Origin: Ignavibacteria bacterium
Lineage (GTDB): Bacteria > Bacteroidota > Ignavibacteria > Ch128b
Length of the DNA: 64,000 nucleotides
Assembly: GCA_013177855.1 (NCBI GenBank)
Contig: JABLYA010000001.1
Span: 729,231-793,230 of the forward strand
Reading direction: 5' to 3'
The first letter of the stretch is position 1; each line of letters begins with the position of its first letter. This document shows, piece after piece, positions 1 through 64,000 of this stretch. Position numbers and translations under genes: made by a program. The notes beneath the pieces are model-generated. The model did no database searches, was not told the DNA's origin, and saw only the letters and a list, made by a program, of their open reading frames with translations.

Positions 1-584
1 TGTGTCGCGACCAGAACAGCAGTCCCTCTTGCATTTATATCCCTCAATATTTCCATAATTTGTCTTGAAGTATCCGGATCGAGATTTCCAGTTGGTTCAT
101 CTGCAAGAATTAAGATTGGATCATTAATAATGGCGCGAGCAATTACGACTCTTTGCTGTTCCCCTCCAGAAAGTTCTGATGGATATGAATTTCTTCGATG
201 ACTTAAACCGACAAGTGATAATGCATTAAAAATTTTTCTCTTCACTTCTCTTTTTGGTGAATTAACAGAATGGAGAACAAAAGCAAGATTTTCTTCGATG
301 GTTCTATCGTTCAGTAAACGAAAATCCTGAAAAATAATACCAAGTTTTCGCCTTAACATTGGAATATATCTTTCTTTCATAAAGAGCGAATTAAATTCGC
401 CAATGGCAACTGCACCTTTCTTAGGTTTTAAATCCATGTAAATTAATTTTAATACTGTAGTTTTGCCTGAGCCACTTGGTCCAATTAAATACAAAAACTC
501 GCCAGTATCCATTAGAAAAGAAGCACCATTTAAGATTGTATGACCATTATAATCAAAATAAACATCCTCGAAAGAAAGAATCAT
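1..584 (-). CDS. ftsE: Cell-division ABC transporter ATPase FtsE (3' end beyond window)
   Basis: This is the ATP-binding subunit of the FtsEX complex, which sits at the inner face of the membrane and couples ATP hydrolysis to septal peptidoglycan hydrolases. About 194 codons are present; the C-terminus runs off the window at base 1. Visible motifs are Walker A GPSGSGKT (residues 35-42), the Q-loop FQDF (about 85), the signature LSGGEQQR (138-145) and Walker B ILILADEP (157-164), followed by TGNLDP. The start ATG overlaps the pdxA stop (ATGA), indicating translational coupling. Family knowledge separates FtsE from LolD-type ATPases only by overall similarity and a neighbouring ftsX, which would lie outside the window, so LolD remains a less likely alternative. 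Confidence 0.85.
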
Positions 585-1525
585 TTTATCTTATTCCTTG
601 TCTTAAAGATTTTAATTGCGAACTTAATTGCCTCGAGCATACTTCGATGGTCAGCAAGATTTTTGCCGGCAAGATTGAAAGCAGTTCCATGGTCTGGGCT
701 AGTTCTTATGATTGGCAATCCAGCAGTAAAATTAACACCATTATTAAAATTCAATAATTTAAACGGGATCAAAACTTGATCATGATACATTCCAAAGACG
801 CAATCATAATTTTTGTATTCTTTTCTGCCAAAGAATCCATCGGATGAAAATGGTCCATAAATTCCGAATTTATTTCCACTTAATTTTATAATTGCCGGTT
901 CAATTATTTGAGTTTCTTCAGTTCCGATTAAATCAGACTCACCTGCATGTGGATTTAAACCAAGCACAGCAATTTTGGGACTTCTTATATTGAAATCCTG
1001 GATCAGAGTTTTTCTTACAATTGAAATTTTGTTTTCGAGAAGTTCAAGATTTAAGACTCTTGGGACATCTTTTATTGGAATGTGAATGGTTGCAAGTCCT
1101 GCATAAAAAGAATTAGATAAAAACATCATTACAAAATTTTTTGTTTTGAAATGACTCGCATAAATCTCCGTATGTCCCGGAAAATTTGAGCCTGCTTTTG
1201 ATATTGCTTCTTTTGAAATCGGAGCGGTTACAACAACATCGATAATTTTTTCATCCCACAATTTTAGACTTTCGTAAATCGCTTTCAAAGAAAGCTTGCC
1301 AGACATTACCGTGGGTGAGCCTAAATTCTGTGAATATTTCCCCAAATCAACAAATTCAATATTTGAATAGTCTTCTAACTTTAATTTAGAGATCAAATTG
1401 AGAAAAATATTTTTTGGTCCAATGAGATAAAATTTATAATCCCCTCGAAGATTTTTAATTGCTTTAATTGTAATCTCAGGACCAATTCCGTTAATATCCC
1501 CGCAGGTTATTCCTATTTTAATCAT
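581..1525 (-). CDS. pdxA: 4-hydroxythreonine-4-phosphate dehydrogenase PdxA
   Basis: PdxA oxidises 4-phosphohydroxy-L-threonine with NAD(P)+ in the DXP-dependent pathway to pyridoxal phosphate; it is a cytosolic metal-dependent dimer. At 314 residues it has the normal family length. The N-terminal ITCGDINGIGPEI motif and the three metal-binding histidines are visible: FPGHTE (His118), NPHAGE (His193) and MYHDQ (His248). The C-terminal RTSPDHGTA segment is also typical. Start and stop codons overlap both neighbours by ATGA, placing it inside a tightly coupled operon with a GWxTD protein and ftsE. The metabolic link to those neighbours is not obvious. PdxA2-type 4-phosphoerythronate enzymes are a related alternative but less likely. 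Confidence 0.95.
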   Translation of the reverse strand: MIKIGITCGDINGIGPEITIKAIKNLRGDYKFYLIGPKNIFLNLISKLKLEDYSNIEFVDLGKYSQNLGSPTVMSGKLSLKAIYESLKLWDEKIIDVVVTAPISKEAISKAGSNFPGHTEIYASHFKTKNFVMMFLSNSFYAGLATIHIPIKDVPRVLNLELLENKISIVRKTLIQDFNIRSPKIAVLGLNPHAGESDLIGTEETQIIEPAIIKLSGNKFGIYGPFSSDGFFGRKEYKNYDCVFGMYHDQVLIPFKLLNFNNGVNFTAGLPIIRTSPDHGTAFNLAGKNLADHRSMLEAIKFAIKIFKTRNKIK

Positions 1526-2724
1526 TGTTGTAAAATGTAATTTCCGTTTTTGTTTTCATCAAAGAATGTAAACTTTAAATTACGATTTGAATTATAAGTC
1601 CAGATTTCTAAAGCTCTGCCGTCTTTTGAAAAATTTCTTTCGATTGAATCTGGTTTACCATAGATAATGTAAATTTTCCCTCGATCTGTTAAAGCACCAT
1701 CGGGCTGCGATACTGACTTAAATTCAAACGATGCATAATCAGCTCGTCTGTAAAATTCAGCCAGTAGTTCATTAAATGGAGTATTTGGTGTAGGATCGAA
1801 TTTCTTCCAGATTGAATAAAACTTTCTGACTCTATCCTTGCCGTCAAGTAATTCCTTTTCAATATTATCATTTTCAAATAAATACTTCATTATCCTGAAA
1901 GCTTTTTCAGGATTTTTTAAATATTCTGGTTTTCCAATCCATCGAACAAAAATCTTTTTTGATTTTGTTGCCTGTGAGTTTTTTAAATCATATTCACCTT
2001 CTATTAGATCGAGGGTATCAATTGGAAAAATTGAATAACGATATCCTGTATTTATTTTTTCTGAGATCTTATAATCAACATAATTATCTTTTATTTCTAT
2101 TTCTGAAAAGTCGTCTGTATCAGGCAATACAAGTACGTATTTATCTGATCCGAAAGGAATAAAATTGTAAAATCTATTTTTTATTTCATCCGAATTCAGC
2201 AAATCAAGATCACTTCCTTTAATGAAGACAGGTTCAAAATTTGAAGATTCACTTAAATCAAGGCTAAAGTTCTTATTGGCAATTTCTTTATTTCTAATTT
2301 CATCAAATAGAATTAAAGTAGCTTTAAATTTTTTATTTGGGACATTGAGCGAAAAATTACTTGTATAATAAATTTCTTTTGAAATTGTTTGATTGAAATC
2401 TGTGCTTTTTATTACGACTTCATCAATGTTTCTAATTGGACTCAAAAGATCAGAGGCTGACAATTCCAGAATAACCTTCACCTGAGCTTTGAAGGTATCT
2501 CCCAAAGCTTTTTCAAACAACAGAAAATCATATCTAATTTTATAATTAAGTATCAAATTATTGTCAAATTGAACTGGATTTATCCAAACAGAATAAAAAA
2601 ATCTTTCATCGAAATCTCTATTTTCAAATCTTTCAGAACCAGCTGCAAACCTTTCTATTTTTTGGGCAGATAACGAATCAATTACAAAAAATAAAATGAT
2701 GGCGAGCAATCTGAATATTTTCAT
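1522..2724 (-). CDS. GWxTD domain-containing secreted protein
   Basis: The protein starts with a signal peptide (residues 1-21, cut after SLSAQ) and is probably exported to the periplasm or cell surface. The C-terminal 60 residues (from about 343) match the GWxTD domain: TDRGKIYIIYGKPD, then an EIWTY segment. The motif that names the family is here GALTD, so the tryptophan is replaced by alanine. The central part is rich in beta-strand-like sequence without a recognised domain. The domain is known from Bacteroidota, Chlorobi, Acidobacteria and related groups, and its function is unknown. The gene overlaps both the upstream M23-like gene and downstream pdxA by ATGA. Confidence 0.8.
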   Translation of the reverse strand: MKIFRLLAIILFFVIDSLSAQKIERFAAGSERFENRDFDERFFYSVWINPVQFDNNLILNYKIRYDFLLFEKALGDTFKAQVKVILELSASDLLSPIRNIDEVVIKSTDFNQTISKEIYYTSNFSLNVPNKKFKATLILFDEIRNKEIANKNFSLDLSESSNFEPVFIKGSDLDLLNSDEIKNRFYNFIPFGSDKYVLVLPDTDDFSEIEIKDNYVDYKISEKINTGYRYSIFPIDTLDLIEGEYDLKNSQATKSKKIFVRWIGKPEYLKNPEKAFRIMKYLFENDNIEKELLDGKDRVRKFYSIWKKFDPTPNTPFNELLAEFYRRADYASFEFKSVSQPDGALTDRGKIYIIYGKPDSIERNFSKDGRALEIWTYNSNRNLKFTFFDENKNGNYILQQ

Positions 2725-4964
2725 TTTATCAAAACCGCTTTAATGAATTTATTATCAGCATTTGATTTTAAATTAATGTAATAAATACCAGAACTCAAAT
2801 TAGATGCATCCCAATCAATTTCATGCAAACCCGAGGTAAAATTTTTATTTTCTATTGTCTCAACTAGTCTTCCAATTAAATCATAAACTTGAATTGTTAT
2901 ATTGGCATTTTCTTTAAGGTAAAATCTAATTTTTGTTCTTGAATTAAAAGGATTTGGAAAGTTTTGAAAGAGATGAAAATCTTTCTCTTGAATTTTTATT
3001 TCTTCTACAGAAGTTGTAAAACCAAAATAATTTAGAACTGCAGTCATTAAATTTCTTCTATTTTGTTCTCCTATAATTGTCTCAAACGGGAAACCAATAT
3101 AGACGAGATTACAAACTTTTATGCCTTGAGGAACTAAGCCTTTATAACCAATTCCTGCTATTTTATTATTTGCATATCTCAATAAAACTTGACTTCCATT
3201 GATTGTGTCAATTGCATCTGGATAATCTTCATTATATGGTGATCCATAAGAAACTAGTCCATAATTGAAATTCAATCCAGCAAAGACAGAATTTGAATCA
3301 CCATAAACTGTCAAACTACCTGAATTATCAGTTACATAATTCGCCCTTAGATAATTTGTATAAAAATCACGATCCGAAGTTGAACCATTTTCAAATAAAT
3401 CGTAACCGATTTCGGAACCTGTAACAAAAAGTTTTCCACCATTCCTCAAGTAATTTTTGATAATATTCTGTTCATTTGAATTAAAGGTCTCATCAGCAAT
3501 TGACTCATCGCCAGTGAACCAGATAACTGCATCGTATTTCATTAAATCGATTAAACCACTTTCAACAGTTTTAGCTGACGCAGTCTCGAAATCTGAATCG
3601 AAACTTGAACCATAGTAAAAAGCAAAATCGTGGTAAGGTTGTTTATAACTTCCCGATGTTCTTGTAAATCCATCGACGATCAAAATTTTTGGTCTTCCTG
3701 AGTTTATTCTAATTCCATAAACATCACTTTGAATTCCTACATTTGCGTTTGGAGAGTTGTCAACTGGATTAATTTTAAAGTAGATGGCTTTATTCATCGT
3801 ATAGTCGTAAGTTCGTGAAGTCATTACAGCAGTTATGACATTTTCATTTTCTCTTAAAGTCCAGCTTGAGTTATTAAAAGAAAAATAAATTCTATGTCCT
3901 TTCAAATCAGGAGTTGGATTTTCTTCCCACTCAAGGGTGATTTTGTTAGTCGTGTCAGAAACGATTGCTTTTAAGTTTGTTTGAGAAGGTGGAATCAAAT
4001 CAACGCTAGTTTTATAAATAGGAATATAAACAGTATCAGCATTACCTCGAGTATCATAAGTATAAACCATTACGATATAATTACCATCAGGTAGTAGATC
4101 TGCATCCCAATAATTATTTAATATTCTACGAGTTTGATGGACATCATCAGCTCCGTTTCCATTTGTAATGATGTAAACATGATTTGATGTAGTTGCCTCT
4201 GGCTGATAATAATTATAATTCACATAATCATTTAATGGTTTTACATAATAACGATAACGAAGCGAATTACTTGGTGGATTGTAAACTACGGTTTGTGTAT
4301 CTGCCGATAAAATTTTATAACCAATTGCATAACTTCCATTGTTTGTTCCAGAACCAGAACCGCTCCAATTTGCTTCTTGAATATGAACAATAATGTCAAC
4401 CTTACCACCAATATAATTTGGCGAAAGCTGTGTTGAAGTTCCATCAACAAAAAATCTAACACTTCGAATTGATGGTTTCCAGATATCGATAAGAGGTGTT
4501 AATCCACCATCGGGACGAATTGGATTTACTTCAACTGAAGTATTGCCAAGATAATATTCAATGAGATGAACATGATCTATTGCTATTGTTGAGATAACAT
4601 CACCAACATTTACAGTTTGTCCAACAGACTTAACTGGATTTGTGTGATAGTAAGTTATGTCTTTGTTTTTACCATCAATTACACTTCTTACTCGAATATA
4701 ATTATCATAACCTGTCGGATCACCTGAATAAGCAGTGATTACTGTTCCTGGCAAAACAGCTAAAACCGGAGTTCCTGCTGGTGCAGGAATATCAACAGCA
4801 TTGTGATAGTGACCGGAAGCTGAAGTGCTTCGGTATTCACAGAATGTTCCTGAAATTAATTTTGATTGATTTGTTGGAGAAAGAGGCCAGGGGTAAGTAG
4901 TTAAATCCTGACCAAAAATTAAACTATTCAGAGTTATAAAGAGTAGTAAAGTTTTGACTTTCAA
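2721..4964 (-). CDS. M23-family peptidase-like protein with T9SS C-terminal sorting domain
   Basis: A 747-residue secreted multidomain protein. Residues 1-18 form a signal peptide. Residues 45-140 are an M23 (LytM-like) metallopeptidase domain with the metal ligands HNAVD (His54, Asp58) and HVH (131-133), so it may be an active cell-wall or peptide hydrolase. A fibronectin-III-like segment follows (about 325-420), then a glutamine-amidotransferase-fold/ThuA-like region (about 425-650, ILIVDGF and NGGKLFVTGSE). The last 75 residues are a type A T9SS sorting domain (FQNFPNPFNSRTKIRFYL, then SSGIYYINLKS). The start codon is TTG, two bases after the rho stop, with no clear ribosome-binding site, suggesting reinitiation. 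Substrate is unknown. Confidence 0.8.
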   Translation of the reverse strand: MKVKTLLLFITLNSLIFGQDLTTYPWPLSPTNQSKLISGTFCEYRSTSASGHYHNAVDIPAPAGTPVLAVLPGTVITAYSGDPTGYDNYIRVRSVIDGKNKDITYYHTNPVKSVGQTVNVGDVISTIAIDHVHLIEYYLGNTSVEVNPIRPDGGLTPLIDIWKPSIRSVRFFVDGTSTQLSPNYIGGKVDIIVHIQEANWSGSGSGTNNGSYAIGYKILSADTQTVVYNPPSNSLRYRYYVKPLNDYVNYNYYQPEATTSNHVYIITNGNGADDVHQTRRILNNYWDADLLPDGNYIVMVYTYDTRGNADTVYIPIYKTSVDLIPPSQTNLKAIVSDTTNKITLEWEENPTPDLKGHRIYFSFNNSSWTLRENENVITAVMTSRTYDYTMNKAIYFKINPVDNSPNANVGIQSDVYGIRINSGRPKILIVDGFTRTSGSYKQPYHDFAFYYGSSFDSDFETASAKTVESGLIDLMKYDAVIWFTGDESIADETFNSNEQNIIKNYLRNGGKLFVTGSEIGYDLFENGSTSDRDFYTNYLRANYVTDNSGSLTVYGDSNSVFAGLNFNYGLVSYGSPYNEDYPDAIDTINGSQVLLRYANNKIAGIGYKGLVPQGIKVCNLVYIGFPFETIIGEQNRRNLMTAVLNYFGFTTSVEEIKIQEKDFHLFQNFPNPFNSRTKIRFYLKENANITIQVYDLIGRLVETIENKNFTSGLHEIDWDASNLSSGIYYINLKSNADNKFIKAVLIK

Positions 4965-4966
4965 TT

Positions 4967-6220
4967 TTAACTATTCATTGATTCAAGAAATTCTTTGTTG
5001 TTTTTCGTTCCTCTCATCTTATCGAGCAAGAATTCCATAGCTTCAACAGGAGTTAGATCACTAAGGATTTTTCTGAGCAGCCAGATTCTATAAAGAGTTT
5101 CTTCTTTGATAAGCAATTCTTCTTTTCGAGTTCCAGAACGATTAACATCAATTGCTGGGAAGATTCTTCTATCGGCGAGATTTCTATCGAGAACAATTTC
5201 CATATTACCAGTACCTTTAAATTCTTCGAAGATAACTTCATCCATACGACTTCCTGTATCAATCAAAGCGGTCGCAATTATAGTAAGACTTCCACCTTCT
5301 TCAGTATTTCTTGCGGCACCAAAGAATCTCTTTGGTTTGTGAAGTGCATAAGCATCAACACCACCAGAAAGAATTTTTCCCGAGTGTGGAATAACCGTAT
5401 TATTTGCTCGAGCAAGTCTTGTGATACTATCAAGCAGGATGACCACATCATTGCCCATTTCAACTAATCTTTTAGCTTTTTCAATAACAATATCAGAAAC
5501 CTGAACGTGTCTTTCTGCAGGTTCATCAAATGTAGAAGAAATGACTTCTGCTTTAACTGTTCGTTTCCAGTCGGTAACTTCTTCGGGTCTTTCATCTATC
5601 AAAAGAACAATTAATTTCACATCAGGATGATTACGAGTAATTGAATTGGCAATTTTTTGGAGCAAGATTGTCTTACCACTCTTAGGCGGCGAAACAATTA
5701 GACCACGCTGACCAAATCCAATGGGTGCAAGTAAATCAAGCACTCGCATTGAATATTCACCTGGAACAGTTTCAAGCTGGATTTTCCTTTCAGGATAAAG
5801 AGGGGTAAGATTATCAAACAATCTTCTTTGCATTACTTTTTCTGGTTCTTCGCCATTGACAGAAGTAACCTTAAGTAATGCAAAGAAACGCTCTCCATTT
5901 TTCGGTGGTCTTACCTGACCTGCAACTGTATCGCCTGTCCTTAGATTGAATTTTTTGATCTGCGAAGGAGAAACATAAATATCATCAGGTGAAGGCAGGT
6001 AATTGTAATCTGGTGAACGCAAGAAACCATATCCATCGGGTAAAACTTCAAGCACACCAGAGCTGAATGAATAACCTTCTTTTTCTGCTTGCTTCTCAAG
6101 GATCTTAAATATTAAATCCTGTTTTCTTAAGTCAGAGTAATTTTCAATTTCGAGCTCTTTTGCAATTTTATTTAACTCAACAATCTTTTTACTCTTAAGT
6201 TCGGAAATATCCATTGCCAT
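4967..6220 (-). CDS. rho: Transcription termination factor Rho
   Basis: Rho is the hexameric RNA helicase that ends transcription of untranslated RNA. At 417 residues it matches the usual length. The N-terminal Rho_N helical part (1-45) is followed by the cold-shock-like RNA-binding domain with GYGFLR (63-68), then the RecA-like motor with P-loop PPKSGKT (178-184), and the [11 protein letters not shown] and [11 protein letters not shown] motifs. Initiation could be at the first ATG (MAMD) or two codons later; both follow an AAAGGT-like site. It has its own promoter just after folC and a leader of about 115 bases, consistent with the leader-based autoregulation known for rho elsewhere, though no leader structure was established here. 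Confidence 0.97.
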
Positions 6221-6345
6221 ATTTATTTACCTTTAATTTGTTTATACTTAAAACTATTGGAAAGAAACAACATACCATTTGAGGAATATTGATAAATCAA
6301 ATTGTTTGAAAACTTTCTTGTGGGTTAATGTGGAAAATCTATATG

Positions 6346-6375
6346 CAAAATTAGTGAAATGTCTTTTAATGTCAA
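6346..6375 (-). promoter_or_regulatory. Bacteroidota-type promoter of rho
   Basis: On the minus strand TTGACA (6375-6370) is followed by TAATTTTG (6353-6346). The spacing between TTG and TA is exactly 19 bases, matching the TTG-N19-TAnnTTTG consensus known for the primary sigma factor of Bacteroidota. It lies 9 bases past the folC stop and points to rho. Predicted transcription begins about 4 bases downstream, near 6342, leaving a leader of roughly 120 bases. Confidence 0.7.
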
Positions 6376-6383
6376 GATGTTTA

Positions 6384-7655
6384 TTAATTTTTTCTTTCAA
6401 GAAATTCAATCGCTTCTCCTACTATAAAGTTTGATCCAAAGATTACAATTGTTTGATCTTGAGGAATTTTATTAATTGCTTTGTTAAGTGCTTCTCCAAC
6501 TGAAGTGAAGATTTCAACATTTGAATGTTTGAATTTCTCTGCAAGTTCAACGGCTTTCATTGATCTTTCAGTTTTTGCCTGACATATAAAAATTTTATCA
6601 AATGAGCTTTCAATCAATTCAATCACATCGTCAATTTCTTTATCTCTCATAATTCCAAAAATTGCGACCTTTCGGCTGCTTAAAAGCTTATTTAAACTTG
6701 AGAGGAAATTTCTAATCGCATCTGAATTGTGACTTGTATCAAGTATAATTTGCGGTTTTGTGTCTAAAACTTCAAATCTTCCTCGCAGTTTGAATTTTAA
6801 ATTTTTAATTCCATTTAATACTGCTTCTTTAATTTCCTTTCCAATGAATAACCTTTCAATCGCTGCTATGGAAGTTTTTAAATTTTCAATCTGAAAATCT
6901 CCAATCATCGGTGAGTTAATTAAGTATTCATTGCTAGTTTTTTGGGAAAATATTTTTACTTCTAATTTCTCAATTGATTGTTGCAAGTTCGAGTGAAGAT
7001 AATTTTCATCTGCAAAAATTATTTCTGCATTTTTTTTGACTGCAAATTCCTTAAAAATATTTTTCACTTTTTCTTCATTTTGCGAGACAATGACTGGCAC
7101 ACCTTCTTTAATTATTCCAGCTTTCTCTCTAGCAATGTCTTCGATTGTATCTCCAAGAAATTCCTTATGATCATATCCAATTTTTGTAATGACTGATATT
7201 TCAGGTAACAAAACATTGGTTGAGTCAAGCCGTCCGCCAAGTCCTGTTTCAACAACAGCGAAATCAACTTTTTTATCAGAAAAATATTTAAATGCAAGTG
7301 CGGTTGTGACTTCAAAAAAAGTGGGTTTGATTTTTTCAATATCAGGTTTAAGATAATTCACCATTTCAACAAGATAATTATCTTCAATCTCATTGCTGTT
7401 AACTTTTATTCTTTCATTAAAACGAACCAGATGCGGTGAAGTGTAAAGTCCAACACTAAAATTCATTTCCGATAAAATAGATGCAATAAAACTGGAAGTT
7501 GAACCTTTGCCATTTGTACCTGCAATATGAATTGACTTGAAGTCATTTTGTGGATTACCTAACAATTCAAGTAATCGATAGGTGTTTTCTAGTCCAAGTT
7601 TAATTCCAGTTTTTTGCAGTGAATATAGATATTCAAGTGATTGTTTGTAATTCAT
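6384..7655 (-). CDS. folC: Bifunctional folylpolyglutamate synthase / dihydrofolate synthase FolC
   Basis: FolC adds glutamate to dihydropteroate and extends the polyglutamate tail of folates, using ATP. The 423 residues cover the Mur-ligase-like fold. The P-loop GTNGKGS (46-52) is clear, as are YTSPHLVRFNERI, the central VVETGLGGRLDSTN motif and the C-terminal domain motif LDTSHNSDA. FolC rather than a Mur ligase is indicated by the GLGGRLD(S/A)T signature. The gene follows pyrD after one base and so probably belongs to the alr-manC-rpiB-pyrK-pyrD transcript. Rho downstream has a separate promoter. Confidence 0.94.
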   Translation of the reverse strand: MNYKQSLEYLYSLQKTGIKLGLENTYRLLELLGNPQNDFKSIHIAGTNGKGSTSSFIASILSEMNFSVGLYTSPHLVRFNERIKVNSNEIEDNYLVEMVNYLKPDIEKIKPTFFEVTTALAFKYFSDKKVDFAVVETGLGGRLDSTNVLLPEISVITKIGYDHKEFLGDTIEDIAREKAGIIKEGVPVIVSQNEEKVKNIFKEFAVKKNAEIIFADENYLHSNLQQSIEKLEVKIFSQKTSNEYLINSPMIGDFQIENLKTSIAAIERLFIGKEIKEAVLNGIKNLKFKLRGRFEVLDTKPQIILDTSHNSDAIRNFLSSLNKLLSSRKVAIFGIMRDKEIDDVIELIESSFDKIFICQAKTERSMKAVELAEKFKHSNVEIFTSVGEALNKAINKIPQDQTIVIFGSNFIVGEAIEFLERKN

Positions 7656-7656
7656 C

Positions 7657-8574
7657 TTAACTTAACTGAAGCGATCCGATGACTTCATTAACATCTTTGA
7701 AATTAAAATTTCTAAGATAATCTTCAATCCCTTTGATAATTTTGATTGGAGCAGAAGGATCAACAAAATTGTGAGTTCCAATTTGAACTGCTTTAGCACC
7801 AGTAATTAAAAACTCAAGAGCATCTTCAGAATTTGTAATTCCGCCAATTCCGATAACTGGAATATCAACATTTTGAACGATCTCAAAAACTTTAGCAAGT
7901 GCGAGTGGCCTGATTGCTGGCCCAGAAAGCCCACCTGTAATATGACTTAATTTTGGTTTTCTTGTAAAAACATTTACAGCCATTCCTACAAATGTATTAA
8001 TTGCAGAAACTGCAGTTGCGCCTTCTTCTTTCGCGACTTTTGCAAACTCGCTGATAAAAGTTACATTTGGAGTAAGTTTGATAATTACTGGTTTATTAGT
8101 TGATGCAACGACTTTCCCTGTAATTTCACCAACTTTTGAAAGGCTTCTTCCAAATTCTAATCCACCTTCCTTTACATTTGGGCAGGAAACATTTATTTCA
8201 AAAGCATCAATTTCTTCTTTATCAAGAATTCTGACACATTCAACATATTCTTCTACAGAACTTGCTGCAATATTCACAATTATTTTTGTATTGAGTTTCG
8301 TTAATAACGGAAGTTTTTCTTCAATAAATTTTTCAACACCTATATTTGCTAAGCCAATTGCGTTCAACATTCCAGCAGGTGTCTCGGCGATTCTTTTCGG
8401 AGGATTTCCTTTTCTTGGTTTCAGACTTAATGATTTTGTTATAATTCCTCCGAGCTGATTCAAATCAAGGAAATCAGCTGATTCAATTCCGTAACCAAAT
8501 GTGCCGCTGGCAACAAGAACTGGATTCTTTAATTCAAGATTTCCGATTTTAACTTTAAGATTTATTTCACTCAT
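7657..8574 (-). CDS. pyrD: Dihydroorotate dehydrogenase B, catalytic subunit PyrD
   Basis: This FMN enzyme oxidises dihydroorotate to orotate in pyrimidine synthesis. The class 1B type is shown by the catalytic cysteine in NVSCPN (Cys131), the length of 305 residues and the adjoining pyrK. LVASGTFGYG near the N-terminus and VIGIGGITNSEDALEF near the C-terminus are the usual FMN-phosphate-binding elements. The start ATG overlaps the pyrK stop (ATGA), fitting equimolar synthesis of the two subunits that form the heterotetramer. Electrons pass through PyrK to NAD+. Confidence 0.96.
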   Translation of the reverse strand: MSEINLKVKIGNLELKNPVLVASGTFGYGIESADFLDLNQLGGIITKSLSLKPRKGNPPKRIAETPAGMLNAIGLANIGVEKFIEEKLPLLTKLNTKIIVNIAASSVEEYVECVRILDKEEIDAFEINVSCPNVKEGGLEFGRSLSKVGEITGKVVASTNKPVIIKLTPNVTFISEFAKVAKEEGATAVSAINTFVGMAVNVFTRKPKLSHITGGLSGPAIRPLALAKVFEIVQNVDIPVIGIGGITNSEDALEFLITGAKAVQIGTHNFVDPSAPIKIIKGIEDYLRNFNFKDVNEVIGSLQLS

Positions 8575-9335
8575 AATTTAATTTCTTTTACATTAAAAAC
8601 TGGACCGTCTTTGCAAACGAGTTTAAATCCTGACGAATCAGATAATTCAATAGGACAACCCTGACAGATTCCAAAACCGCAAGCCATAGCTTCTTCTGTT
8701 GAGACTTCACAAATCAAATCATACTCTTCGCTCAATTGCTTTAGCGCTCTTAGCATTGGGGTAGGACCACATCCAAAAATTTTAATCTTCCCGTTGAAAA
8801 ATTTTTTATCTAAATCATTTTTAAGCAATTCAACTACATTTCCATTAAATCCAATTGAGCCATCATCTGTTGCGATCTTATAATTTTGAAGTCCATAAGT
8901 CACAACAAACTCTTTTGTTCTTGCACCGATGTAAGTGTAAATATTCTTCTTATTTTTAAGAACTCTTGTAAAAAACGGGAATGGTGCAATTCCAAGTCCA
9001 CCACCAACAAAAATTGCATTTTCAAAATCATCATCTAAATTAAAACCATTACCAAGTGGACCAATCACATCAAATTTTGAACCTATCGAAGCATTTGCTA
9101 ACATTTTGGTTCCTTGACCGTAAATTGTGAACATCAATTTAAAAGTATCTCTTTCCACATCGCAATAAGAAAATGGTCTTCTTAAATATGGATAGCAGGT
9201 TTCAGATACTCTTACATTGACAAATTGGCCTGGTTTTACATTGTTAGTTAATTCTTCAGATCTAAGAGTGACAAGTATAATTTGATCAGTTAAAATTCTC
9301 TTTTCGACTACTTTGGCTAATGTTTGAAACATCAT
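8571..9335 (-). CDS. pyrK: Dihydroorotate dehydrogenase B, electron-transfer subunit PyrK
   Basis: PyrK carries FAD and a [2Fe-2S] cluster and passes electrons from PyrD to NAD+. The ferredoxin-reductase-like fold is evident: the FAD motif RRPFSYCD, the nucleotide-binding GGGLGIAPFPF and the C-terminal cluster with Cys219, Cys224, Cys227 and Cys241 (CGFGICQGC then a lone C before KDGPVF). Length (254) is normal. Two adjacent ATG codons (9335 and 9332) could initiate. It sits between rpiB and pyrD with short gaps or overlaps. Confidence 0.95.
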   Translation of the reverse strand: MMFQTLAKVVEKRILTDQIILVTLRSEELTNNVKPGQFVNVRVSETCYPYLRRPFSYCDVERDTFKLMFTIYGQGTKMLANASIGSKFDVIGPLGNGFNLDDDFENAIFVGGGLGIAPFPFFTRVLKNKKNIYTYIGARTKEFVVTYGLQNYKIATDDGSIGFNGNVVELLKNDLDKKFFNGKIKIFGCGPTPMLRALKQLSEEYDLICEVSTEEAMACGFGICQGCPIELSDSSGFKLVCKDGPVFNVKEIKL

Positions 9336-9354
9336 AATATTTTGAAATTAATTT

Positions 9355-9990
9355 TCAGGAGTTTCGATTTTCAATGTCAGTAATTTTATCAAGACGTTTT
9401 TGATGCCGCCCACCTTCAAAGTCTGTTTGAAGCCAGAGGGAAATGAAGGATTTTAGAATTTCAACATCAAATACGCGGGCACCTAAACTCAGAACATTAG
9501 AATTGTTATGTTCTCTTGAACTTTTAATTGCATATTCATTATAACCAACAGCAGCACGAATCCCCTTCACTTTATTTGCAACCATTGCAGAAGGAATTCC
9601 AGTTGCATCAATCACTATTCCTCTTTCAGCTTGATTGTTTTTAACAGCGAAAGCAACTGCGTAAGCAAAATCGGGATAATCGCAGGACTGCTCGGAGTTC
9701 GTTCCAACATCAATTACTTGAAAACCTTGAGAACTTAAAAAATTAATTAGCTCTTTTTTTACCTTAAATCCAGTATGATCAGAACCAATTGCAATTGTTT
9801 TAACTAAATTTTTTGAAGCCGATGAATCTGAACTCAATTGTTTAAGTTGAATATTTCTTAATTCAATCTTTTCTCTAATTATTACATCTTTAGCCGATGG
9901 AGTAAGAATTGTGTTTTCATCAATGTAAAGTTCCTTCAAACCCTGTCGAACCAGTTTTAAAACATCAGCTTCGGTAATTAGTTTTTTCAT
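9355..9990 (-). CDS. RpiB/LacAB-family sugar-phosphate isomerase with N-terminal extension
   Basis: Residues 66-211 are an RpiB/LacAB-type domain: AIGSDHTGFKVKKEL at the start and SREHNNSNVLSLGAR near the end, including the His161 that corresponds to the ring-opening histidine of E. coli RpiB. Two features are unusual. A 65-residue N-terminal extension contains ITEADVLKLV and LTPSAKDVI, resembling a short segment found in ethanolamine-utilisation and microcompartment-associated proteins. The catalytic loop, normally CGTGxG, reads DATGIPS (128-134), replacing the catalytic cysteine by aspartate. Ribose-5-phosphate isomerase is the default expectation, but another sugar phosphate or altered chemistry is possible. 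The start overlaps manC by ATGA. Confidence 0.75.
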   Translation of the reverse strand: MKKLITEADVLKLVRQGLKELYIDENTILTPSAKDVIIREKIELRNIQLKQLSSDSSASKNLVKTIAIGSDHTGFKVKKELINFLSSQGFQVIDVGTNSEQSCDYPDFAYAVAFAVKNNQAERGIVIDATGIPSAMVANKVKGIRAAVGYNEYAIKSSREHNNSNVLSLGARVFDVEILKSFISLWLQTDFEGGRHQKRLDKITDIENRNS

Positions 9991-11054
9991 AAGTAGTCAT
10001 TCATTTTTTTCATTTTCAAATAATCTACAACTTTTTTCACATCCTGCGAGTGAGTTCTATTTGCAACTAAAACCGCATCATCAGTATTGATGACAATAAC
10101 ATGCTCAAGTCCTAAAACTGCTGTAAAATTATTTTCTGAATAGACATAAGAATTCTTTACATCATCAACAAAGCACTTACCGTGCAGAGAATTTCCATTT
10201 TCATCTTTATGACTTAACTGATAAACTTCTTCCCAACTGCCAACATCGCTCCAGCCAAAAGTGCTTCTTATCACATAAACCCGATCTGATTTTTCCATCA
10301 CTCCATAATCAATTGAAATACTTCTTAACATACCATAAACAAGCTCAACCTGTTTTTGAAAATCATCTTTCAAGAGATGCTTTTGCAGCTTTTCTAATCC
10401 TTCATAAAGGTCTGGCATATGTTTTTTGAATTCTTCAAGAATAACATCTACACGCCAGATAAACATTCCAGAGTTCCACAAGAAGTCACCACTTTCAAGA
10501 AATCTTTCTGCTGTCTGGTAATTCGGCTTTTCAGCGAATGTTTTCACTCTAAAAATATTTTCTTCAATTTCTTTCTCATCTCTTTGAATATATCCATAAC
10601 CAGTTTCGGGTCTCGTTGGTTGAATTCCAATTGTAACCAATCCTTTTGAATGATAAGAAAAGTAGATTGCTTTTTTGATTATTTGAACGAAGGCATCTTC
10701 ATCTCTAATTATGTGATCGGCGGGTAGAACAACTGTAACCGCATCCGGATTAAAACTATGAATAATTACAGATGCAAGACCAATACATGCTGCCGTGTTG
10801 CGGCCGAATGGTTCTATTATAATATTGTCATGCGGTATTTGTGGTAATTGTTTCTTAATCTCTTCTTTTTGGATTTTGTTCGTCACAATAAAAGTATTTT
10901 CAAGTGGAATGACTTTATTAATCCTTTTTACCGTGTTTTGAATCATTGTGTTTTCATCAAAAATTCTTAAAAGTTGTTTAGGCATTTTTTCGCGGCTTCT
11001 GGGCCAAAACCTTGAACCAACTCCACCTGCCATTATTACTGCATAAACTTTCAT
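9987..11054 (-). CDS. manC: Mannose-1-phosphate guanylyltransferase
   Basis: This enzyme makes GDP-mannose from mannose-1-phosphate and GTP for polysaccharide synthesis. The nucleotidyltransferase signature AGGVGSRFWPRSREKMPKQ lies at the N-terminus, and VLPADHII, RPETGYGYIQ and WNSGMFIWR follow in the expected order. It is a short form of about 355 residues without the phosphomannose-isomerase domain. An upstream ATG at 11066 is in frame, but the ATG at 11054 is preferred because AGG(T) stands 6 bases upstream and the conserved sequence starts there. It follows the acidic protein gene directly and its stop overlaps rpiB. Confidence 0.92.
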   Translation of the reverse strand: MKVYAVIMAGGVGSRFWPRSREKMPKQLLRIFDENTMIQNTVKRINKVIPLENTFIVTNKIQKEEIKKQLPQIPHDNIIIEPFGRNTAACIGLASVIIHSFNPDAVTVVLPADHIIRDEDAFVQIIKKAIYFSYHSKGLVTIGIQPTRPETGYGYIQRDEKEIEENIFRVKTFAEKPNYQTAERFLESGDFLWNSGMFIWRVDVILEEFKKHMPDLYEGLEKLQKHLLKDDFQKQVELVYGMLRSISIDYGVMEKSDRVYVIRSTFGWSDVGSWEEVYQLSHKDENGNSLHGKCFVDDVKNSYVYSENNFTAVLGLEHVIVINTDDAVLVANRTHSQDVKKVVDYLKMKKMNDYL

Positions 11055-11055
11055 A

Positions 11056-12465
11056 TCAGACCTCATATTGTAGTTGTTGAAGTTTTTCTTTAAGTAAATT
11101 ATGTTTTTTCAAAAAGGGTTCGAGATCAATATCTTTTTCTTTTAATAGAGATACAAGAACAATCAAAGTGCTTCGAATTAATTCAGCTTCAGATTTTTTA
11201 ACGACAATTTTATGATCTCGAATCGCAACAAGTGCAAGCCAGTAAACTTTGATCAATTCAGAAATAAAATCATGGTTTAACTGAGCTGCAAGTTGAAAAC
11301 ATTTATATGCCTGCTGAATTAGTCGGAAAATTTCTTCTTCTGAAAAATTTTCATTAATAATTTTATTTAGAAACTCATCTACTTCGAGAATGTTTTGCAA
11401 AATTAATTTCTCGAATTCAAGAAATAATGTATCGTTTGAAAGTTCCTTAGAAGGATCTAAGACTTCTTTGAGGGTGGATTCTTTTTCTTCTTCAGATTGT
11501 TCCTCTGAAATATCATCAAAAGTCTGAGCATTTAATTGCTCAATTTCTTTAAGTGTTTCTTCAGCTTTTTCAATCTCTTTTTCACCATCAAAATTTTGCA
11601 ATGTTTGTTCTGTTCGAGTTTCTTCAGTTATTTTTTCTTCTTCAGTTAATAATTGTTTTTCTGAATCAAAACTCTCATCAGTTGATTGGTAAATATCTTC
11701 TTGACTTTTTTGCCCAATTGTATCTGTTGTAAATTGTTCAGTGCTTGTTTTTCCATCGTCAAATTGAAGCGGAAGAACTAAAGCATCTTCTTCTTTTTCT
11801 GTCTTTTCAATTTTCTTAGAGATTGATTTTTTAGCAATTCCGTTTTCAATCTCTAATTCTTCTTTGACTTCAGACTCTTCGGTAATTCTAAATTCTTCTT
11901 CTACATCCGACTTTTGTTTATTCAAATCTGATTCAGTGATTGACTGACTTTGTTTATCTAAATCATCTTTCTTAATTGCAATAATCTCTTCTTTTTCATC
12001 TTTTAGAAATTCATTCAGATCAAGTTTGGGCTGCTTGATTTCTTCTATAACTTTTTCTTCTGTCTCATTTACTTCCGGCTCTTTCAACTCATAAAAGGTG
12101 AAAGTTGTATCGTCAAAGACGATTTTTGGTTTTTTTCGCGATAAAATTCCGCTTCTATAATTCCCCTGCAAAAATCTTCGAAGAATTGATTGAACTGCAT
12201 CACGATCAGAAACAAATTGATAACTAATTTTTTCCAGATCGATATGCGATTTATTCAGTCTTCTATAAATTGAGATGAGTTTTGATGCCGTCTCTTCAAG
12301 TTCAACAACCCGTTCCATCATTTTAAGATCGGGAAATAAGTCCCGGCTGTTCTCTATCTTAGAAACTAGTCGAGAAAGGAGTTTCTCTTTTTCCTTATCA
12401 GAAACTCTAATTCTTGAAGCGGCACTTTTAAACAGCTGAACTATGTAAAATTTTACGAAATCCAA
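11056..12465 (-). CDS. Acidic protein of unknown function
   Basis: Not recognised. The 469-residue protein has three parts. Residues 1-120 are basic and helical (coiled-coil-like, FPDLKMMERVVELEETASKL). Residues 125-340 are a low-complexity, strongly acidic linker rich in Glu, Lys, Thr and Ser. Residues 345-469 are a hydrophobic helical domain (ILEVDEFLNKIINENFSEEE to KEKLQQLQYEV). There is no signal peptide or clear membrane segment, so it is probably cytosolic and may act as a tether between two folded ends. It begins with TTG one base after the alr stop and is followed by manC. Codon use resembles the neighbours, with no sign of transfer. Confidence 0.75.
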   Translation of the reverse strand: MDFVKFYIVQLFKSAASRIRVSDKEKEKLLSRLVSKIENSRDLFPDLKMMERVVELEETASKLISIYRRLNKSHIDLEKISYQFVSDRDAVQSILRRFLQGNYRSGILSRKKPKIVFDDTTFTFYELKEPEVNETEEKVIEEIKQPKLDLNEFLKDEKEEIIAIKKDDLDKQSQSITESDLNKQKSDVEEEFRITEESEVKEELEIENGIAKKSISKKIEKTEKEEDALVLPLQFDDGKTSTEQFTTDTIGQKSQEDIYQSTDESFDSEKQLLTEEEKITEETRTEQTLQNFDGEKEIEKAEETLKEIEQLNAQTFDDISEEQSEEEKESTLKEVLDPSKELSNDTLFLEFEKLILQNILEVDEFLNKIINENFSEEEIFRLIQQAYKCFQLAAQLNHDFISELIKVYWLALVAIRDHKIVVKKSEAELIRSTLIVLVSLLKEKDIDLEPFLKKHNLLKEKLQQLQYEV

Positions 12466-12466
12466 T

Positions 12467-13582
12467 TCAATAAATGAACTTTCTTTTTACTCTTTTTGAA
12501 ATAGATGTACAAACTTCATAAGGAATTGTATTCAAAATTTGAGCAATATCATCCGCATCAAATTTAAAACTTTCTGATGAACCAAGCACAATTACTTCAT
12601 CTTCATACGAAACATCGTCACAACCAAAATTAACCATAATTTGATCCATTGTAACTCTGCCTACGACATCATACATTTTATTACGATAAATCACTTTGCC
12701 TTTATTTGAAAGTAAACGATTATACCCATCAGCATAACCTATTGGAAGAGTTCCGATTTGTGTTTTTTCATTTGTGAAATAAGTTCTGCCGTAACTGACG
12801 CTTGTATTCTTTTCAACCCATTTAAGAAAAGCGACCTTTGTTTTAATTGACATTACCGGTTTAAGTGGAATCGATTCACTTGTTTCTTTCGAAGGATAAT
12901 AACCATATAAAGAAATTCCAGGTCTGACAATATTAAAATACGATTGAGGAAGATCTAAAATTGCTCCGCTGTTTGCTGCGTGAAAGTATTTTACATTTTT
13001 GATTTTACTTTTGGTAATCTCAATTGCTGTATTAAACCTATCAAGCTGATGAAGTGCAAATGTCTTATCTCTATGATCCGAAGTTGCAAAATGTGTATAA
13101 ACACCTTCAAGGTAAATCGATTTATTCTTCTTGATAAAATTTAGATAATCTTCAAGCTCATTCAGTTGAATTCCAACTCGGCCCATACCTGTATCAATCT
13201 TCAGATGAATATTAATTTTTGTTTTCGATTTTTCAGCATATTCGGCTAAACCTTTCAAAGTCGAAAAATCATAAACAGTCGGAGTAATTTTCAATCTCGA
13301 AATGAACTTGAAATCAGCTGGATAAATTTTCCCAAATACAAGAACATTTACATCAGGAAATTTTCTTTTGAATTCTATTGCTTCTTCAACTAAAGCAACG
13401 GCGAAGTATTTTGGTTTGGGAGTAGTGTTTAAGAGAGCTTCCACACATTTAATCATTCCATGACCATAAGCATCGGCTTTTACAACTGGCATCACTAAAA
13501 CATCTTTACCAACTTTCTTCGCAATTGATTGATAATTGAAGATAAGATTAGATAAGTTAATCTCAGCAAATGTTGGTCTCAT
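12467..13582 (-). CDS. alr: Alanine racemase
   Basis: Alr interconverts L- and D-alanine for peptidoglycan, using pyridoxal phosphate. The PLP lysine lies in PVVKADAYGHG (Lys35) and the catalytic tyrosine region in VSYGRTYF followed by LPIGYADGY. The C-terminal beta domain has VGRVTMDQIMVN. Length (371) is typical. It is the first gene of the run alr-acidic protein-manC-rpiB-pyrK-pyrD-folC. A TATATTTG promoter element ends only five bases before the ATG, so the transcript may have almost no leader. Confidence 0.96.
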   Translation of the reverse strand: MRPTFAEINLSNLIFNYQSIAKKVGKDVLVMPVVKADAYGHGMIKCVEALLNTTPKPKYFAVALVEEAIEFKRKFPDVNVLVFGKIYPADFKFISRLKITPTVYDFSTLKGLAEYAEKSKTKINIHLKIDTGMGRVGIQLNELEDYLNFIKKNKSIYLEGVYTHFATSDHRDKTFALHQLDRFNTAIEITKSKIKNVKYFHAANSGAILDLPQSYFNIVRPGISLYGYYPSKETSESIPLKPVMSIKTKVAFLKWVEKNTSVSYGRTYFTNEKTQIGTLPIGYADGYNRLLSNKGKVIYRNKMYDVVGRVTMDQIMVNFGCDDVSYEDEVIVLGSSESFKFDADDIAQILNTIPYEVCTSISKRVKRKFIY

Positions 13583-13587
13583 CGTTG

Positions 13588-13595
13588 CAAATATA
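13588..13595 (-). promoter_or_regulatory. Probable -7 promoter element of alr
   Basis: The minus strand reads TATATTTGCAACGATG, with ATG being the alr start. TATATTTG fits the TAnnTTTG consensus of Bacteroidota. No TTG lies at the usual 19-base distance, so the -33 element is weak or absent. If transcription starts 4-6 bases after the box, the alr mRNA is essentially leaderless. Confidence 0.45.
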
Positions 13596-13732
13596 CGAAG
13601 ATTGAATCTCCGTTTTATTGATTAAATATTTTTAGTTAGTGTAATTATTAAAGTTTTCAACGACGAAAGTGTTGAATGTGAATAAAATGAAATGTGAGAA
13701 AAATCTTTTCTGTATTTTATTCGGTTACAATG

Positions 13733-14100
13733 TCATCACTTCGGGATTTTTTTCTTTTTTATTCTGATTTATTCAATAATAATTTCATCTATTCTGGATT
13801 TTTATCCTCCAAAATGTTGGAAAGATTCTTTTCTTAACACAAGGTTAATTCGTTTTTTATTAAGGGAAACTTCACTCAAAAAATCCACATTGTTCCCTTA
13901 CAGGTGTATTTCAACATTTCCCACTCATTAAAATTGATTAATCAATCCTGAAATTAGCTTCAGCTCCGATCATAAATAGACATTACACTAAAAAATAAAT
14001 CCTTAAAGAGGTAAAATTATTATAAAACCAATTCTCATAATTGTCTCTCAAAACTCAGAAGGGATGAAATTATCATATCAACAATAAAAATCCTTCATAT
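13733..14100. repeat. Degenerate hairpin-repeat cluster in a gene-free stretch
   Basis: The 716 bases between alr and the permease hold no credible gene. They carry degenerate members of the repeat family seen at 51.9-53.4 kb: ATCACTTCGGGAT (13735-13747) preceded by AATGTC, and ATCTATTCTGGAT (13787-13799) preceded by AATAATTTC, 52 bases apart. A unit in the opposite orientation follows at about 14054-14074 (CTCAGAAGGG followed by ATGAAATTAT). Between them an 8-bp inverted repeat, TAAGGGAA (13861-13868) with TTCCCTTA (13893-13900), could form a separate stem. The order here (TTC-type, then GAA-type) is the reverse of the main clusters. Confidence 0.55.
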
Positions 14101-14298
14101 AAAAATTTCACTCTATGATTTGGATGATTAAAAATCACTCATTCATAATTTTTAATTTTAATCAACTTGTCTTTTGATTATAATAATTCCCCTCTTCATG
14201 ATTTTAAATTAAAAGCTTTCATCCAGCAATGTTCTACCATTTCTTATTTGAATTACCTTTCATTTTTAATAATTTCAAAAAATCAAACGAGGAGAAAA

Positions 14299-15714
14299 AT
14301 GAAACAACCTGTTGAGAAAACTTCTGATGGACTTGTAAGAGGTCTCTCAGTAACAGCAGCAACGATGATTGTTGCGGGTTCAATGATTGGCTCAGGAGTT
14401 TTTCGTAAGCCATCGATAATGGCTGAGCAATTAATGTCGCCTGAACTCGTTTTACTTGCCTGGGTTGTTGCTGGAATTTTTACACTTATTGGTGCACTAA
14501 CAAATGCTGAAGTTGCAGGAATGATTGATGCAACGGGTGGTCAATACAAATATTTCAGAACAATGTACGGTGATTTTATTGCGTTTATCTATGGATGGTC
14601 AATTCTTGCTGTAATTCAAACTGGAAGTCAGGCATCAATTGCTGTTGTTTTTTCAGAATATCTTGGTTATTTCATTAAGTATCCACAATTCTCTGAAGAG
14701 GTTCAAAAATTTTCGATTTATGTTCCACTTGTAGGAAATATTTATCCGCTTCAGGATTTTGGAACAAAAGCTGTCGCGATACTTTGTCTTCTCTTTATAA
14801 CAGGAATAAATTATGTGGGAGTAATTTTTGGAGGCGGAGTTCAAACTTTTATTACATTTGTAAAGATTGCTTCGATACTCCTTTTAGCTTTACTTGCTTT
14901 CATTTTCGGGAACGGAAGCCTGGCAAATCTTACTACGGATGCAATTCCCGTTCACAATGAATACAATGTTTTAACAATGTTTGGTCTCGCACTTGCAGGA
15001 GCCTTCTGGGCTTATGACGGTTGGAATAATGTAACTTTTGTTGCCGGCGAAGTGAAAAATCCCAAACGAAATGTTCCAAAAGCTCTTGCATTCGGGACTT
15101 TAATTGTTATGGGAGTTTACTTAATTATCAACTTAGCATATATGTATGTCTTGCCAATTGATAAAATTGCAAAATCTCCGCTTGTAGGTGCGACTCTTGC
15201 TGAAACAATCTTCGGACCAATTGGTGGATCAATCATTTCAATAGCAATCATCATTTCAACATTTGGTGCAGTGAATGGAAGTATTCTTGCAACTGCTCGA
15301 GTTCATTTTGCAATGAGTCGGGATGGATTGTTTTTCAAACCACTCGGCAAATCGCATCCAAAATTTTCTACGCCTGGAACTTCTTTAATCGTGCAGGGAA
15401 TCTGGTCAAGCATTTTGACTTTAACAGGAACATTCGATACAATCTCTGACTATGTGATATTTGCTTCATGGTTATTTTATGGAATGGGAGCTTTTGGAGT
15501 TTTTGTATTAAGAAAGAAAATGCCAGATACTCATCGACCGTATAAAGTTATTGGTTATCCATTTCTTCCAGCATTATTTGTGATCTTTGCGGTTCTTTTT
15601 GTCGGCAATACACTTTACTCCGATACAAGCAATGCAATGATGGGATTAATTTTAATTTCACTTGGAATTCCATTTTATTTTTACTGGAAGTATTTTGCAA
15701 AAAAGAAGGCTTAG
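14299..15714 (+). CDS. APC-family amino acid permease
   Basis: A 471-residue inner-membrane transporter of the amino acid-polyamine-organocation superfamily, with about 12 hydrophobic segments. The first helix has the substrate-binding glycine motif GSMIGSGVFRKP, and TM6-like FWAYDGWNNVTFVAGEVKNP is characteristic of the LAT-like branch. The start is the ATG preceded by GAGGAGAAAA at 14289-14298; reading frame open further upstream has no ribosome-binding site. It stands before polA with a six-base gap, so the two may share a transcript. The substrate cannot be told from sequence; a neutral or cationic amino acid is likely. Confidence 0.88.
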   Translation: MKQPVEKTSDGLVRGLSVTAATMIVAGSMIGSGVFRKPSIMAEQLMSPELVLLAWVVAGIFTLIGALTNAEVAGMIDATGGQYKYFRTMYGDFIAFIYGWSILAVIQTGSQASIAVVFSEYLGYFIKYPQFSEEVQKFSIYVPLVGNIYPLQDFGTKAVAILCLLFITGINYVGVIFGGGVQTFITFVKIASILLLALLAFIFGNGSLANLTTDAIPVHNEYNVLTMFGLALAGAFWAYDGWNNVTFVAGEVKNPKRNVPKALAFGTLIVMGVYLIINLAYMYVLPIDKIAKSPLVGATLAETIFGPIGGSIISIAIIISTFGAVNGSILATARVHFAMSRDGLFFKPLGKSHPKFSTPGTSLIVQGIWSSILTLTGTFDTISDYVIFASWLFYGMGAFGVFVLRKKMPDTHRPYKVIGYPFLPALFVIFAVLFVGNTLYSDTSNAMMGLILISLGIPFYFYWKYFAKKKA

Positions 15715-15720
15715 GATTTT

Positions 15721-18477
15721 ATGAAAAAAGCATTTTTAATTGATGGAATGTCGATGGCTTATAAAGCCTACTTCGCTTTTATTTCGAGACCTCTCAGAAA
15801 TTCAAAAAATCAAAACACAAGCGCCGTTTATGGATTTCTTTCATCTCTCTTGAAAATTTTAGAAAACGAGAAACCCGATTACATCGCAGTTGCCTTCGAT
15901 ACAAAAGAAAAAACTTTTCGACATGATAAATTCCCAGAATATAAAGCAAATCGTCAGTTAATTCCCGATGATATGATTTATCAACTTGACTACATCAAAA
16001 AAATCTTAAAAGCAATCGACATCGAGATAATCACAGCACCAGGATTCGAAGCCGATGATATTATTGGAACGCTTTCAAAGAAATTCAAGGACCAAAAAGT
16101 TCAATCATATCTAGTTACTCCTGATAAAGATTTTCTTCAATTAATTGAAGATGGAATTTATGTTTATAAACCATTAAAGAAATCCGTTGAGGATGCTGAA
16201 GTTTATGATATTAATAAAGTTAAAGAAGAATATGGATTAACTCCTGAACAATTTATTGACTTTTTAGCTTTAACCGGCGATCCAACCGACAATATTCCAG
16301 GCGTGAAAGGAATTGGCGAAAAAACAGCGCTCGAACTAATTAAAGAATTCGGCTCACTCGATAACATTTACAAAAGCATTGATAAGATCAACAAAGTAGC
16401 TCTTAAGCAAAAATTGATTGACGGAAAAGAGATGGCTTACCTTTCCCGTGAACTTGTTACCATCAAACGAAATATTCCAATTGATGTAGACCTTGAGAAC
16501 TTAAAGATTAAATCGCCCGATGTCAAAACTCTTGAAAATTTGCTCAACGAACTTGAAATAAAAACCTTTAACAAAAGATTAGAAAATCTACTGAACACAA
16601 AAATCAAATCTTCTACACCGACTTTATTTGATACCGAAGAAGTTGAAAAACCAGAAATCAAAATCAAGGAAATAGATGGGACTAATTACATACTTTTAGA
16701 TTCAGAAGAAAAGATAAAACAATTCATTCTTAAAGCAGAAAAATCTGATTTAATAGTTTTTGATACTGAAACTGACAACTTAAATTCAATCGATGCAAAT
16801 TTAGTTGGACTTTCATTCTGCCTGAATAAATCGGAAGCATATTTCTACAAACTCGAAAATCATAGGAACTTTGACGCAAAGGAAAATGACAGAAAGAATT
16901 TGAAACTTTTTAAGAAAATACTTGAAGATCAATCGAAATTAAAGATTGGGCAGAATTTGAAATACGACATTAATGTTTTATACAATTATGGAATTGATGT
17001 ACAACCTCCGTTTTTCGATACAATGGTGGCTGCTTATGTTTTAAATCCTGATGGAGTGACTGGATTGGATGATATGGCTAAGAAATATCTTAATTACGAC
17101 ACTTATAAAATTTCCGCTTTAATCGGAGATAAGAAAAACTCAGCACTGATGTGGAATGTGCCAGTGAATGATCTTAAAATTTATTCGTGCGAAGATGCGG
17201 ATATAACTTATCAACTTTATTTGATTTTAAAAGAAGAATTAAAATCAAAAGAGTTGATCGATCTATGTGAAGAGATTGAATTTCCACTTGTAAAGACTCT
17301 TTCTGATATGGAATTAAGAGGAGTTTACATCAATACTTATGATTTGCAAGATTTGAGCATTGAACTCGGTAAACAAATCTCCAACATCGAAGCAAAGATT
17401 TACGAACTCGCAGGAGAAGAATTTAATGTTAACTCAACCAAGCAATTACAGGAAATTCTTTTTGTAAAATTAAAATTAGAACCGACAAAGAAGACCAAAA
17501 CTGGATACTCAACAGATATTCAATCGCTTGAGCAAATGCGATTTTCACATCCCATAATTGAGCATCTGATTAATTACAGACAGCTTGTTAAACTTAAAAA
17601 CACTTATGTAGACTCACTCCCTGAATTAATTAACAAGAGAACAGGAAGAATTCATACAAACTATAATCAAACTATTACTTCGACTGGAAGACTTTCGAGC
17701 AGCGATCCAAATCTGCAAAACATTCCAATTCGTTCTGAGATGGGAAAAGAAATTAGAAGAGCTTTTGCTGCGTCAGATGAAAATTGGAAAATTCTGAGTG
17801 CCGATTATTCTCAAATTGAATTAAGAATTTTAGCTCACATCTGCGAAGATCCAAATTTAATTCAGGCATTCGAAAATGATCTTGATATCCACGCTGCAAC
17901 TGCATCAAAAGTATATGGGGTTCCGATTGATCAGGTAACTCCAGAAATGAGAAGAAAGGCTAAAGAAGTCAATTTTGGAATTCTTTATGGAATTGGACCA
18001 TTTGGTTTGAAAACAAGGCTTGGAATTTCTCAAACTGCAGCTAAAGAATTGATTGACAGATATTTCAGGACTTACAAAAAAGTTCATGATTATCTTGAAG
18101 AGACAAAAAAATTTGCTCACAAAAATGGCTATGTGGAAACACTGAAGAAACGAAGAAGATATTTACCAAATATTAATTCCCAGAATGCGACGGTTCGTTC
18201 TGCTGAAGAAAGACAGGCGATCAATATGCCAATTCAAGGTACAGCTGCTGATATGATTAAAATTGCAATGAACAATATTTCAAAATATTTCAGAGAAAAT
18301 AAATTGAAGTCAGCGATGATAATTCAGGTTCATGATGAGTTGGTCTTCGAAGTTCATAAGGATGAGCTCGAGGAAGTAAAGAGAGTCGTAAAGAAAGAAA
18401 TGGAAGGGGCAATTAAATTAAAAGTCCCTGTCAAAGTTGATATTGGAATTGGTAACAATTGGTTAGATGCTCATTGA
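15721..18477 (+). CDS. polA: DNA polymerase I
   Basis: PolA performs repair synthesis and primer removal. All three domains are present in 918 residues. The 5'-3' nuclease (1-290) has GFEADDIIGTL and the helix-hairpin-helix DNIPGVKGIGEKTA. The 3'-5' exonuclease (about 310-500) keeps its acidic residues: FDTETDNL (Exo I), QNLKYD (Exo II) and YSCEDAD (Exo III), so proofreading should be active. The polymerase domain has motif A DYSQIELRI (about 695), motif B RRKAKEVNFGILYGIG and motif C QVHDELVFE (about 869). Retained proofreading is notable because many bacterial PolA proteins have lost it. Confidence 0.97.
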   Translation: MKKAFLIDGMSMAYKAYFAFISRPLRNSKNQNTSAVYGFLSSLLKILENEKPDYIAVAFDTKEKTFRHDKFPEYKANRQLIPDDMIYQLDYIKKILKAIDIEIITAPGFEADDIIGTLSKKFKDQKVQSYLVTPDKDFLQLIEDGIYVYKPLKKSVEDAEVYDINKVKEEYGLTPEQFIDFLALTGDPTDNIPGVKGIGEKTALELIKEFGSLDNIYKSIDKINKVALKQKLIDGKEMAYLSRELVTIKRNIPIDVDLENLKIKSPDVKTLENLLNELEIKTFNKRLENLLNTKIKSSTPTLFDTEEVEKPEIKIKEIDGTNYILLDSEEKIKQFILKAEKSDLIVFDTETDNLNSIDANLVGLSFCLNKSEAYFYKLENHRNFDAKENDRKNLKLFKKILEDQSKLKIGQNLKYDINVLYNYGIDVQPPFFDTMVAAYVLNPDGVTGLDDMAKKYLNYDTYKISALIGDKKNSALMWNVPVNDLKIYSCEDADITYQLYLILKEELKSKELIDLCEEIEFPLVKTLSDMELRGVYINTYDLQDLSIELGKQISNIEAKIYELAGEEFNVNSTKQLQEILFVKLKLEPTKKTKTGYSTDIQSLEQMRFSHPIIEHLINYRQLVKLKNTYVDSLPELINKRTGRIHTNYNQTITSTGRLSSSDPNLQNIPIRSEMGKEIRRAFAASDENWKILSADYSQIELRILAHICEDPNLIQAFENDLDIHAATASKVYGVPIDQVTPEMRRKAKEVNFGILYGIGPFGLKTRLGISQTAAKELIDRYFRTYKKVHDYLEETKKFAHKNGYVETLKKRRRYLPNINSQNATVRSAEERQAINMPIQGTAADMIKIAMNNISKYFRENKLKSAMIIQVHDELVFEVHKDELEEVKRVVKKEMEGAIKLKVPVKVDIGIGNNWLDAH

Positions 18478-18493
18478 AATTAAATGAAACTTT

Positions 18494-18568
18494 CTTTGCG
18501 TTTAACTCTGCGAACTCTGCGCCTCTGCGATTAACTTTTTTCAACGCAGAGACGCAAAGGACGCAAAG
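18494..18568. repeat. Large inverted repeat between convergent genes
   Basis: Between polA and the PorV-like gene, which converge, the left arm CTTTGCG...CCTCTGCG (18494-18529) faces CGCAGAG...GCAAAG (18545-18568). The inner stem CTCTGCG/CGCAGAG is perfect over 7 bp, with a T-rich loop (TTTTTT). The motif of repeated CTCTGCG and TTTGCG words is a kind of intergenic repeat familiar from many bacterial genomes. It may act as a two-way terminator; its GC content differs from the surroundings. Confidence 0.6.
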
Positions 18569-18580
18569 TGTAGAAAAGAA

Positions 18581-19603
18581 TCAGAAATTTACACCAACGG
18601 TTATATAATGCACATTCTTCAGCCTTCCGAAATCTTGATATGCATAATCAAATTTCATTGTGACTAAATCCACTAATCTATAATTTACTCCAAGCCCAAA
18701 TGTAAAGCCCTGTTCAGAATCTTTTTCAAAAAGTGATTTATATCCAGCTCTTAAGAAAATTCTATCATTCCATGAGTATTCAAATCCAGAATTAACATAC
18801 TCAGTATTGTCATTTGGATGAACTGCATTTGTCTCTAAAGTTAATCTCATCTCTTCAGTTTTAATTGCATCGACAGCAACACCAATTCTAAAAAGTAACG
18901 GTAAATCAAACTCATCTACATCATGTCGAGTATTTATAATGTTTTGTCCTCCGGGTCCAGTATTAGTCAATACAAGCAAATCTCTTCCTGAAAGTTTCAT
19001 TTTAGTTCCAAAGTTTGAAATGCTTGCACCGAGCCTGGTCTCATTCAAGAATTGAATTTTATAAAATGTACCAATATCAATTGCAAAACCTTGAGCCGAT
19101 TCATTCCAAATATATTCACGGATATATTTCGCATTAAAACCAATTGCAAAATTCTCTGTCAGATTTCTTGCATAAGAAATTCCCGCTGTAAGTGCACCAG
19201 CACCGAAGAATTCTCCAGTTCCTTCTGGTTTTTCAACTGTGCGGACTAACATTTCATCCATAGTCATAACTCCTACAAATGCACCAACAGTCCCGAAGTC
19301 AGATAAATTCATTCCAAATGCTGCATGATCAAATTTTACATCAAGTAACCAATCGATATGATTAAACGAAACTTCTCGATTTTGTATTAATGCCAGACCT
19401 GCAGGATTCCAGTAAACAGCCGATACATCATTTGGAGAAGCGACAAAAGCACCACCCATTCCAAGCGCTCTTGAGCCAACTCCAATTTTCAAAAATTGCG
19501 CTGCAGTTGTTCCTGTCTTTGTCAAACCTGCCCCAATCTGAGCAAATGAGTTTAAACTCAGAATAACTACAAAGATTAAACTGATTGAAAGAATCTTTTT
19601 CAT
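18581..19603 (-). CDS. PorV/PorQ-family outer-membrane protein
   Basis: A 340-residue predicted outer-membrane beta-barrel with signal peptide (MKKILSISLIFVVILSLNS...). The conserved N-terminal stretch of PorV/PorQ proteins is present: AAQFLKIGVGSRALGMGGAF, then VYWNPAGLA. PorV shuttles T9SS cargo from the translocon to the attachment complex; PorV/PorQ-like paralogues are often encoded near cargo genes. The start is the ATG at 19603 with GGAG nine bases upstream, rather than an in-frame GTG five codons earlier. The gene follows the large cargo-protein gene by 21 bases and ends the TonB receptor-cargo-PorV run. Confidence 0.85.
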   Translation of the reverse strand: MKKILSISLIFVVILSLNSFAQIGAGLTKTGTTAAQFLKIGVGSRALGMGGAFVASPNDVSAVYWNPAGLALIQNREVSFNHIDWLLDVKFDHAAFGMNLSDFGTVGAFVGVMTMDEMLVRTVEKPEGTGEFFGAGALTAGISYARNLTENFAIGFNAKYIREYIWNESAQGFAIDIGTFYKIQFLNETRLGASISNFGTKMKLSGRDLLVLTNTGPGGQNIINTRHDVDEFDLPLLFRIGVAVDAIKTEEMRLTLETNAVHPNDNTEYVNSGFEYSWNDRIFLRAGYKSLFEKDSEQGFTFGLGVNYRLVDLVTMKFDYAYQDFGRLKNVHYITVGVNF

Positions 19604-19624
19604 AGTTTTATACTCCACACTCTT

Positions 19625-22600
19625 TTACTTAATGATTGCAAATTTTAAGAGTTTCTCCCCAAGATTAGGAGCTTCGATATGAGCAAAATAAATTCCATAA
19701 GAAACACTGAAACCATCACGATTCAATAAATTCCAGAAAGCTCTGCCATTTTCAAGTCCTGACGAATGATGAATGGTTTGAACAAGTTCACCAGCTAAAG
19801 TATAAATTCTAATTGTACATTCGGGTGGTAAGTTTTCGAAATAGATTCTTCGTTCACCTCTGTTTTGACCGGGTAACTTGTTTGTCGGTTCAATATCATT
19901 TACTACGACATAAGGATTAGGAACAACATAAATATTATCCAACCTGGATTTAGCAAGTGATGCATCAAATTTCGAGGCTTCTGTCTTGAAATAAAAAACA
20001 TCAGCAGATTTGAACGGTCTTAAAGTGCGAATATAAAACACATCACCAGCAGAAGGCAGAACAGGTGATTTACCTGATGGCGGATAGAAAATCACACCCC
20101 ATGTTGTAGTGTCCGTAGTCCTACCTGTTGATCCAGGTTTGAAGAATATAATTTCTTCACCAGCAGTGTAGTTTGTATCTCGAGTCAGAGCATTTTCTTT
20201 TAGATAAGTTAAAATTGGTTTAGGAACTCCAGTGGTTACATCTTTAACAGAATATTTAACCGGAACTTTTACCAATCTTCCAGCAACTAAAATCATTGCA
20301 GAGTCAATGTAAGTATCCGAGAAATGAATTTCGTAATCAGCTTCATTAGGAATTATCTTACCGCCAATTGTCGCTTTTTGAACTCGATGAGTGAAATTAC
20401 AATTACCTGCAATCCATTTAGTATTAATTGAATCAATCTTAAGCTCTGGATAATCAATAACTTTTAATTTCAATCCGTCAATAACTGGATTTCCATCTTC
20501 GCCTCTTAGATATTGACTTTGATAAACTGGATAATAACGATATTGAACTGTGTACTTCTTATTCAAGCTCATTGAGCTTGTTGATGTTCTTCGAATAATT
20601 CCTCTTTCAAAGTCAACAACAAAGTCAACATTTTTTACATAAACATTGCCCTGTTCATCTTTTACTTCTAAATAGCTGTCATCACTTATAAATGGATGTG
20701 AAAGTTTTGTAAAATTCGTATCGTAAAAAGTAATGTTTCTATCTATCACTGGAGTGAGTTTCAGGACAGAATAATTTTTACCGGCTGTCCATTTTTTGTT
20801 GATATAAAGGCTGTCTCTAAAATAAATCCGATACTCTGAATTCTCTTCAACTTTTAAATCATTCAAAACTTCCAGAGTAACTTCACCATTTCCAATTCCG
20901 CTTTCATGAACTAAACTTTTTGTACTGGTAGGTGTGATAATATATCCATTTACTCTTGGTCCTGGAATTACCATTACAGTATTTACATCAAATTGAAGTT
21001 TATTGGTGATTGGATCAACTGTGATTTTCTTACTCGTTTCAGTTGGTGGAATTCCAAGTGAATCTCCGTGATCATAAGCAACAACAGCATAATAGTATGT
21101 TTGCCCATTTATTACATTATTGGAATCGACATAAGAGTGAACTAATCCTCTATTATTTCCAAGATAGTAATGAATACCTCTGCCTTGAAATTCAACTGGA
21201 TGATAACCTTTCCAGTAATCAGGTGCCTCAGGATCCCACTGACCATTTCCATTCATATCCACATAAGGTTCGCCAACATCGTATTTGAAGTTTGAGTTTA
21301 AATCAGTATAAGGTTCGGGGCGAACTGAAACATCCCATTTGCATTCGTTACCATAAACATCTTTAAGCGGCTCATACAAAAATTTAGCTCCCTTGCCGTC
21401 GGTAATAGTTTGGATATCGTTAAATGTTGGATCTGTACTTCGATAAATCACATAACCTTCAAAATCTTTTCCTGTAATTGGATCAATACTTTCTTCTGCT
21501 CGAGTATCCCAGTAGAGTGTAACTTTTCTATCACCAGGGACAGCAACAACATTTGGTTTTAATGGAGGTCTGAAAAATCTGTAATTAGCATTGTAAATTC
21601 TTTGAACAGTTTCAGCTGTCGTTAAAAGATCATCAAAGTTTTCACCAAGTAAAAGAGCTATTGAGAATCTTTTAATTTCACCTTTAGAAAGAGAAATAGG
21701 ACCACTTCCATAAATAAAGACTATATCTTCAAGTTGTCGTATCTCACCAAAGTTTCCGGCTTGAATTCTAAACCACATTGACTCATCATTCGCGACTTTA
21801 TCAGTATTCCAGGTCCAGCTGTTGAAACTCGTTAATCCAATTTGATCTGATTCATCAAGGTCAGTTAATTCAAAATTCGGTTCACCAGGATAAAGCGGAT
21901 CCAGTGAACCATCAGGTAGTCTTTTACCAGCAGTTGGAACTCCATCTCCTTCACCATAATCGCCTGTATTTGGAATACCATCAATTCCGACATCATCAAC
22001 CAGAGGATTCCAGTCTTTATCATTATCAATTCCATCATCCTGTCGTTCATCTATCATTCCATCACCATCATCATCAAAATTATTTCCCGGATTGCTTGGG
22101 CTTTCAAGATATTTACAGCCCAAGTAACCTACAGGCAATCCGAGATGACCTTTTCCATCATCATCCCAGAGGTACATCATACTTCGTGCGTAAACAGGTA
22201 CGGAATAATTATGTGGATCAATAAAAAATCCGTGATCGTCACGAACTTCATCACCGGGATCAGCAGGCAATCCACCACCAACATCTGGATCACCATACAT
22301 TCCAAAATAAACTGAATCAAGATTCTTATCACTCACATTTGCAATTGTGTAAACAAAGAAGATTGTATTTTCTGCAAGAGCGTTACTCCATTGCAAAGCT
22401 CTTCCATCAACCTGAACTCCTAATCCTCTTCGTGTTGAATCATTTATGAATGGCCAGTAAGGAAATTCAGAATTATCTCTGTCATCCATTGCCCAGAATA
22501 CTTCAAGATCTGCATTTGTTGCATCTTGAGCCAGATAACCAGGCCAGACATATTTACCTAAAGTCGGATTATACCATTCACGAGGCCAACTGTCGGGCTT

Positions 22601-23164
22601 ACCATCGTTATTTTTATCTTCAGCAGGATTTGAAGCCATAAATTCTTGATCAGGATCTGCATAACCTGGGAGAGGCTGCCATGCCCAGAGTGTATCGCCA
22701 GTCGGACTTACATCTCGCAAATTCGGATAATCCCATACACCATCAGAAACAATGTGAAGTCTTTGCGTTGAATCATAACCACTCGGAACCGATGCTGCAA
22801 CAAATGGACAGAAAGTGAAAACATAAGATACACCACGCCAGACAACATTATTAACATTTCTTAATAACCCATAACCTGGAGCAATTCCACCGTAGTTATA
22901 AATCTCTGTGCTGATCTTATTTCCATTCATAAAGTAATGTTTTCGATCAGCGTGGGTTTTTGTCTTTTCAAGCTTTTTAATTATGCCCTTTTGAAAATCA
23001 TAAATTGTTGTCTCGGTCTTATAATTTTTTGAACTATTTAATTTCGATTGAATTAAATCCTTAACCTTTTGATGTTCCTGTTCTCGCAATGAATTATTTT
23101 GCCCGAATGAATTTTGTAAAAGTAAACTTATTAACAGAATTGAAATGAATGAGAATGTTCTCAT
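19625..23164 (-). CDS. Very large secreted T9SS cargo protein
   Basis: A protein of about 1,179 residues with signal peptide MRTFSFISILLISLLLQNSF. Around residues 360-440 there is an Asp/Gly-rich calcium-binding-like region (DDDGDGMIDERQDDGIDNDK) similar to thrombospondin type 3 repeats. Fibronectin-III-like segments follow (KVTLYWDTRAEESIDP). The C-terminus has a sorting-domain-like end (VVPNPYVVV ... CTIRIYTLAGELVQTI ... GIYFAHIEAPN). The start ATG has AGGAG seven bases upstream and lies 22 bases after the TonB receptor stop, so the two are co-transcribed. It is probably surface-exposed. Ligand or function is unknown. Confidence 0.8.
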   Translation of the reverse strand: MRTFSFISILLISLLLQNSFGQNNSLREQEHQKVKDLIQSKLNSSKNYKTETTIYDFQKGIIKKLEKTKTHADRKHYFMNGNKISTEIYNYGGIAPGYGLLRNVNNVVWRGVSYVFTFCPFVAASVPSGYDSTQRLHIVSDGVWDYPNLRDVSPTGDTLWAWQPLPGYADPDQEFMASNPAEDKNNDGKPDSWPREWYNPTLGKYVWPGYLAQDATNADLEVFWAMDDRDNSEFPYWPFINDSTRRGLGVQVDGRALQWSNALAENTIFFVYTIANVSDKNLDSVYFGMYGDPDVGGGLPADPGDEVRDDHGFFIDPHNYSVPVYARSMMYLWDDDGKGHLGLPVGYLGCKYLESPSNPGNNFDDDGDGMIDERQDDGIDNDKDWNPLVDDVGIDGIPNTGDYGEGDGVPTAGKRLPDGSLDPLYPGEPNFELTDLDESDQIGLTSFNSWTWNTDKVANDESMWFRIQAGNFGEIRQLEDIVFIYGSGPISLSKGEIKRFSIALLLGENFDDLLTTAETVQRIYNANYRFFRPPLKPNVVAVPGDRKVTLYWDTRAEESIDPITGKDFEGYVIYRSTDPTFNDIQTITDGKGAKFLYEPLKDVYGNECKWDVSVRPEPYTDLNSNFKYDVGEPYVDMNGNGQWDPEAPDYWKGYHPVEFQGRGIHYYLGNNRGLVHSYVDSNNVINGQTYYYAVVAYDHGDSLGIPPTETSKKITVDPITNKLQFDVNTVMVIPGPRVNGYIITPTSTKSLVHESGIGNGEVTLEVLNDLKVEENSEYRIYFRDSLYINKKWTAGKNYSVLKLTPVIDRNITFYDTNFTKLSHPFISDDSYLEVKDEQGNVYVKNVDFVVDFERGIIRRTSTSSMSLNKKYTVQYRYYPVYQSQYLRGEDGNPVIDGLKLKVIDYPELKIDSINTKWIAGNCNFTHRVQKATIGGKIIPNEADYEIHFSDTYIDSAMILVAGRLVKVPVKYSVKDVTTGVPKPILTYLKENALTRDTNYTAGEEIIFFKPGSTGRTTDTTTWGVIFYPPSGKSPVLPSAGDVFYIRTLRPFKSADVFYFKTEASKFDASLAKSRLDNIYVVPNPYVVVNDIEPTNKLPGQNRGERRIYFENLPPECTIRIYTLAGELVQTIHHSSGLENGRAFWNLLNRDGFSVSYGIYFAHIEAPNLGEKLLKFAIIK

Positions 23165-23186
23165 AATTTTTCTCCTCTCAACGATT

Positions 23187-25937
23187 TTAGAAGTCAATTT
23201 CAAATCCAAGTCTCACCTCTCTTGGAGGTTGATAGTAATGAGGACGGGTAAAGTATTCCTCAGGTGAGTGAACGAGAGGAATTCGCTGTGAAAGTTCTTC
23301 TGCAGATTTTGCACCACCACTTGTGTATAGCAATGTATATGTTGCGCGGCCCGTATCGTCGTAAACCAGTCTTTCAATTAAGTTATCAAATAGATTAAAA
23401 ACTTTTGCAAAGGCTGTAACTTTAAAGCCAAGCAACTTAAAAACTTTTTCTGCAAATAAATTCACAACAAATTGAGATGGTCTTCTTCCACTGTTTGTTC
23501 GTACATAAACTTGTTTTCCAGTAATCTGAGGAGTGTATGGCAAACCTGTTCCAATTTTGTTGACGATGGTTACAGTCCAGTCATTAATTTTACCAAAAGT
23601 CACTGTTGTATTTAATGAATGAGTTTGATCCCATGCAAGGAATACAGGAATTTTTTCACTTTGTCTTCCTGAAGATAGATCGAGGAAGAAAGCATCTGGA
23701 TCTGTATCGTTTCCTTCGGCAATTTGAAAAGTATAATCAACAGTCACGCCCACCGGACTTGAAGGGCTTCTCCTTTTAACAAGTGAAAGAGTTATCCCTT
23801 TAATATTGCCATAATCTTTGTTTACATACTTGAGATAAGTTCGATCACCGCTAACACGAATTGTTTGAAGAGCTAACAAATCACGAACATCTTTATAATA
23901 ACCGGTTACATTCATTGCTAAATCGTCGAGTAAAAGCTGTTGCAATCCAATTTCGTAAGTAACTGTTTTCTCAGGATTAAGATTTGCATCACCGAATATT
24001 GGAGTTCCTGTTGCATAACTCGATTTGAAATTTGGATTTGTATAAAGGTATTGGAATGGGGGCATCTGGAAAAAATGTCCATAACTAAAATGAATGATTC
24101 CCCGATCAGTTATTGGGAAAGAAAAACCAAATCTTGGACTCAGTTGATGTTTTGGTGTTGCATCTGCGAGTATAGAATTTTTATCAACATAAGTTGGAAG
24201 TGACGGATCATTTGGTGATGGCCACAATGTGTTGGTTGAATATTTCGATCTTGAATTAAAGTAATCGTATCTCAAACCAATATTCATAATAAAATTTGCA
24301 TACTCCATCTTATCTTGAATGTAAAATGAAAATTGAACCGGTTTTTTAGTATAAAGATCGTGGTCTGGTGTGTTTAAGTCTGGTATAGTTGGAACTAAAT
24401 ATCTGACTGTGTCCCTTTTAATCACAAAGCTTTCATAATCCAGAATGTGAGTTTTATTCTCTGAACCAAATTTAATTTCATGTTCATTTGAAAGCTGGCT
24501 TGTGAAGTCAAACTTCAGTCCATAAGTTTTTGCTCTTTCGTAGCTGTGGCCATTTCTCGTTCCGCCAAAATAAAATGTGTAAGTAACTGGTCGGGTTAAT
24601 TTTTCAGTTGGTTGGTATCGAGGATCGGGCTTTAAGTTTGCAGTCCCCATCCCGGGGTAATAATCAACTGGATTTCCATTTTGATCTAAAAGTGGATAAA
24701 GATATTGTTTGTAATCATTAAAGTTATACATCAATTTTAATGTGTAAAATGTGCGTGAGCTTAAAGCATGTCTGAAATCAATTGAATTAACATATCCTTT
24801 TTCATAGTAATTATAATCTGCATCGGGGTTGTATTTGAAATCATGTGAATAATATTTGAAGTAATTATTCGAGTAAAGAAGATCATAATTAATTTTTATA
24901 GTTGAAGTAGGTTTAATTGTAAGTTTGAATGTTCCGCTAAATTTTCTACTTGGATTCATTGGAACGATTGCATCATCTCCCGACTTAGCAATTCTGATAT
25001 CATTTGGATTTGCAGGATTAATATAAACTGAATCCCACGGATTGTGTTCTCTTACTCCAAACAACCATCCTTTGTTATCTTCATTTCGAGCGGAGATAAA
25101 GAAATTCAGTTTATTACTTGAGAATGGAACAGGTCCACTGAAGGTCAATTCCGTTACATTGTTACTTAAAGGATTTACATCTTCGACATTAAAAAAGATA
25201 TTTTTTCGTGTGCTTAGAAAGTCGCCAGTATAAAATGAGATATGTGCACGATACTCATTTGTTCCTTCTTTTGTAATTGTATTAACAACGCCGCTTAGTG
25301 CATTTCCATATTCAGCGTTGAAAGTCCCGCTAACAACGGAAATTTCTTGAACAGCATTTGTGGCTATTTCAACCATTGGAGTATTATCAAAAGGATTTGA
25401 GATTGCAACTCCATTCACAGTATAAGCAATTTCATTTGTTCGACCACCACGAATATGAAGCTCACCGCCCACACCTTGAGTTATTCCAGCCTGAAGTGAA
25501 AGTATCTGATGAATACTTTCAACTGGTAAAGCTTCTATTTGACTTGCATCTATTGTAGCCTGAGTTGAAGTTAGGTCTTCACGAATCAATGGTGATTGAG
25601 CTTCAACTACAATTTCTTGAAGTTCAACTGCTTCTTCACTTAATTCAATATTTAATTTCGTTGTAAAATCTGCCGAGACTTTTACATTCTTAATTATTTT
25701 CTTTTCATAACCAATTGCGGAAATAACTAGCGTGTAAACGCCGGGTGGGACATTATTAATTACATAAAACCCATCGATGTGTGATGCAGTGCCAAAGTTG
25801 GTTCCTTCAATAATGATATTAACTGAAGGAATTGGCTCTCGAGTTTTAGCATCAATTACTCTTCCCGTAATCTTTCCTGTGGTTCCAGCAAATAATAAAT
25901 ACGGGAATAAAATAAGAAGGTAAATAATTCTTTTCAT
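23187..25937 (-). CDS. TonB-dependent receptor with carboxypeptidase-regulatory-like domain
   Basis: A 916-residue outer-membrane receptor. A signal peptide (1-18) is followed by a carboxypeptidase-regulatory-like beta-sandwich (22-105, GKITGRVIDAKTREPIPSVN), a plug domain (about 115-225, LHIRGGRTNEIAYTVNGV and SGTFNAEYGNALSGVVN) and a 22-stranded barrel ending in VRLGFEIDF, the aromatic C-terminal signal for BAM insertion. The organisation resembles SusC-like receptors, but no SusD-like gene adjoins; instead a giant T9SS cargo protein and a PorV/PorQ protein follow. GAGGA stands before the ATG. The imported substrate cannot be deduced. Confidence 0.9.
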   Translation of the reverse strand: MKRIIYLLILFPYLLFAGTTGKITGRVIDAKTREPIPSVNIIIEGTNFGTASHIDGFYVINNVPPGVYTLVISAIGYEKKIIKNVKVSADFTTKLNIELSEEAVELQEIVVEAQSPLIREDLTSTQATIDASQIEALPVESIHQILSLQAGITQGVGGELHIRGGRTNEIAYTVNGVAISNPFDNTPMVEIATNAVQEISVVSGTFNAEYGNALSGVVNTITKEGTNEYRAHISFYTGDFLSTRKNIFFNVEDVNPLSNNVTELTFSGPVPFSSNKLNFFISARNEDNKGWLFGVREHNPWDSVYINPANPNDIRIAKSGDDAIVPMNPSRKFSGTFKLTIKPTSTIKINYDLLYSNNYFKYYSHDFKYNPDADYNYYEKGYVNSIDFRHALSSRTFYTLKLMYNFNDYKQYLYPLLDQNGNPVDYYPGMGTANLKPDPRYQPTEKLTRPVTYTFYFGGTRNGHSYERAKTYGLKFDFTSQLSNEHEIKFGSENKTHILDYESFVIKRDTVRYLVPTIPDLNTPDHDLYTKKPVQFSFYIQDKMEYANFIMNIGLRYDYFNSRSKYSTNTLWPSPNDPSLPTYVDKNSILADATPKHQLSPRFGFSFPITDRGIIHFSYGHFFQMPPFQYLYTNPNFKSSYATGTPIFGDANLNPEKTVTYEIGLQQLLLDDLAMNVTGYYKDVRDLLALQTIRVSGDRTYLKYVNKDYGNIKGITLSLVKRRSPSSPVGVTVDYTFQIAEGNDTDPDAFFLDLSSGRQSEKIPVFLAWDQTHSLNTTVTFGKINDWTVTIVNKIGTGLPYTPQITGKQVYVRTNSGRRPSQFVVNLFAEKVFKLLGFKVTAFAKVFNLFDNLIERLVYDDTGRATYTLLYTSGGAKSAEELSQRIPLVHSPEEYFTRPHYYQPPREVRLGFEIDF

Positions 25938-26159
25938 AAGTCCTCATATTTTTTGTGGTGGGTTGAATATGTTTTAATTAAATTCATCCTAACCGAAATT
26001 TTTATTTCAAAATATTAATAGAAAAATTTTAAATCAAATCACAATAGTCAAGCAATAGATTGAATAATTTAGAATTCTTGATATTCTTTTAACAATTTTT
26101 TTAAGTTTGTAATAAATTACAGTTTGAACAAAACAATCATCCTGTGAGGTGATAACTAA

Positions 26160-26216
26160 ATGAAAAAACCTTCTAAAAAAATCAAATCAATCAACAAATC
26201 ATTGGAGGTAATATGA
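26160..26216 (+). CDS. Possible 18-residue leader peptide
   Basis: A short ORF encodes MKKPSKKIKSINKSLEVI. It has a good GAGGTG site (26146-26151) eight bases before its ATG, and its TGA overlaps the ATG of the following T9SS protein gene (ATGA). The product is very basic (7 Lys of 18 residues). The arrangement suggests translational coupling or a leader that sets expression of the secreted protein. Chance occurrence is possible in such AT-rich DNA. Confidence 0.4.
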   Translation: MKKPSKKIKSINKSLEVI

Positions 26217-28069
26217 AAAAACTCACATTACTAATTGCGTTGCTTTTAATCGGAGCAACAGCTTACTCACAGGTTCGCCTTTCAACTTACTATAACTATC
26301 CACTTCTTTCAGCAGGTACCTATATGGACTCAGTCCTTAATGGTTTAAAAAGTATTCGAGGCTGCTGGTTTGATAAAGATCTGGATGGTGATGGTAAAGC
26401 AGAAATACTTGTAACTAACTACAATGATCTTGGTCATGTTAATGTTTTCGAAGTAGTTGGGAATGACTCAATTGAACTTGTCTGGACATCACCTAAGGTT
26501 ACAACTGGTGGCGGTGGTTCAACTCCAAGATATGTTATTACCGGAGACTTGGATAATGATGGTAAAAAAGAAATAATATTCCAATCTAATAATAATGGAA
26601 TCTTCATTTTCGAATGGGATGGTGTTCCTGGAAGCAACAATTTTGGAACTTTGCCTTCACAGGTAATTAACTCAACTACTTTACCGGAAATGACAGGAAT
26701 CTCTGGAAACACTGAATATATGGAAATTGGTGACCCAGATGGCGATGGACAAAATGAATTATTAGTCTTCTACAATTCAACACCAAATGCTAATGATAAA
26801 TTTTATATAATTAGCGCAATTGGTGATTGGAGTACTGGTGATCCTGGCTTTTCAGGGTTCCAGGCTGAATATGCAAAGAGCAGAATTGATCTGGCAACCT
26901 GGGATATGAACGCTGGAACACCTTACTCAATGCATATCGCAAATTTTGATGGTCAAGGAAATCCAGAGCTTCTTTTCCAGGCTTGGAACTTCAAAGCTGT
27001 TACTCCTTTGAGAGTTCCAGCAGCTAATACTTATGTTGAAGCCGATACAACCAACGGCAAGCAAAGCTTAAGATTAAGCAATGCAGATGATGTCGCTCTA
27101 TTCGGCGGTGGAACATTTGATATTGATGGTGATGGCAGAGAGGAAGTTTATCTGCCAAATTATCATTCAACAGGTAGTAATTATGTAGGATGCATCCATG
27201 TCGTTCATTATCCTCAGGGAAGTTCTACTGCTGAAATTGATTCTACAAATGTTTTTGTCTTGAACTTTGCTCAAGCTGGTGTCCTTGATGAAGGACTTGT
27301 AACTTTTGGTTTTGGTTATGGTGATATTGATAAAGATGGAAAACCCAATATATACACATCAAGCACTTATGGTACAACTGGATGCAATGTAGTAACAGCA
27401 GAATTTCAAGGCGGAGATAAAACTAACCCAGCAAACTGGACTTTCTCAAAACTTTATCCAGGTGACCCATCAATTTATACTCAAAGAGTAATTAGAGATT
27501 CAGCTGGAGTAGTTGATACTGTATTTACAATTGATAATTCATTTGCTTCTAAAATTTATGGCAGATATACAGATATTGATAAGGATGGTTTCGAAGATAT
27601 TATTCTTCCATACCAGGCTTTATCTGATAGCGTAATTCATAAATCAATTCAATGGAATAGCTCCACAAATGAATGGGTTACGGTTGATTCTGGCAAAGTT
27701 GCAAATCCAAAGAGATGGGGTTTAAGAGTAATTGAAGGTACAATCGGAACCGGTGTTGAAGCAAAAGATCTTACAATTATTACTCCTGATGATTATAAGC
27801 TTTATCAAAACTATCCAAATCCATTTAACCCATCAACCAAGATCTCATTCTATCTCCCAGTCGATAAGAAAATCTCTCTTAAGATTTACAATCAACTTGG
27901 CCAGGTTGTAAAAACATTAATTAATGATCAAATGTATGAAAGAGGTTCTCATGAGTTAATCTGGGATGGAAAGAATGATGCAGGTAAACCGGTCTCGAGC
28001 GGTATTTACATTGCTCAACTCAAGTTTGGAAACTTCTCAAAAGAAATTAAGATGATGTTGGTTAAGTAA
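26213..28069 (+). CDS. FG-GAP/VCBS-like repeat protein with T9SS sorting domain
   Basis: A 618-residue secreted protein. The signal peptide ends near AYSQ (residue 20). At least six Asp/Gly calcium-loop repeats of the FG-GAP/VCBS type recur through the body: DKDLDGDGKAEILV, GDLDNDGKKEIIF, GDPDGDGQNELLV, FDIDGDGREEVYL, DIDKDGKPNIY and DIDKDGFEDIIL, suggesting a beta-propeller. The last 90 residues are a type A sorting domain (YQNYPNPFNPSTKISFYLP, then SSGIYIAQLKFG). The start follows GGAGGT. It is divergent from the TonB receptor and ends at a strong terminator, so it is a single-gene unit apart from the leader ORF. Confidence 0.87.
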   Translation: MKKLTLLIALLLIGATAYSQVRLSTYYNYPLLSAGTYMDSVLNGLKSIRGCWFDKDLDGDGKAEILVTNYNDLGHVNVFEVVGNDSIELVWTSPKVTTGGGGSTPRYVITGDLDNDGKKEIIFQSNNNGIFIFEWDGVPGSNNFGTLPSQVINSTTLPEMTGISGNTEYMEIGDPDGDGQNELLVFYNSTPNANDKFYIISAIGDWSTGDPGFSGFQAEYAKSRIDLATWDMNAGTPYSMHIANFDGQGNPELLFQAWNFKAVTPLRVPAANTYVEADTTNGKQSLRLSNADDVALFGGGTFDIDGDGREEVYLPNYHSTGSNYVGCIHVVHYPQGSSTAEIDSTNVFVLNFAQAGVLDEGLVTFGFGYGDIDKDGKPNIYTSSTYGTTGCNVVTAEFQGGDKTNPANWTFSKLYPGDPSIYTQRVIRDSAGVVDTVFTIDNSFASKIYGRYTDIDKDGFEDIILPYQALSDSVIHKSIQWNSSTNEWVTVDSGKVANPKRWGLRVIEGTIGTGVEAKDLTIITPDDYKLYQNYPNPFNPSTKISFYLPVDKKISLKIYNQLGQVVKTLINDQMYERGSHELIWDGKNDAGKPVSSGIYIAQLKFGNFSKEIKMMLVK

Positions 28070-28087
28070 GATTTGCATTAACAGAAC

Positions 28088-28122
28088 AAAAAAGGCTGTC
28101 ACTTCGACAGCCTTTTTTGTTT
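28088..28122. terminator. Two-way Rho-independent terminator
   Basis: AAAAAAGGCTGTC, loop ACTTC, GACAGCCTTTTTT gives a long perfect stem with a T-run on either strand. It lies between converging genes (plus-strand T9SS protein and minus-strand TPR protein) and can serve both. Confidence 0.93.
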
Positions 28123-28143
28123 TAAAGATATGAATTGTAAAAA

Positions 28144-28842
28144 TTATTCTACTGGTATTTGGAATTCAACAATATATCTTTCGTAATCTCTGGCTTGAGC
28201 AGAGTTTTGATATTCTTTTTTGATCAAATCAAGTAATTTTTTAGCTTCATCTTTTTTGCCAAGTTCAGCATTTAATCTTGCCGCATAAAGCAAGTATTCA
28301 GGTGTTGAAACTTCACTCGCAGCAACCTTTGCAGCTTTAACATATAATTTTGCAGCTTCTTCCTTGTTACCTTTTAACTCATAACAAGCTGCAGCACCGG
28401 CCAGAGCAGTTGCCTGAAATAATTTATTATCTCCATCATAATCTTCATAATATTTCAATGCTTCATCAATTTTTCCTAATTGATAATATGAATTTGCCAG
28501 AAAAATTTTTGCAGCCTCTCCGCTTTCTGTATTTCCATACTCATCGGCGATATATTTTAAACCTCTAATTTTCTTTGCAGGTACACCATCAATTGCTTGT
28601 TGGTATTGTCCCTGATCATAAAGATTAATGACATTACCAAGCATTGTAGTAGCTTCAATTTCCCGCTCTCCGGATCTTCTTACAAAATAAATTATAAGAA
28701 AAACTATTACTACAAAACTTCCCAATCCGATAAGGATGGTTTTCTGATTTTCTTCAAAAAAAGTTTTTGCTTTGAAATAAGTTTCAACAAGTTTATCCTG
28801 TTTAATCTCTTTTTTTGAAATTTTTTTCTTTGGTGCTAACAT
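28144..28842 (-). CDS. TPR-containing membrane-anchored protein
   Basis: A 232-residue protein with one membrane helix at about 36-54 (TILIGLGSFVVIVFLIIYFV), a basic cytosolic N-terminus and a periplasmic tetratricopeptide region. TPR-like motifs include AAKIFLANSYYQLGKIDEAL and AAACYELKGNKEEAAKLYVK. The arrangement (short cytosolic tail, one helix, TPRs) resembles YfgM-like proteins, which are SecYEG- or envelope-chaperone-associated, but this assignment is only by architecture. It follows the PHP gene by 14 bases with AAGGAG before the ATG and is the last gene of a four-gene run. Confidence 0.75.
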   Translation of the reverse strand: MLAPKKKISKKEIKQDKLVETYFKAKTFFEENQKTILIGLGSFVVIVFLIIYFVRRSGEREIEATTMLGNVINLYDQGQYQQAIDGVPAKKIRGLKYIADEYGNTESGEAAKIFLANSYYQLGKIDEALKYYEDYDGDNKLFQATALAGAAACYELKGNKEEAAKLYVKAAKVAASEVSTPEYLLYAARLNAELGKKDEAKKLLDLIKKEYQNSAQARDYERYIVEFQIPVE

Positions 28843-28856
28843 AGATTACTCCTTAA

Positions 28857-29900
28857 TTAAATAAATCTGATATGATTTGAATAAATCCAGGGCTTATCTT
28901 CAAAGTAAACTTCAACTCGATAAATACCTCTGTTAACAACATTCCAGGTTGCTTCATCACCAATGACAGTATCAATTAGTTCTCCATTTTTAATCAATCG
29001 AATTGAAGCAACAACTTCAGGGATTTTAACTCTCAATCTCAATTCTGAAATATCAGATGGGATTGTATCGCCCATGTGAAAAACTTTACCTTTAGCTTCA
29101 GCAAAAAATCGAAATCCTTTTGGATCGGCATGATAAAAATTTGAGACATAACATCTTCCAGATTTCAATGCTTCGTAAACGAGTTTTTTGTTGTATTCGA
29201 GCTTGCTTTCATCCCTAATTAAAGGTTCAGATGTAAATAAATTGGTACGTACTGATTTAAATAAAACTTTGTAAGGGAAAATCTCTACTTCAAAAAAACC
29301 AAACATATTCTGTTTGTAAGCGTGAGCATCCACACCACCAATTCCAACGACCTTTCTTTCAAGTGATTTTTTGTCCCAGAGTTTTAATGCTTCTTCATTT
29401 GGTCCTTCGACTGTTCGCAATGGATGCATAAATCTTTGAAGTTTATTTTGCTCGGTCAATCCTTCCATCCATTCTGACATATGATTCCAAATTTCAATTC
29501 CATCATAATCATCGGTTGACCAATCAGTCCATGGATAAGGTGGATGCTCTTTCATATGTTGTCTTTTTTCAAATGGATGAGCGATAAATCCAATCCCACC
29601 CTCTTCTTTAACTTTTCTCACATATTCTGCTGCAGTCAAACGATTATCAAATGTGTTGTTTATCCCAAAAGCCAGATAATGATTTTGATTTTTTTGATCG
29701 TTTATTTCTGTACCAATTAAAACAAGGGTCGATCCATACCAACCTTCAAGTCCATCTTTTAAAGGTCTTAATGTATTATGGTCAGTCATCAGTACAATAT
29801 CAACACCCACTTCGCTTGCATAACGTGCGATTTCCGGAATTTCACCTGAGCCATCTGAATAATTGGAGTGAACATGAATGACTGAGCTATATTCGTACAT
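28857..29900 (-). CDS. PHP-domain metal-dependent phosphoesterase-like protein
   Basis: A 347-residue protein whose first 230 residues are a PHP domain: HVHSNYSDGSGEI (His9, His11), DIVLMTDHNTL (Asp40, His41), GFIAHPF and GGVDAHAY are the expected metal ligands. The last 90 residues form a beta-rich tail (VEVYFEDKPWIYSNHIRF). Related CehA/McbA-type and PolX-type proteins hydrolyse phosphoesters or amides; the substrate here is unknown. No signal peptide is seen. The gene lies between two TPR protein genes with gaps of 2 and 14 bases. Confidence 0.82.
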   Translation of the reverse strand: MYEYSSVIHVHSNYSDGSGEIPEIARYASEVGVDIVLMTDHNTLRPLKDGLEGWYGSTLVLIGTEINDQKNQNHYLAFGINNTFDNRLTAAEYVRKVKEEGGIGFIAHPFEKRQHMKEHPPYPWTDWSTDDYDGIEIWNHMSEWMEGLTEQNKLQRFMHPLRTVEGPNEEALKLWDKKSLERKVVGIGGVDAHAYKQNMFGFFEVEIFPYKVLFKSVRTNLFTSEPLIRDESKLEYNKKLVYEALKSGRCYVSNFYHADPKGFRFFAEAKGKVFHMGDTIPSDISELRLRVKIPEVVASIRLIKNGELIDTVIGDEATWNVVNRGIYRVEVYFEDKPWIYSNHIRFI

Positions 29901-29902
29901 TC

Positions 29903-30478
29903 TTACTGCAAACCTTCAAGCGATTCCTTTGCCATCTTGCCAAGATCTGAGTTAGGATTACTTTTCACTAATTCTGTCCATACTTTCCTTGCCTCATCCT
30001 TCTTACCTTGCATCACATAAACAACACCAAGGTTGTATTTTGCAACCTCATTATTCTTTTCAAGTCTGATGATTTTTTTAAGGTAACTTTCAGATTTGTC
30101 AAACTTTTGAAGGTTAAAATTAACCTCAGCTAAAACATTTAATACATCAAGTCGATCAGGATTAATCTTCAACAAGTTCTCAAAATAAGTTTCAGCTTCA
30201 TCAAATTTGTGTGCCTGCAGCAAGAAAAATCCGAGATGATTTAAAGCAATTGTATCCTTGGGATTATTATTTACGATTTGTTTGAGTGAATCAATCTTGC
30301 TAAGCAATTCCTTATCCATTTGCATTGATTGCTTATTTCTTAAACCTCGATGTATCTCATCATCAGGTATTTGAGTTTGGTTTGATTTTTCAGCTTCTTT
30401 TGAAACTACGAAATATGCTATCATTCCTACTACAACCAAACCAAGAATTAGATATAAATATTTTATCTGGAATTTCAT
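29903..30478 (-). CDS. TPR-containing membrane-anchored protein
   Basis: A 191-residue protein with an N-terminal membrane helix (about 7-24, LYLILGLVVVGMIAYFVV) and three TPR-like units in the exported part (TIALNHLGFFLLQAHKFDEA, LNVLAEVNFNLQKFDKSESY, YNLGVVYVMQGKKDEA). It probably acts as a periplasmic scaffold. It starts one base after the small upstream gene and is followed by the PHP gene two bases later. No specific family is recognised. Confidence 0.75.
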   Translation of the reverse strand: MKFQIKYLYLILGLVVVGMIAYFVVSKEAEKSNQTQIPDDEIHRGLRNKQSMQMDKELLSKIDSLKQIVNNNPKDTIALNHLGFFLLQAHKFDEAETYFENLLKINPDRLDVLNVLAEVNFNLQKFDKSESYLKKIIRLEKNNEVAKYNLGVVYVMQGKKDEARKVWTELVKSNPNSDLGKMAKESLEGLQ

Positions 30479-30479
30479 T

Positions 30480-30782
30480 TTAGTCTTCTACCTCAACAAG
30501 TGTTTTATAGTTTAGTTTTTTATTTACTACATAATTATTTGCAATTTCAAAAATAATGCTGCTTGCTTCCTCGTTTGCTGCATCGTCAAATGCTTCAAAA
30601 TCCTCTTCAGAATCAAAAACATAAATTTCTTCAAATTCGTAAGGATTCTTTTTATCTCTATAAACTGAATACTGATAGCTCTCTTCTGATAAAAGCGCCT
30701 TTAGATAAGAAATTTTCTTAAGATACTTATCAATTTTATCGGAATATACAGAATAACTTATACTAAAAATTACTTTAGGCAT
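30480..30782 (-). CDS. Small protein of unknown function, possible alpha/beta-barrel fold
   Basis: Not recognised with confidence. The 100-residue acidic protein has a beta-alpha-beta pattern (KVIFSISYSVYSDKIDKYLK, then YEFEEIYVFDSEEDFEAFDD) that resembles dimeric alpha-beta-barrel proteins of the antibiotic-biosynthesis-monooxygenase type. That is inference from strand and helix order only. It is the first gene of the run and has AAGGAG before its ATG and a good promoter. Confidence 0.65.
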   Translation of the reverse strand: MPKVIFSISYSVYSDKIDKYLKKISYLKALLSEESYQYSVYRDKKNPYEFEEIYVFDSEEDFEAFDDAANEEASSIIFEIANNYVVNKKLNYKTLVEVED

Positions 30783-30816
30783 TGATATAACTCCTTAATA
30801 ATTTGGTTTAACTCTA

Positions 30817-30847
30817 CAAATTTACAAAGGACTAATCTCTAAGACAA
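30817..30847 (-). promoter_or_regulatory. Bacteroidota-type promoter of the TPR/PHP gene run
   Basis: On the minus strand TTG (30847-30845) is followed after 20 bases by TAAATTTG (30824-30817), close to the TTG-N19-TAnnTTTG consensus. The ATG of the 100-residue protein follows at 30782, giving a leader of about 30 bases with AAGGAG. Confidence 0.6.
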
Positions 30848-31033
30848 TGAAATTTTTAGGTTTTTCATTTTTTTTAAAAAATCATCAACAAATTTTAATA
30901 TTCTTTTTACCTATATGAATACAACCCTTTGAAAATTACGAAGTCTTTCCAAGTTGCTTTTTTCCTTCCATTTTTGAATACAATTATTCAAAATCAAAAA
31001 CTCATAGGTTTTTTAAATTCAGCGCATATTAGT

Positions 31034-31041
31034 TACATTTG
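31034..31041 (+). promoter_or_regulatory. Probable -7 promoter element
   Basis: TACATTTG fits TAnnTTTG and lies 22 bases before the ATG of the CDP-alcohol phosphatidyltransferase gene. A T-rich stretch rather than TTG occupies the -33 position. The preceding 280 bases between the divergent genes hold nothing else recognisable. Confidence 0.4.
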
Positions 31042-31063
31042 AATATCTATTAAGGAATTTTGA

Positions 31064-31747
31064 ATGAGTAATGTTGAAACACATAAAAGAGAAACTCAAA
31101 CTTTATTATCATTTATCGAAAAACCAGCCTTAATTTGGCTTGCCAAAAATCTGCCTTCTTACTTTACCCCTGATGTGCTTACTGTTTTAGGTTTGATTGG
31201 TTCATTACTAACTGGACTTGGATATTTTTTAACCCTCTATAATAATTATTACCTCTGGCTTGCAAGTTTCGGATTGCTCGTGAATTGGTTTGGCGACTCT
31301 CTGGATGGAACAGTTGCTCGTTTCAGACACATTGAGAGACCTAAATATGGTTTTTTCATAGATCACACACTTGATTCAGTGAGTATGATTTTAATTGGTT
31401 TTGGTGTTGGACTTTCACCTCATGCACGGTTTGACTTCGTACTTCTGGCATTAGTTGGTTATTTATTAATGTCAATTCTTGTATACATTAAAACAGTTGT
31501 TCATGGTGTATTTAAAATTTCGTACTTCGGGTTCGGACCAACTGAGGTAAGATTATTTATCATTTTAGTGAATATTATTGTCTTTTACTTTGGTTCAGGT
31601 GATTTTCACATTTTTGGTTTCGAATTAACATTCATAGATATTGCTGCAGCATTTTTTGCAATTGTTTTATTTATTTTCTTCTTTGCATCATTAATAATCG
31701 AAGGTAAACAACTAAAATTAGTCGACGAGAAAAAACTAAAAGCTTAA
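31064..31747 (+). CDS. CDP-alcohol phosphatidyltransferase family protein
   Basis: A 227-residue integral membrane enzyme that transfers a phosphatidyl-type group from a CDP-linked donor to an alcohol. The full CDP-alcohol motif is present: Asp78, Asp81-Gly82, Ala85-Arg86, Gly96, Asp100 and Asp104 (GDSLDGTVAR ... GFFIDHTLD). About six hydrophobic helices are seen. Head-group specificity (inositol, glycerol, serine or other) cannot be deduced. AAGGA precedes the ATG. It stands upstream of efp but with a 65-base gap and may be a separate unit. Confidence 0.85.
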   Translation: MSNVETHKRETQTLLSFIEKPALIWLAKNLPSYFTPDVLTVLGLIGSLLTGLGYFLTLYNNYYLWLASFGLLVNWFGDSLDGTVARFRHIERPKYGFFIDHTLDSVSMILIGFGVGLSPHARFDFVLLALVGYLLMSILVYIKTVVHGVFKISYFGFGPTEVRLFIILVNIIVFYFGSGDFHIFGFELTFIDIAAAFFAIVLFIFFFASLIIEGKQLKLVDEKKLKA

Positions 31748-31812
31748 TTCTTGTATTTCTAAGGTTCAAAAATTAAATTGTCCCTTCGAAGTTCAACAAA
31801 AAGAGAGAGAGT

Positions 31813-32379
31813 ATGGGATCAACACAAGATTTTAGACCAGGGTTAATTATAAGATTTAATAACGAACTATATCAAATCGTAGAATTTCAACATGTAAATC
31901 CCGGTAACTGGCGTGCATTTGTCAGAACAAAATTAAAGAACATAAAAACAGGACGAGTTATTGAAAATCGTTTCCGCGCTGGTGAAAGCGTCGATATTGT
32001 TCGTGTCGAGCGTCATCAATTTCAGTATCTCTATAAAGATGGCGATATGCTTGTATTGATGAACACCGAAAATTTCGATCAGATCAATGTTCCTGAGGAA
32101 ATTTTAGGCGAAGGCACAAAGTTTCTTAAGGAAGGGATTACTCTGGATCTTTTAATGGATGGCTCCACAATTGTATCAGCAGAGCTGCCGATCTTTGTGG
32201 ATCTGGAAGTTGTTCAAACAGAACCTGGAATTAAAGGCGATACAGCAACAGGTGGTTCAAAACCAGCGAAATTGGAAACTGGAGCAGTTGTATCTGTGCC
32301 TTTATTTATCGATGAAGGTGATATAATTAAAATTGATACCAGAACAGGTGAATATGTCGAACGAGTAAAAGAGAGGTAA
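31813..32379 (+). CDS. efp: Elongation factor P
   Basis: EF-P binds stalled ribosomes between the P and E sites and promotes peptide-bond formation at polyproline stretches. At 188 residues it has three OB-like domains and the C-terminal signature [11 protein letters not shown]. The tip loop that carries the modified residue reads NPGNWRAF, so the position of E. coli Lys34 is Asn32. Lysylation by EpmA or arginine rhamnosylation is therefore not possible at this site; Chlorobium EF-P also has PGN there. It is followed two bases later by accB, and a purine-rich AGAGAGAG site precedes the ATG. Confidence 0.96.
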
Positions 32380-32381
32380 AA

Positions 32382-32888
32382 ATGGATTTAAATTATCTTA
32401 AAAAATTATTAAAGATTGTTGATGATAGTGGCGTGGATGAAGTTGAAATTGAAGAAGAAGGAACTCGAATAAAAATTAAAAAATCACCAACTTATAAAAG
32501 TGACTCGCAAAATGTTTATCCTTATGTATTTCCACAGAATTTTCAAATTCCAGTTCAACCTCCAGTAACTCAAACACAAGTTCAAATTCCTCAAGCTGCA
32601 GTAACAGAGGAGAAAAAAGCAGTTGAGGAGAAAAAACCAGAAAAGAAATATCATGAAATCAAATCTCCGATAGTTGGAACTTTCTACCGAGCTCCATCAC
32701 CAGATGCTGAGCCATATGTAAAAGTTGGTGATACTGTTCAAGTTGGACAGGTTCTTTGTATTGTAGAAGCGATGAAACTAATGAATGAAATTGAAAGTGA
32801 TGTGAATGGAAAAATTGTTCAGATACTGGTCGAAAACGCCCAGCCGGTCGAATATGGGCAAACTTTATTTTTAATCGAGCCATTATAA
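32382..32888 (+). CDS. accB: Biotin carboxyl carrier protein of acetyl-CoA carboxylase
   Basis: AccB carries biotin between the carboxylase and the transferase in the first step of fatty acid synthesis. The biotinylated lysine lies in EAMKLMNE (Lys132). The N-terminal helical part is followed by a Pro/Gln-rich linker (about 45-75) and the C-terminal biotinyl domain with the thumb segment typical of AccB ([17 protein letters not shown]). Length (168) is normal. It lies between efp and accC, the arrangement found in many bacteria. Confidence 0.96.
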
Positions 32889-32918
32889 AAATAACTTGAA
32901 CAAATCGGGTAAAAATAA

Positions 32919-34271
32919 GTGTTCAAAAAAGTTTTAGTTGCGAATCGAGGTGAGATTGCACTTAGAGTTATTCGTGCTTGCAAAGAATTAGGTATCAAAA
33001 CAGTTGCAATTTATTCCGAGGCTGATAGATATTCATTACATGTTAGATTTGCTGATGAGGCAATTTGTATCGGACCTCCACCAAGTAAAGAAAGTTACTT
33101 AAACATTCCAAGAATTATTGCAGCTGCAGAAATAACTGGCGCCGATGCAATCCATCCAGGTTATGGTTTTTTAGCTGAGAACGAAGATTTTGCAGAAATT
33201 TGTGAATCCTCTGGCATTAAGTTTATCGGTCCATCAGCTGAAAGCATTCGTCTGATGGGTGACAAAGCGACTGCAAAAGATACGATGAAAAAAGCTGGTG
33301 TGCCTGTTGTTCCAGGCAGCGAAGGAACAATAAGTAATTTAAATGAAGCATTGCATGTTGCCAATAAGATAGGTTTTCCCGTCATTATTAAAGCAACCGC
33401 TGGCGGCGGCGGCAAAGGAATGCGTGTAGCAAAATCCAGCGAGGAATTTGAAAGATTATTCATTCTTGCAAGAAACGAAGCTGAAGCCGCTTTTGGCAAT
33501 CCCGAAGTCTACATCGAAAAATATATTGAAGAACCTCATCATGTTGAAATTCAAGTTCTTGGTGATCAGTACGGTAATGTAATTCATCTTGGTGAGCGTG
33601 ATTGTTCAATCCAGAGAAGGCATCAAAAATTAATTGAAGAATCACCATCCCCTATTGTTGATGAAGAACTTCGTGAAGCAATGGGTGCAGCTGCTGTTGC
33701 TGGTGCAAAAAGCGTAAACTATGAAGGCGCCGGCACAATTGAATTCCTCGTTGACAATAAAAAGAATTTTTACTTTATGGAAATGAACACGCGAATTCAG
33801 GTTGAGCATCCTGTGACTGAGGAATTGTATGGGATAGATTTAGTTAAAGAACAGATTAAAATTGCCGCCGGTGCTCGAGTAAAAAAATTTAAAGTCAAAC
33901 CTAAAAACTGGGTTATCGAATGTAGAATTAATGCTGAAGACCCAGATAAAGATTTCAGACCTTCTCCCGGTACAATCACAGTTTTTCACCAGCCCGGCGG
34001 AATTGGTGTAAGAACCGATACTCATGTTTACGCGGGATACACTGTGCCTCCTTTCTATGATTCTTTAATTGCAAAGTTGATTGTTAAAGGCTCAGATAGA
34101 TTTGATGCAATTAAAAAAATGGAAAGAGCTCTTGAAGAATTCATTATTGAAGGAGTGAAAACTACTATTCCATTTCATCTCAAAGTTATGAGAGATGAAA
34201 ACTATCGAAATGGTAAATTTGACACTCACTTCATTGAACATTTTAATTACAAAAATTCGGAGGAAAAATAA
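32919..34271 (+). CDS. accC: Biotin carboxylase subunit of acetyl-CoA carboxylase
   Basis: AccC carboxylates the biotin of AccB with bicarbonate and ATP. The 450-residue ATP-grasp enzyme has [18 protein letters not shown] at the N-terminus, [10 protein letters not shown], the glycine-rich ATP loop [12 protein letters not shown], the [13 protein letters not shown] motif and the catalytic [13 protein letters not shown]. Translation begins with GTG. It follows accB after 30 bases, and gcvH starts immediately after its stop. accA and accD are not in the window. Confidence 0.96.
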
Positions 34272-34652
34272 ATGCTAATTCCAGAAGATCTTAAATACAC
34301 AAAAGAACACGAATGGGTTCGTGTTGAAGGAAATATCGGGACAGTCGGAATTACGGACTTTGCCCAGAGTGAACTTGGTGATATTGTTTTTGTCGATTTA
34401 AATAAAAACTTAACAGAAGTTACTCAAGGTCAAGTATTTGGTACTGTTGAAGCAGTAAAAACAGTTTCCGATTTATTCGCACCAGTTTCTGGTAAAATTA
34501 TTGAGTTTAATAATGATCTTGAATCAAATGCCGAAGTAGTTAACAAAGATCCTTACGGTAAAGGATGGATGATCAAAATTGAAATTACCAATCCTTCTGA
34601 ACTGGATAACTTACTGGATGCCAATGCATATAAAGCCCTTATCGGCAAATAA
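34272..34652 (+). CDS. gcvH: Glycine cleavage system H protein
   Basis: GcvH is the lipoyl carrier of the glycine cleavage complex. In 126 residues it shows [30 protein letters not shown] and the lipoylation site VEAVKTVSD (Lys63). Its ATG directly follows the accC stop codon, with GGAGGA inside the accC end, so it is translated from the acetyl-CoA carboxylase transcript. No gcvP or gcvT is nearby. A role as a lipoyl relay for other complexes is possible in addition to glycine cleavage. Confidence 0.94.
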
Positions 34653-34680
34653 TTTATTATTAGAACATAGAAATATTTAG

Positions 34681-34712
34681 AGAGACGGACTAATTCCGTC
34701 TCTTTGTTTTTT
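34681..34712 (+). terminator. Rho-independent terminator after gcvH
   Basis: A 9-bp perfect stem AGAGACGGA / TCCGTCTCT with loop CTAAT is followed by TTGTTTTTT. It closes the efp-accB-accC-gcvH unit and separates it from guaA, whose ATG lies 22 bases downstream. Confidence 0.9.
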
Positions 34713-34733
34713 AAACAAATCTGAAATTTAGAG

Positions 34734-36272
34734 ATGAATGTAGATAAAATTTTAATTATAGATTTCGGCTCTCAATATACTCAGTTAATTCTGAGAAGAG
34801 TTAGAGAGAACAAAGTTTTCGCAATTCTAAAATCGAACGAAATCTCAGTGTCAGAAATTCTTGCTGAGAATCCAAAAGGAATAATCCTGTCAGGTGGACC
34901 CTCATCCGTTTATGATATAAATGCACCTCAAATTACACCCGATATCTTGAAATTAAATATTCCAATTCTTGGGATATGTTATGGCTTTCAACTAATCTCA
35001 AAATTATCAGGCGGAATTGTAGAAAGATCTGAAAAAAGAGAATTTGGTTTAGCTAAAATAAATATTAAAAATAGAAATCAGTTATTTGATGGTTTACCTG
35101 AAAGTTTTAATGTTTGGATGAGTCATTCAGATAAAGTAATTCAACTGCCCCCAAATTTTATCACCCTTGCTTCAACAATTAATACTGAATATGCTGCGGC
35201 TTGTAATCCTGATCAAAAAGTTTATGGTGTCCAATTTCACCCTGAAGTATTTCACACTGAATTTGGAAATGAAATAATTAAAAATTTCCTATTCAAAATT
35301 TGCGATTGTCAACCTAACTGGCAGATGAAAAATTTTGTTCAAGAAAAACTTAAAGAGATAAAAGAAAAAGCAAATGATAATTTGGTTGTCTGTGCTTTAA
35401 GCGGTGGAGTTGATTCGACAGTTGCTGCTGTTTTGGTTCACAAAGCTATTGGAAATAAGCTTCATTGCATTCATGTTGATACTGGATTGATGAGAAAAAA
35501 TGAAAGCGAAAATATAATCAATTTCTTTACTCAGAATTTTAAATTGAACTTGCATTTCATCGAAGCATCCAAAATTTTTCTGGAGAGATTGAAAGGTGTA
35601 ATTGATCCCGAAGAGAAAAGAAAAATTATCGGTAAAACTTTTATCGAAATCTTTGAAAATGAGATCAAAAAAATTGGGGAAGTGAAATTTTTAGTTCAGG
35701 GTACTTTATATCCCGATGTGGTCGAGTCAGGTGCATTTTCAAAACATTCAAGCGTAATTAAAACACATCATAATGTTGGTGGACTCCCAGAGAATTTAAA
35801 ATTTGATTTAATAGAACCACTGAGGGAGTTGTTCAAGGATGAAGTAAGAGAACTCGGTAAAGAATTACAAATTCCAGAAGAATTTTTAAAGCGTCATCCG
35901 TTTCCTGGTCCTGGTCTTGCAGTAAGAATCATCGGAGAAGTCAATTACGAAAATTTGCAATTACTTCGTGAAGCAGATTCAATTTTTATAGAAGAATTAA
36001 AAAAGCATAATCTTTATGACCGCGTCTGGCAAGCTTTCGCTGTTCTTTTGCCAGTCAAGAGTGTCGGAGTTATGGGAGACGAAAGAAGTTACGGAAATAC
36101 AATTGTCTTAAGAGCCGTCACAAGTGTAGATGGAATGACAGCTGATTGGGCAAAATTAGATTACGACTTTTTGAATCTTGTTTCTAACAGAATCATTAAC
36201 GAAATTAAAGGTGTTAATAGAGTTGTTTATGACATTACTTCAAAACCTCCAGCAACTATTGAATGGGAATAA
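34734..36272 (+). CDS. guaA: GMP synthase (glutamine-hydrolysing)
   Basis: GuaA converts XMP to GMP with glutamine and ATP. The 512 residues contain a class I amidotransferase domain (GICYGFQ with Cys82; VQFHPEVFHTE), an ATP-pyrophosphatase domain (PP-loop SGGVDSTVAA) and the C-terminal dimerisation domain (KRHPFPGPGLAVRI, ending TSKPPATIEWE). All catalytic motifs are intact. No promoter element is clear between the preceding terminator and the start. The end overlaps the next gene. Confidence 0.97.
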   Translation: MNVDKILIIDFGSQYTQLILRRVRENKVFAILKSNEISVSEILAENPKGIILSGGPSSVYDINAPQITPDILKLNIPILGICYGFQLISKLSGGIVERSEKREFGLAKINIKNRNQLFDGLPESFNVWMSHSDKVIQLPPNFITLASTINTEYAAACNPDQKVYGVQFHPEVFHTEFGNEIIKNFLFKICDCQPNWQMKNFVQEKLKEIKEKANDNLVVCALSGGVDSTVAAVLVHKAIGNKLHCIHVDTGLMRKNESENIINFFTQNFKLNLHFIEASKIFLERLKGVIDPEEKRKIIGKTFIEIFENEIKKIGEVKFLVQGTLYPDVVESGAFSKHSSVIKTHHNVGGLPENLKFDLIEPLRELFKDEVRELGKELQIPEEFLKRHPFPGPGLAVRIIGEVNYENLQLLREADSIFIEELKKHNLYDRVWQAFAVLLPVKSVGVMGDERSYGNTIVLRAVTSVDGMTADWAKLDYDFLNLVSNRIINEIKGVNRVVYDITSKPPATIEWE

Positions 36273-38124
36273 ATTAATACTGTTCTTTTCCATTCTTATT
36301 TTCCAACAAATTTTTGCTCAACAATCTGATTTCGAAAAAGGAATAAATTATTTCAACGAAGGGAAATACGCTGAAGCTATAAAATTACTCGAAAAATTCG
36401 TAATCAAAGAAAATGATCATTCTGAAACAGCAAATCTGATTTTAGTTTTAAGTTTTTTCAAATTGAATAACTTTGAAAAAGCTTCAATCCTTACCCAAAG
36501 ATTTATTACAAATTACCCTGCTTCTAAATCATTACCTGTAATTTTAGAGACACAATTAGCAATTGCTATAAAAGAAAAGAACTTCTCAGAAATTGAATCT
36601 GCTCTTCTAAAACTTGATAAATTTAATCTCAGCAAAGACCAGCTTGATGAATTCTATGGCGTCTTTACCCAATTACTTACCGTACTCAATCAAAATCAAA
36701 TGGAATATCTTGAGAATAATTTAAGAAATCCTCTCTTGAAATTTGCTTATCATAAAGCTTTGCTTGTTAAATCTATAAATGAACTGAATCCAAGCTCGAT
36801 TAAAAAACATTACAGCTCATTAATCCAGACTGGATTACATTCTGACTTGCTTACGATTAGGAAAATTGGAGTTTTAATTCCAGCCTCACAAAAAACAGCA
36901 GCGACTGAAAAAAGTATAATCGATGGTCTCAAGTTAGCGGTTCATAAATTTAATAACGAGGAAGAAAACAAAATCGAAATTAAAATCTACAAAGGTGACG
37001 AAAAGTTTTTAGAGAAAGCTCTTATCGAACTGGCAAAAGACCCTGAAGTTTTATGTGTAATTGGTCCGCTTTATTCGAGTCAGTTTAAAAATATTGCGAT
37101 CCTTGCTGATAAATTGAAAATTCCGCTAATAAGTCCAACAGCAACAGCAGCAGATATCTCAATAAAATCCAAATTTATTTTTCAATTTAATCCAACTCTG
37201 GATGTTCGCGGTTCAGCAATGGCAAAATTTGGAATTGAAAAATTAAATTCATCACGAATTGGAATTTTAAGCTGCGATAATTCGACATATAAACCAATTG
37301 TAAATGAAATCAAGAAAAAATTGAAATCTTCGAAAGCTGAGATTCTAATTGATTTAAACTGGAATGAAAATAAAAAATCATTACCAGCAAAAATTAAAGA
37401 AATTAGAAAAGCTGCTGTCAATCGTGATCTCGTCTTAAGATTTAATCAACTTATGGATTTTGAAACCGAACAAAAATTAATTGCACTTGGACTTACCCAT
37501 GAAATAATTGACTCACTAAAAAACATCGAAGCTGAAGTCAGTATCTTTGAAATTTTTGGAAAAGATGCAGAAAAAGTTTGTAAGACAAACAAACTATCAT
37601 ATTACAAAAGAAGTCAATCAATAATTGACGATTTAAACATACCTGTCTATTCTTTAGATGCATTGTTAATTACAATTTCAAATCCAGACTTAATTCCAGA
37701 AATTACAAACGAACTTCAAAGACAAAATATCATCACACAAATTATTGGTAATGATCTCTGGAATTCTTTAGATGACTTATTAAGAGGCTATCCATCAACA
37801 GATGGAGTATTCTTTACATCAGATTATTTCGTAGATCAGGAGTCAAAAGAAATAAATGACCTGATATTTGAAACTCAAAGTCTAAAGATTTCTCAACCCA
37901 ACAGAAACTTTTTTTATGGTTTCGAAACTATGAATAAAATTCTTCACAATTGGGATTCTAATATCAACCGAGAAAATTTTTACGATTATCTGATTGGTGA
38001 CAGAGATTATGAAGGATTTAGTTCAGATATAATTTTAAATCAAAATGGAGTGAATTGCTCTGTTTTTATTCTACAATATAAAAATCGAAAAATCAGAAAG
38101 ATTGACAGAATAATTTCAAATTAA
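36229..38124 (+). CDS. TPR plus periplasmic-binding-like protein (LpoA-like architecture)
   Basis: An exported protein of about 631 residues. After a signal peptide (cleavage near IFAQQ) come TPR-like helices (FEKGINYFNEGKYAEAIKLL, about 30-200) and then a type I periplasmic-binding fold (about 220-520: KIGVLIPASQKTAATEKSII, VIGPLYSSQFKN, PLISPTATA). The same order occurs in LpoA, the activator of penicillin-binding protein 1A, and in amino-acid-binding proteins; ligand binding or PBP activation are both possible. All candidate starts lie within the end of guaA: ATG 36229, or TTG 36259, which gives a more compact signal peptide. No good ribosome-binding site decides between them. Confidence 0.7.
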   Translation: MTLLQNLQQLLNGNKLILFFSILIFQQIFAQQSDFEKGINYFNEGKYAEAIKLLEKFVIKENDHSETANLILVLSFFKLNNFEKASILTQRFITNYPASKSLPVILETQLAIAIKEKNFSEIESALLKLDKFNLSKDQLDEFYGVFTQLLTVLNQNQMEYLENNLRNPLLKFAYHKALLVKSINELNPSSIKKHYSSLIQTGLHSDLLTIRKIGVLIPASQKTAATEKSIIDGLKLAVHKFNNEEENKIEIKIYKGDEKFLEKALIELAKDPEVLCVIGPLYSSQFKNIAILADKLKIPLISPTATAADISIKSKFIFQFNPTLDVRGSAMAKFGIEKLNSSRIGILSCDNSTYKPIVNEIKKKLKSSKAEILIDLNWNENKKSLPAKIKEIRKAAVNRDLVLRFNQLMDFETEQKLIALGLTHEIIDSLKNIEAEVSIFEIFGKDAEKVCKTNKLSYYKRSQSIIDDLNIPVYSLDALLITISNPDLIPEITNELQRQNIITQIIGNDLWNSLDDLLRGYPSTDGVFFTSDYFVDQESKEINDLIFETQSLKISQPNRNFFYGFETMNKILHNWDSNINRENFYDYLIGDRDYEGFSSDIILNQNGVNCSVFILQYKNRKIRKIDRIISN

Positions 38125-38128
38125 TTAA

Positions 38129-38142
38129 AGGAGGGCGCTATT
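38129..38142 (+). promoter_or_regulatory. Strong ribosome-binding site before an ATT start codon
   Basis: AGGAGG (38129-38134), then GCGCT, then ATT (38140-38142). The five-base spacing is ideal. The frame contains no ATG, GTG or TTG between the preceding in-frame stop (TAA at 38122) and the conserved RadC N-terminus, so ATT is the apparent initiation codon of radC. Confidence 0.6.
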
Positions 38143-38832
38143 AGAGTCAAAGATTTACCCATCGACGATAGGCCAAGAGAAAAATTAGAACTCAAAGGTC
38201 CAGGAGCATTGAGCGATGCTGAATTGATGGCTATAATTTTAAGGACTGGTAAGAAAAACAAATCGGCAATTGAAATAGCAAAAGAACTCCTGAGAAAATT
38301 TGGCAATTTGAAAGAACTTGCAAAAAAAGACTTTCGAGAAATCTTAAATGAATTTAAAGGTGAAGGAATTGGTAAAACAAAGGCGATAACTCTTCTCGCT
38401 GCAATTGAATTAGGAAAACGAAGCACTCAACTTGATTTCAAAAACGAGGAAGTTCAAGTCCGTGAGCCAAGAGTAATTTTTGAAATTATGAATCCTATAC
38501 TCTCCCATTTGAATGTTGAAGAGTTTCATATAGTCATCTTAAATCGGAAAAATGTCGTGCAAAGTCATCAGCTTGTCACCCGAGGAATTCTTGATTCGAG
38601 TTTGGTCTCTCCACGAGAAGTTTTCAAGATTGCAATTGATCATAGAGCTTCCAGTATAATTCTGGTTCATAATCATCCGAGCGGCAACCTCGAACCAAGC
38701 AAAGAAGATATTAAAGTAACTGAACAACTTTATCAGGCTGGGAAATTACTCGAAATCCCGGTACTGGATCACATTATTATCGCTAATAACTCATACACAA
38801 GTTTTCTTGAACGAAATTTAGTTTTCAAATGA
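38140..38832 (+). CDS. radC: RadC/JAB-domain protein (apparent ATT start)
   Basis: RadC-family proteins have an N-terminal helix-hairpin-helix part and a C-terminal JAB/MPN metalloprotease-like domain. Here RVKDLPIDDRPREKL begins the normal family N-terminus, GEGIGKTKAITLLAAIELGK is the helix-hairpin-helix, and HNHPSGNLEPSKED (from residue 177) is the JAMM metal motif. The expected family start is a methionine exactly where ATT stands, behind an excellent AGGAGG. An in-frame TTG at 38209 would remove the conserved first 23 residues. Total 230 residues, the normal length. The original role in DNA repair is disputed; the cellular substrate is unknown. Confidence 0.85.
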   Translation: MRVKDLPIDDRPREKLELKGPGALSDAELMAIILRTGKKNKSAIEIAKELLRKFGNLKELAKKDFREILNEFKGEGIGKTKAITLLAAIELGKRSTQLDFKNEEVQVREPRVIFEIMNPILSHLNVEEFHIVILNRKNVVQSHQLVTRGILDSSLVSPREVFKIAIDHRASSIILVHNHPSGNLEPSKEDIKVTEQLYQAGKLLEIPVLDHIIIANNSYTSFLERNLVFK

Positions 38833-39107
38833 AAAATTATTTCAGTCCCGCTCAATTCTTTCTAAATGTAAAACTTCTTATCACAGTTTTTTGGTTAATA
38901 TTTTTCTCTGGATGTTCATTCTATGCCTCCGATGAGGAGATAAAAAATCTGGAAAATTTCAAAAAAGAAGTATTCACACTCGAAGAAGAAGTCAAAAATT
39001 TGAAGTTACGGCAGTTAGAATTGTTTAAGGAGAAATCCGAACTGACAAAAAAACTCAATGAATGTCAAAAATTAAGAGATTCACTGGCAAATGCAGGTAA
39101 AAATTAG
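38829..39107 (+). CDS. Small coiled-coil lipoprotein
   Basis: A 92-residue protein with a hydrophobic N-terminal segment ending in a lipobox-like FFSGCS, followed by a continuous charged helix (about 38-85) with heptad-like spacing. This is consistent with a membrane-anchored coiled coil. No family is recognised. The start overlaps the radC stop by ATGA and the end overlaps the next small lipoprotein gene. Confidence 0.6.
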   Translation: MKNYFSPAQFFLNVKLLITVFWLIFFSGCSFYASDEEIKNLENFKKEVFTLEEEVKNLKLRQLELFKEKSELTKKLNECQKLRDSLANAGKN

Positions 39108-39417
39108 AAACAGGAACAAATCAAGCCAATCTTTGATTAAAACTTGTGGAATTTTCTTTTTATTCATCCTTTTTTTGACTATAAGCGGCTGTTCAAAATC
39201 TGAAAGATTATCTAAAAAAGACTGGTTTTATTTGATGGAAGATTTAAGATTACGAAAAAACAACCTTGAACTTGAAAAAAGTTATCTGAAAGAAGTATTA
39301 AAAGATTCTTTGTTAGTTGACTCGCTTAGAATTGAACTTAAAAATTGTAATGACGAAATCGAAAAGTTCAAAGAATTTGATTCAAGTCAGGTAGGAAAAG
39401 GATTTTTCATTGACTGA
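39091..39417 (+). CDS. Small lipoprotein of unknown function
   Basis: A 108-residue protein with a basic start, a hydrophobic stretch (GIFFLFILFLTI) and the lipobox ISGC, followed by a helical charged region (LRLRKNNLELEKSYLKEVLK). It overlaps the preceding lipoprotein gene by 17 bases in another frame, which suggests coupled translation of two related envelope proteins. No homologous family recognised. Confidence 0.55.
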   Translation: MQVKIRNRNKSSQSLIKTCGIFFLFILFLTISGCSKSERLSKKDWFYLMEDLRLRKNNLELEKSYLKEVLKDSLLVDSLRIELKNCNDEIEKFKEFDSSQVGKGFFID

Positions 39418-39568
39418 TTTTCAAAATATTTGCTCAAGTGCAATCGGAAATTTTAATTGGTTTAACTAATTTGCATCAGGTTTTAGACAAAATTCATTTG
39501 ATTTTTTATATTAAACTATGATTGATAAAATTTTCAAAACAAACTGAAAGGAGCTAAGTCAAAGACAG

Positions 39569-39667
39569 ATGTTAAATTTAATCGATACTTTTTATAATCC
39601 TATTACCCCATCCTTTACTAATGGGGTATTTTTGTATTTAAAAAGATGGAGGGCAGAGAAAAAGTGA
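39569..39667 (+). CDS. Possible 32-residue leader ORF upstream of phoH
   Basis: A small ORF begins MLNLIDTFYNPITPSFTNGV and ends RAEKK. AAGGAG lies 15 bases before its ATG, which is rather far. Its codons run across a terminator-like hairpin and its TGA overlaps the GTG start of phoH (GTGA). Nothing identifies the peptide; the interest is positional. Confidence 0.35.
   Translation: MLNLIDTFYNPITPSFTNGVFLYLKRWRAEKK
39604..39633 (+). terminator. Terminator or attenuator hairpin upstream of phoH
   Basis: TACCCCAT, loop of nine bases, ATGGGGTA, then TTTTT: an 8-bp perfect stem with a T-run. It ends only 30 bases before the phoH start and lies inside the small leader ORF. It either ends the radC-lipoprotein transcript or attenuates phoH. 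Confidence 0.7.
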
Positions 39668-40653
39668 CAGCGATCGAGAAAAAATTGAAATTAAGCAATG
39701 TCGATATGATGACTCTCTTGGGAGTTAATGACCAGAATATTTCATTAATCGAATCTTATTTTACTACAGTTATCTCAGTTAGAGGAGAAAACATTTTACT
39801 AAGAGGAACTCCTGAGGAGATCGAAATTCTTGAAAAAGTTTTTAATGAGCTTGCTTTCCTGGTGAATAAAAACAGACAACTGACTCAGCAAGACATTGAA
39901 CTTGTAATTCAACTCGCAAAGAATGGGAAGGAAGTTGTTTCAGATACTGATATTGATGCGGCTATTCTCTTTACGAAAAATGATGTTATAAAAGCAAAAA
40001 CACCCGGCCAATTTGAATTCATTAAAGTTGCAAGGAAAAATGATATAGTTTTTGCAATTGGACCAGCGGGTACAGGCAAAACTTATTTGTCAGTTGCTCT
40101 GGCAGTTGCGGCATTTAAAAATCATCTCGTCAGTAAAATAGTCTTGTGCCGTCCAGCAGTTGAAGCTGGTGAAAGTCTTGGATTTTTACCTGGCGATTTT
40201 CGAGAAAAAATTGATCCATATCTGCGTCCGCTTTATGATGCTCTCGAGGATATGATGCCTTACGAAAAATTAAAATATTATCTCGAAAGAAACCAAATCG
40301 AAATTGTTCCACTCGCATATATGCGTGGAAGAACTTTGAACAATGCTTTCGTAATTCTCGACGAAGCTCAAAATGCAACTGCACTTCAAATGAAAATGTT
40401 TTTGACAAGACTCGGTGCAAATTCAAAAGCAATCATTACCGGTGATGTTACACAAATTGACCTGCCGAGTAAAAAAGAAAGCGGATTAGTTCAGGCACAA
40501 ACAATTCTTGCTGGAATTGATGGCGTCGCATTTGTTTATTTCACAAAACAGGATGTTGTTCGACACAAACTTGTCAAAGATATTTTAAATGCTTATGAAA
40601 AATATCAAAACGGGAATAACAACGAAAAACAAAATTCTGAGGTGAACAAGTGA
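39664..40653 (+). CDS. PhoH-family ATPase
   Basis: A P-loop NTPase of the PhoH/PhoL group, about 329 residues. An N-terminal KH-like region (KLKLSNVDMMTLLGVND to about 95) is followed by Walker A AIGPAGTGKTYL, the conserved KIVLCRPAVEAGESLGFLPGD, PYLRPLYDAL, and Walker B FVILDEAQNAT. PhoH proteins are linked to RNA metabolism and ribosome quality or maturation, often with YbeY, which is not here. The GTG start is preferred because GGAGGG lies about ten bases upstream; an ATG six codons earlier has no ribosome-binding site. The stop overlaps the next gene's GTG. Confidence 0.9.
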   Translation: MTAIEKKLKLSNVDMMTLLGVNDQNISLIESYFTTVISVRGENILLRGTPEEIEILEKVFNELAFLVNKNRQLTQQDIELVIQLAKNGKEVVSDTDIDAAILFTKNDVIKAKTPGQFEFIKVARKNDIVFAIGPAGTGKTYLSVALAVAAFKNHLVSKIVLCRPAVEAGESLGFLPGDFREKIDPYLRPLYDALEDMMPYEKLKYYLERNQIEIVPLAYMRGRTLNNAFVILDEAQNATALQMKMFLTRLGANSKAIITGDVTQIDLPSKKESGLVQAQTILAGIDGVAFVYFTKQDVVRHKLVKDILNAYEKYQNGNNNEKQNSEVNK

Positions 40654-41546
40654 AATATCTAAAATTAATCTTTATTGCTTCGGCTTTTTTCTTTACAAAT
40701 GTTTTTTTGTTAGCTCAGGAAGAAGATGTCTTTGAAGACTCGGTACAAACCGTCGAAGTTTATTTAATTGATAACTACTTGAAAAGCGATAATGAAAAAG
40801 TGCTTGTCCTAAGCTGGATGACAAACCTTCCTGTGAAATCGCAAGTTGAAATTGAAGACATAGGCTTATTCAATGTAAGCGATACTCTGACAGACTTTCA
40901 TCAAACAAGAATTGATTTAAGCAGCTATCAGTTCAAAAAAGAAGAATATTACTTTAAAATAATTTCTGAACTCGAGGATGGAACCAAACAAGAAAGCGAA
41001 GAATATTCTTTCCTTGTTCCACTCAAAGAAAAGATTACAACTCAAAGCTCTACAACAACTTCAACAAAAACATCAAGCTCTTATTATTTGTACAATTTTG
41101 TATTAGGAATGTCACTCTGGCTTTTGCCTTCTCCAGCTATTGCAATTGAAGATGGTCAATCAAAATTTGCAATTCTAAAAGACTTTCCTCTTGTCAGTAT
41201 AGGTTCTTCTTCTGCATACAAAACTTTTCCCTATGTTTATTTTTATGCTGGTTATTTACACATTCCAGATGGTTTCATTAAAAATTCTTTTCGATTAGGA
41301 ACAAAATATTTGTATGAAATTTCCAACCTGAAACATTTTGTTAGTGTTGGAATTGGAGGATTTACAAACTTCAAAGGGAAAAACGGAATTAATGGTGAGA
41401 TAGGTTTCAGTTTCCTAAAAATACTGAGAACTTTTGAGCTGACAGCAAATTATTCTTATAACTTTCTTCCTTCATCAAAACACCACTTCCATTTATTTAG
41501 TATTGGACTATTCACCTCATCCTTCTCACTAAATTTGAATTACTAA
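40650..41546 (+). CDS. Predicted outer-membrane protein of unknown function
   Basis: A 298-residue exported protein: signal peptide 1-22, a fibronectin-III-like sandwich (about 30-125, LVLSWMTNLPVKSQVEIED), a Ser/Thr-rich linker (TTQSSTTTSTKTSSS) and a C-terminal region with alternating hydrophobic strands (about 150-298) suggesting an eight-stranded barrel. It starts with GTG overlapping the phoH stop (GTGA), with GAGGTG upstream. Function and family are not recognised. Confidence 0.65.
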   Translation: MKYLKLIFIASAFFFTNVFLLAQEEDVFEDSVQTVEVYLIDNYLKSDNEKVLVLSWMTNLPVKSQVEIEDIGLFNVSDTLTDFHQTRIDLSSYQFKKEEYYFKIISELEDGTKQESEEYSFLVPLKEKITTQSSTTTSTKTSSSYYLYNFVLGMSLWLLPSPAIAIEDGQSKFAILKDFPLVSIGSSSAYKTFPYVYFYAGYLHIPDGFIKNSFRLGTKYLYEISNLKHFVSVGIGGFTNFKGKNGINGEIGFSFLKILRTFELTANYSYNFLPSSKHHFHLFSIGLFTSSFSLNLNY

Positions 41547-41547
41547 T

Positions 41548-42453
41548 ATGAACATACAACTACTAAATCCAGCCGATTTGAAAGAAGCAGCTAAATTTTG
41601 TCGTATTAATATGAAATACGACATTATGCCTGATTTTCTTTTCAAAGAAAAAGCATTTGATGACCCGGATTTTGATCCAGAACTTGCTTTAGTCGTCAAA
41701 GAAGGTGAAGAAATAATCGCCTTTATGATGGGAGTGATTCGTAATCATAAAAAAATTGGTAAGATAGGATACATTAAATTGATGGCGGTAAAACCATCAG
41801 AAAGAAGAAAAGGAATTGCAACCAAACTTTACAAAATTTTAGAAGATAAATTCATCAAAGAAGGTTGTGAAAAAGTAAGAATTTATGAATCACATCCAAA
41901 TTATTTTCAACCAGGAATTGATCCCTTATACACCGAAGCAATATGTTTCGCTGAACGACTTGGCTTCAAAAAATTCAACGATACTGCAAATATGATTTGC
42001 AATTTGGTCGGACAAAATTTCGATACCTCGAATGATGAACAAAGACTGCTCAATGATGGGATTATTATCAAAAGAGCTGAGAAAAACGATTACGAAAACA
42101 CAATGAAATTTATCCTTGAAAATTTTGAACTCTGGGAAAATGAAGTCAATATGGCTTTCAAGAACAACCCGATTTCAATTCATATTGCAATTTATCAGGA
42201 TCGAGTGGTTGGATTTTCAGCTTATGACACAAATAATTTGAACACAGGTTGGTTTGGTCCAATGGGCACAAGTCCAGAAATGCGCGGAAAAAATATCGGC
42301 GGAGTCTTGTTAAAAAGATGCTTGAAAGATCAACAAGCTCAGGGACATCAATTTGCAATTATACCGTGGGTTGGACCAATTCCATTTTATTCACATTATT
42401 GCGGAGCAAAAGTTCAAAGAGTTTTCTGGAGATATGAAAAGTTGCTGAAGTAG
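41548..42453 (+). CDS. Tandem GNAT-family acetyltransferase
   Basis: A 301-residue protein with two GNAT folds. The first (1-150) has the acetyl-CoA loop KPSERRKGIATKLY; the second (about 165-301) has SPEMRGKNIGGVLLKRC. Both loops look intact, so both halves may bind acetyl-CoA, though often only one is catalytic. The acceptor is unknown. It starts one base after the outer-membrane protein gene, with no obvious functional link. Confidence 0.82.
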   Translation: MNIQLLNPADLKEAAKFCRINMKYDIMPDFLFKEKAFDDPDFDPELALVVKEGEEIIAFMMGVIRNHKKIGKIGYIKLMAVKPSERRKGIATKLYKILEDKFIKEGCEKVRIYESHPNYFQPGIDPLYTEAICFAERLGFKKFNDTANMICNLVGQNFDTSNDEQRLLNDGIIIKRAEKNDYENTMKFILENFELWENEVNMAFKNNPISIHIAIYQDRVVGFSAYDTNNLNTGWFGPMGTSPEMRGKNIGGVLLKRCLKDQQAQGHQFAIIPWVGPIPFYSHYCGAKVQRVFWRYEKLLK

Positions 42454-42586
42454 TAAATTTTTATTACGATAAATTAAGCTTTTAGATAATCGAACACTTT
42501 TGTTGAAATCAATTTTCATTATCCTTTAAAATTTTAGAAAAGGATATTTGAATTAAGTGATTATTTAATTTAAATCACATCCAGCG

Positions 42587-42613
42587 TCACTTCTTCGCTC
42601 AAAGTGATTTTTT
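42587..42613 (+). terminator. Weak terminator-like hairpin
   Basis: TCACTT, a nine-base loop, AAGTGA, then TTTTTT. The 6-bp stem is short and AT-rich but sits between the GNAT gene and the purK promoter, as expected for a terminator. Confidence 0.5.
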
Positions 42614-42616
42614 CAT

Positions 42617-42624
42617 TAATTTTG
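42617..42624 (+). promoter_or_regulatory. Probable -7 promoter element of purK
   Basis: TAATTTTG followed by CATCAAA fits TAnnTTTG; the same TTTTGCATCAAA word follows the -7 box of rlmN. No TTG is at the ideal -33 position. The leader to the purK ATG would be about 30 bases. Confidence 0.5.
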
Positions 42625-42657
42625 CATCAAAATCTGATAAGATTGAAAATCTGATAT

Positions 42658-43788
42658 ATGTCTTATACAATTGGAATTTTAGGTGGCGGGCAGCTTGCCA
42701 GAATGTCTGCTCTCGCAGCATATCGATTGGGCTTCAAAATTAATATCCTCGAAAAAGAAAAAAACTCTCCTGCCGGTCAAATAACGTCAAATGAGTTTGT
42801 TGGTTGGGTCGATGACAAAAAACTGCTCAAAAAATTTATTGATAGTTCAGATATAATTACCCTCGAAAATGAATTCATCGACAGCGAGCACCTCAGCTGG
42901 ATCGAAAATCAAAATAAAAAAGTTGTCCCATCAGCAAAGACAATTAGTTTAATTCAAGATAAATTAATTCAAAAGCAAACTTTCAAGAAATCAAATCTAC
43001 CAGTACCAGAATTTATTGAAGTAAAAGCTAATTCAACTTATAACGAGTTGAATAAAATTTTTGGAAATAAGTTTCTTCTTAAATCAAGAAAATTAGGCTA
43101 TGATGGATACGGCAATGCAACAATCAATAATGAGTTTGACTTCTCAAATGCAATAAAAAAATTGACCAATCGTCATTACGACTTGATGGCTGAAGAATTT
43201 ATTGATTTCAAGAAAGAACTTGCAATAATGGTAGTTAGAACCAAAAAAGAAATAAAGACTTATCCTGTAGTTGAAACAATTCAGAAAAATCATATCTGTC
43301 ATCTTGTAATCGCTCCTGCTCAAATTGAACCATACCTGATTGACGAAGCAAAAGAGATAGCTGTTGAAGCTGTAAAATCAATTAAAGGTTACGGTATCTT
43401 TGGAGTTGAATTTTTCCTTACAAAAGACAATAAAATTCTAATCAATGAAATAGCTCCAAGACCACATAATACTGGACATTACACAATTGATGCCTGCATC
43501 ACATCCCAATTCGAAAATCATATTCGAAGTGTTTTGAATCTTCCACTGGGTTCAGCTGAAATGATATATCCTTACGCTGTAATGATCAATCTTCTTGGTA
43601 AAGTTAATCGAGAAAACAAAAAAATTAATCTCACCAGAGTTTTAAAATTTGAAGATGCCCATCTTCATATTTATGGTAAAAGGTTCTCACGAGTTGGCAG
43701 GAAAATGGGACACATCACATTCTGCGGAAAAGATCTCAATTTAATTTACAAAAAAGCACTTGAAGCAGAACAAGAAATAATCATATAG
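42658..43788 (+). CDS. purK: 5-(carboxyamino)imidazole ribonucleotide synthase PurK
   Basis: PurK carboxylates aminoimidazole ribonucleotide with bicarbonate and ATP in purine synthesis. The 376-residue ATP-grasp protein has [17 protein letters not shown] at the N-terminus, [35 protein letters not shown] and [18 protein letters not shown]. It is followed seven bases later by purE, its pathway partner. Confidence 0.96.
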
Positions 43789-43795
43789 GAGAAAT

Positions 43796-44287
43796 ATGAA
43801 AAAGAAACCTCAAGTTGCAATAATTATGGGTAGCGATTCTGATTTTCCAATAATGCAGGAGGCAGCAAATGTTCTAAAAGAATTTGATGTTGAATATGAG
43901 TTAAAAATTGTTTCAGCTCATCGTACACCTGGATTTATGGCAAAATACACAAGCACAGCACACAAAAGAGGAATAAAAGTTATAATAGCTGGTGCTGGAG
44001 GTGCAGCGCATTTACCTGGAATGTCAGCTTCTTTTTCTCCCCTGCCAGTAATTGGTGTTCCAATTAAAACAAAATCGATGGATGGTCTTGATTCCCTCCT
44101 TTCAATTGCTCAAATGCCTTCTGGAGTTCCAGTTGCAACTGTTGCAATTAACAACGCTCGAAATGCTGGATTACTCGCTGTTCAAATTCTGGGAATTTGT
44201 GATAAAAAGCTTTTCAAAAAAGTCGTTGAGTACAAAGAAAAACTTGCAAATGAATCAATGAATAAAAATAAAGTTCTCGCTAAATAA
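43796..44287 (+). CDS. purE: N5-carboxyaminoimidazole ribonucleotide mutase PurE
   Basis: Class I PurE moves the carboxyl group made by PurK to C4 of the imidazole ring. In 163 residues it shows [22 protein letters not shown] (active-site His), [11 protein letters not shown] and the C-terminal [19 protein letters not shown] precedes the ATG. Presence of purK supports the bacterial two-enzyme route rather than class II PurE. Confidence 0.97.
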
Positions 44288-44338
44288 GTCTAAATTTCTT
44301 AAACAAATTTCAAACAGTGAAAGAGAGAAAAATTTTTG

Positions 44339-45781
44339 ATGAACTTCGAAGCAGTAATTGGACTTGAAATTCACGCACAGCTTCTGACAGACTCAAAACT
44401 TTTCTGTGGATGCTCAACAAAATTTGGCAATCCGCCTAATACAAATGTTTGTCCTGTTTGTATGGGCCATCCCGGAGTTCTGCCAGTTCTGAATAAAAAA
44501 GCTGTTGAATACACAATTAAAATGGGATTGGCTACCAATTGCACGATTAACAGAAAATCTGTCTTTGCGAGAAAAAATTATTTTTATCCTGATTTACCCA
44601 AAGGTTATCAAATTTCTCAATATGAATTTCCTCTTTGCTCAAATGGTTATCTTGAATTAGAAATCGAAAACGAAAAAAGAAAAATCAGAATTAACAGAAT
44701 CCATCTTGAAGAAGACGCTGGCAAATCCATTCATGATCAAGGTCCTTATACTTTACTTGATTTCAATCGGTGCGGAGTTCCACTAATCGAAATTGTTACT
44801 GCACCTGATTTGAGAAGTCCAGAAGAAGCCGGAAAATTTTTAACTGAAATTAGACAAATCGTCAAATATCTGGGCATTTGCGATGGAAATATGGAAGAAG
44901 GAAGTTTGAGATGCGATGCGAATGTCTCTATCCGCGAAAAAGGCTCTGATATTTTAGGTACAAAGACAGAAGTAAAAAATATGAACTCAATTCGATACGT
45001 TGTTGAAGCATTGAAATGTGAAATCGATCGACAGATTGAAATTTTATCAAATGGTGGCAAGATTGAACAACAAACACTTTTGTGGAATTCGGATAAACAA
45101 ACTGTTGAACCGATGAGGTCAAAAGAAGAAAGTCACGATTACCGTTATTTCCCCGAACCTGATCTGCCACAACTTGAACTTGATGAAATCTGGTTAGAAT
45201 CAATTCGCAAAACTTTGCCAGAACTTCCATCAATTAGAAAACTGCGATTAAAATCTCAATACAATCTTCCCGATTACGATGTTGAAATTCTGACTACTGA
45301 AAAAGAATGGGCTGATTACTTCGAGGAAACAGCCAAACATACAAATGATTATAAAGCCATTAGCAACTGGTTTATGACGGAAATTTTAAAAATCATAAAT
45401 GAAGAAAAAATTTCTATCCAAGACTTTGTGATCAAACCAGAATGGCTCGCAGAATTAATTAACTCAATAAATAATCAAACCATTAGTGGTAAAATTGCGA
45501 AGGAAGTCTTTAATGAAATGTTGAGCAATCCACAACCTCCTCAGGAGATAATTAAGAATAAAGGGCTAGTGCAAATAACAGATGAAAATGAAATAATTAA
45601 AGTTGTTGAAAAGGTTTTAAATGAAAATCAAAAACAGGTTGAACAATATTTGAGCGGTAAAGAAAAAGTGTTTGCTCATTTTGTCGGACAGGTAATGAAA
45701 GAGACAAAAGGTAAAGCAAATCCAGGTCTTGTAAATAAAATTCTAAACGAAAAATTAAACGCCTTGAAATCAAAAAATTAA
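44339..45781 (+). CDS. gatB: Asp-tRNA(Asn)/Glu-tRNA(Gln) amidotransferase subunit B
   Basis: GatB activates the mischarged tRNA for amidation by GatA in the GatCAB complex. The 480 residues include [13 protein letters not shown], the cysteine zinc site [20 protein letters not shown], the kinase-like cradle with [16 protein letters not shown] and the C-terminal YqeY-like tail domain ([20 protein letters not shown]). The ATG at 44339 is preferred over TTG one codon earlier. gatA and gatC are not in the window. Confidence 0.96.
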
Positions 45782-45804
45782 TTCAAATCAATAAAGAAAT
45801 TCCA

Positions 45805-46782
45805 ATGAAGAAAAAAGTAGCTTTGATTTTTACCGGCGGAACAATCTCAATGAGAATTGACGAAAACACCGGCGGTGCAGTTCCTTATCTCAGCGGCAAT
45901 GAATTAGTTGAATTAATTCCTTCGCTTCGTGATTTAGCAGAAATTGAAATCTATGACTTTGGTAAATATCCAGGTCCACATATGACATTGGACTTAATGA
46001 TGCAATTGAAGGATGTCGTAAAAAATTATTTAGACCGTGAAGACATTACTGGTGTTGTAATCACTCATGGAACAGACACACTCGAAGAAACAGCATACTT
46101 GCTCGACTTAACCATAAACTCACCTAAGCCGGTTGTTTTGACCGGTTCAATGAAAAACACATCTGAACCTGACTGGGATGGCGAAAAAAATTTAATTGAT
46201 TCAATTATAGTATCGATGAGCGAAAATTGTAAAGATTTAGGTGTACTTGTTTGTATGAATGGAGAAATCAACGCAGCCAGCGAAGTTTCAAAAATTTATT
46301 CAGATGAAATTGAATCTTTCAAAAGTCTTGATTTCGGTTCACTTGGATTTGTTTCTAAAAATAGAGTAATAATCAATCGATTGCCAAGAAAAAGAGAATA
46401 CATTCCATCAAATAAGATCGAAAAAGATATTGATATAATTTTAGTTCATGCAGATATGAGCGACAAATTTTTCCGTTTCAGTGCTGATAGCGGTGCAAAA
46501 GGAGTTGTGGTTGAAGCACTCGGCGTCGGCAATGTTCCTCCAAAGGCATACGATGGAATTAAATATATTCGTGAGAAGGATATTCCAGTAGTTTTAACAT
46601 CTCGCTGTCCAGCTGGTGAGACGATGGACATTTACGGATATTATGGCGCTGGCAAGTGGCTAAAAAAAATTGGAGTGATCTTTGCCGATTACTTAAATGG
46701 TCAAAAAGCAAAAATCAAATTGGGTCTTTTACTTGGAATGGGCTGTTCATATGAAGAATTAAAAAGATGGTTTGAGGAATAA
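45805..46782 (+). CDS. L-asparaginase (type I-like)
   Basis: Hydrolyses asparagine to aspartate and ammonia. Both catalytic threonine regions are intact: FTGGTISM near the N-terminus and VVITHGTDTLEET around residue 90. There is no signal peptide, so it is cytosolic. The 325-residue length fits the bacterial asparaginase family. It follows gatB after 23 bases; both concern Asn/Gln metabolism, which may be coincidence. Its stop abuts the converging murI stop with no gap. Confidence 0.9.
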   Translation: MKKKVALIFTGGTISMRIDENTGGAVPYLSGNELVELIPSLRDLAEIEIYDFGKYPGPHMTLDLMMQLKDVVKNYLDREDITGVVITHGTDTLEETAYLLDLTINSPKPVVLTGSMKNTSEPDWDGEKNLIDSIIVSMSENCKDLGVLVCMNGEINAASEVSKIYSDEIESFKSLDFGSLGFVSKNRVIINRLPRKREYIPSNKIEKDIDIILVHADMSDKFFRFSADSGAKGVVVEALGVGNVPPKAYDGIKYIREKDIPVVLTSRCPAGETMDIYGYYGAGKWLKKIGVIFADYLNGQKAKIKLGLLLGMGCSYEELKRWFEE

Positions 46783-47589
46783 TTATAGATCAACTTTGAC
46801 AAGATTTTCAATCTGTCTTCCCAGAAACATTTCCCCAACTTCTCTAAACTTTTGAGGCAGGTCACTTACAAAAAATGAGTAATTCGGTTTCAAAGTTGAT
46901 TGATTGATTAAATTTTCTTTTTCAAGAATTTGTTTTACTACTCGAGCAGTTTCGACTCCGCTGTCTACTAAGATTACATCTTCACCGATCACTTTTTGAA
47001 TTGTATCTTTCAATAGTGGATAATGTGTACATCCGAGCACCATTGTATCAATCGATTTTTTCTTAAGTTCACTTAAATACTCTTCAGCTGCGAGTTGAGC
47101 AATTTTATGATTTGACCAACCCTCTTCTACAATTGGAACAAACAAAGGACAGGCTTTCCCATAAACTTCAATTGATGGATCAATCAATTTAATTTCTTTT
47201 TCATAAGCTTTGCTCTGAATTGTAGCAGTTGTCCCAATTACAGCAACTCTTTTATTCTTTGTGTTCTTTACTGCCGCTTCAGCTCCTGGTTTAATCACAC
47301 CCACAACAGGCAATTCAGTCATAGATTGAATTTCACTCAATGCAACTGCCGAAGAAGTATTGCAGGCAATTACAATCAATTTTACATTTTGAGAAAGTAA
47401 AAATTTTGTGTTTTGAATTGAATACTCTTTTATGGTTTTTTCTGATTTTGTCCCGTAAGGTACTCGAGCTGTATCGCCAAAGTAAACAATACTCTCATTA
47501 GGAAGGATTTGCATTAATTCTTTTACAACAGTCAATCCACCAATTCCTGAGTCAAAAACACCGATTGGATTTTGAGGAGAAATTTTCAT
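46783..47589 (-). CDS. murI: Glutamate racemase
   Basis: MurI makes D-glutamate for peptidoglycan without a cofactor. The two catalytic cysteines are in VIACNTSSA and LGCTHYPLL, with IGVFDSGIGGLTV at the N-terminus. It has about 268 residues, the usual length. The ATG shares a base with the glnD stop (TGATG), so translation is coupled; a TTG one codon upstream is less likely. Confidence 0.96.
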   Translation of the reverse strand: MKISPQNPIGVFDSGIGGLTVVKELMQILPNESIVYFGDTARVPYGTKSEKTIKEYSIQNTKFLLSQNVKLIVIACNTSSAVALSEIQSMTELPVVGVIKPGAEAAVKNTKNKRVAVIGTTATIQSKAYEKEIKLIDPSIEVYGKACPLFVPIVEEGWSNHKIAQLAAEEYLSELKKKSIDTMVLGCTHYPLLKDTIQKVIGEDVILVDSGVETARVVKQILEKENLINQSTLKPNYSFFVSDLPQKFREVGEMFLGRQIENLVKVDL

Positions 47590-50159
47590 CAAGAACTAAA
47601 AGCCCTCTCAAAATTCAATAAAGTATCTATTAATTCTTTTTTTATTTCATCAAATTTGTAGGACGGAATTTTTTGATAATTTGAATCCAGAACATAAAAA
47701 CTATCGAAAGCACCATTTAATTTTGTTCCGATCTTGGCAAAGTAGATATTCAAACCAAGCTCTGTTAACTTTTTAGTTATCAGGTATAAAAGCCCAATTC
47801 GGTCAGAAGCGTGAATATCTATTATAGTATAAACTGGATGTGTTTCAAATTTAATTTCAACATCGATTGATGCAAATTTTCTTTTATCCAATCTCTTCCA
47901 TTTATCTCTGTGTTCTTCAAACGCTTTTTCAAGATTATAATTTTGCAAAAGGACACGAGTAATTGTTTCCGCAAGAATTTCAAAATGATCTTCCGTCAAA
48001 GGTTTTTGTGTAACAAAATCGGTGATCTTAAAAGTATCAATAATTATGTTGTCCTTTCGAGTAAAAATACTTGCATCGTGAATGTTGCAATCACTTATTG
48101 AAATGGAGCCACAAATTTTTGAAAGCAAGCCTCTCGAGTCCTGAGTGATAACTGTAAGCTGAGTAAAGTCTTCAGTATTGTTGTGAAGAATTGAAAGAAC
48201 ATTGCCTTTTTTAATTTCATTAATGTGTGAAGCAATCTCTTCTTCTGAGAATGTGTATAAATAATTTGTATCATTTATTTTTTCGATATGATCAAGATAA
48301 TCTTTTTCATCAATCGTAAATTTTGCAAAATCAAATTTTTCAATCTTGGGACTTAAGAGTTCTTCAGCGGTAATACCGTATAAAATCATTTCCTTCGTTT
48401 TAGTATAAAGTTCATTCAATAAAGAACTTTTCCAGGTTGTCCACAAACTTGGATTAACTGCAGAGAGATCAGCATAAGTCAAAAGGTAAAGAAAATCGAG
48501 CTCTTGAAGACTTTTGAATTTCGATCGGAATGAATTCAATATGTTAACATCATTGAGATTTCTTCTAAATGCTGTTTGCTCCATCAAAAGATGATTTTCT
48601 ACAAGAAACGAAACCATTTCTATTTCATCTTCAGAATAAGTAAATCTTTGCATCACATTTTCAGCTATTTGAGAACCAATTAACTCGTGGCCAGAGTGTG
48701 TAATCGGTTTTGCGATATCATGAAAAAGAACAGCAAGGATTAAAAGCTCTTTGTTCTCATATTTCCTGAAAATTTCTCCGATCAAAGAATTGTCAAATTC
48801 AAGATTATATAGATTTTTTATTGCCATCAAAGTATGTTCATCAGTAGTGTAAATATGATATGCATTAGGCTGGAAAAACAATTTTAGAGCATCGAATTCG
48901 GGAATTAAAAATCCGAGTACTCCGAGTCGATGCATATTTACAAGTGCATTACTCAGATTTTCAGATCTCTGGAAAAACTTTCTAAAAGATTTTTTCACAT
49001 TAAAATCTATTACCTCAGTACCATCAAAATATTCAAGACTATTTTTTATGCGCTCATCAAGTTTGTTATCAAAAATTGCATCGTATTGCGCTTGAAAATG
49101 AAAAGCATCTAAAATTTGCGGTAAAGTTAACCTCTCATCTTTCTGCTGGAAGATAAATTTTCCACAAAGAATAAAATCTTCATTAAGCTGATAAGCTTTA
49201 TAACTTGAACAAGGATGAATAAATTTCAAAGCTTCTTTTCGGAATGAATCAAGTAAAGAATTCAATTTCAGGGAAGACTCAAAATACTTTTTCATCATCT
49301 CGATATGATTTTCATCGAGTTCTGAACCTTCGGGATATAAATACCTTACAATATTCAATTGAGCCTGAAAATCTAACCTATCCCTTGAGTTCGAATTAAC
49401 AATATGAAGTGCATTTCTTACTTTTATCAGGTAATCATAAGCATTGTAAATCGCTTCTGCTTCTGATGTAAAGAATGAACCGGAATTAACAGCGCTTAAT
49501 AAGAATTGATTAACCGCTGTATCAAATTTCTCAAGTACTGGTATCTCATTTTTCAGAAGGTAGTAAATCCACGCAGCTGAATGTAAATCTCTAATTCCAC
49601 CTCGAGTATTTTTTATATTCGGTTCAAGAATTAATGGTGAGTTCCCGTAAGAACTATGCCTCTTTTCAATATCACTTAAATATGAATCCAGAAGATTTCT
49701 TTTGAGTTCTGAATTAATGATGTTTCGAAGGTTATCCAAAAATTTCAAAAATATTGCTTGAGAACCGGATATAAATCTCATTTCAAGTAATTGAGTAAAA
49801 GAGAGCAAATCATTCTCAGCAAATTGGTAGATCTGATTAAATGTCCTGATCGAATGAGAAACATTAATTCCTGTATCCCATAACTTTTGAATAGTTCTAA
49901 TGATGTAATCTTTATGCTCGTCAATAGAATTAGTAATGAAAATTAAATCAATATCTGAGAAAGGCGAGAGTTCCATTCGACTCAATCCGCCAATTGCAGC
50001 AACTGCTAACTCATCGGGGCAATCTTTTGTCAGACTTTGAATTTTATCGTTGTAGATTTGGGATAATTTAAGTGAGAATTCTAATCCAGAATTAAAATTC
50101 TTAAAATCATCAATTAATTTATTAATGTTCTTTATAAAAGATTCCTTTGTCTCTAACAT
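47589..50159 (-). CDS. glnD: [Protein-PII] uridylyltransferase GlnD
   Basis: GlnD senses glutamine and adds or removes UMP from PII. All parts are visible in 856 residues: nucleotidyltransferase (GGLSRMELSPFSDIDLIFI, with the DxD pair), the helical linker, an HD domain (VLFHDIAKPITHSGHE) and two C-terminal ACT domains (TVITQDSRGLLSKICGSISI; IDIHASDRIGLLYLITKKL). Its substrate glnB is at 61.7 kb. It follows the tyrosine phenol-lyase gene by 39 bases and precedes murI with overlap. Confidence 0.95.
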   Translation of the reverse strand: MLETKESFIKNINKLIDDFKNFNSGLEFSLKLSQIYNDKIQSLTKDCPDELAVAAIGGLSRMELSPFSDIDLIFITNSIDEHKDYIIRTIQKLWDTGINVSHSIRTFNQIYQFAENDLLSFTQLLEMRFISGSQAIFLKFLDNLRNIINSELKRNLLDSYLSDIEKRHSSYGNSPLILEPNIKNTRGGIRDLHSAAWIYYLLKNEIPVLEKFDTAVNQFLLSAVNSGSFFTSEAEAIYNAYDYLIKVRNALHIVNSNSRDRLDFQAQLNIVRYLYPEGSELDENHIEMMKKYFESSLKLNSLLDSFRKEALKFIHPCSSYKAYQLNEDFILCGKFIFQQKDERLTLPQILDAFHFQAQYDAIFDNKLDERIKNSLEYFDGTEVIDFNVKKSFRKFFQRSENLSNALVNMHRLGVLGFLIPEFDALKLFFQPNAYHIYTTDEHTLMAIKNLYNLEFDNSLIGEIFRKYENKELLILAVLFHDIAKPITHSGHELIGSQIAENVMQRFTYSEDEIEMVSFLVENHLLMEQTAFRRNLNDVNILNSFRSKFKSLQELDFLYLLTYADLSAVNPSLWTTWKSSLLNELYTKTKEMILYGITAEELLSPKIEKFDFAKFTIDEKDYLDHIEKINDTNYLYTFSEEEIASHINEIKKGNVLSILHNNTEDFTQLTVITQDSRGLLSKICGSISISDCNIHDASIFTRKDNIIIDTFKITDFVTQKPLTEDHFEILAETITRVLLQNYNLEKAFEEHRDKWKRLDKRKFASIDVEIKFETHPVYTIIDIHASDRIGLLYLITKKLTELGLNIYFAKIGTKLNGAFDSFYVLDSNYQKIPSYKFDEIKKELIDTLLNFERAFSS

Positions 50160-50198
50160 AGTTCATCAAAAATGATTTGTTTCGTTCAAATTAAGGAT

Positions 50199-51602
<1,404 letters not shown>

Positions 51603-51609
51603 TTAAAAA

Positions 51610-51629
51610 TTACCTACAAAAATAGGTAA
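51610..51629 (-). promoter_or_regulatory. Palindrome overlapping the tpl promoter, possible operator
   Basis: TTACCTA, six bases, TAGGTAA is a perfect 7-bp inverted repeat, 26 bases upstream of the tpl start. On the minus strand the middle reads TATTTTTG (51624-51617), a match to TAnnTTTG, so a protein on the palindrome would cover the -7 box. The -33 element is not clear. Confidence 0.45.
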
Positions 51630-51762
51630 AATGGGGATGGAATTAAATTAAAATTTGTAGTGAAAGTGTTTCGATTGATGCTGAAAAAATAAGAATTGCA
51701 TATTCTATAAATACTTTTACCATATTACACCATAAAATAATTTATCAAGGCTTTCAGTACTG

Positions 51763-51864
51763 ATGAAACTTCTTTTCGGAATTACTCTCTTCTTTATTTA
51801 CTTTGTGTATCTTTTGATTAGATTATTTGACCTTATTCTTCTTGAGATACGCTTTTCAAATTAA
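51763..51864 (+). CDS. Possible 33-residue membrane peptide
   Basis: A short ORF begins MKLLFGITLFFIYFVYLLIR and ends LEIRFSN, forming one hydrophobic helix with a basic residue near each end. The ribosome-binding site is weak (AAGG 12 bases upstream). It lies in otherwise gene-free DNA between tpl and the repeat arrays. It could be a real small membrane protein or chance; AT-rich DNA favours hydrophobic codons. Confidence 0.25.
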   Translation: MKLLFGITLFFIYFVYLLIRLFDLILLEIRFSN

Positions 51865-51900
51865 TGGAGAATTAAATTAATTGAACTCCTCGATTAGACG

Positions 51901-52263
51901 CCTACAACCACGAAGTGGTGAAATTATTGTAGAATTTCATTTACACATAAAACAATCAAAACTCTGAAGGAGTGATATTCTAAAATCAATGATAAAATTA
52001 TATCAATTAAATATTTCAATCATTTCTTTGTTTTAAGATAATGTCATCCCTTCAGGATTTTGCAATTTTTTGTGCCTGCAATTTTATCTATAATAATTTC
52101 ATCCCTTCAGGATTTTGCAATTTTTTGTGCCTGCAATTTTATCTATAATAATTTCATCCCTTCAGGATTTTTTTATTTAACGTGAGTTCTTTTTTATTTA
52201 TAATAATTTCATCCATTATGGATTTTATAATTTCTTATGCCTGAAATTTTATCTCAATTAGAT
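51901..52263. repeat. Hairpin array cluster 1 (family 1)
   Basis: Two GAA-loop hairpins in forward sense, ACCACGAAGTGGT (51907-51919) and ACTCTGAAGGAGT (51961-51973), are 54 bp apart. They are followed by four TTC-sense units at an exact 55-bp period: ATCCCTTCAGGAT at 52046, 52101 and 52156, and ATCCATTATGGAT at 52211. The first two full 55-bp units are nearly identical; the fourth is diverged. The reverse complement of the TTC units shares TGAAATTATTATAGA with the GAA units, so they are one family in inverted orientation. Confidence 0.85.
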
Positions 52264-52478
52264 ACCTACAACCACGAAGTGGTGAAATTATTATAGAATT
52301 TCATTTACACATACAACAATCAAAACTCCGAAGGAGTGACATTTTAATTTCAATCATCGAATTCCATTGATCTGAAATTTTGTGCTTTTATTATGTTAAT
52401 AATAATGTCATCCCTTCAGGATTTTGCAATTTTGTGTATCGGTAATTTTACCTATAATAATTTCATCCATTTTGGATT
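52264..52478. repeat. Hairpin array cluster 2 (family 1)
   Basis: The same layout as cluster 1 in shorter form: ACCACGAAGTGGT (52271-52283) and ACTCCGAAGGAGT (52325-52337) 54 bp apart, then ATCCCTTCAGGAT (52410-52422) and ATCCATTTTGGAT (52465-52477) 55 bp apart. The inner ends TGACATT and AATGTCA are inverted copies. The centre holds a further stem, AATTTCAATCA facing TGATCTGAAATT. It is a near copy of cluster 3. Confidence 0.85.
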
Positions 52479-52535
52479 TGATTCTAGGTTTCCTTAAATA
52501 ATTAGGAATTCGACTACAATTATTTTTTTATCATT

Positions 52536-52784
52536 AACTCCGAAGGAGTTTAATTTGATTGGCCCCGAGTTGCACTCAGGGAATATTGTCAAAAGAAAAT
52601 TACAACCCTGAAAGGGTTGAATTTGGGTTAATATTTTTGTTTGATGTCTGTTCTGCAATTGAATTTATAGGATCGTTTAGAACAATTTCTGTTATAATTG
52701 AACCCTTTCAGGGTTCTTTGTTTCTTTGTTCTCATTTACCCCCAATGCGATTGAGGGCTATCCATATTTAACCCCTTCGGGGTT
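52536..52784. repeat. Hairpin array, family 2, with inverted arms
   Basis: Left arm: AACTCCGAAGGAGTT (52536-52550), a GAGT-TGC-ACTC stem (52567-52577) and AACCCTGAAAGGGTT (52604-52618). Right arm in inverted order: GAACCCTTTCAGGGTTC (52700-52716), CAAT-GCG-ATTG (52743-52753) and AACCCCTTCGGGGTT (52770-52784). GAA-to-GAA spacing is 68, TTC-to-TTC 69. The arms are homologous to each other in reverse complement but differ from family 1 in length and in the extra middle hairpin. Confidence 0.8.
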
Positions 52785-52864
52785 TTTGTATTTTTTTGTG
52801 TAATTGTTTTTTCTATTACAATTTCATCAATTCTGGATTTGTTTTTTGCGGAACATAATTCTTT

Positions 52865-53166
52865 CTACAAATAGGTCGTCGCTACGCGACTTTTAACTTT
52901 GGCTGTTAAATATTTTTCCTACAAATAGGTCGTTGCTACTCAACTTCATATTTTTATAGCTCATCATTTTGGTTTTCAAACAGGTTATCGCTATGCGATT
53001 TCTTTAAAAAATCTTTAACAAAATTTTAGACGATTGCTATTAAAGTTTTTGTAGATATTTTTTTGTTTTTATTGAACTTAAAAAAGCTTTGTTAGAAGCG
53101 ACATATTTGTAGAGAAGACAAAAGAAAAAGAATTATCAAAGCCCCATCGAAGCGACCTATTTGTAT
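52865..53166. repeat. Hairpin array, family 3
   Basis: Three forward units begin TACAAATAGG or close variants, with hairpins GTCGCTACGCGAC (52878-52890), GTTGCTACTCAAC (52932-52944) and ATCGCTATGCGAT (52987-52999), 54 and 55 bp apart. A weaker fourth unit follows near 53027. On the right, the inverse word GAAGCGACNTATTTGTA occurs at 53095 and 53149, again 54 bp apart. The loop is TAC/TAT rather than GAA. Confidence 0.75.
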
Positions 53167-53379
53167 AATTAACCACGAAGTGGTGAAATTATTGTAGAAT
53201 TTCATTTACACATAAAACAATCAAAACTCCGAAGGAGTGACATTCTAATTTCAATCATCGAATTCCGTTGATCTGAAATTTTGTGCTTTTATTATGTTAA
53301 TCATAATGTCATCCCTTCAGGATTTTGCGACTTTTTGTGCCTGTAATTTTATCTATAATAATTTCATTCATTCTGGATT
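53165..53379. repeat. Hairpin array cluster 3 (family 1), near copy of cluster 2
   Basis: ACCACGAAGTGGT (53172-53184), ACTCCGAAGGAGT (53226-53238), ATCCCTTCAGGAT (53311-53323) and TTCATTCTGGAT (to 53378). From 52271/53172 onward it aligns with cluster 2 at a fixed offset of 901 without gaps, with about 14 mismatches in roughly 208 bases by eye. Confidence 0.85.
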
Positions 53380-53793
53380 TTTTAACCATTTGAAAACTAA
53401 CCAAATCTTGTTTTAATTGATTTTTGTCAATTTCGTGGGAGATGAATATGATCAGTCTCGAGTTAAATTCATGAAATAAAATTTCAAAAGAAAATTCCAA
53501 TCCGGATGATTTTAAATTTAATTCATTTATCCCTCAATTCGCTATTGAGTTTTCTTTATTTATCCCCATACTCCCCATTCCTTCGAAATAAAGAATTATG
53601 TTTAACTCGTTGTTTTGATTAGTTTATGTTTTTCAGCTAAAAAAATTCTGCAAATTCATAGTTAGTTTCCCTCTTAAATTTGAATTTATGATCATAATCA
53701 AATCTTCAGATGAAACTTAATGCAAAATTCTCAGGGGAATCAAGCTAAACATTAAAGATTAATTTGGGGAAACAAACTCTAAATTTGTTTTCT
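53380..53793. other. Gene-free stretch before rlmN
   Basis: No credible gene. A lone hairpin CTCAAT-TCGCT-ATTGAG (53533-53549) resembles the middle hairpins of family 2. The remainder is AT-rich with no structure I can identify. Confidence 0.5.
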
Positions 53794-53801
53794 TATTTTT
53801 G
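53794..53801 (+). promoter_or_regulatory. Probable -7 promoter element of rlmN
   Basis: TATTTTTG followed by CATCAAA fits TAnnTTTG; the ATG lies 21 bases downstream. No TTG is found at the 19-base distance. Confidence 0.5.
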
Positions 53802-53821
53802 CATCAAATTTAGCTGAGACT

Positions 53822-54904
53822 ATGAATATCAAAAAGATCAATCTAAAAGGAAAGACTTTAGAAGAACTTCAAATATTTTTTGAAGAGATTAATGAAGATA
53901 AATTCAGAGCCACTCAGGTTTTTCAGTGGCTTTATCAGAAACGCGTCTCTTCATTTGATGAAATGACAAATCTTTCCAAATCCCTCAGAAACAAACTAAA
54001 ACAAATCGCAAGTATTGATCAATTGAAACTTGTTGAGACGCAGACTTCATCTAAAACTTCGACAACGAAATTTGTCTTTCAATGCGAAGATGGTTCATTG
54101 ATTGAATCGGTTTTAATTCCAGATCAGGATAGATTAACATTATGTTTATCAACGCAGGTCGGTTGTCCTCTTGATTGTCAATTCTGTGCAACTGGTCAGA
54201 TGGGTTACAAAAGAAATTTAAGTGTTTACGAAATTATTGATCAATTTATCCAGACAAGTAATTACTCAGATCGTCCTATAACTAACATCGTTTATATGGG
54301 AATGGGTGAACCTTTCCTGAATTATGAAAACACAATCAAATCACTTTCTATTTTCTCTTCTGATCTAGCGTTTGATATCTCAGCAAAAAAAATCACCGTT
54401 TCAACTGCTGGAATTCCTGATAAAATAATTGACTTTGCTCATCAACCATTTAAAGGCAAACTTGCATTTTCTCTCCATTCAACCGATGAAGAAGTAAGAT
54501 CACTTATAATGCCAATCAACAAAAAGTATTCACTTAAACAAAACATCGAAGCTCTTGAATATTTTTACAAACAAACGAAGCGACGAATAACTTTTGAATA
54601 TATTTTGTTAAAAGGAATTAATGACTCTGATAAAGATATTCAAGGATTGGTTAAACTCTGTCGAAGAATTCCAAGCAAAATAAATATCATTCCTTTTAAT
54701 TCAATTGCCCATACAAATCCAAAAGGACTCGGCGCAACACTCGAACCAACTTCTCAAGAAGAGTTTGATGAGTTTGTTGAAAAATTAAGAAGAAATAATA
54801 TCACCGTTTTTGTTCGAAACACAAAAGGCAGCGATATCGCTGGCGCCTGCGGACAACTTGCAACAAAAATTATTCGCAAATCTCAACTAAAACAATCAAT
54901 TTGA
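53822..54904 (+). CDS. rlmN: 23S rRNA/tRNA adenine-C2 methyltransferase RlmN
   Basis: A radical SAM enzyme that methylates A2503 of 23S rRNA and A37 of some tRNAs. The [4Fe-4S] motif CPLDCQFC is at about residue 115, and the methyl-carrying cysteine lies in SDIAGACGQL near the C-terminus. The N-terminal accessory domain has FRATQVFQWLYQKRV. Length 360 is normal. It is followed by aguB after 14 bases. Confidence 0.96.
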   Translation: MNIKKINLKGKTLEELQIFFEEINEDKFRATQVFQWLYQKRVSSFDEMTNLSKSLRNKLKQIASIDQLKLVETQTSSKTSTTKFVFQCEDGSLIESVLIPDQDRLTLCLSTQVGCPLDCQFCATGQMGYKRNLSVYEIIDQFIQTSNYSDRPITNIVYMGMGEPFLNYENTIKSLSIFSSDLAFDISAKKITVSTAGIPDKIIDFAHQPFKGKLAFSLHSTDEEVRSLIMPINKKYSLKQNIEALEYFYKQTKRRITFEYILLKGINDSDKDIQGLVKLCRRIPSKINIIPFNSIAHTNPKGLGATLEPTSQEEFDEFVEKLRRNNITVFVRNTKGSDIAGACGQLATKIIRKSQLKQSI

Positions 54905-54918
54905 TTCAGGAGAAACAA

Positions 54919-55806
54919 ATGGAAAAAGAGAAGACTCGAATTGCTCTGATTCAAATGTCAATGGAAGAGAACACCTCAAAAAATTTAAACAAAGCAAAAG
55001 AATTTGTTACTCAAGCTGCAAAAAATGGTGCAAAAATTATTTGTCTCCCAGAAATGTATAAGTCACTTTATTTCTGTCAGAAAGAAGAACACGAGTTCTT
55101 TAAACTTGCTGAAAAGCTTGAAGGCGAATCTTTTGAAGTTTTTTCAAAAATTTCAAAAAAATTTAAAGCCATTATAATTGTTCCAATTTTTGAAAAAAGG
55201 ACAAATGGATTGTATCACAATAGTTTGATTGTAATTAATGAGAAAGGCGAACTGACAGGATTTTACAGGAAAATGCATATTCCTGATGATCCGCTTTACT
55301 ACGAAAAATTTTATTTCACTCCTGGAGATACAGGCTTCAAGTCTTTTAATACAAAGTACGGAAAGATTGGAACATTAATATGCTGGGATCAATGGTTTCC
55401 TGAAGGAGCGAGAATTACTGCACTAAAAGGTGCCGAAATTTTATTGTATCCAACTGCAATTGGCTGGCATCCTTCGGAGAAAGAAAAATACGGTCAAGCA
55501 CAAAGAGAAAGCTGGATGATAATCCAGAGAAGTCACGCAATTGCAAATGGAGTTTTTATTGCAGCAGTTAATAGAGTAGGATTTGAAAAAGTTGATGAAA
55601 AAAGTGATGGAATAATTTTCTGGGGCTCTTCATTCGTCTGTGATCCACAAGGGAAGATCATTGTTCAAGCATCTGAAGATAAAGAAGAGATAATTTATGC
55701 TGATGTTGACTTCAATAAAGTTGATGTCTTTAGAACTCACTGGCCCTTTCTTCGCGACAGAAGAATTGACGCTTATGATGATATAACAAAAAGATTTGTC
55801 GATTAA
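54919..55806 (+). CDS. aguB: N-carbamoylputrescine amidase
   Basis: A nitrilase-family enzyme that hydrolyses N-carbamoylputrescine to putrescine, CO2 and ammonia. The Glu-Lys-Cys catalytic set is seen in CLPEMYKS, YRKMHIPDDP and LICWDQWFPEGAR; the last is typical of the putrescine branch of the family. The ATG at 54919 with CAGGAG upstream is preferred over an in-frame TTG at 54901, giving 295 residues. Adjacent aguA catalyses the previous step. Confidence 0.93.
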   Translation: MEKEKTRIALIQMSMEENTSKNLNKAKEFVTQAAKNGAKIICLPEMYKSLYFCQKEEHEFFKLAEKLEGESFEVFSKISKKFKAIIIVPIFEKRTNGLYHNSLIVINEKGELTGFYRKMHIPDDPLYYEKFYFTPGDTGFKSFNTKYGKIGTLICWDQWFPEGARITALKGAEILLYPTAIGWHPSEKEKYGQAQRESWMIIQRSHAIANGVFIAAVNRVGFEKVDEKSDGIIFWGSSFVCDPQGKIIVQASEDKEEIIYADVDFNKVDVFRTHWPFLRDRRIDAYDDITKRFVD

Positions 55807-55890
55807 ATGATTAATAAGAATTTCTGAATTCTCTAATTTCTTTTTAAATCATCATATCAATTATTGAAAACTTACATGAAGGTAAAAAAC

Positions 55891-56934
55891 ATGAAATTTC
55901 GATTACCAGCAGAGTGGGAAACACACGAAGCAACCTGGATAGGTTGGCCCTACAATAAAAATGATTGGCCCGGTAAATTCAGTCCAATTCCTTATGTGTT
56001 CGCCGAAATCGTAAAAAAACTAGTTGAAGGTGAACAGGTTTATATAATTGTTCAAAATGAAAATCATAAAAAATCAGCAATTCAAATTTTAAAGAAAGTT
56101 GGAGTTGATTTCTCTCAAATTTCCTTTGTAACTGCAAAAACTGATAGAAACTGGCTGCGTGATGCAGCACCTTTTTTTGTAAAGAACGAATCCGGTAAAG
56201 TCGTTCCAGTAAAATTTAATTTTAATGCCTGGGCTAAGTACAAAAATTTCAAACTTGATCGAAAAATTCCTGAAGTGATTTCAAAAGTTATCGGTAAAGA
56301 ACTTGTTGATGCGACTTACAAAAACAATTTAGTTACCCTTGAAGGTGGTGCAATTGATACAAATGGTAGAGGGTCTCTCATCACAACTGAAGAATGTTTG
56401 CTGGATAAAAAAACGCAAACAAGAAATCCCGGCTTTACAAAATCCGACTATCAAAAAGTTTTCGAGAAATATCTTGGTATAAAAAACATCATCTGGCTAA
56501 AAAAAGGAATTGTTGGTGATGATACACACGGACACATTGATGATGTCTGTCGCTTTGTTAATGAAAAAACTTTACTTCTCTGCATTGAAAACAATCCCTA
56601 TGATGAAAATTATAAAATCTTAAACGAGAACAAAGAAATTTTGCAAGATGCCCGTCTCGAAGATGGAAGCAAAGTAGAAGTGATTGAATTACCTATGCCA
56701 GAACCATTATATTTTGAAGGACAAAGACTTCCTGCAAGTTATGCAAATTTCTACATCTCAAATTCTTATGTCTTAGTTCCCACTTTTAATGATGTAAAAG
56801 ACCGAGTTGCGCTTGGAATTTTAAGCGAATTATTCCGCGATCGAAAAGTTGTGGGAATTCATTCAGTAGATTTGGTCTGGGGACTTGGAACAATTCACTG
56901 TCTTACTCATGAACAACCAGCAGTATTAATATGA
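55891..56934 (+). CDS. aguA: Agmatine deiminase
   Basis: Converts agmatine to N-carbamoylputrescine and ammonia. The protein of about 347 residues starts MKFRLPAEWETHEATWIGWP, contains NWLRDAAPFFV, LEGGAIDTNGRG and GDDTHGHIDDVCRF, and ends with the catalytic cysteine in GTIHCLTHEQPA. The ATG at 55891 with AAGGT upstream is chosen over ATG 55876 because family members begin here. The stop overlaps the transporter start. speA, the agmatine source, is not in the window. Confidence 0.94.
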   Translation: MKFRLPAEWETHEATWIGWPYNKNDWPGKFSPIPYVFAEIVKKLVEGEQVYIIVQNENHKKSAIQILKKVGVDFSQISFVTAKTDRNWLRDAAPFFVKNESGKVVPVKFNFNAWAKYKNFKLDRKIPEVISKVIGKELVDATYKNNLVTLEGGAIDTNGRGSLITTEECLLDKKTQTRNPGFTKSDYQKVFEKYLGIKNIIWLKKGIVGDDTHGHIDDVCRFVNEKTLLLCIENNPYDENYKILNENKEILQDARLEDGSKVEVIELPMPEPLYFEGQRLPASYANFYISNSYVLVPTFNDVKDRVALGILSELFRDRKVVGIHSVDLVWGLGTIHCLTHEQPAVLI

Positions 56935-57791
56935 TGTGGATACCATTAGCATTTGGTGTTGCACTTTTTGATTCTCTTAAAAATGTTCTTGCAAAACACA
57001 CATTAAAAGATATTGATGAATATACAGTCGCCTGGGCAAATTCATTTTTTTCTGCAATATTTTTAATCCCAATTCTATTCTTCGAACTTCCTGAAATCAA
57101 ACCAATGTTTTTTGTTGGGCTAATTGTCAGCGGAACACTCAATATTTTAGCTTTGATTTTTTTTATGAAGTCGATTAAAAGTGGAGACCTTTCGAATACT
57201 GTTCCGCTTACAACTTTATCTCCTCTTCTGTTGTTGATCACATCACCGATCATTGTTGGGGAATTCCCCTCGTTTCAAGGTATGCTGGGAATGATAGCAA
57301 TTGTAGTTGGTGCTTATCTTTTAAATTTCAAACAAGATCAAAAAGATTTTTTGAGTCCCTTTAGATCAATCTTTAAGGAGAAAGGTCCGAGATATATGCT
57401 TTTGGTTGTTTTAATCTGGGCAATTACTGCAAACTTTGACAAGATCGGCGTTGTGAATTCTTCACCTCTTTTCTATTCATTTTCTGTTCAGTTGTATATT
57501 GGTGTTTTAATGTTGACTGTAGTAATTCCACGATTCGTAAGAAATCCAAATCCGATAAATAGAAATCTTAAATCTTTAATTGGAGTTGGTTTCCTTTCTA
57601 CATTAACAATAATCTGTCATATGCTTGCGATCAGTTTGACAATAGTACCGTATGTAATTTCAATCAAGCGGACGAACTCTATCTTAAGTGTCGTTTTCGG
57701 TAGATTATTTTTTAAAGAAGGATACATGAAGGAAAGATTTTCTGCAGCTGTTTTAATGTTTATTGGGGTTTTATTAATTACATTTTCTTAA
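56931..57791 (+). CDS. DMT-superfamily (EamA-like) transporter
   Basis: A 286-residue membrane protein with about ten hydrophobic helices in two EamA-like halves (FGVALFDSLKNVLAKHTL ... LTTLSPLLLLITSPIIVGE; then LVVLIWAITANFDKIGV). The substrate is unknown. The start overlaps the aguA stop by ATGA, so it is coupled to polyamine synthesis genes; transport of agmatine, putrescine or another amine is a reasonable guess from context only. Confidence 0.8.
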   Translation: MMWIPLAFGVALFDSLKNVLAKHTLKDIDEYTVAWANSFFSAIFLIPILFFELPEIKPMFFVGLIVSGTLNILALIFFMKSIKSGDLSNTVPLTTLSPLLLLITSPIIVGEFPSFQGMLGMIAIVVGAYLLNFKQDQKDFLSPFRSIFKEKGPRYMLLVVLIWAITANFDKIGVVNSSPLFYSFSVQLYIGVLMLTVVIPRFVRNPNPINRNLKSLIGVGFLSTLTIICHMLAISLTIVPYVISIKRTNSILSVVFGRLFFKEGYMKERFSAAVLMFIGVLLITFS

Positions 57792-58052
57792 GATTTGAAT
57801 TTTCACTCTTCATCATTAATTATCCAGATGGATAAGCGCAAAATTTTCAAAGTCGATTTAAGCAACCCGCCTGAAGTATTTTAAAGAAGGAAATTCAGAA
57901 TAGTTAAATGGGATTAATTTTTTTTAGTTGGTTGTACATTAGACCTTTTATAATTATCGCTTAAATCTTTTGATAGGAATTAAAAGAAATTCTACTTAAT
58001 ACATTTCAGGGAAGAATGGATCGGACCGGTCTAATCATTAATCAATCAAGCT

Positions 58053-58727
58053 TCACTCATTCAAAGAAAAATAAATAGTACCATTTTCTTCTTGATGCAA
58101 AAACAAAACACCCAGTCTGACAAGTTTAACTAAAATTCTTTGAGCTCTTCTTTCAGAAATATTAACAAGCCGGCAGAATTCCCGTGTATTAATTCTTTCA
58201 TTTTTTTCAAGATAATCAAACAACGCTTTCTCTTTTTTACCGAGACGGAATTCTGTTTCATTATCATCATTGTAACTTGTATGCAAAAGTTTGATCATCT
58301 CCTTAGATGCTTGAACCGATTTCGATTTCATTCTTATAAAAACTTTCGCAGTCCTGTAATTCAAGTTCGGTTGATAGTCCTGAATACGATGCGGCTTTTT
58401 TAAGCTTTCTTTTACTTCACCAATTACAACATCTTTACCGTCTATTTCAAGGACATAAACTCTCAAATCGATCTCTGGTTCACAATAATTTTTAGTTGTT
58501 TCGAGTAGCAATTCTTCCGTCTCTTTTTCACTTTTCACACCAACTATTTCACCGTTATCATCAACACCAAAGAAAATTAATCCACCTTTTGAATTGGCAA
58601 ATGCGATAAGCTCTCGAGCAATTTTTTCAAAGGTGGTGAATTTTCTTTTGAATTCAACTTTTGAACTCTCACCTTCCGAAATTAATCTTAATGCTTCTTG
58701 TTCGTTAAGTTCGATATTCATTTTCAT
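58053..58727 (-). CDS. AlbA_2 (Schlafen-type) domain and winged-helix protein
   Basis: A 224-residue protein. Residues 10-125 are an AlbA_2/Schlafen-like divergent AAA-type ATP-binding domain (ESSKVEFKRKFTTFEKIARE, ANSKGGLIFFGVDDNGEIVGV). The C-terminal 60 residues are a winged helix (INTREFCRLVNISERRAQRI). Such proteins are predicted transcription regulators. It starts MKM... and overlaps mtgA by ATGA. Target unknown. Confidence 0.8.
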   Translation of the reverse strand: MKMNIELNEQEALRLISEGESSKVEFKRKFTTFEKIARELIAFANSKGGLIFFGVDDNGEIVGVKSEKETEELLLETTKNYCEPEIDLRVYVLEIDGKDVVIGEVKESLKKPHRIQDYQPNLNYRTAKVFIRMKSKSVQASKEMIKLLHTSYNDDNETEFRLGKKEKALFDYLEKNERINTREFCRLVNISERRAQRILVKLVRLGVLFLHQEENGTIYFSLNE

Positions 58728-59464
58728 TCTGGTAAAATTGCTGATGACATTCGACTTAAAGCTAAATTCTTTCTTCTAATGACAAAACGACTGTTATCAT
58801 TTGGTTTGTGTTTTAATGGTGAAGGTAAAATTGCAATTATTCTTGCAACTTGATCACGATTTAATTTATCTAAATCAGTATTAAAAAATTTTCTACTCGA
58901 TGCTTGAATTCCGAAAATCCCCTCACCAAGCTCTACTATATTAAGATAATGTTCAAGAATAGTTTGTTTAGGAAGCTCTTTTTCCATTCTAATTGCAGCT
59001 AAAATTTCTTTTGCTTTTCTAAAATAACTTCTTTGCGTGGTGAAATAAATATTTTTTGCAGTTTGCATTGTGATTGTACTTCCGCCGCGTACAATTTTAC
59101 CTCGTCTTAAATTAATTCGAGATGCAAGTTGAAGGCTTTCCCAGTCAATTCCTCGATGAGATGCAAAACCATCATCTTCCATTACCAGTGCTGCTTGTTT
59201 GAATGAAACTGGAATTCTATCGTAGGATATCCAATGTTGTGCTGGATAAAATATCAAAAAATTTTCTAATGCCCGTTGTTCCATTACTCCCGAAATCCTT
59301 GTCCTGGTAATTTCAAGTGAGGGGATATGAAATGAAGGAATAGCGATGTAAAAAATAAGAATAGAAAAAATTACTAAAAATTTTAATCGCGACTGTTCAA
59401 ATTTCTCTTTCAAAAAGAGATAAAGGAATTCAATCTCAAGTTTTTTGTCAAAATACTCATTCAC
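58724..59464 (-). CDS. mtgA: Monofunctional peptidoglycan glycosyltransferase
   Basis: A GT51 enzyme that polymerises lipid II into glycan strands. One N-terminal membrane helix (about 28-48, LVIFSILIFYIAIPSF) anchors it. Catalytic motifs are ALVMEDDGFASHRGIDW (first Glu), RGGSTITMQTAKN, RKAKEILAAIRMEKELPKQ (second Glu) and the YLNIVELGEGIFGIQ segment. At 246 residues it has no transpeptidase domain. It overlaps both neighbours by ATGA. Confidence 0.92.
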   Translation of the reverse strand: MNEYFDKKLEIEFLYLFLKEKFEQSRLKFLVIFSILIFYIAIPSFHIPSLEITRTRISGVMEQRALENFLIFYPAQHWISYDRIPVSFKQAALVMEDDGFASHRGIDWESLQLASRINLRRGKIVRGGSTITMQTAKNIYFTTQRSYFRKAKEILAAIRMEKELPKQTILEHYLNIVELGEGIFGIQASSRKFFNTDLDKLNRDQVARIIAILPSPLKHKPNDNSRFVIRRKNLALSRMSSAILPE

Positions 59465-61587
59465 TTTCGTCTTATTCGATTATTTTCCTGTTCTTTTCGA
59501 ATTGTTGAGTCTGGTTTAATTTGTTCTTCAATTTTTAGTTCTGGGTTCTCTTTCTTTTCGTCATTCTCTAAGATTTGATTCTCATCTGGTTTTGTTTCAG
59601 GTTTTTTATTTGAATTTTCAATACTATCCTGAATAGCTTTTCGCTCCATTTCTTTGCGCTGTAGTTCACTTTCATAAGCGATTAACTTTGAATTGATTCT
59701 CTGAGTATATAGAGATTGTGGAAATTTTTCCTTCAGTTGTTTATAAACAGAGTAAGCCGAATCAAATTGAGATAATTTATTTTCATAAATGTAACCAATC
59801 ATTAAAAGAGATTTTGGTGCATAATCTGTTTTTTCGTACTCATTATAAATTTCTTGTAATTTATTGATTGCTTCTTTGTATTTCTTTTGCTCAACTAAAT
59901 TTTCAGCTTCTCGATATTTTAGATCTGGTAAATCTTTACTTCCAACTTTTATCGGTAGCTTCAATTTTTTTGCAGCTATTTTAGAAATTTCGGTATCGAT
60001 AAAGTTTTCATAAATATATTGATAAAGACTATCAGCTTTTTCTTTTTCACCTTTGATCTCATAATAACTAGCTAAAGCATAGATAGCTCTCTCACTAAAA
60101 TCTTTATCAGGATATTTTTCAACTATTGATTTTAAATGGACATAAGCAGAGTCGGGCTTTTCATAATCAATCATAAATAATGTAGCCAGATCAAATTTCA
60201 ATCGAGCTATGTTGACTTCGAGTGAGTCTGCTGTTTTTAAATTAGCCTGATATGTGAGTGAATCTCGTTTCAATTTTTCAGCATACAAACTATCTGCTCG
60301 TTTTTTTTCAGCAAGATATTCTTGCAAATCTGCTAGATACGCTGAGTCGTTAAGCATTGATGAATCAATTTCAATTTCCTGAAATTTCGGATAAGTCGTA
60401 TCCACGGGGAATGTTCTAAGTATTGGAATTTGTTTCTCCAGATTTCGAATTGATGTCCATAAATTTTTATAACGATTTAAAATATTTGATTTAAACTGAG
60501 CACTCTTTTTCAAATTATCGGGCAGCTGGGAACGAAGACTTTTATCATAATAATATTTTGCTGAATCAAAAATACCAACAACATTTTCTAAATAATTGGC
60601 AATCTCGTACTGTGCGATACCGGCTGTCTCTCTGGTTTGATAGGTTGTGTCAACTTTCACAAAATAATCAAGAGCTTTTGCGGTATCCTTCTCACTTAAG
60701 TACAAATAAGCATATTCAAGCTCGATATAATCTTTATATTCATCAAACAAAGATTCAGAGTAAAGATCCTTTAATATTTTCTTTGCCTCATCAATTCTAT
60801 TCTTTTCTCTCAAGATTTTTGCAAACTCCAGTTGAGATTTGAAAATATAGTAATAGTCAGATGTATATTTTTTAACTTTTGAATAATTTTCAAGAGCTTG
60901 ATCGAGCTGACCTAATTTTGCGTACGAATTTCCTATTTGCATCAAAACTTGAGCTCTTGCTTCATCATCATCTGAAATTTTTACAAATTCCTGACCAAGA
61001 TTAATTATACCTTCATAATCATTCCGCTTAAAATAAATCTTAATTATTTCAAGAAGAGCAAGGCTCATAACCTCTTCTTCTTCTTGATCTTTTGCGTCTA
61101 AATAAATTTCGTTCAGAAGTTTTAATGCTCGGTCTGTTTCAATTGTTTGAGCATATGAGCGTGCGATCCATAATTTCGCTTCAAGTGCGTATTTACTATC
61201 AGGGAATGTTGCCAGCAGCTCAGAGAATTTTCTAATCGCACTTGGATATTCCCGCTGGTAATAATAAGCTTTGCCAATCATAAAAAGTGCATCATCAACC
61301 AAAGAGCTATTTTGATGATATTGAAGAATCTTTGAACATTTTTCGATTACTTGAACTAATTTGTTTGTAACATTTCCTGAAGGTGCAATTACTTTTGTGG
61401 TAAAAATGTCCTTTTGCTGTTTTAGTAGTTCTTGTTCAGCCTCAGAAAAAATTTTATTTGCATTATAGTAAATGTTGAAGTAAGTCGTAAAATTTTCAAA
61501 TCCTTTTTTCAAAAAGTCTGTGACAGCACAGGAGCTAAAAAATAGTGATAATAAGAAAATTGGAAGGAATGATTTTAATCTATTCAT
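59461..61587 (-). CDS. PorW/SprE-like TPR lipoprotein of the type IX secretion system
   Basis: A lipoprotein of about 708 residues: signal peptide with lipobox FSSC, then FENFTTYFNIYYNANKIFSE, which matches the start of PorW/SprE proteins that link the T9SS motor to the outer-membrane complex. Many TPR-like units follow (DDALFMIGKAYYYQREYPSA and later). The last 60 residues are Lys/Glu-rich. Assignment to SprE/PorW is by N-terminal resemblance and architecture; a general TPR lipoprotein is the alternative. ATG 61587 is preferred over TTG 61599. Confidence 0.65.
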   Translation of the reverse strand: MNRLKSFLPIFLLSLFFSSCAVTDFLKKGFENFTTYFNIYYNANKIFSEAEQELLKQQKDIFTTKVIAPSGNVTNKLVQVIEKCSKILQYHQNSSLVDDALFMIGKAYYYQREYPSAIRKFSELLATFPDSKYALEAKLWIARSYAQTIETDRALKLLNEIYLDAKDQEEEEVMSLALLEIIKIYFKRNDYEGIINLGQEFVKISDDDEARAQVLMQIGNSYAKLGQLDQALENYSKVKKYTSDYYYIFKSQLEFAKILREKNRIDEAKKILKDLYSESLFDEYKDYIELEYAYLYLSEKDTAKALDYFVKVDTTYQTRETAGIAQYEIANYLENVVGIFDSAKYYYDKSLRSQLPDNLKKSAQFKSNILNRYKNLWTSIRNLEKQIPILRTFPVDTTYPKFQEIEIDSSMLNDSAYLADLQEYLAEKKRADSLYAEKLKRDSLTYQANLKTADSLEVNIARLKFDLATLFMIDYEKPDSAYVHLKSIVEKYPDKDFSERAIYALASYYEIKGEKEKADSLYQYIYENFIDTEISKIAAKKLKLPIKVGSKDLPDLKYREAENLVEQKKYKEAINKLQEIYNEYEKTDYAPKSLLMIGYIYENKLSQFDSAYSVYKQLKEKFPQSLYTQRINSKLIAYESELQRKEMERKAIQDSIENSNKKPETKPDENQILENDEKKENPELKIEEQIKPDSTIRKEQENNRIRRK

Positions 61588-61694
61588 TAATCGAACCAAT
61601 ATTTAATTATTTTGAAATAGAGTATCCAGATCGCATTTGTAATTAAGCATAATTTCAAAAAGCAAAAAGGTCCTTTTTATTGAATATTTAAATT

Positions 61695-62051
<357 letters not shown>

Positions 62052-62062
62052 TTACCTCTCAA

Positions 62063-64000
62063 TTATCTACCATGACAATGTTTATATTTTTTACCGCTTC
62101 CACAGGGACAAGGATCATTTCTTCCAATTTTTTCACCAACTCTGACCGGTTGTGGTTTACCGGCTGTCTGCGGTGACGATTGCACTGCTCCCTTTTCCTT
62201 CGCAACCTGTAAACCATCAACAGATTGATGAATTGTTTGAATTCTTTCAGGAACTCGTCTTCTTCTTTGCAGCTGTTCTGGAACTTCAGGGAACCATTTA
62301 AAGACGAATTTCAAACTTTCATCTCGAATTGCTACAAGCATATTCATAAATAATTCATAAGCTTCTGATTTATATTCAATCAATGGATCACGTTGACCGT
62401 AAGCACGAAGTCCAATTCCCTCTTTCAAATCGTCCATATCACGGAGATGTTCTTTCCATTTCTCATCGATTACACTCAGCACTGCAAATCTTTCAAGATT
62501 AGCCATTAATTCACTGCCGAGCATCTTTTCTTTTTTATTATAAAAATCAACCGCAGCTTGATAAATTTTTTCAGTCAAACCATCTTCACCAAGTTCTTGA
62601 AACAGCTGGGGAGTAATTTGAATATCAATTAAAAGATTTCTGATCAATTCTTCTCGTAACTGATCTATTTCTGCTTTTTCATAATACTTATGAACTGTGT
62701 CAGAAATAAATTCAAACAAATCTTCAAGTAATCTTCCTTTTAATCTTTCGCCCTTCAATGCCTGCATTCTCTTTGCGTAAATAACCTCACGCTGCGAGTT
62801 CATCACATTATCATATTCAAGGAGTCTCTTTCGAATGGCAAAATTATTTTCTTCAACTTTTTTTTGAGCTCTTTCAACGCTTCTTGTGATTAATGGATGA
62901 GTTATTACCTCACCTTCTTTGACACCTATTCGTTCCATAATTGAAGCAATTCGATCGCTGCCAAAGAGTCTCATTAAATCATCTTCAAGTGAGAGATAGA
63001 ATTTCGAAGAACCTGGATCGCCCTGACGACCGGCACGACCTCTCAACTGACGATCAATTCTTCTTGATTCATGACGAGTTGTTCCAAGAATTGCAAGTCC
63101 ACCGAGTTCTTTTACACCAGGACCAAGTTTAATGTCAGTTCCACGACCCGCCATATTTGTTGCAATTGTAACTGCGCCTCTCAATCCAGCATTAGCAATT
63201 ATCTCTGCCTCACGTTGATGATGCTTTGCATTCAAAACATTATGAGGAATTCCTTTTCTTTTCAGCATTCTGCTCACGGTTTCAGATGCTTCTACCGAAG
63301 TTGTACCTACAAGGATAGGTCTGCCGATTTTGTGAAGTTCTTCAATTTCATCTAACAATGCATTGTATTTTTCGCGCATTGTTCTGTAAATAACATCATC
63401 ATAATCAATTCTAATGCAGGGTTTATGGGTTGGAATAACTACAACATCAAGTTTGTATATTTCCCAGAATTCAGCGGCTTCTGTTTCTGCAGTACCGGTC
63501 ATACCCGCAAGTTTTTTATAAAGCCTGAAATAATTTTGAAGAGTAATTGTGGCTAAAGTTTGAGTATCTTTTTCAACTTTTACATTTTCCTTTGCCTCGA
63601 TTGCTTGATGCAAACCATCTGAATATCTTCTTCCTGGAAGTAAACGACCAGTAAATTCATCTACAATCATTACTTTGCCATCATCAGTCACAACATATTC
63701 AACATCTTTTTCATAAAGTGCATAAGCTCGGAGTAATTGCTGAACAGTGTGAATTCGATCGCTTCTTTCTGCATAAAGCTGATAAAGTTTATCTTTTCTT
63801 TTTGCTTTCTCTTCGATTGTTAGACTTTTATCATTTTCAATTTTGCTGATTTCAGTTCCAAGATCAGGAAGAACAAAAAAGTCTTTATCTTCATTGATGT
63901 TCGTAATAAACTCTCTACCTTTTTCTGTTAAATCAATAGAGTGATTTTTCTCATCAATTCGGAAATAAAGCTCATCGTCAATTTCGTGCATACGTTTTTC
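62063..64000 (-). CDS. secA: Preprotein translocase ATPase SecA (5' end beyond window)
   Basis: SecA drives Sec-dependent export. The last 646 residues are present; the frame is open to the window edge (...[10 protein letters not shown]). Visible parts include the preprotein cross-linking domain, the second nucleotide-binding domain ([51 protein letters not shown]), the helical scaffold and the C-terminal zinc motif ([19 protein letters not shown]). All Sec-exported and T9SS cargo proteins in the window depend on it. Confidence 0.97.

What the first reader, a model, noticed from the sequence alone, without database searches (positions are those of the whole stretch)
38129..38832. radC appears to start with AUU
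A near-perfect AGGAGG lies five bases before ATT, and ATT stands exactly where family members have their initiator Met. The frame has no ATG, GTG or TTG until deep inside the conserved region. AUU starts are known for E. coli infC and pcnB and are sensitive to IF3, so radC expression could respond to initiation fidelity.
Basis: partly seen in the sequence, partly recalled or inferred. Interest (0 to 1): 0.55.

Follow-up and report, generated by a model that had tools for sequence, protein, structure and literature searches.

The report
radC gene starting with codon AUU
In this bacterium the gene radC appears to be read from a weak AUU start codon instead of AUG, and many of its relatives do the same or similar, which suggests that the output of this gene is held low at the first step of protein synthesis.

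Summary
radC (38140-38829, stop 38830-38832) has AAGGAGG at 38128-38134, five bases before ATT 38140, and no ATG, GTG or TTG in frame until TTG 38209. It is not a sequencing error: 6 of 6 held genomes of the family have ATT as the start, five at the same codon and one a codon earlier. In four families of the class, 31 of 87 radC loci examined were called non-canonical (23 ATT, 5 CTG, 3 ATC), 53 canonical, 3 unclear. Of 28 loci without any canonical codon in the open frame, 20 have ATT at Shine-Dalgarno spacing, 3.1 expected. In 30 genomes with such radC starts, guaA has a canonical start in 30 of 30 and infC in 0 of 30. A scan of 613 predicted genes found no other clear case, but it caught only 3 of 6 known radC genes. 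Best reading: a real, weak AUU start driven by a strong Shine-Dalgarno sequence, probably sensitive to IF3. IF3 control is inferred. New member of a known kind (infC, pcnB, cvfC1, ccpN, sigR).

The parts
38122..38124 (+). TAA stop of the upstream gene, in the same frame as radC, 15 nt before ATT
38128..38134 (+). Shine-Dalgarno sequence AAGGAGG, 5 nt before ATT
38140..38142 (+). ATT, proposed start codon of radC
38140..38832 (+). radC coding sequence from ATT (230 codons and stop TGA)
38209..38211 (+). First in-frame canonical codon (TTG); rival start, judged unlikely
36178..38124 (+). Upstream open frame (as listed, from TTG; its true start was not studied), possible source of coupled ribosomes
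34734..36272 (+). guaA, used as control gene for start codon usage

Best explanation
RadC synthesis starts at AUU 38140. A strong Shine-Dalgarno sequence 5 nt upstream, possibly helped by ribosomes ending the upstream gene 15 nt before, places the 30S subunit on AUU. Initiator tRNA pairs with two of the three bases, so IF3 should reject many of these complexes and little RadC is made. Shown by comparison: the position of the start, the lack of alternatives in the window, recurrence of AUU (and CUG, AUC) in this gene in three families, and that a neighbouring gene (guaA) in the same genomes keeps canonical starts. Inferred: low yield, IF3 sensitivity, coupling, and that a low or fidelity-tuned RadC level is what selection keeps.
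For: ATT in 6 of 6 held same-family genomes. 31 of 87 loci in f1, f10, f22 and f26 called non-canonical; 23 ATT in 16 genera. ATT at offset 0 in 7, -1 in 14, -2 in 2 loci, and 4-10 nt from the Shine-Dalgarno match in the 22 scored. 20 of 28 against 3.1 expected. Shine-Dalgarno duplex stronger before non-canonical than canonical radC (medians -8.4 and -5.8 kcal/mol, P 0.001, relatedness ignored). In 30 genomes guaA canonical 30 of 30, infC 0 of 30. Precedents: S. aureus infC AUA, cvfC1 AUU and ccpN AUA with extended Shine-Dalgarno sequences and about 10% of AUG yield in poor medium, ccpN up to 30% in rich medium, cvfC1 unaffected by medium (PMC13009471, section 10); IF3 represses the GTC start of Streptomyces sigR (PMC5472188, passages).
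Against: No ribosome profiling, peptide or reporter data. 53 of 87 loci in the same four families were called canonical, so AUU is not needed for RadC function in this group; the label changes at least 19 times on a quick tree (shuffles: mean 26.3, lowest 22 of 200), which would also fit weak constraint on a little-expressed gene. L002, L003 and L007 do have in-frame TTG codons upstream of ATT, which I set aside because they lie in or before the Shine-Dalgarno stretch. Non-canonical calls required a Shine-Dalgarno match, which favours the comparison of strengths. Distance to the upstream gene does not differ significantly (medians 12 and 17.5 nt, P 0.10). The gene scan missed 3 of 6 known radC genes, so other AUU genes may exist.
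Confidence: 0.77

Rival explanations
1. Translation starts at the internal TTG 38209 and the AUU region is not translated.
For: It is the first canonical codon and an AGGAG lies just before it, though at a very short spacing (sequence).
Against: It would remove 21 residues of the UPF0758_N domain. Codons 2-23 are conserved as protein within the genus. In the family the first canonical codon after ATT lies 15 to 56 codons in, at differing places.
Confidence: 0.05
2. AUU is used but is neutral: radC needs so little protein that AUG decays freely, with no regulation.
For: 53 of 87 loci keep canonical starts and the label switches often.
Against: ATA, a single transition from ATG, was not called in any of the 87 loci although ATT was in 23; infC in the same genomes has mostly ATC or ATA; Shine-Dalgarno sequences are stronger where the start is non-canonical; ATT is kept in 6 of 6 genomes of f1.
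Confidence: 0.3
3. radC is made as a fusion by read-through of the in-frame TAA 38122-38124 of the upstream gene, without its own start.
For: In the window the two frames are the same.
Against: In L002 and L003 the stop of the upstream gene is in another frame than radC (sequence read by eye), and the Shine-Dalgarno sequence before ATT would be idle.
Confidence: 0.02
4. Sequencing or assembly error: the true codon is ATG.
For: All genomes used are assemblies, many of them metagenomic; no reads were seen.
Against: ATT recurs in separate assemblies of three genera in the family and 16 genera in all.
Confidence: 0.01

Closest known systems
infC (IF3), start AUU in E. coli, AUA in S. aureus, autoregulated
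   Same: Non-canonical start behind a Shine-Dalgarno sequence; in 30 genomes with non-canonical radC, infC also has no canonical codon in the open frame
   Different: infC encodes the discriminating factor, closing a feedback loop; RadC is not known to act in initiation. In those 30 genomes infC has ATC in 21, ATA in 5, ATT in 2 and is unclear in 2, while radC has mostly ATT
E. coli pcnB, AUU start that limits expression (Binns and Masters 2002; seen only as an entry in the reference list of PMC13009471)
   Same: A gene other than an initiation factor, read from AUU
   Different: Another gene and phylum; not examined here
S. aureus cvfC1 (AUU) and ccpN (AUA) (PMC13009471, section 10 read)
   Same: Conserved non-canonical start with a strong Shine-Dalgarno sequence
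   Different: Shown there by ribosome profiling and reporters; radC here rests on comparison alone
Streptomyces sigR, GTC start repressed by IF3 (PMC5472188, passages read)
   Same: A gene other than infC with a start outside ATG, GTG, TTG
   Different: IF3 effect was measured there; codon, gene and phylum differ

Membership tests
RadC / UPF0758 family | Match to curated RadC models above cut-off | tested here: met
   NF000642 232.4 bits (cut-off 180), TIGR00608 201.5 (133.85), PF04002 141.8 (22.1), PF20582 88.0 (27.1)
RadC / UPF0758 family | JAMM-type metal site, H-x-H ... D (motif recalled) | tested here: met
   HNHPSGNLEPSKED in the translation, read by eye; the Glu was not assigned
Genes with a conserved non-canonical start and strong Shine-Dalgarno sequence | No usable ATG, GTG or TTG at the conserved N-terminus | tested here: met
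Genes with a conserved non-canonical start and strong Shine-Dalgarno sequence | Strong Shine-Dalgarno sequence at proper spacing | tested here: met
   AAGGAGG, 5 nt
Genes with a conserved non-canonical start and strong Shine-Dalgarno sequence | Non-canonical start kept in relatives | tested here: met
   6 of 6 in f1; only partly beyond it: 12 of 43 in f10, 13 of 34 in f22, 0 of 4 in f26
Genes with a conserved non-canonical start and strong Shine-Dalgarno sequence | Gene-specific and not a habit of the whole genome | tested here: inconclusive
   guaA canonical in 30 of 30; no other clear case in 613 scanned genes, but the scan caught only 3 of 6 known radC genes
IF3-regulated genes | Expression moves with IF3 level or fidelity mutants | not testable with these tools
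   needs reporters in a cell
IF3-regulated genes | Lower yield than with AUG | not testable with these tools
   needs reporters in a cell

The most novel reading that the evidence does not exclude
In this class radC and infC form a small initiation-fidelity regulon: when IF3 activity falls or initiation becomes lax, RadC rises. RadC, whose function is unknown, would then belong to a process tied to the state of the ribosome or of translation. The re-appearance of AUU at shifted positions would be selection for the weak codon itself.
Probability: 0.2. Interest if true: 0.75.

Novelty: new member of a known kind. Interest (0 to 1): 0.55.

Why it matters
Few bacterial genes besides infC are known to start with AUU. 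Here one gene does so in many genera of one class while a neighbouring gene in the same genomes does not, so start codon choice can be studied as an evolving regulatory trait. Gene callers limited to ATG, GTG and TTG would be expected to shorten or miscall radC in such genomes. It also gives a first handle, translational control, on a widespread protein of unknown function.

Tried and rejected
Rejected readings. Read-through fusion with the upstream gene: frames differ in relatives. Internal TTG: domain limits and conservation. Relaxed start use in the whole genome: guaA is canonical in 30 of 30 genomes (28 ATG, 1 TTG, 1 GTG), and a coding-signal scan of 304 kb of G000 (206 genes), 400 kb of G164 (286) and 152 kb of G001-G004 (121) flagged 8, 7 and 1 genes. 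Besides radC in G000, G164 and G004 and infC in G000 these were, in G000: three genes with an ATG and no well-placed alternative, L201 with a good ATG, a short weak frame in L193, and the lipoprotein described under noticed items; in G164: one that looks like prfB with its frameshift (by eye, not tested) and five others left unresolved, of which L264 has ATT codons behind AAGGA. The scan missed radC of G001, G002 and G003, 3 of the 6 radC genes in the scanned stretches, so its silence is weak evidence.

Weak points of the counts. Any in-frame ATG upstream was counted as canonical, so the canonical class may be too large. L005 was reset by hand from ATC to the ATT one codon earlier; L070, L110 and L141 were set aside as unclear. 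The 87 loci are those that searches listed and that I fetched, not all members of the four families. Outside them 71 loci were looked at (163 less 87, and less 5 second loci of the same genomes): 68 ATG, 2 GTG, 1 called ATC (L244, which has a GTG just upstream); for 62 of 71 the nearest ATG is within 25 codons, 6 have it farther, 3 have none; N-terminal extensions make these starts uncertain. L006 has an indel, so its counts for codons 24-200 are out of register and were not used. The tree is of the quick kind with many weak forks and cannot tell gain from loss. The genome pattern search gave 1 hit, radC itself, and its reversed control 2; it carries no weight.

Literature. Paper searches. None of the titles or abstract starts listed reports a radC AUU start; the library holds open-licence papers only. 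One paper wanted for the yields of all 64 codons was not held.

Full report
What is there. On the + strand the radC frame is closed upstream by TAA 38122-38124, followed by TTA AAG GAG GGC GCT and then ATT 38140. AAGGAGG (38128-38134) lies 5 nt before ATT. The next canonical codon is TTG 38209. From ATT the protein has 230 residues and matches RadC models above their cut-offs, with the N-terminal domain from residue 3.

Is it real. The window lies in G000. The six held genomes of the family all have ATT as the start: five at the window's codon and G005 (L005) one codon earlier, where ATT and ATC stand in a row. Within the genus codons 2-23 change mostly without changing the protein (9 synonymous to 3 non-synonymous, 8 to 4 and 10 to 3 in the three pairs); against L004 this is not so (4 to 7, 5 to 8, 4 to 8). 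In the window no codon but ATT fits. In L002 and L003 (and L007 of another family) TTG codons stand upstream in frame, but within or before the Shine-Dalgarno stretch, so I take ATT there too.

How far it reaches. Searches of 61 genomes (own and relatives; 48 with a match) and of 391 genomes of the class (318 with a match) gave the places; I took start regions from loci of these calls and, and a phylum sample. In four families 87 loci were called (rechecked): f1, 6 ATT of 6; f10, 6 ATT, 5 CTG, 1 ATC, 30 canonical, 1 unclear of 43; f22, 11 ATT, 2 ATC, 19 canonical, 2 unclear of 34; f26, 4 canonical of 4. ATT occurs in 16 genera. It stands at the window's codon in 7 loci, one codon earlier in 14 and two earlier in 2, and in the 22 loci scored 4-10 nt from the Shine-Dalgarno match. 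Of the 28 loci without any canonical codon in the open frame, 20 have ATT at such spacing, 3.1 expected from local base composition (P about 4e-14, relatedness ignored); of 69 loci with an ATG start 4 have such an ATT within 20 codons upstream. On a quick tree of 99 RadC proteins the canonical/non-canonical label (96 rows) changes at least 19 times; 200 shuffles gave a mean of 26.3 and a lowest value of 22. The trait is thus partly inherited and often switched.

Control genes. I searched 30 of the 31 genomes with non-canonical radC (G276 was left out). guaA has an in-frame canonical start in 30 of 30 (28 ATG, 1 TTG, 1 GTG). infC has none in 30 of 30: ATC at Shine-Dalgarno spacing in 21, ATA in 5 (five of the six f1 genomes), ATT in 2 and unclear in 2. 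In a wider set 25 of 30 infC loci showed no canonical codon in the stretch inspected; the other 5 had one within the 45 codons shown. So the class keeps the usual non-canonical infC start, and radC is a second gene of that sort, with another preferred codon. A scan for further cases found none that is clear among 613 predicted genes, but it caught only 3 of 6 radC genes in its own material, so I do not claim that radC and infC are the only ones.

How it probably works. The Shine-Dalgarno duplex is stronger before ATT starts (median -9.8 kcal/mol, 23 loci) than before ATG starts (-5.3, 43 loci). With a window that does not depend on the called start the difference between non-canonical and canonical radC stays (medians -8.4 and -5.8, P 0.001, relatedness ignored). 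The upstream gene ends a median 12 nt before non-canonical and 17.5 nt before canonical starts (31 and 50 loci, P 0.10). This fits initiation driven by the Shine-Dalgarno sequence, perhaps helped by ribosomes that end the upstream gene, on a codon that pairs imperfectly with initiator tRNA. From precedent, such starts give about a tenth of the AUG yield in S. aureus in poor medium, with a rise in rich medium for ccpN but not for cvfC1 (PMC13009471, section 10); IF3 represses the GTC start of sigR (PMC5472188, passages); and extra IF3 lowers re-initiation in E. coli (PMC2268962, abstract). That radC responds to IF3 is inference.

What stays open. Whether low RadC is selected, or AUG is merely dispensable, cannot be settled by sequence. 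Against neglect: ATT was called 23 times and ATA, one transition from ATG, never in the 87 loci; infC in the same genomes prefers other codons; Shine-Dalgarno sequences are strong. For neglect: 53 of 87 loci have canonical starts and switching is frequent. RadC's role is unknown: E. coli radC mutants have normal sensitivity to DNA damage (PMC11981726, passages), and YicR/RadC is called a putative JAMM enzyme (PMC4725251, passages).

Place among the known. Non-canonical starts with strong Shine-Dalgarno sequences are a known kind (infC, pcnB, cvfC1, ccpN, sigR). radC in this class is, as far as the paper searches named under Tried and rejected show, a new member with broad comparative support.

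Noticed in passing
L190:7232-7636 (G000 C1 about 107232-107636); also L361, L362, L363, L366: Small lipoprotein without an in-frame start at its N-terminus. In the three same-genus copies an ATG one base out of frame reads ATG GGG TAA (or ATG GTG GGG TGA), a GGGG run beside a stop, as if a -1 frameshift right after initiation, or a minimal leader frame, fed the gene; G004 has ATG GGG CTA ATT TAA. Copies of G003 and G005 have an in-frame ATG.
   Followed up: partly
L278, L280, L281, L289: radC of some Clostridia (relatives of G503) shows no canonical codon near its N-terminus and has ATA there; others in that set use TTG or ATG. Shine-Dalgarno support is weak.
   Followed up: partly
L152-L156, L171-L179, L338-L360: The infC start codon differs by lineage in this class: ATA in five of six f1 genomes, mostly ATC in the f10 and f22 genomes searched, and in five f2 loci an ACG behind a GGAGG-like stretch with no canonical codon.
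   Followed up: partly
window 34734-38832: guaA lies upstream of radC: one open frame stands between them in the window, and the two are adjacent in at least G023, G058, G065 and G186.
   Followed up: no
window 38829-39417: radC's stop overlaps the ATG of a small downstream open frame, followed by another overlapping one; both look like small lipoproteins by eye.
   Followed up: no
G000:C9:226-735: A second infC-like match on another contig of the assembly (E 6e-49), perhaps contamination or a second copy.
   Followed up: no
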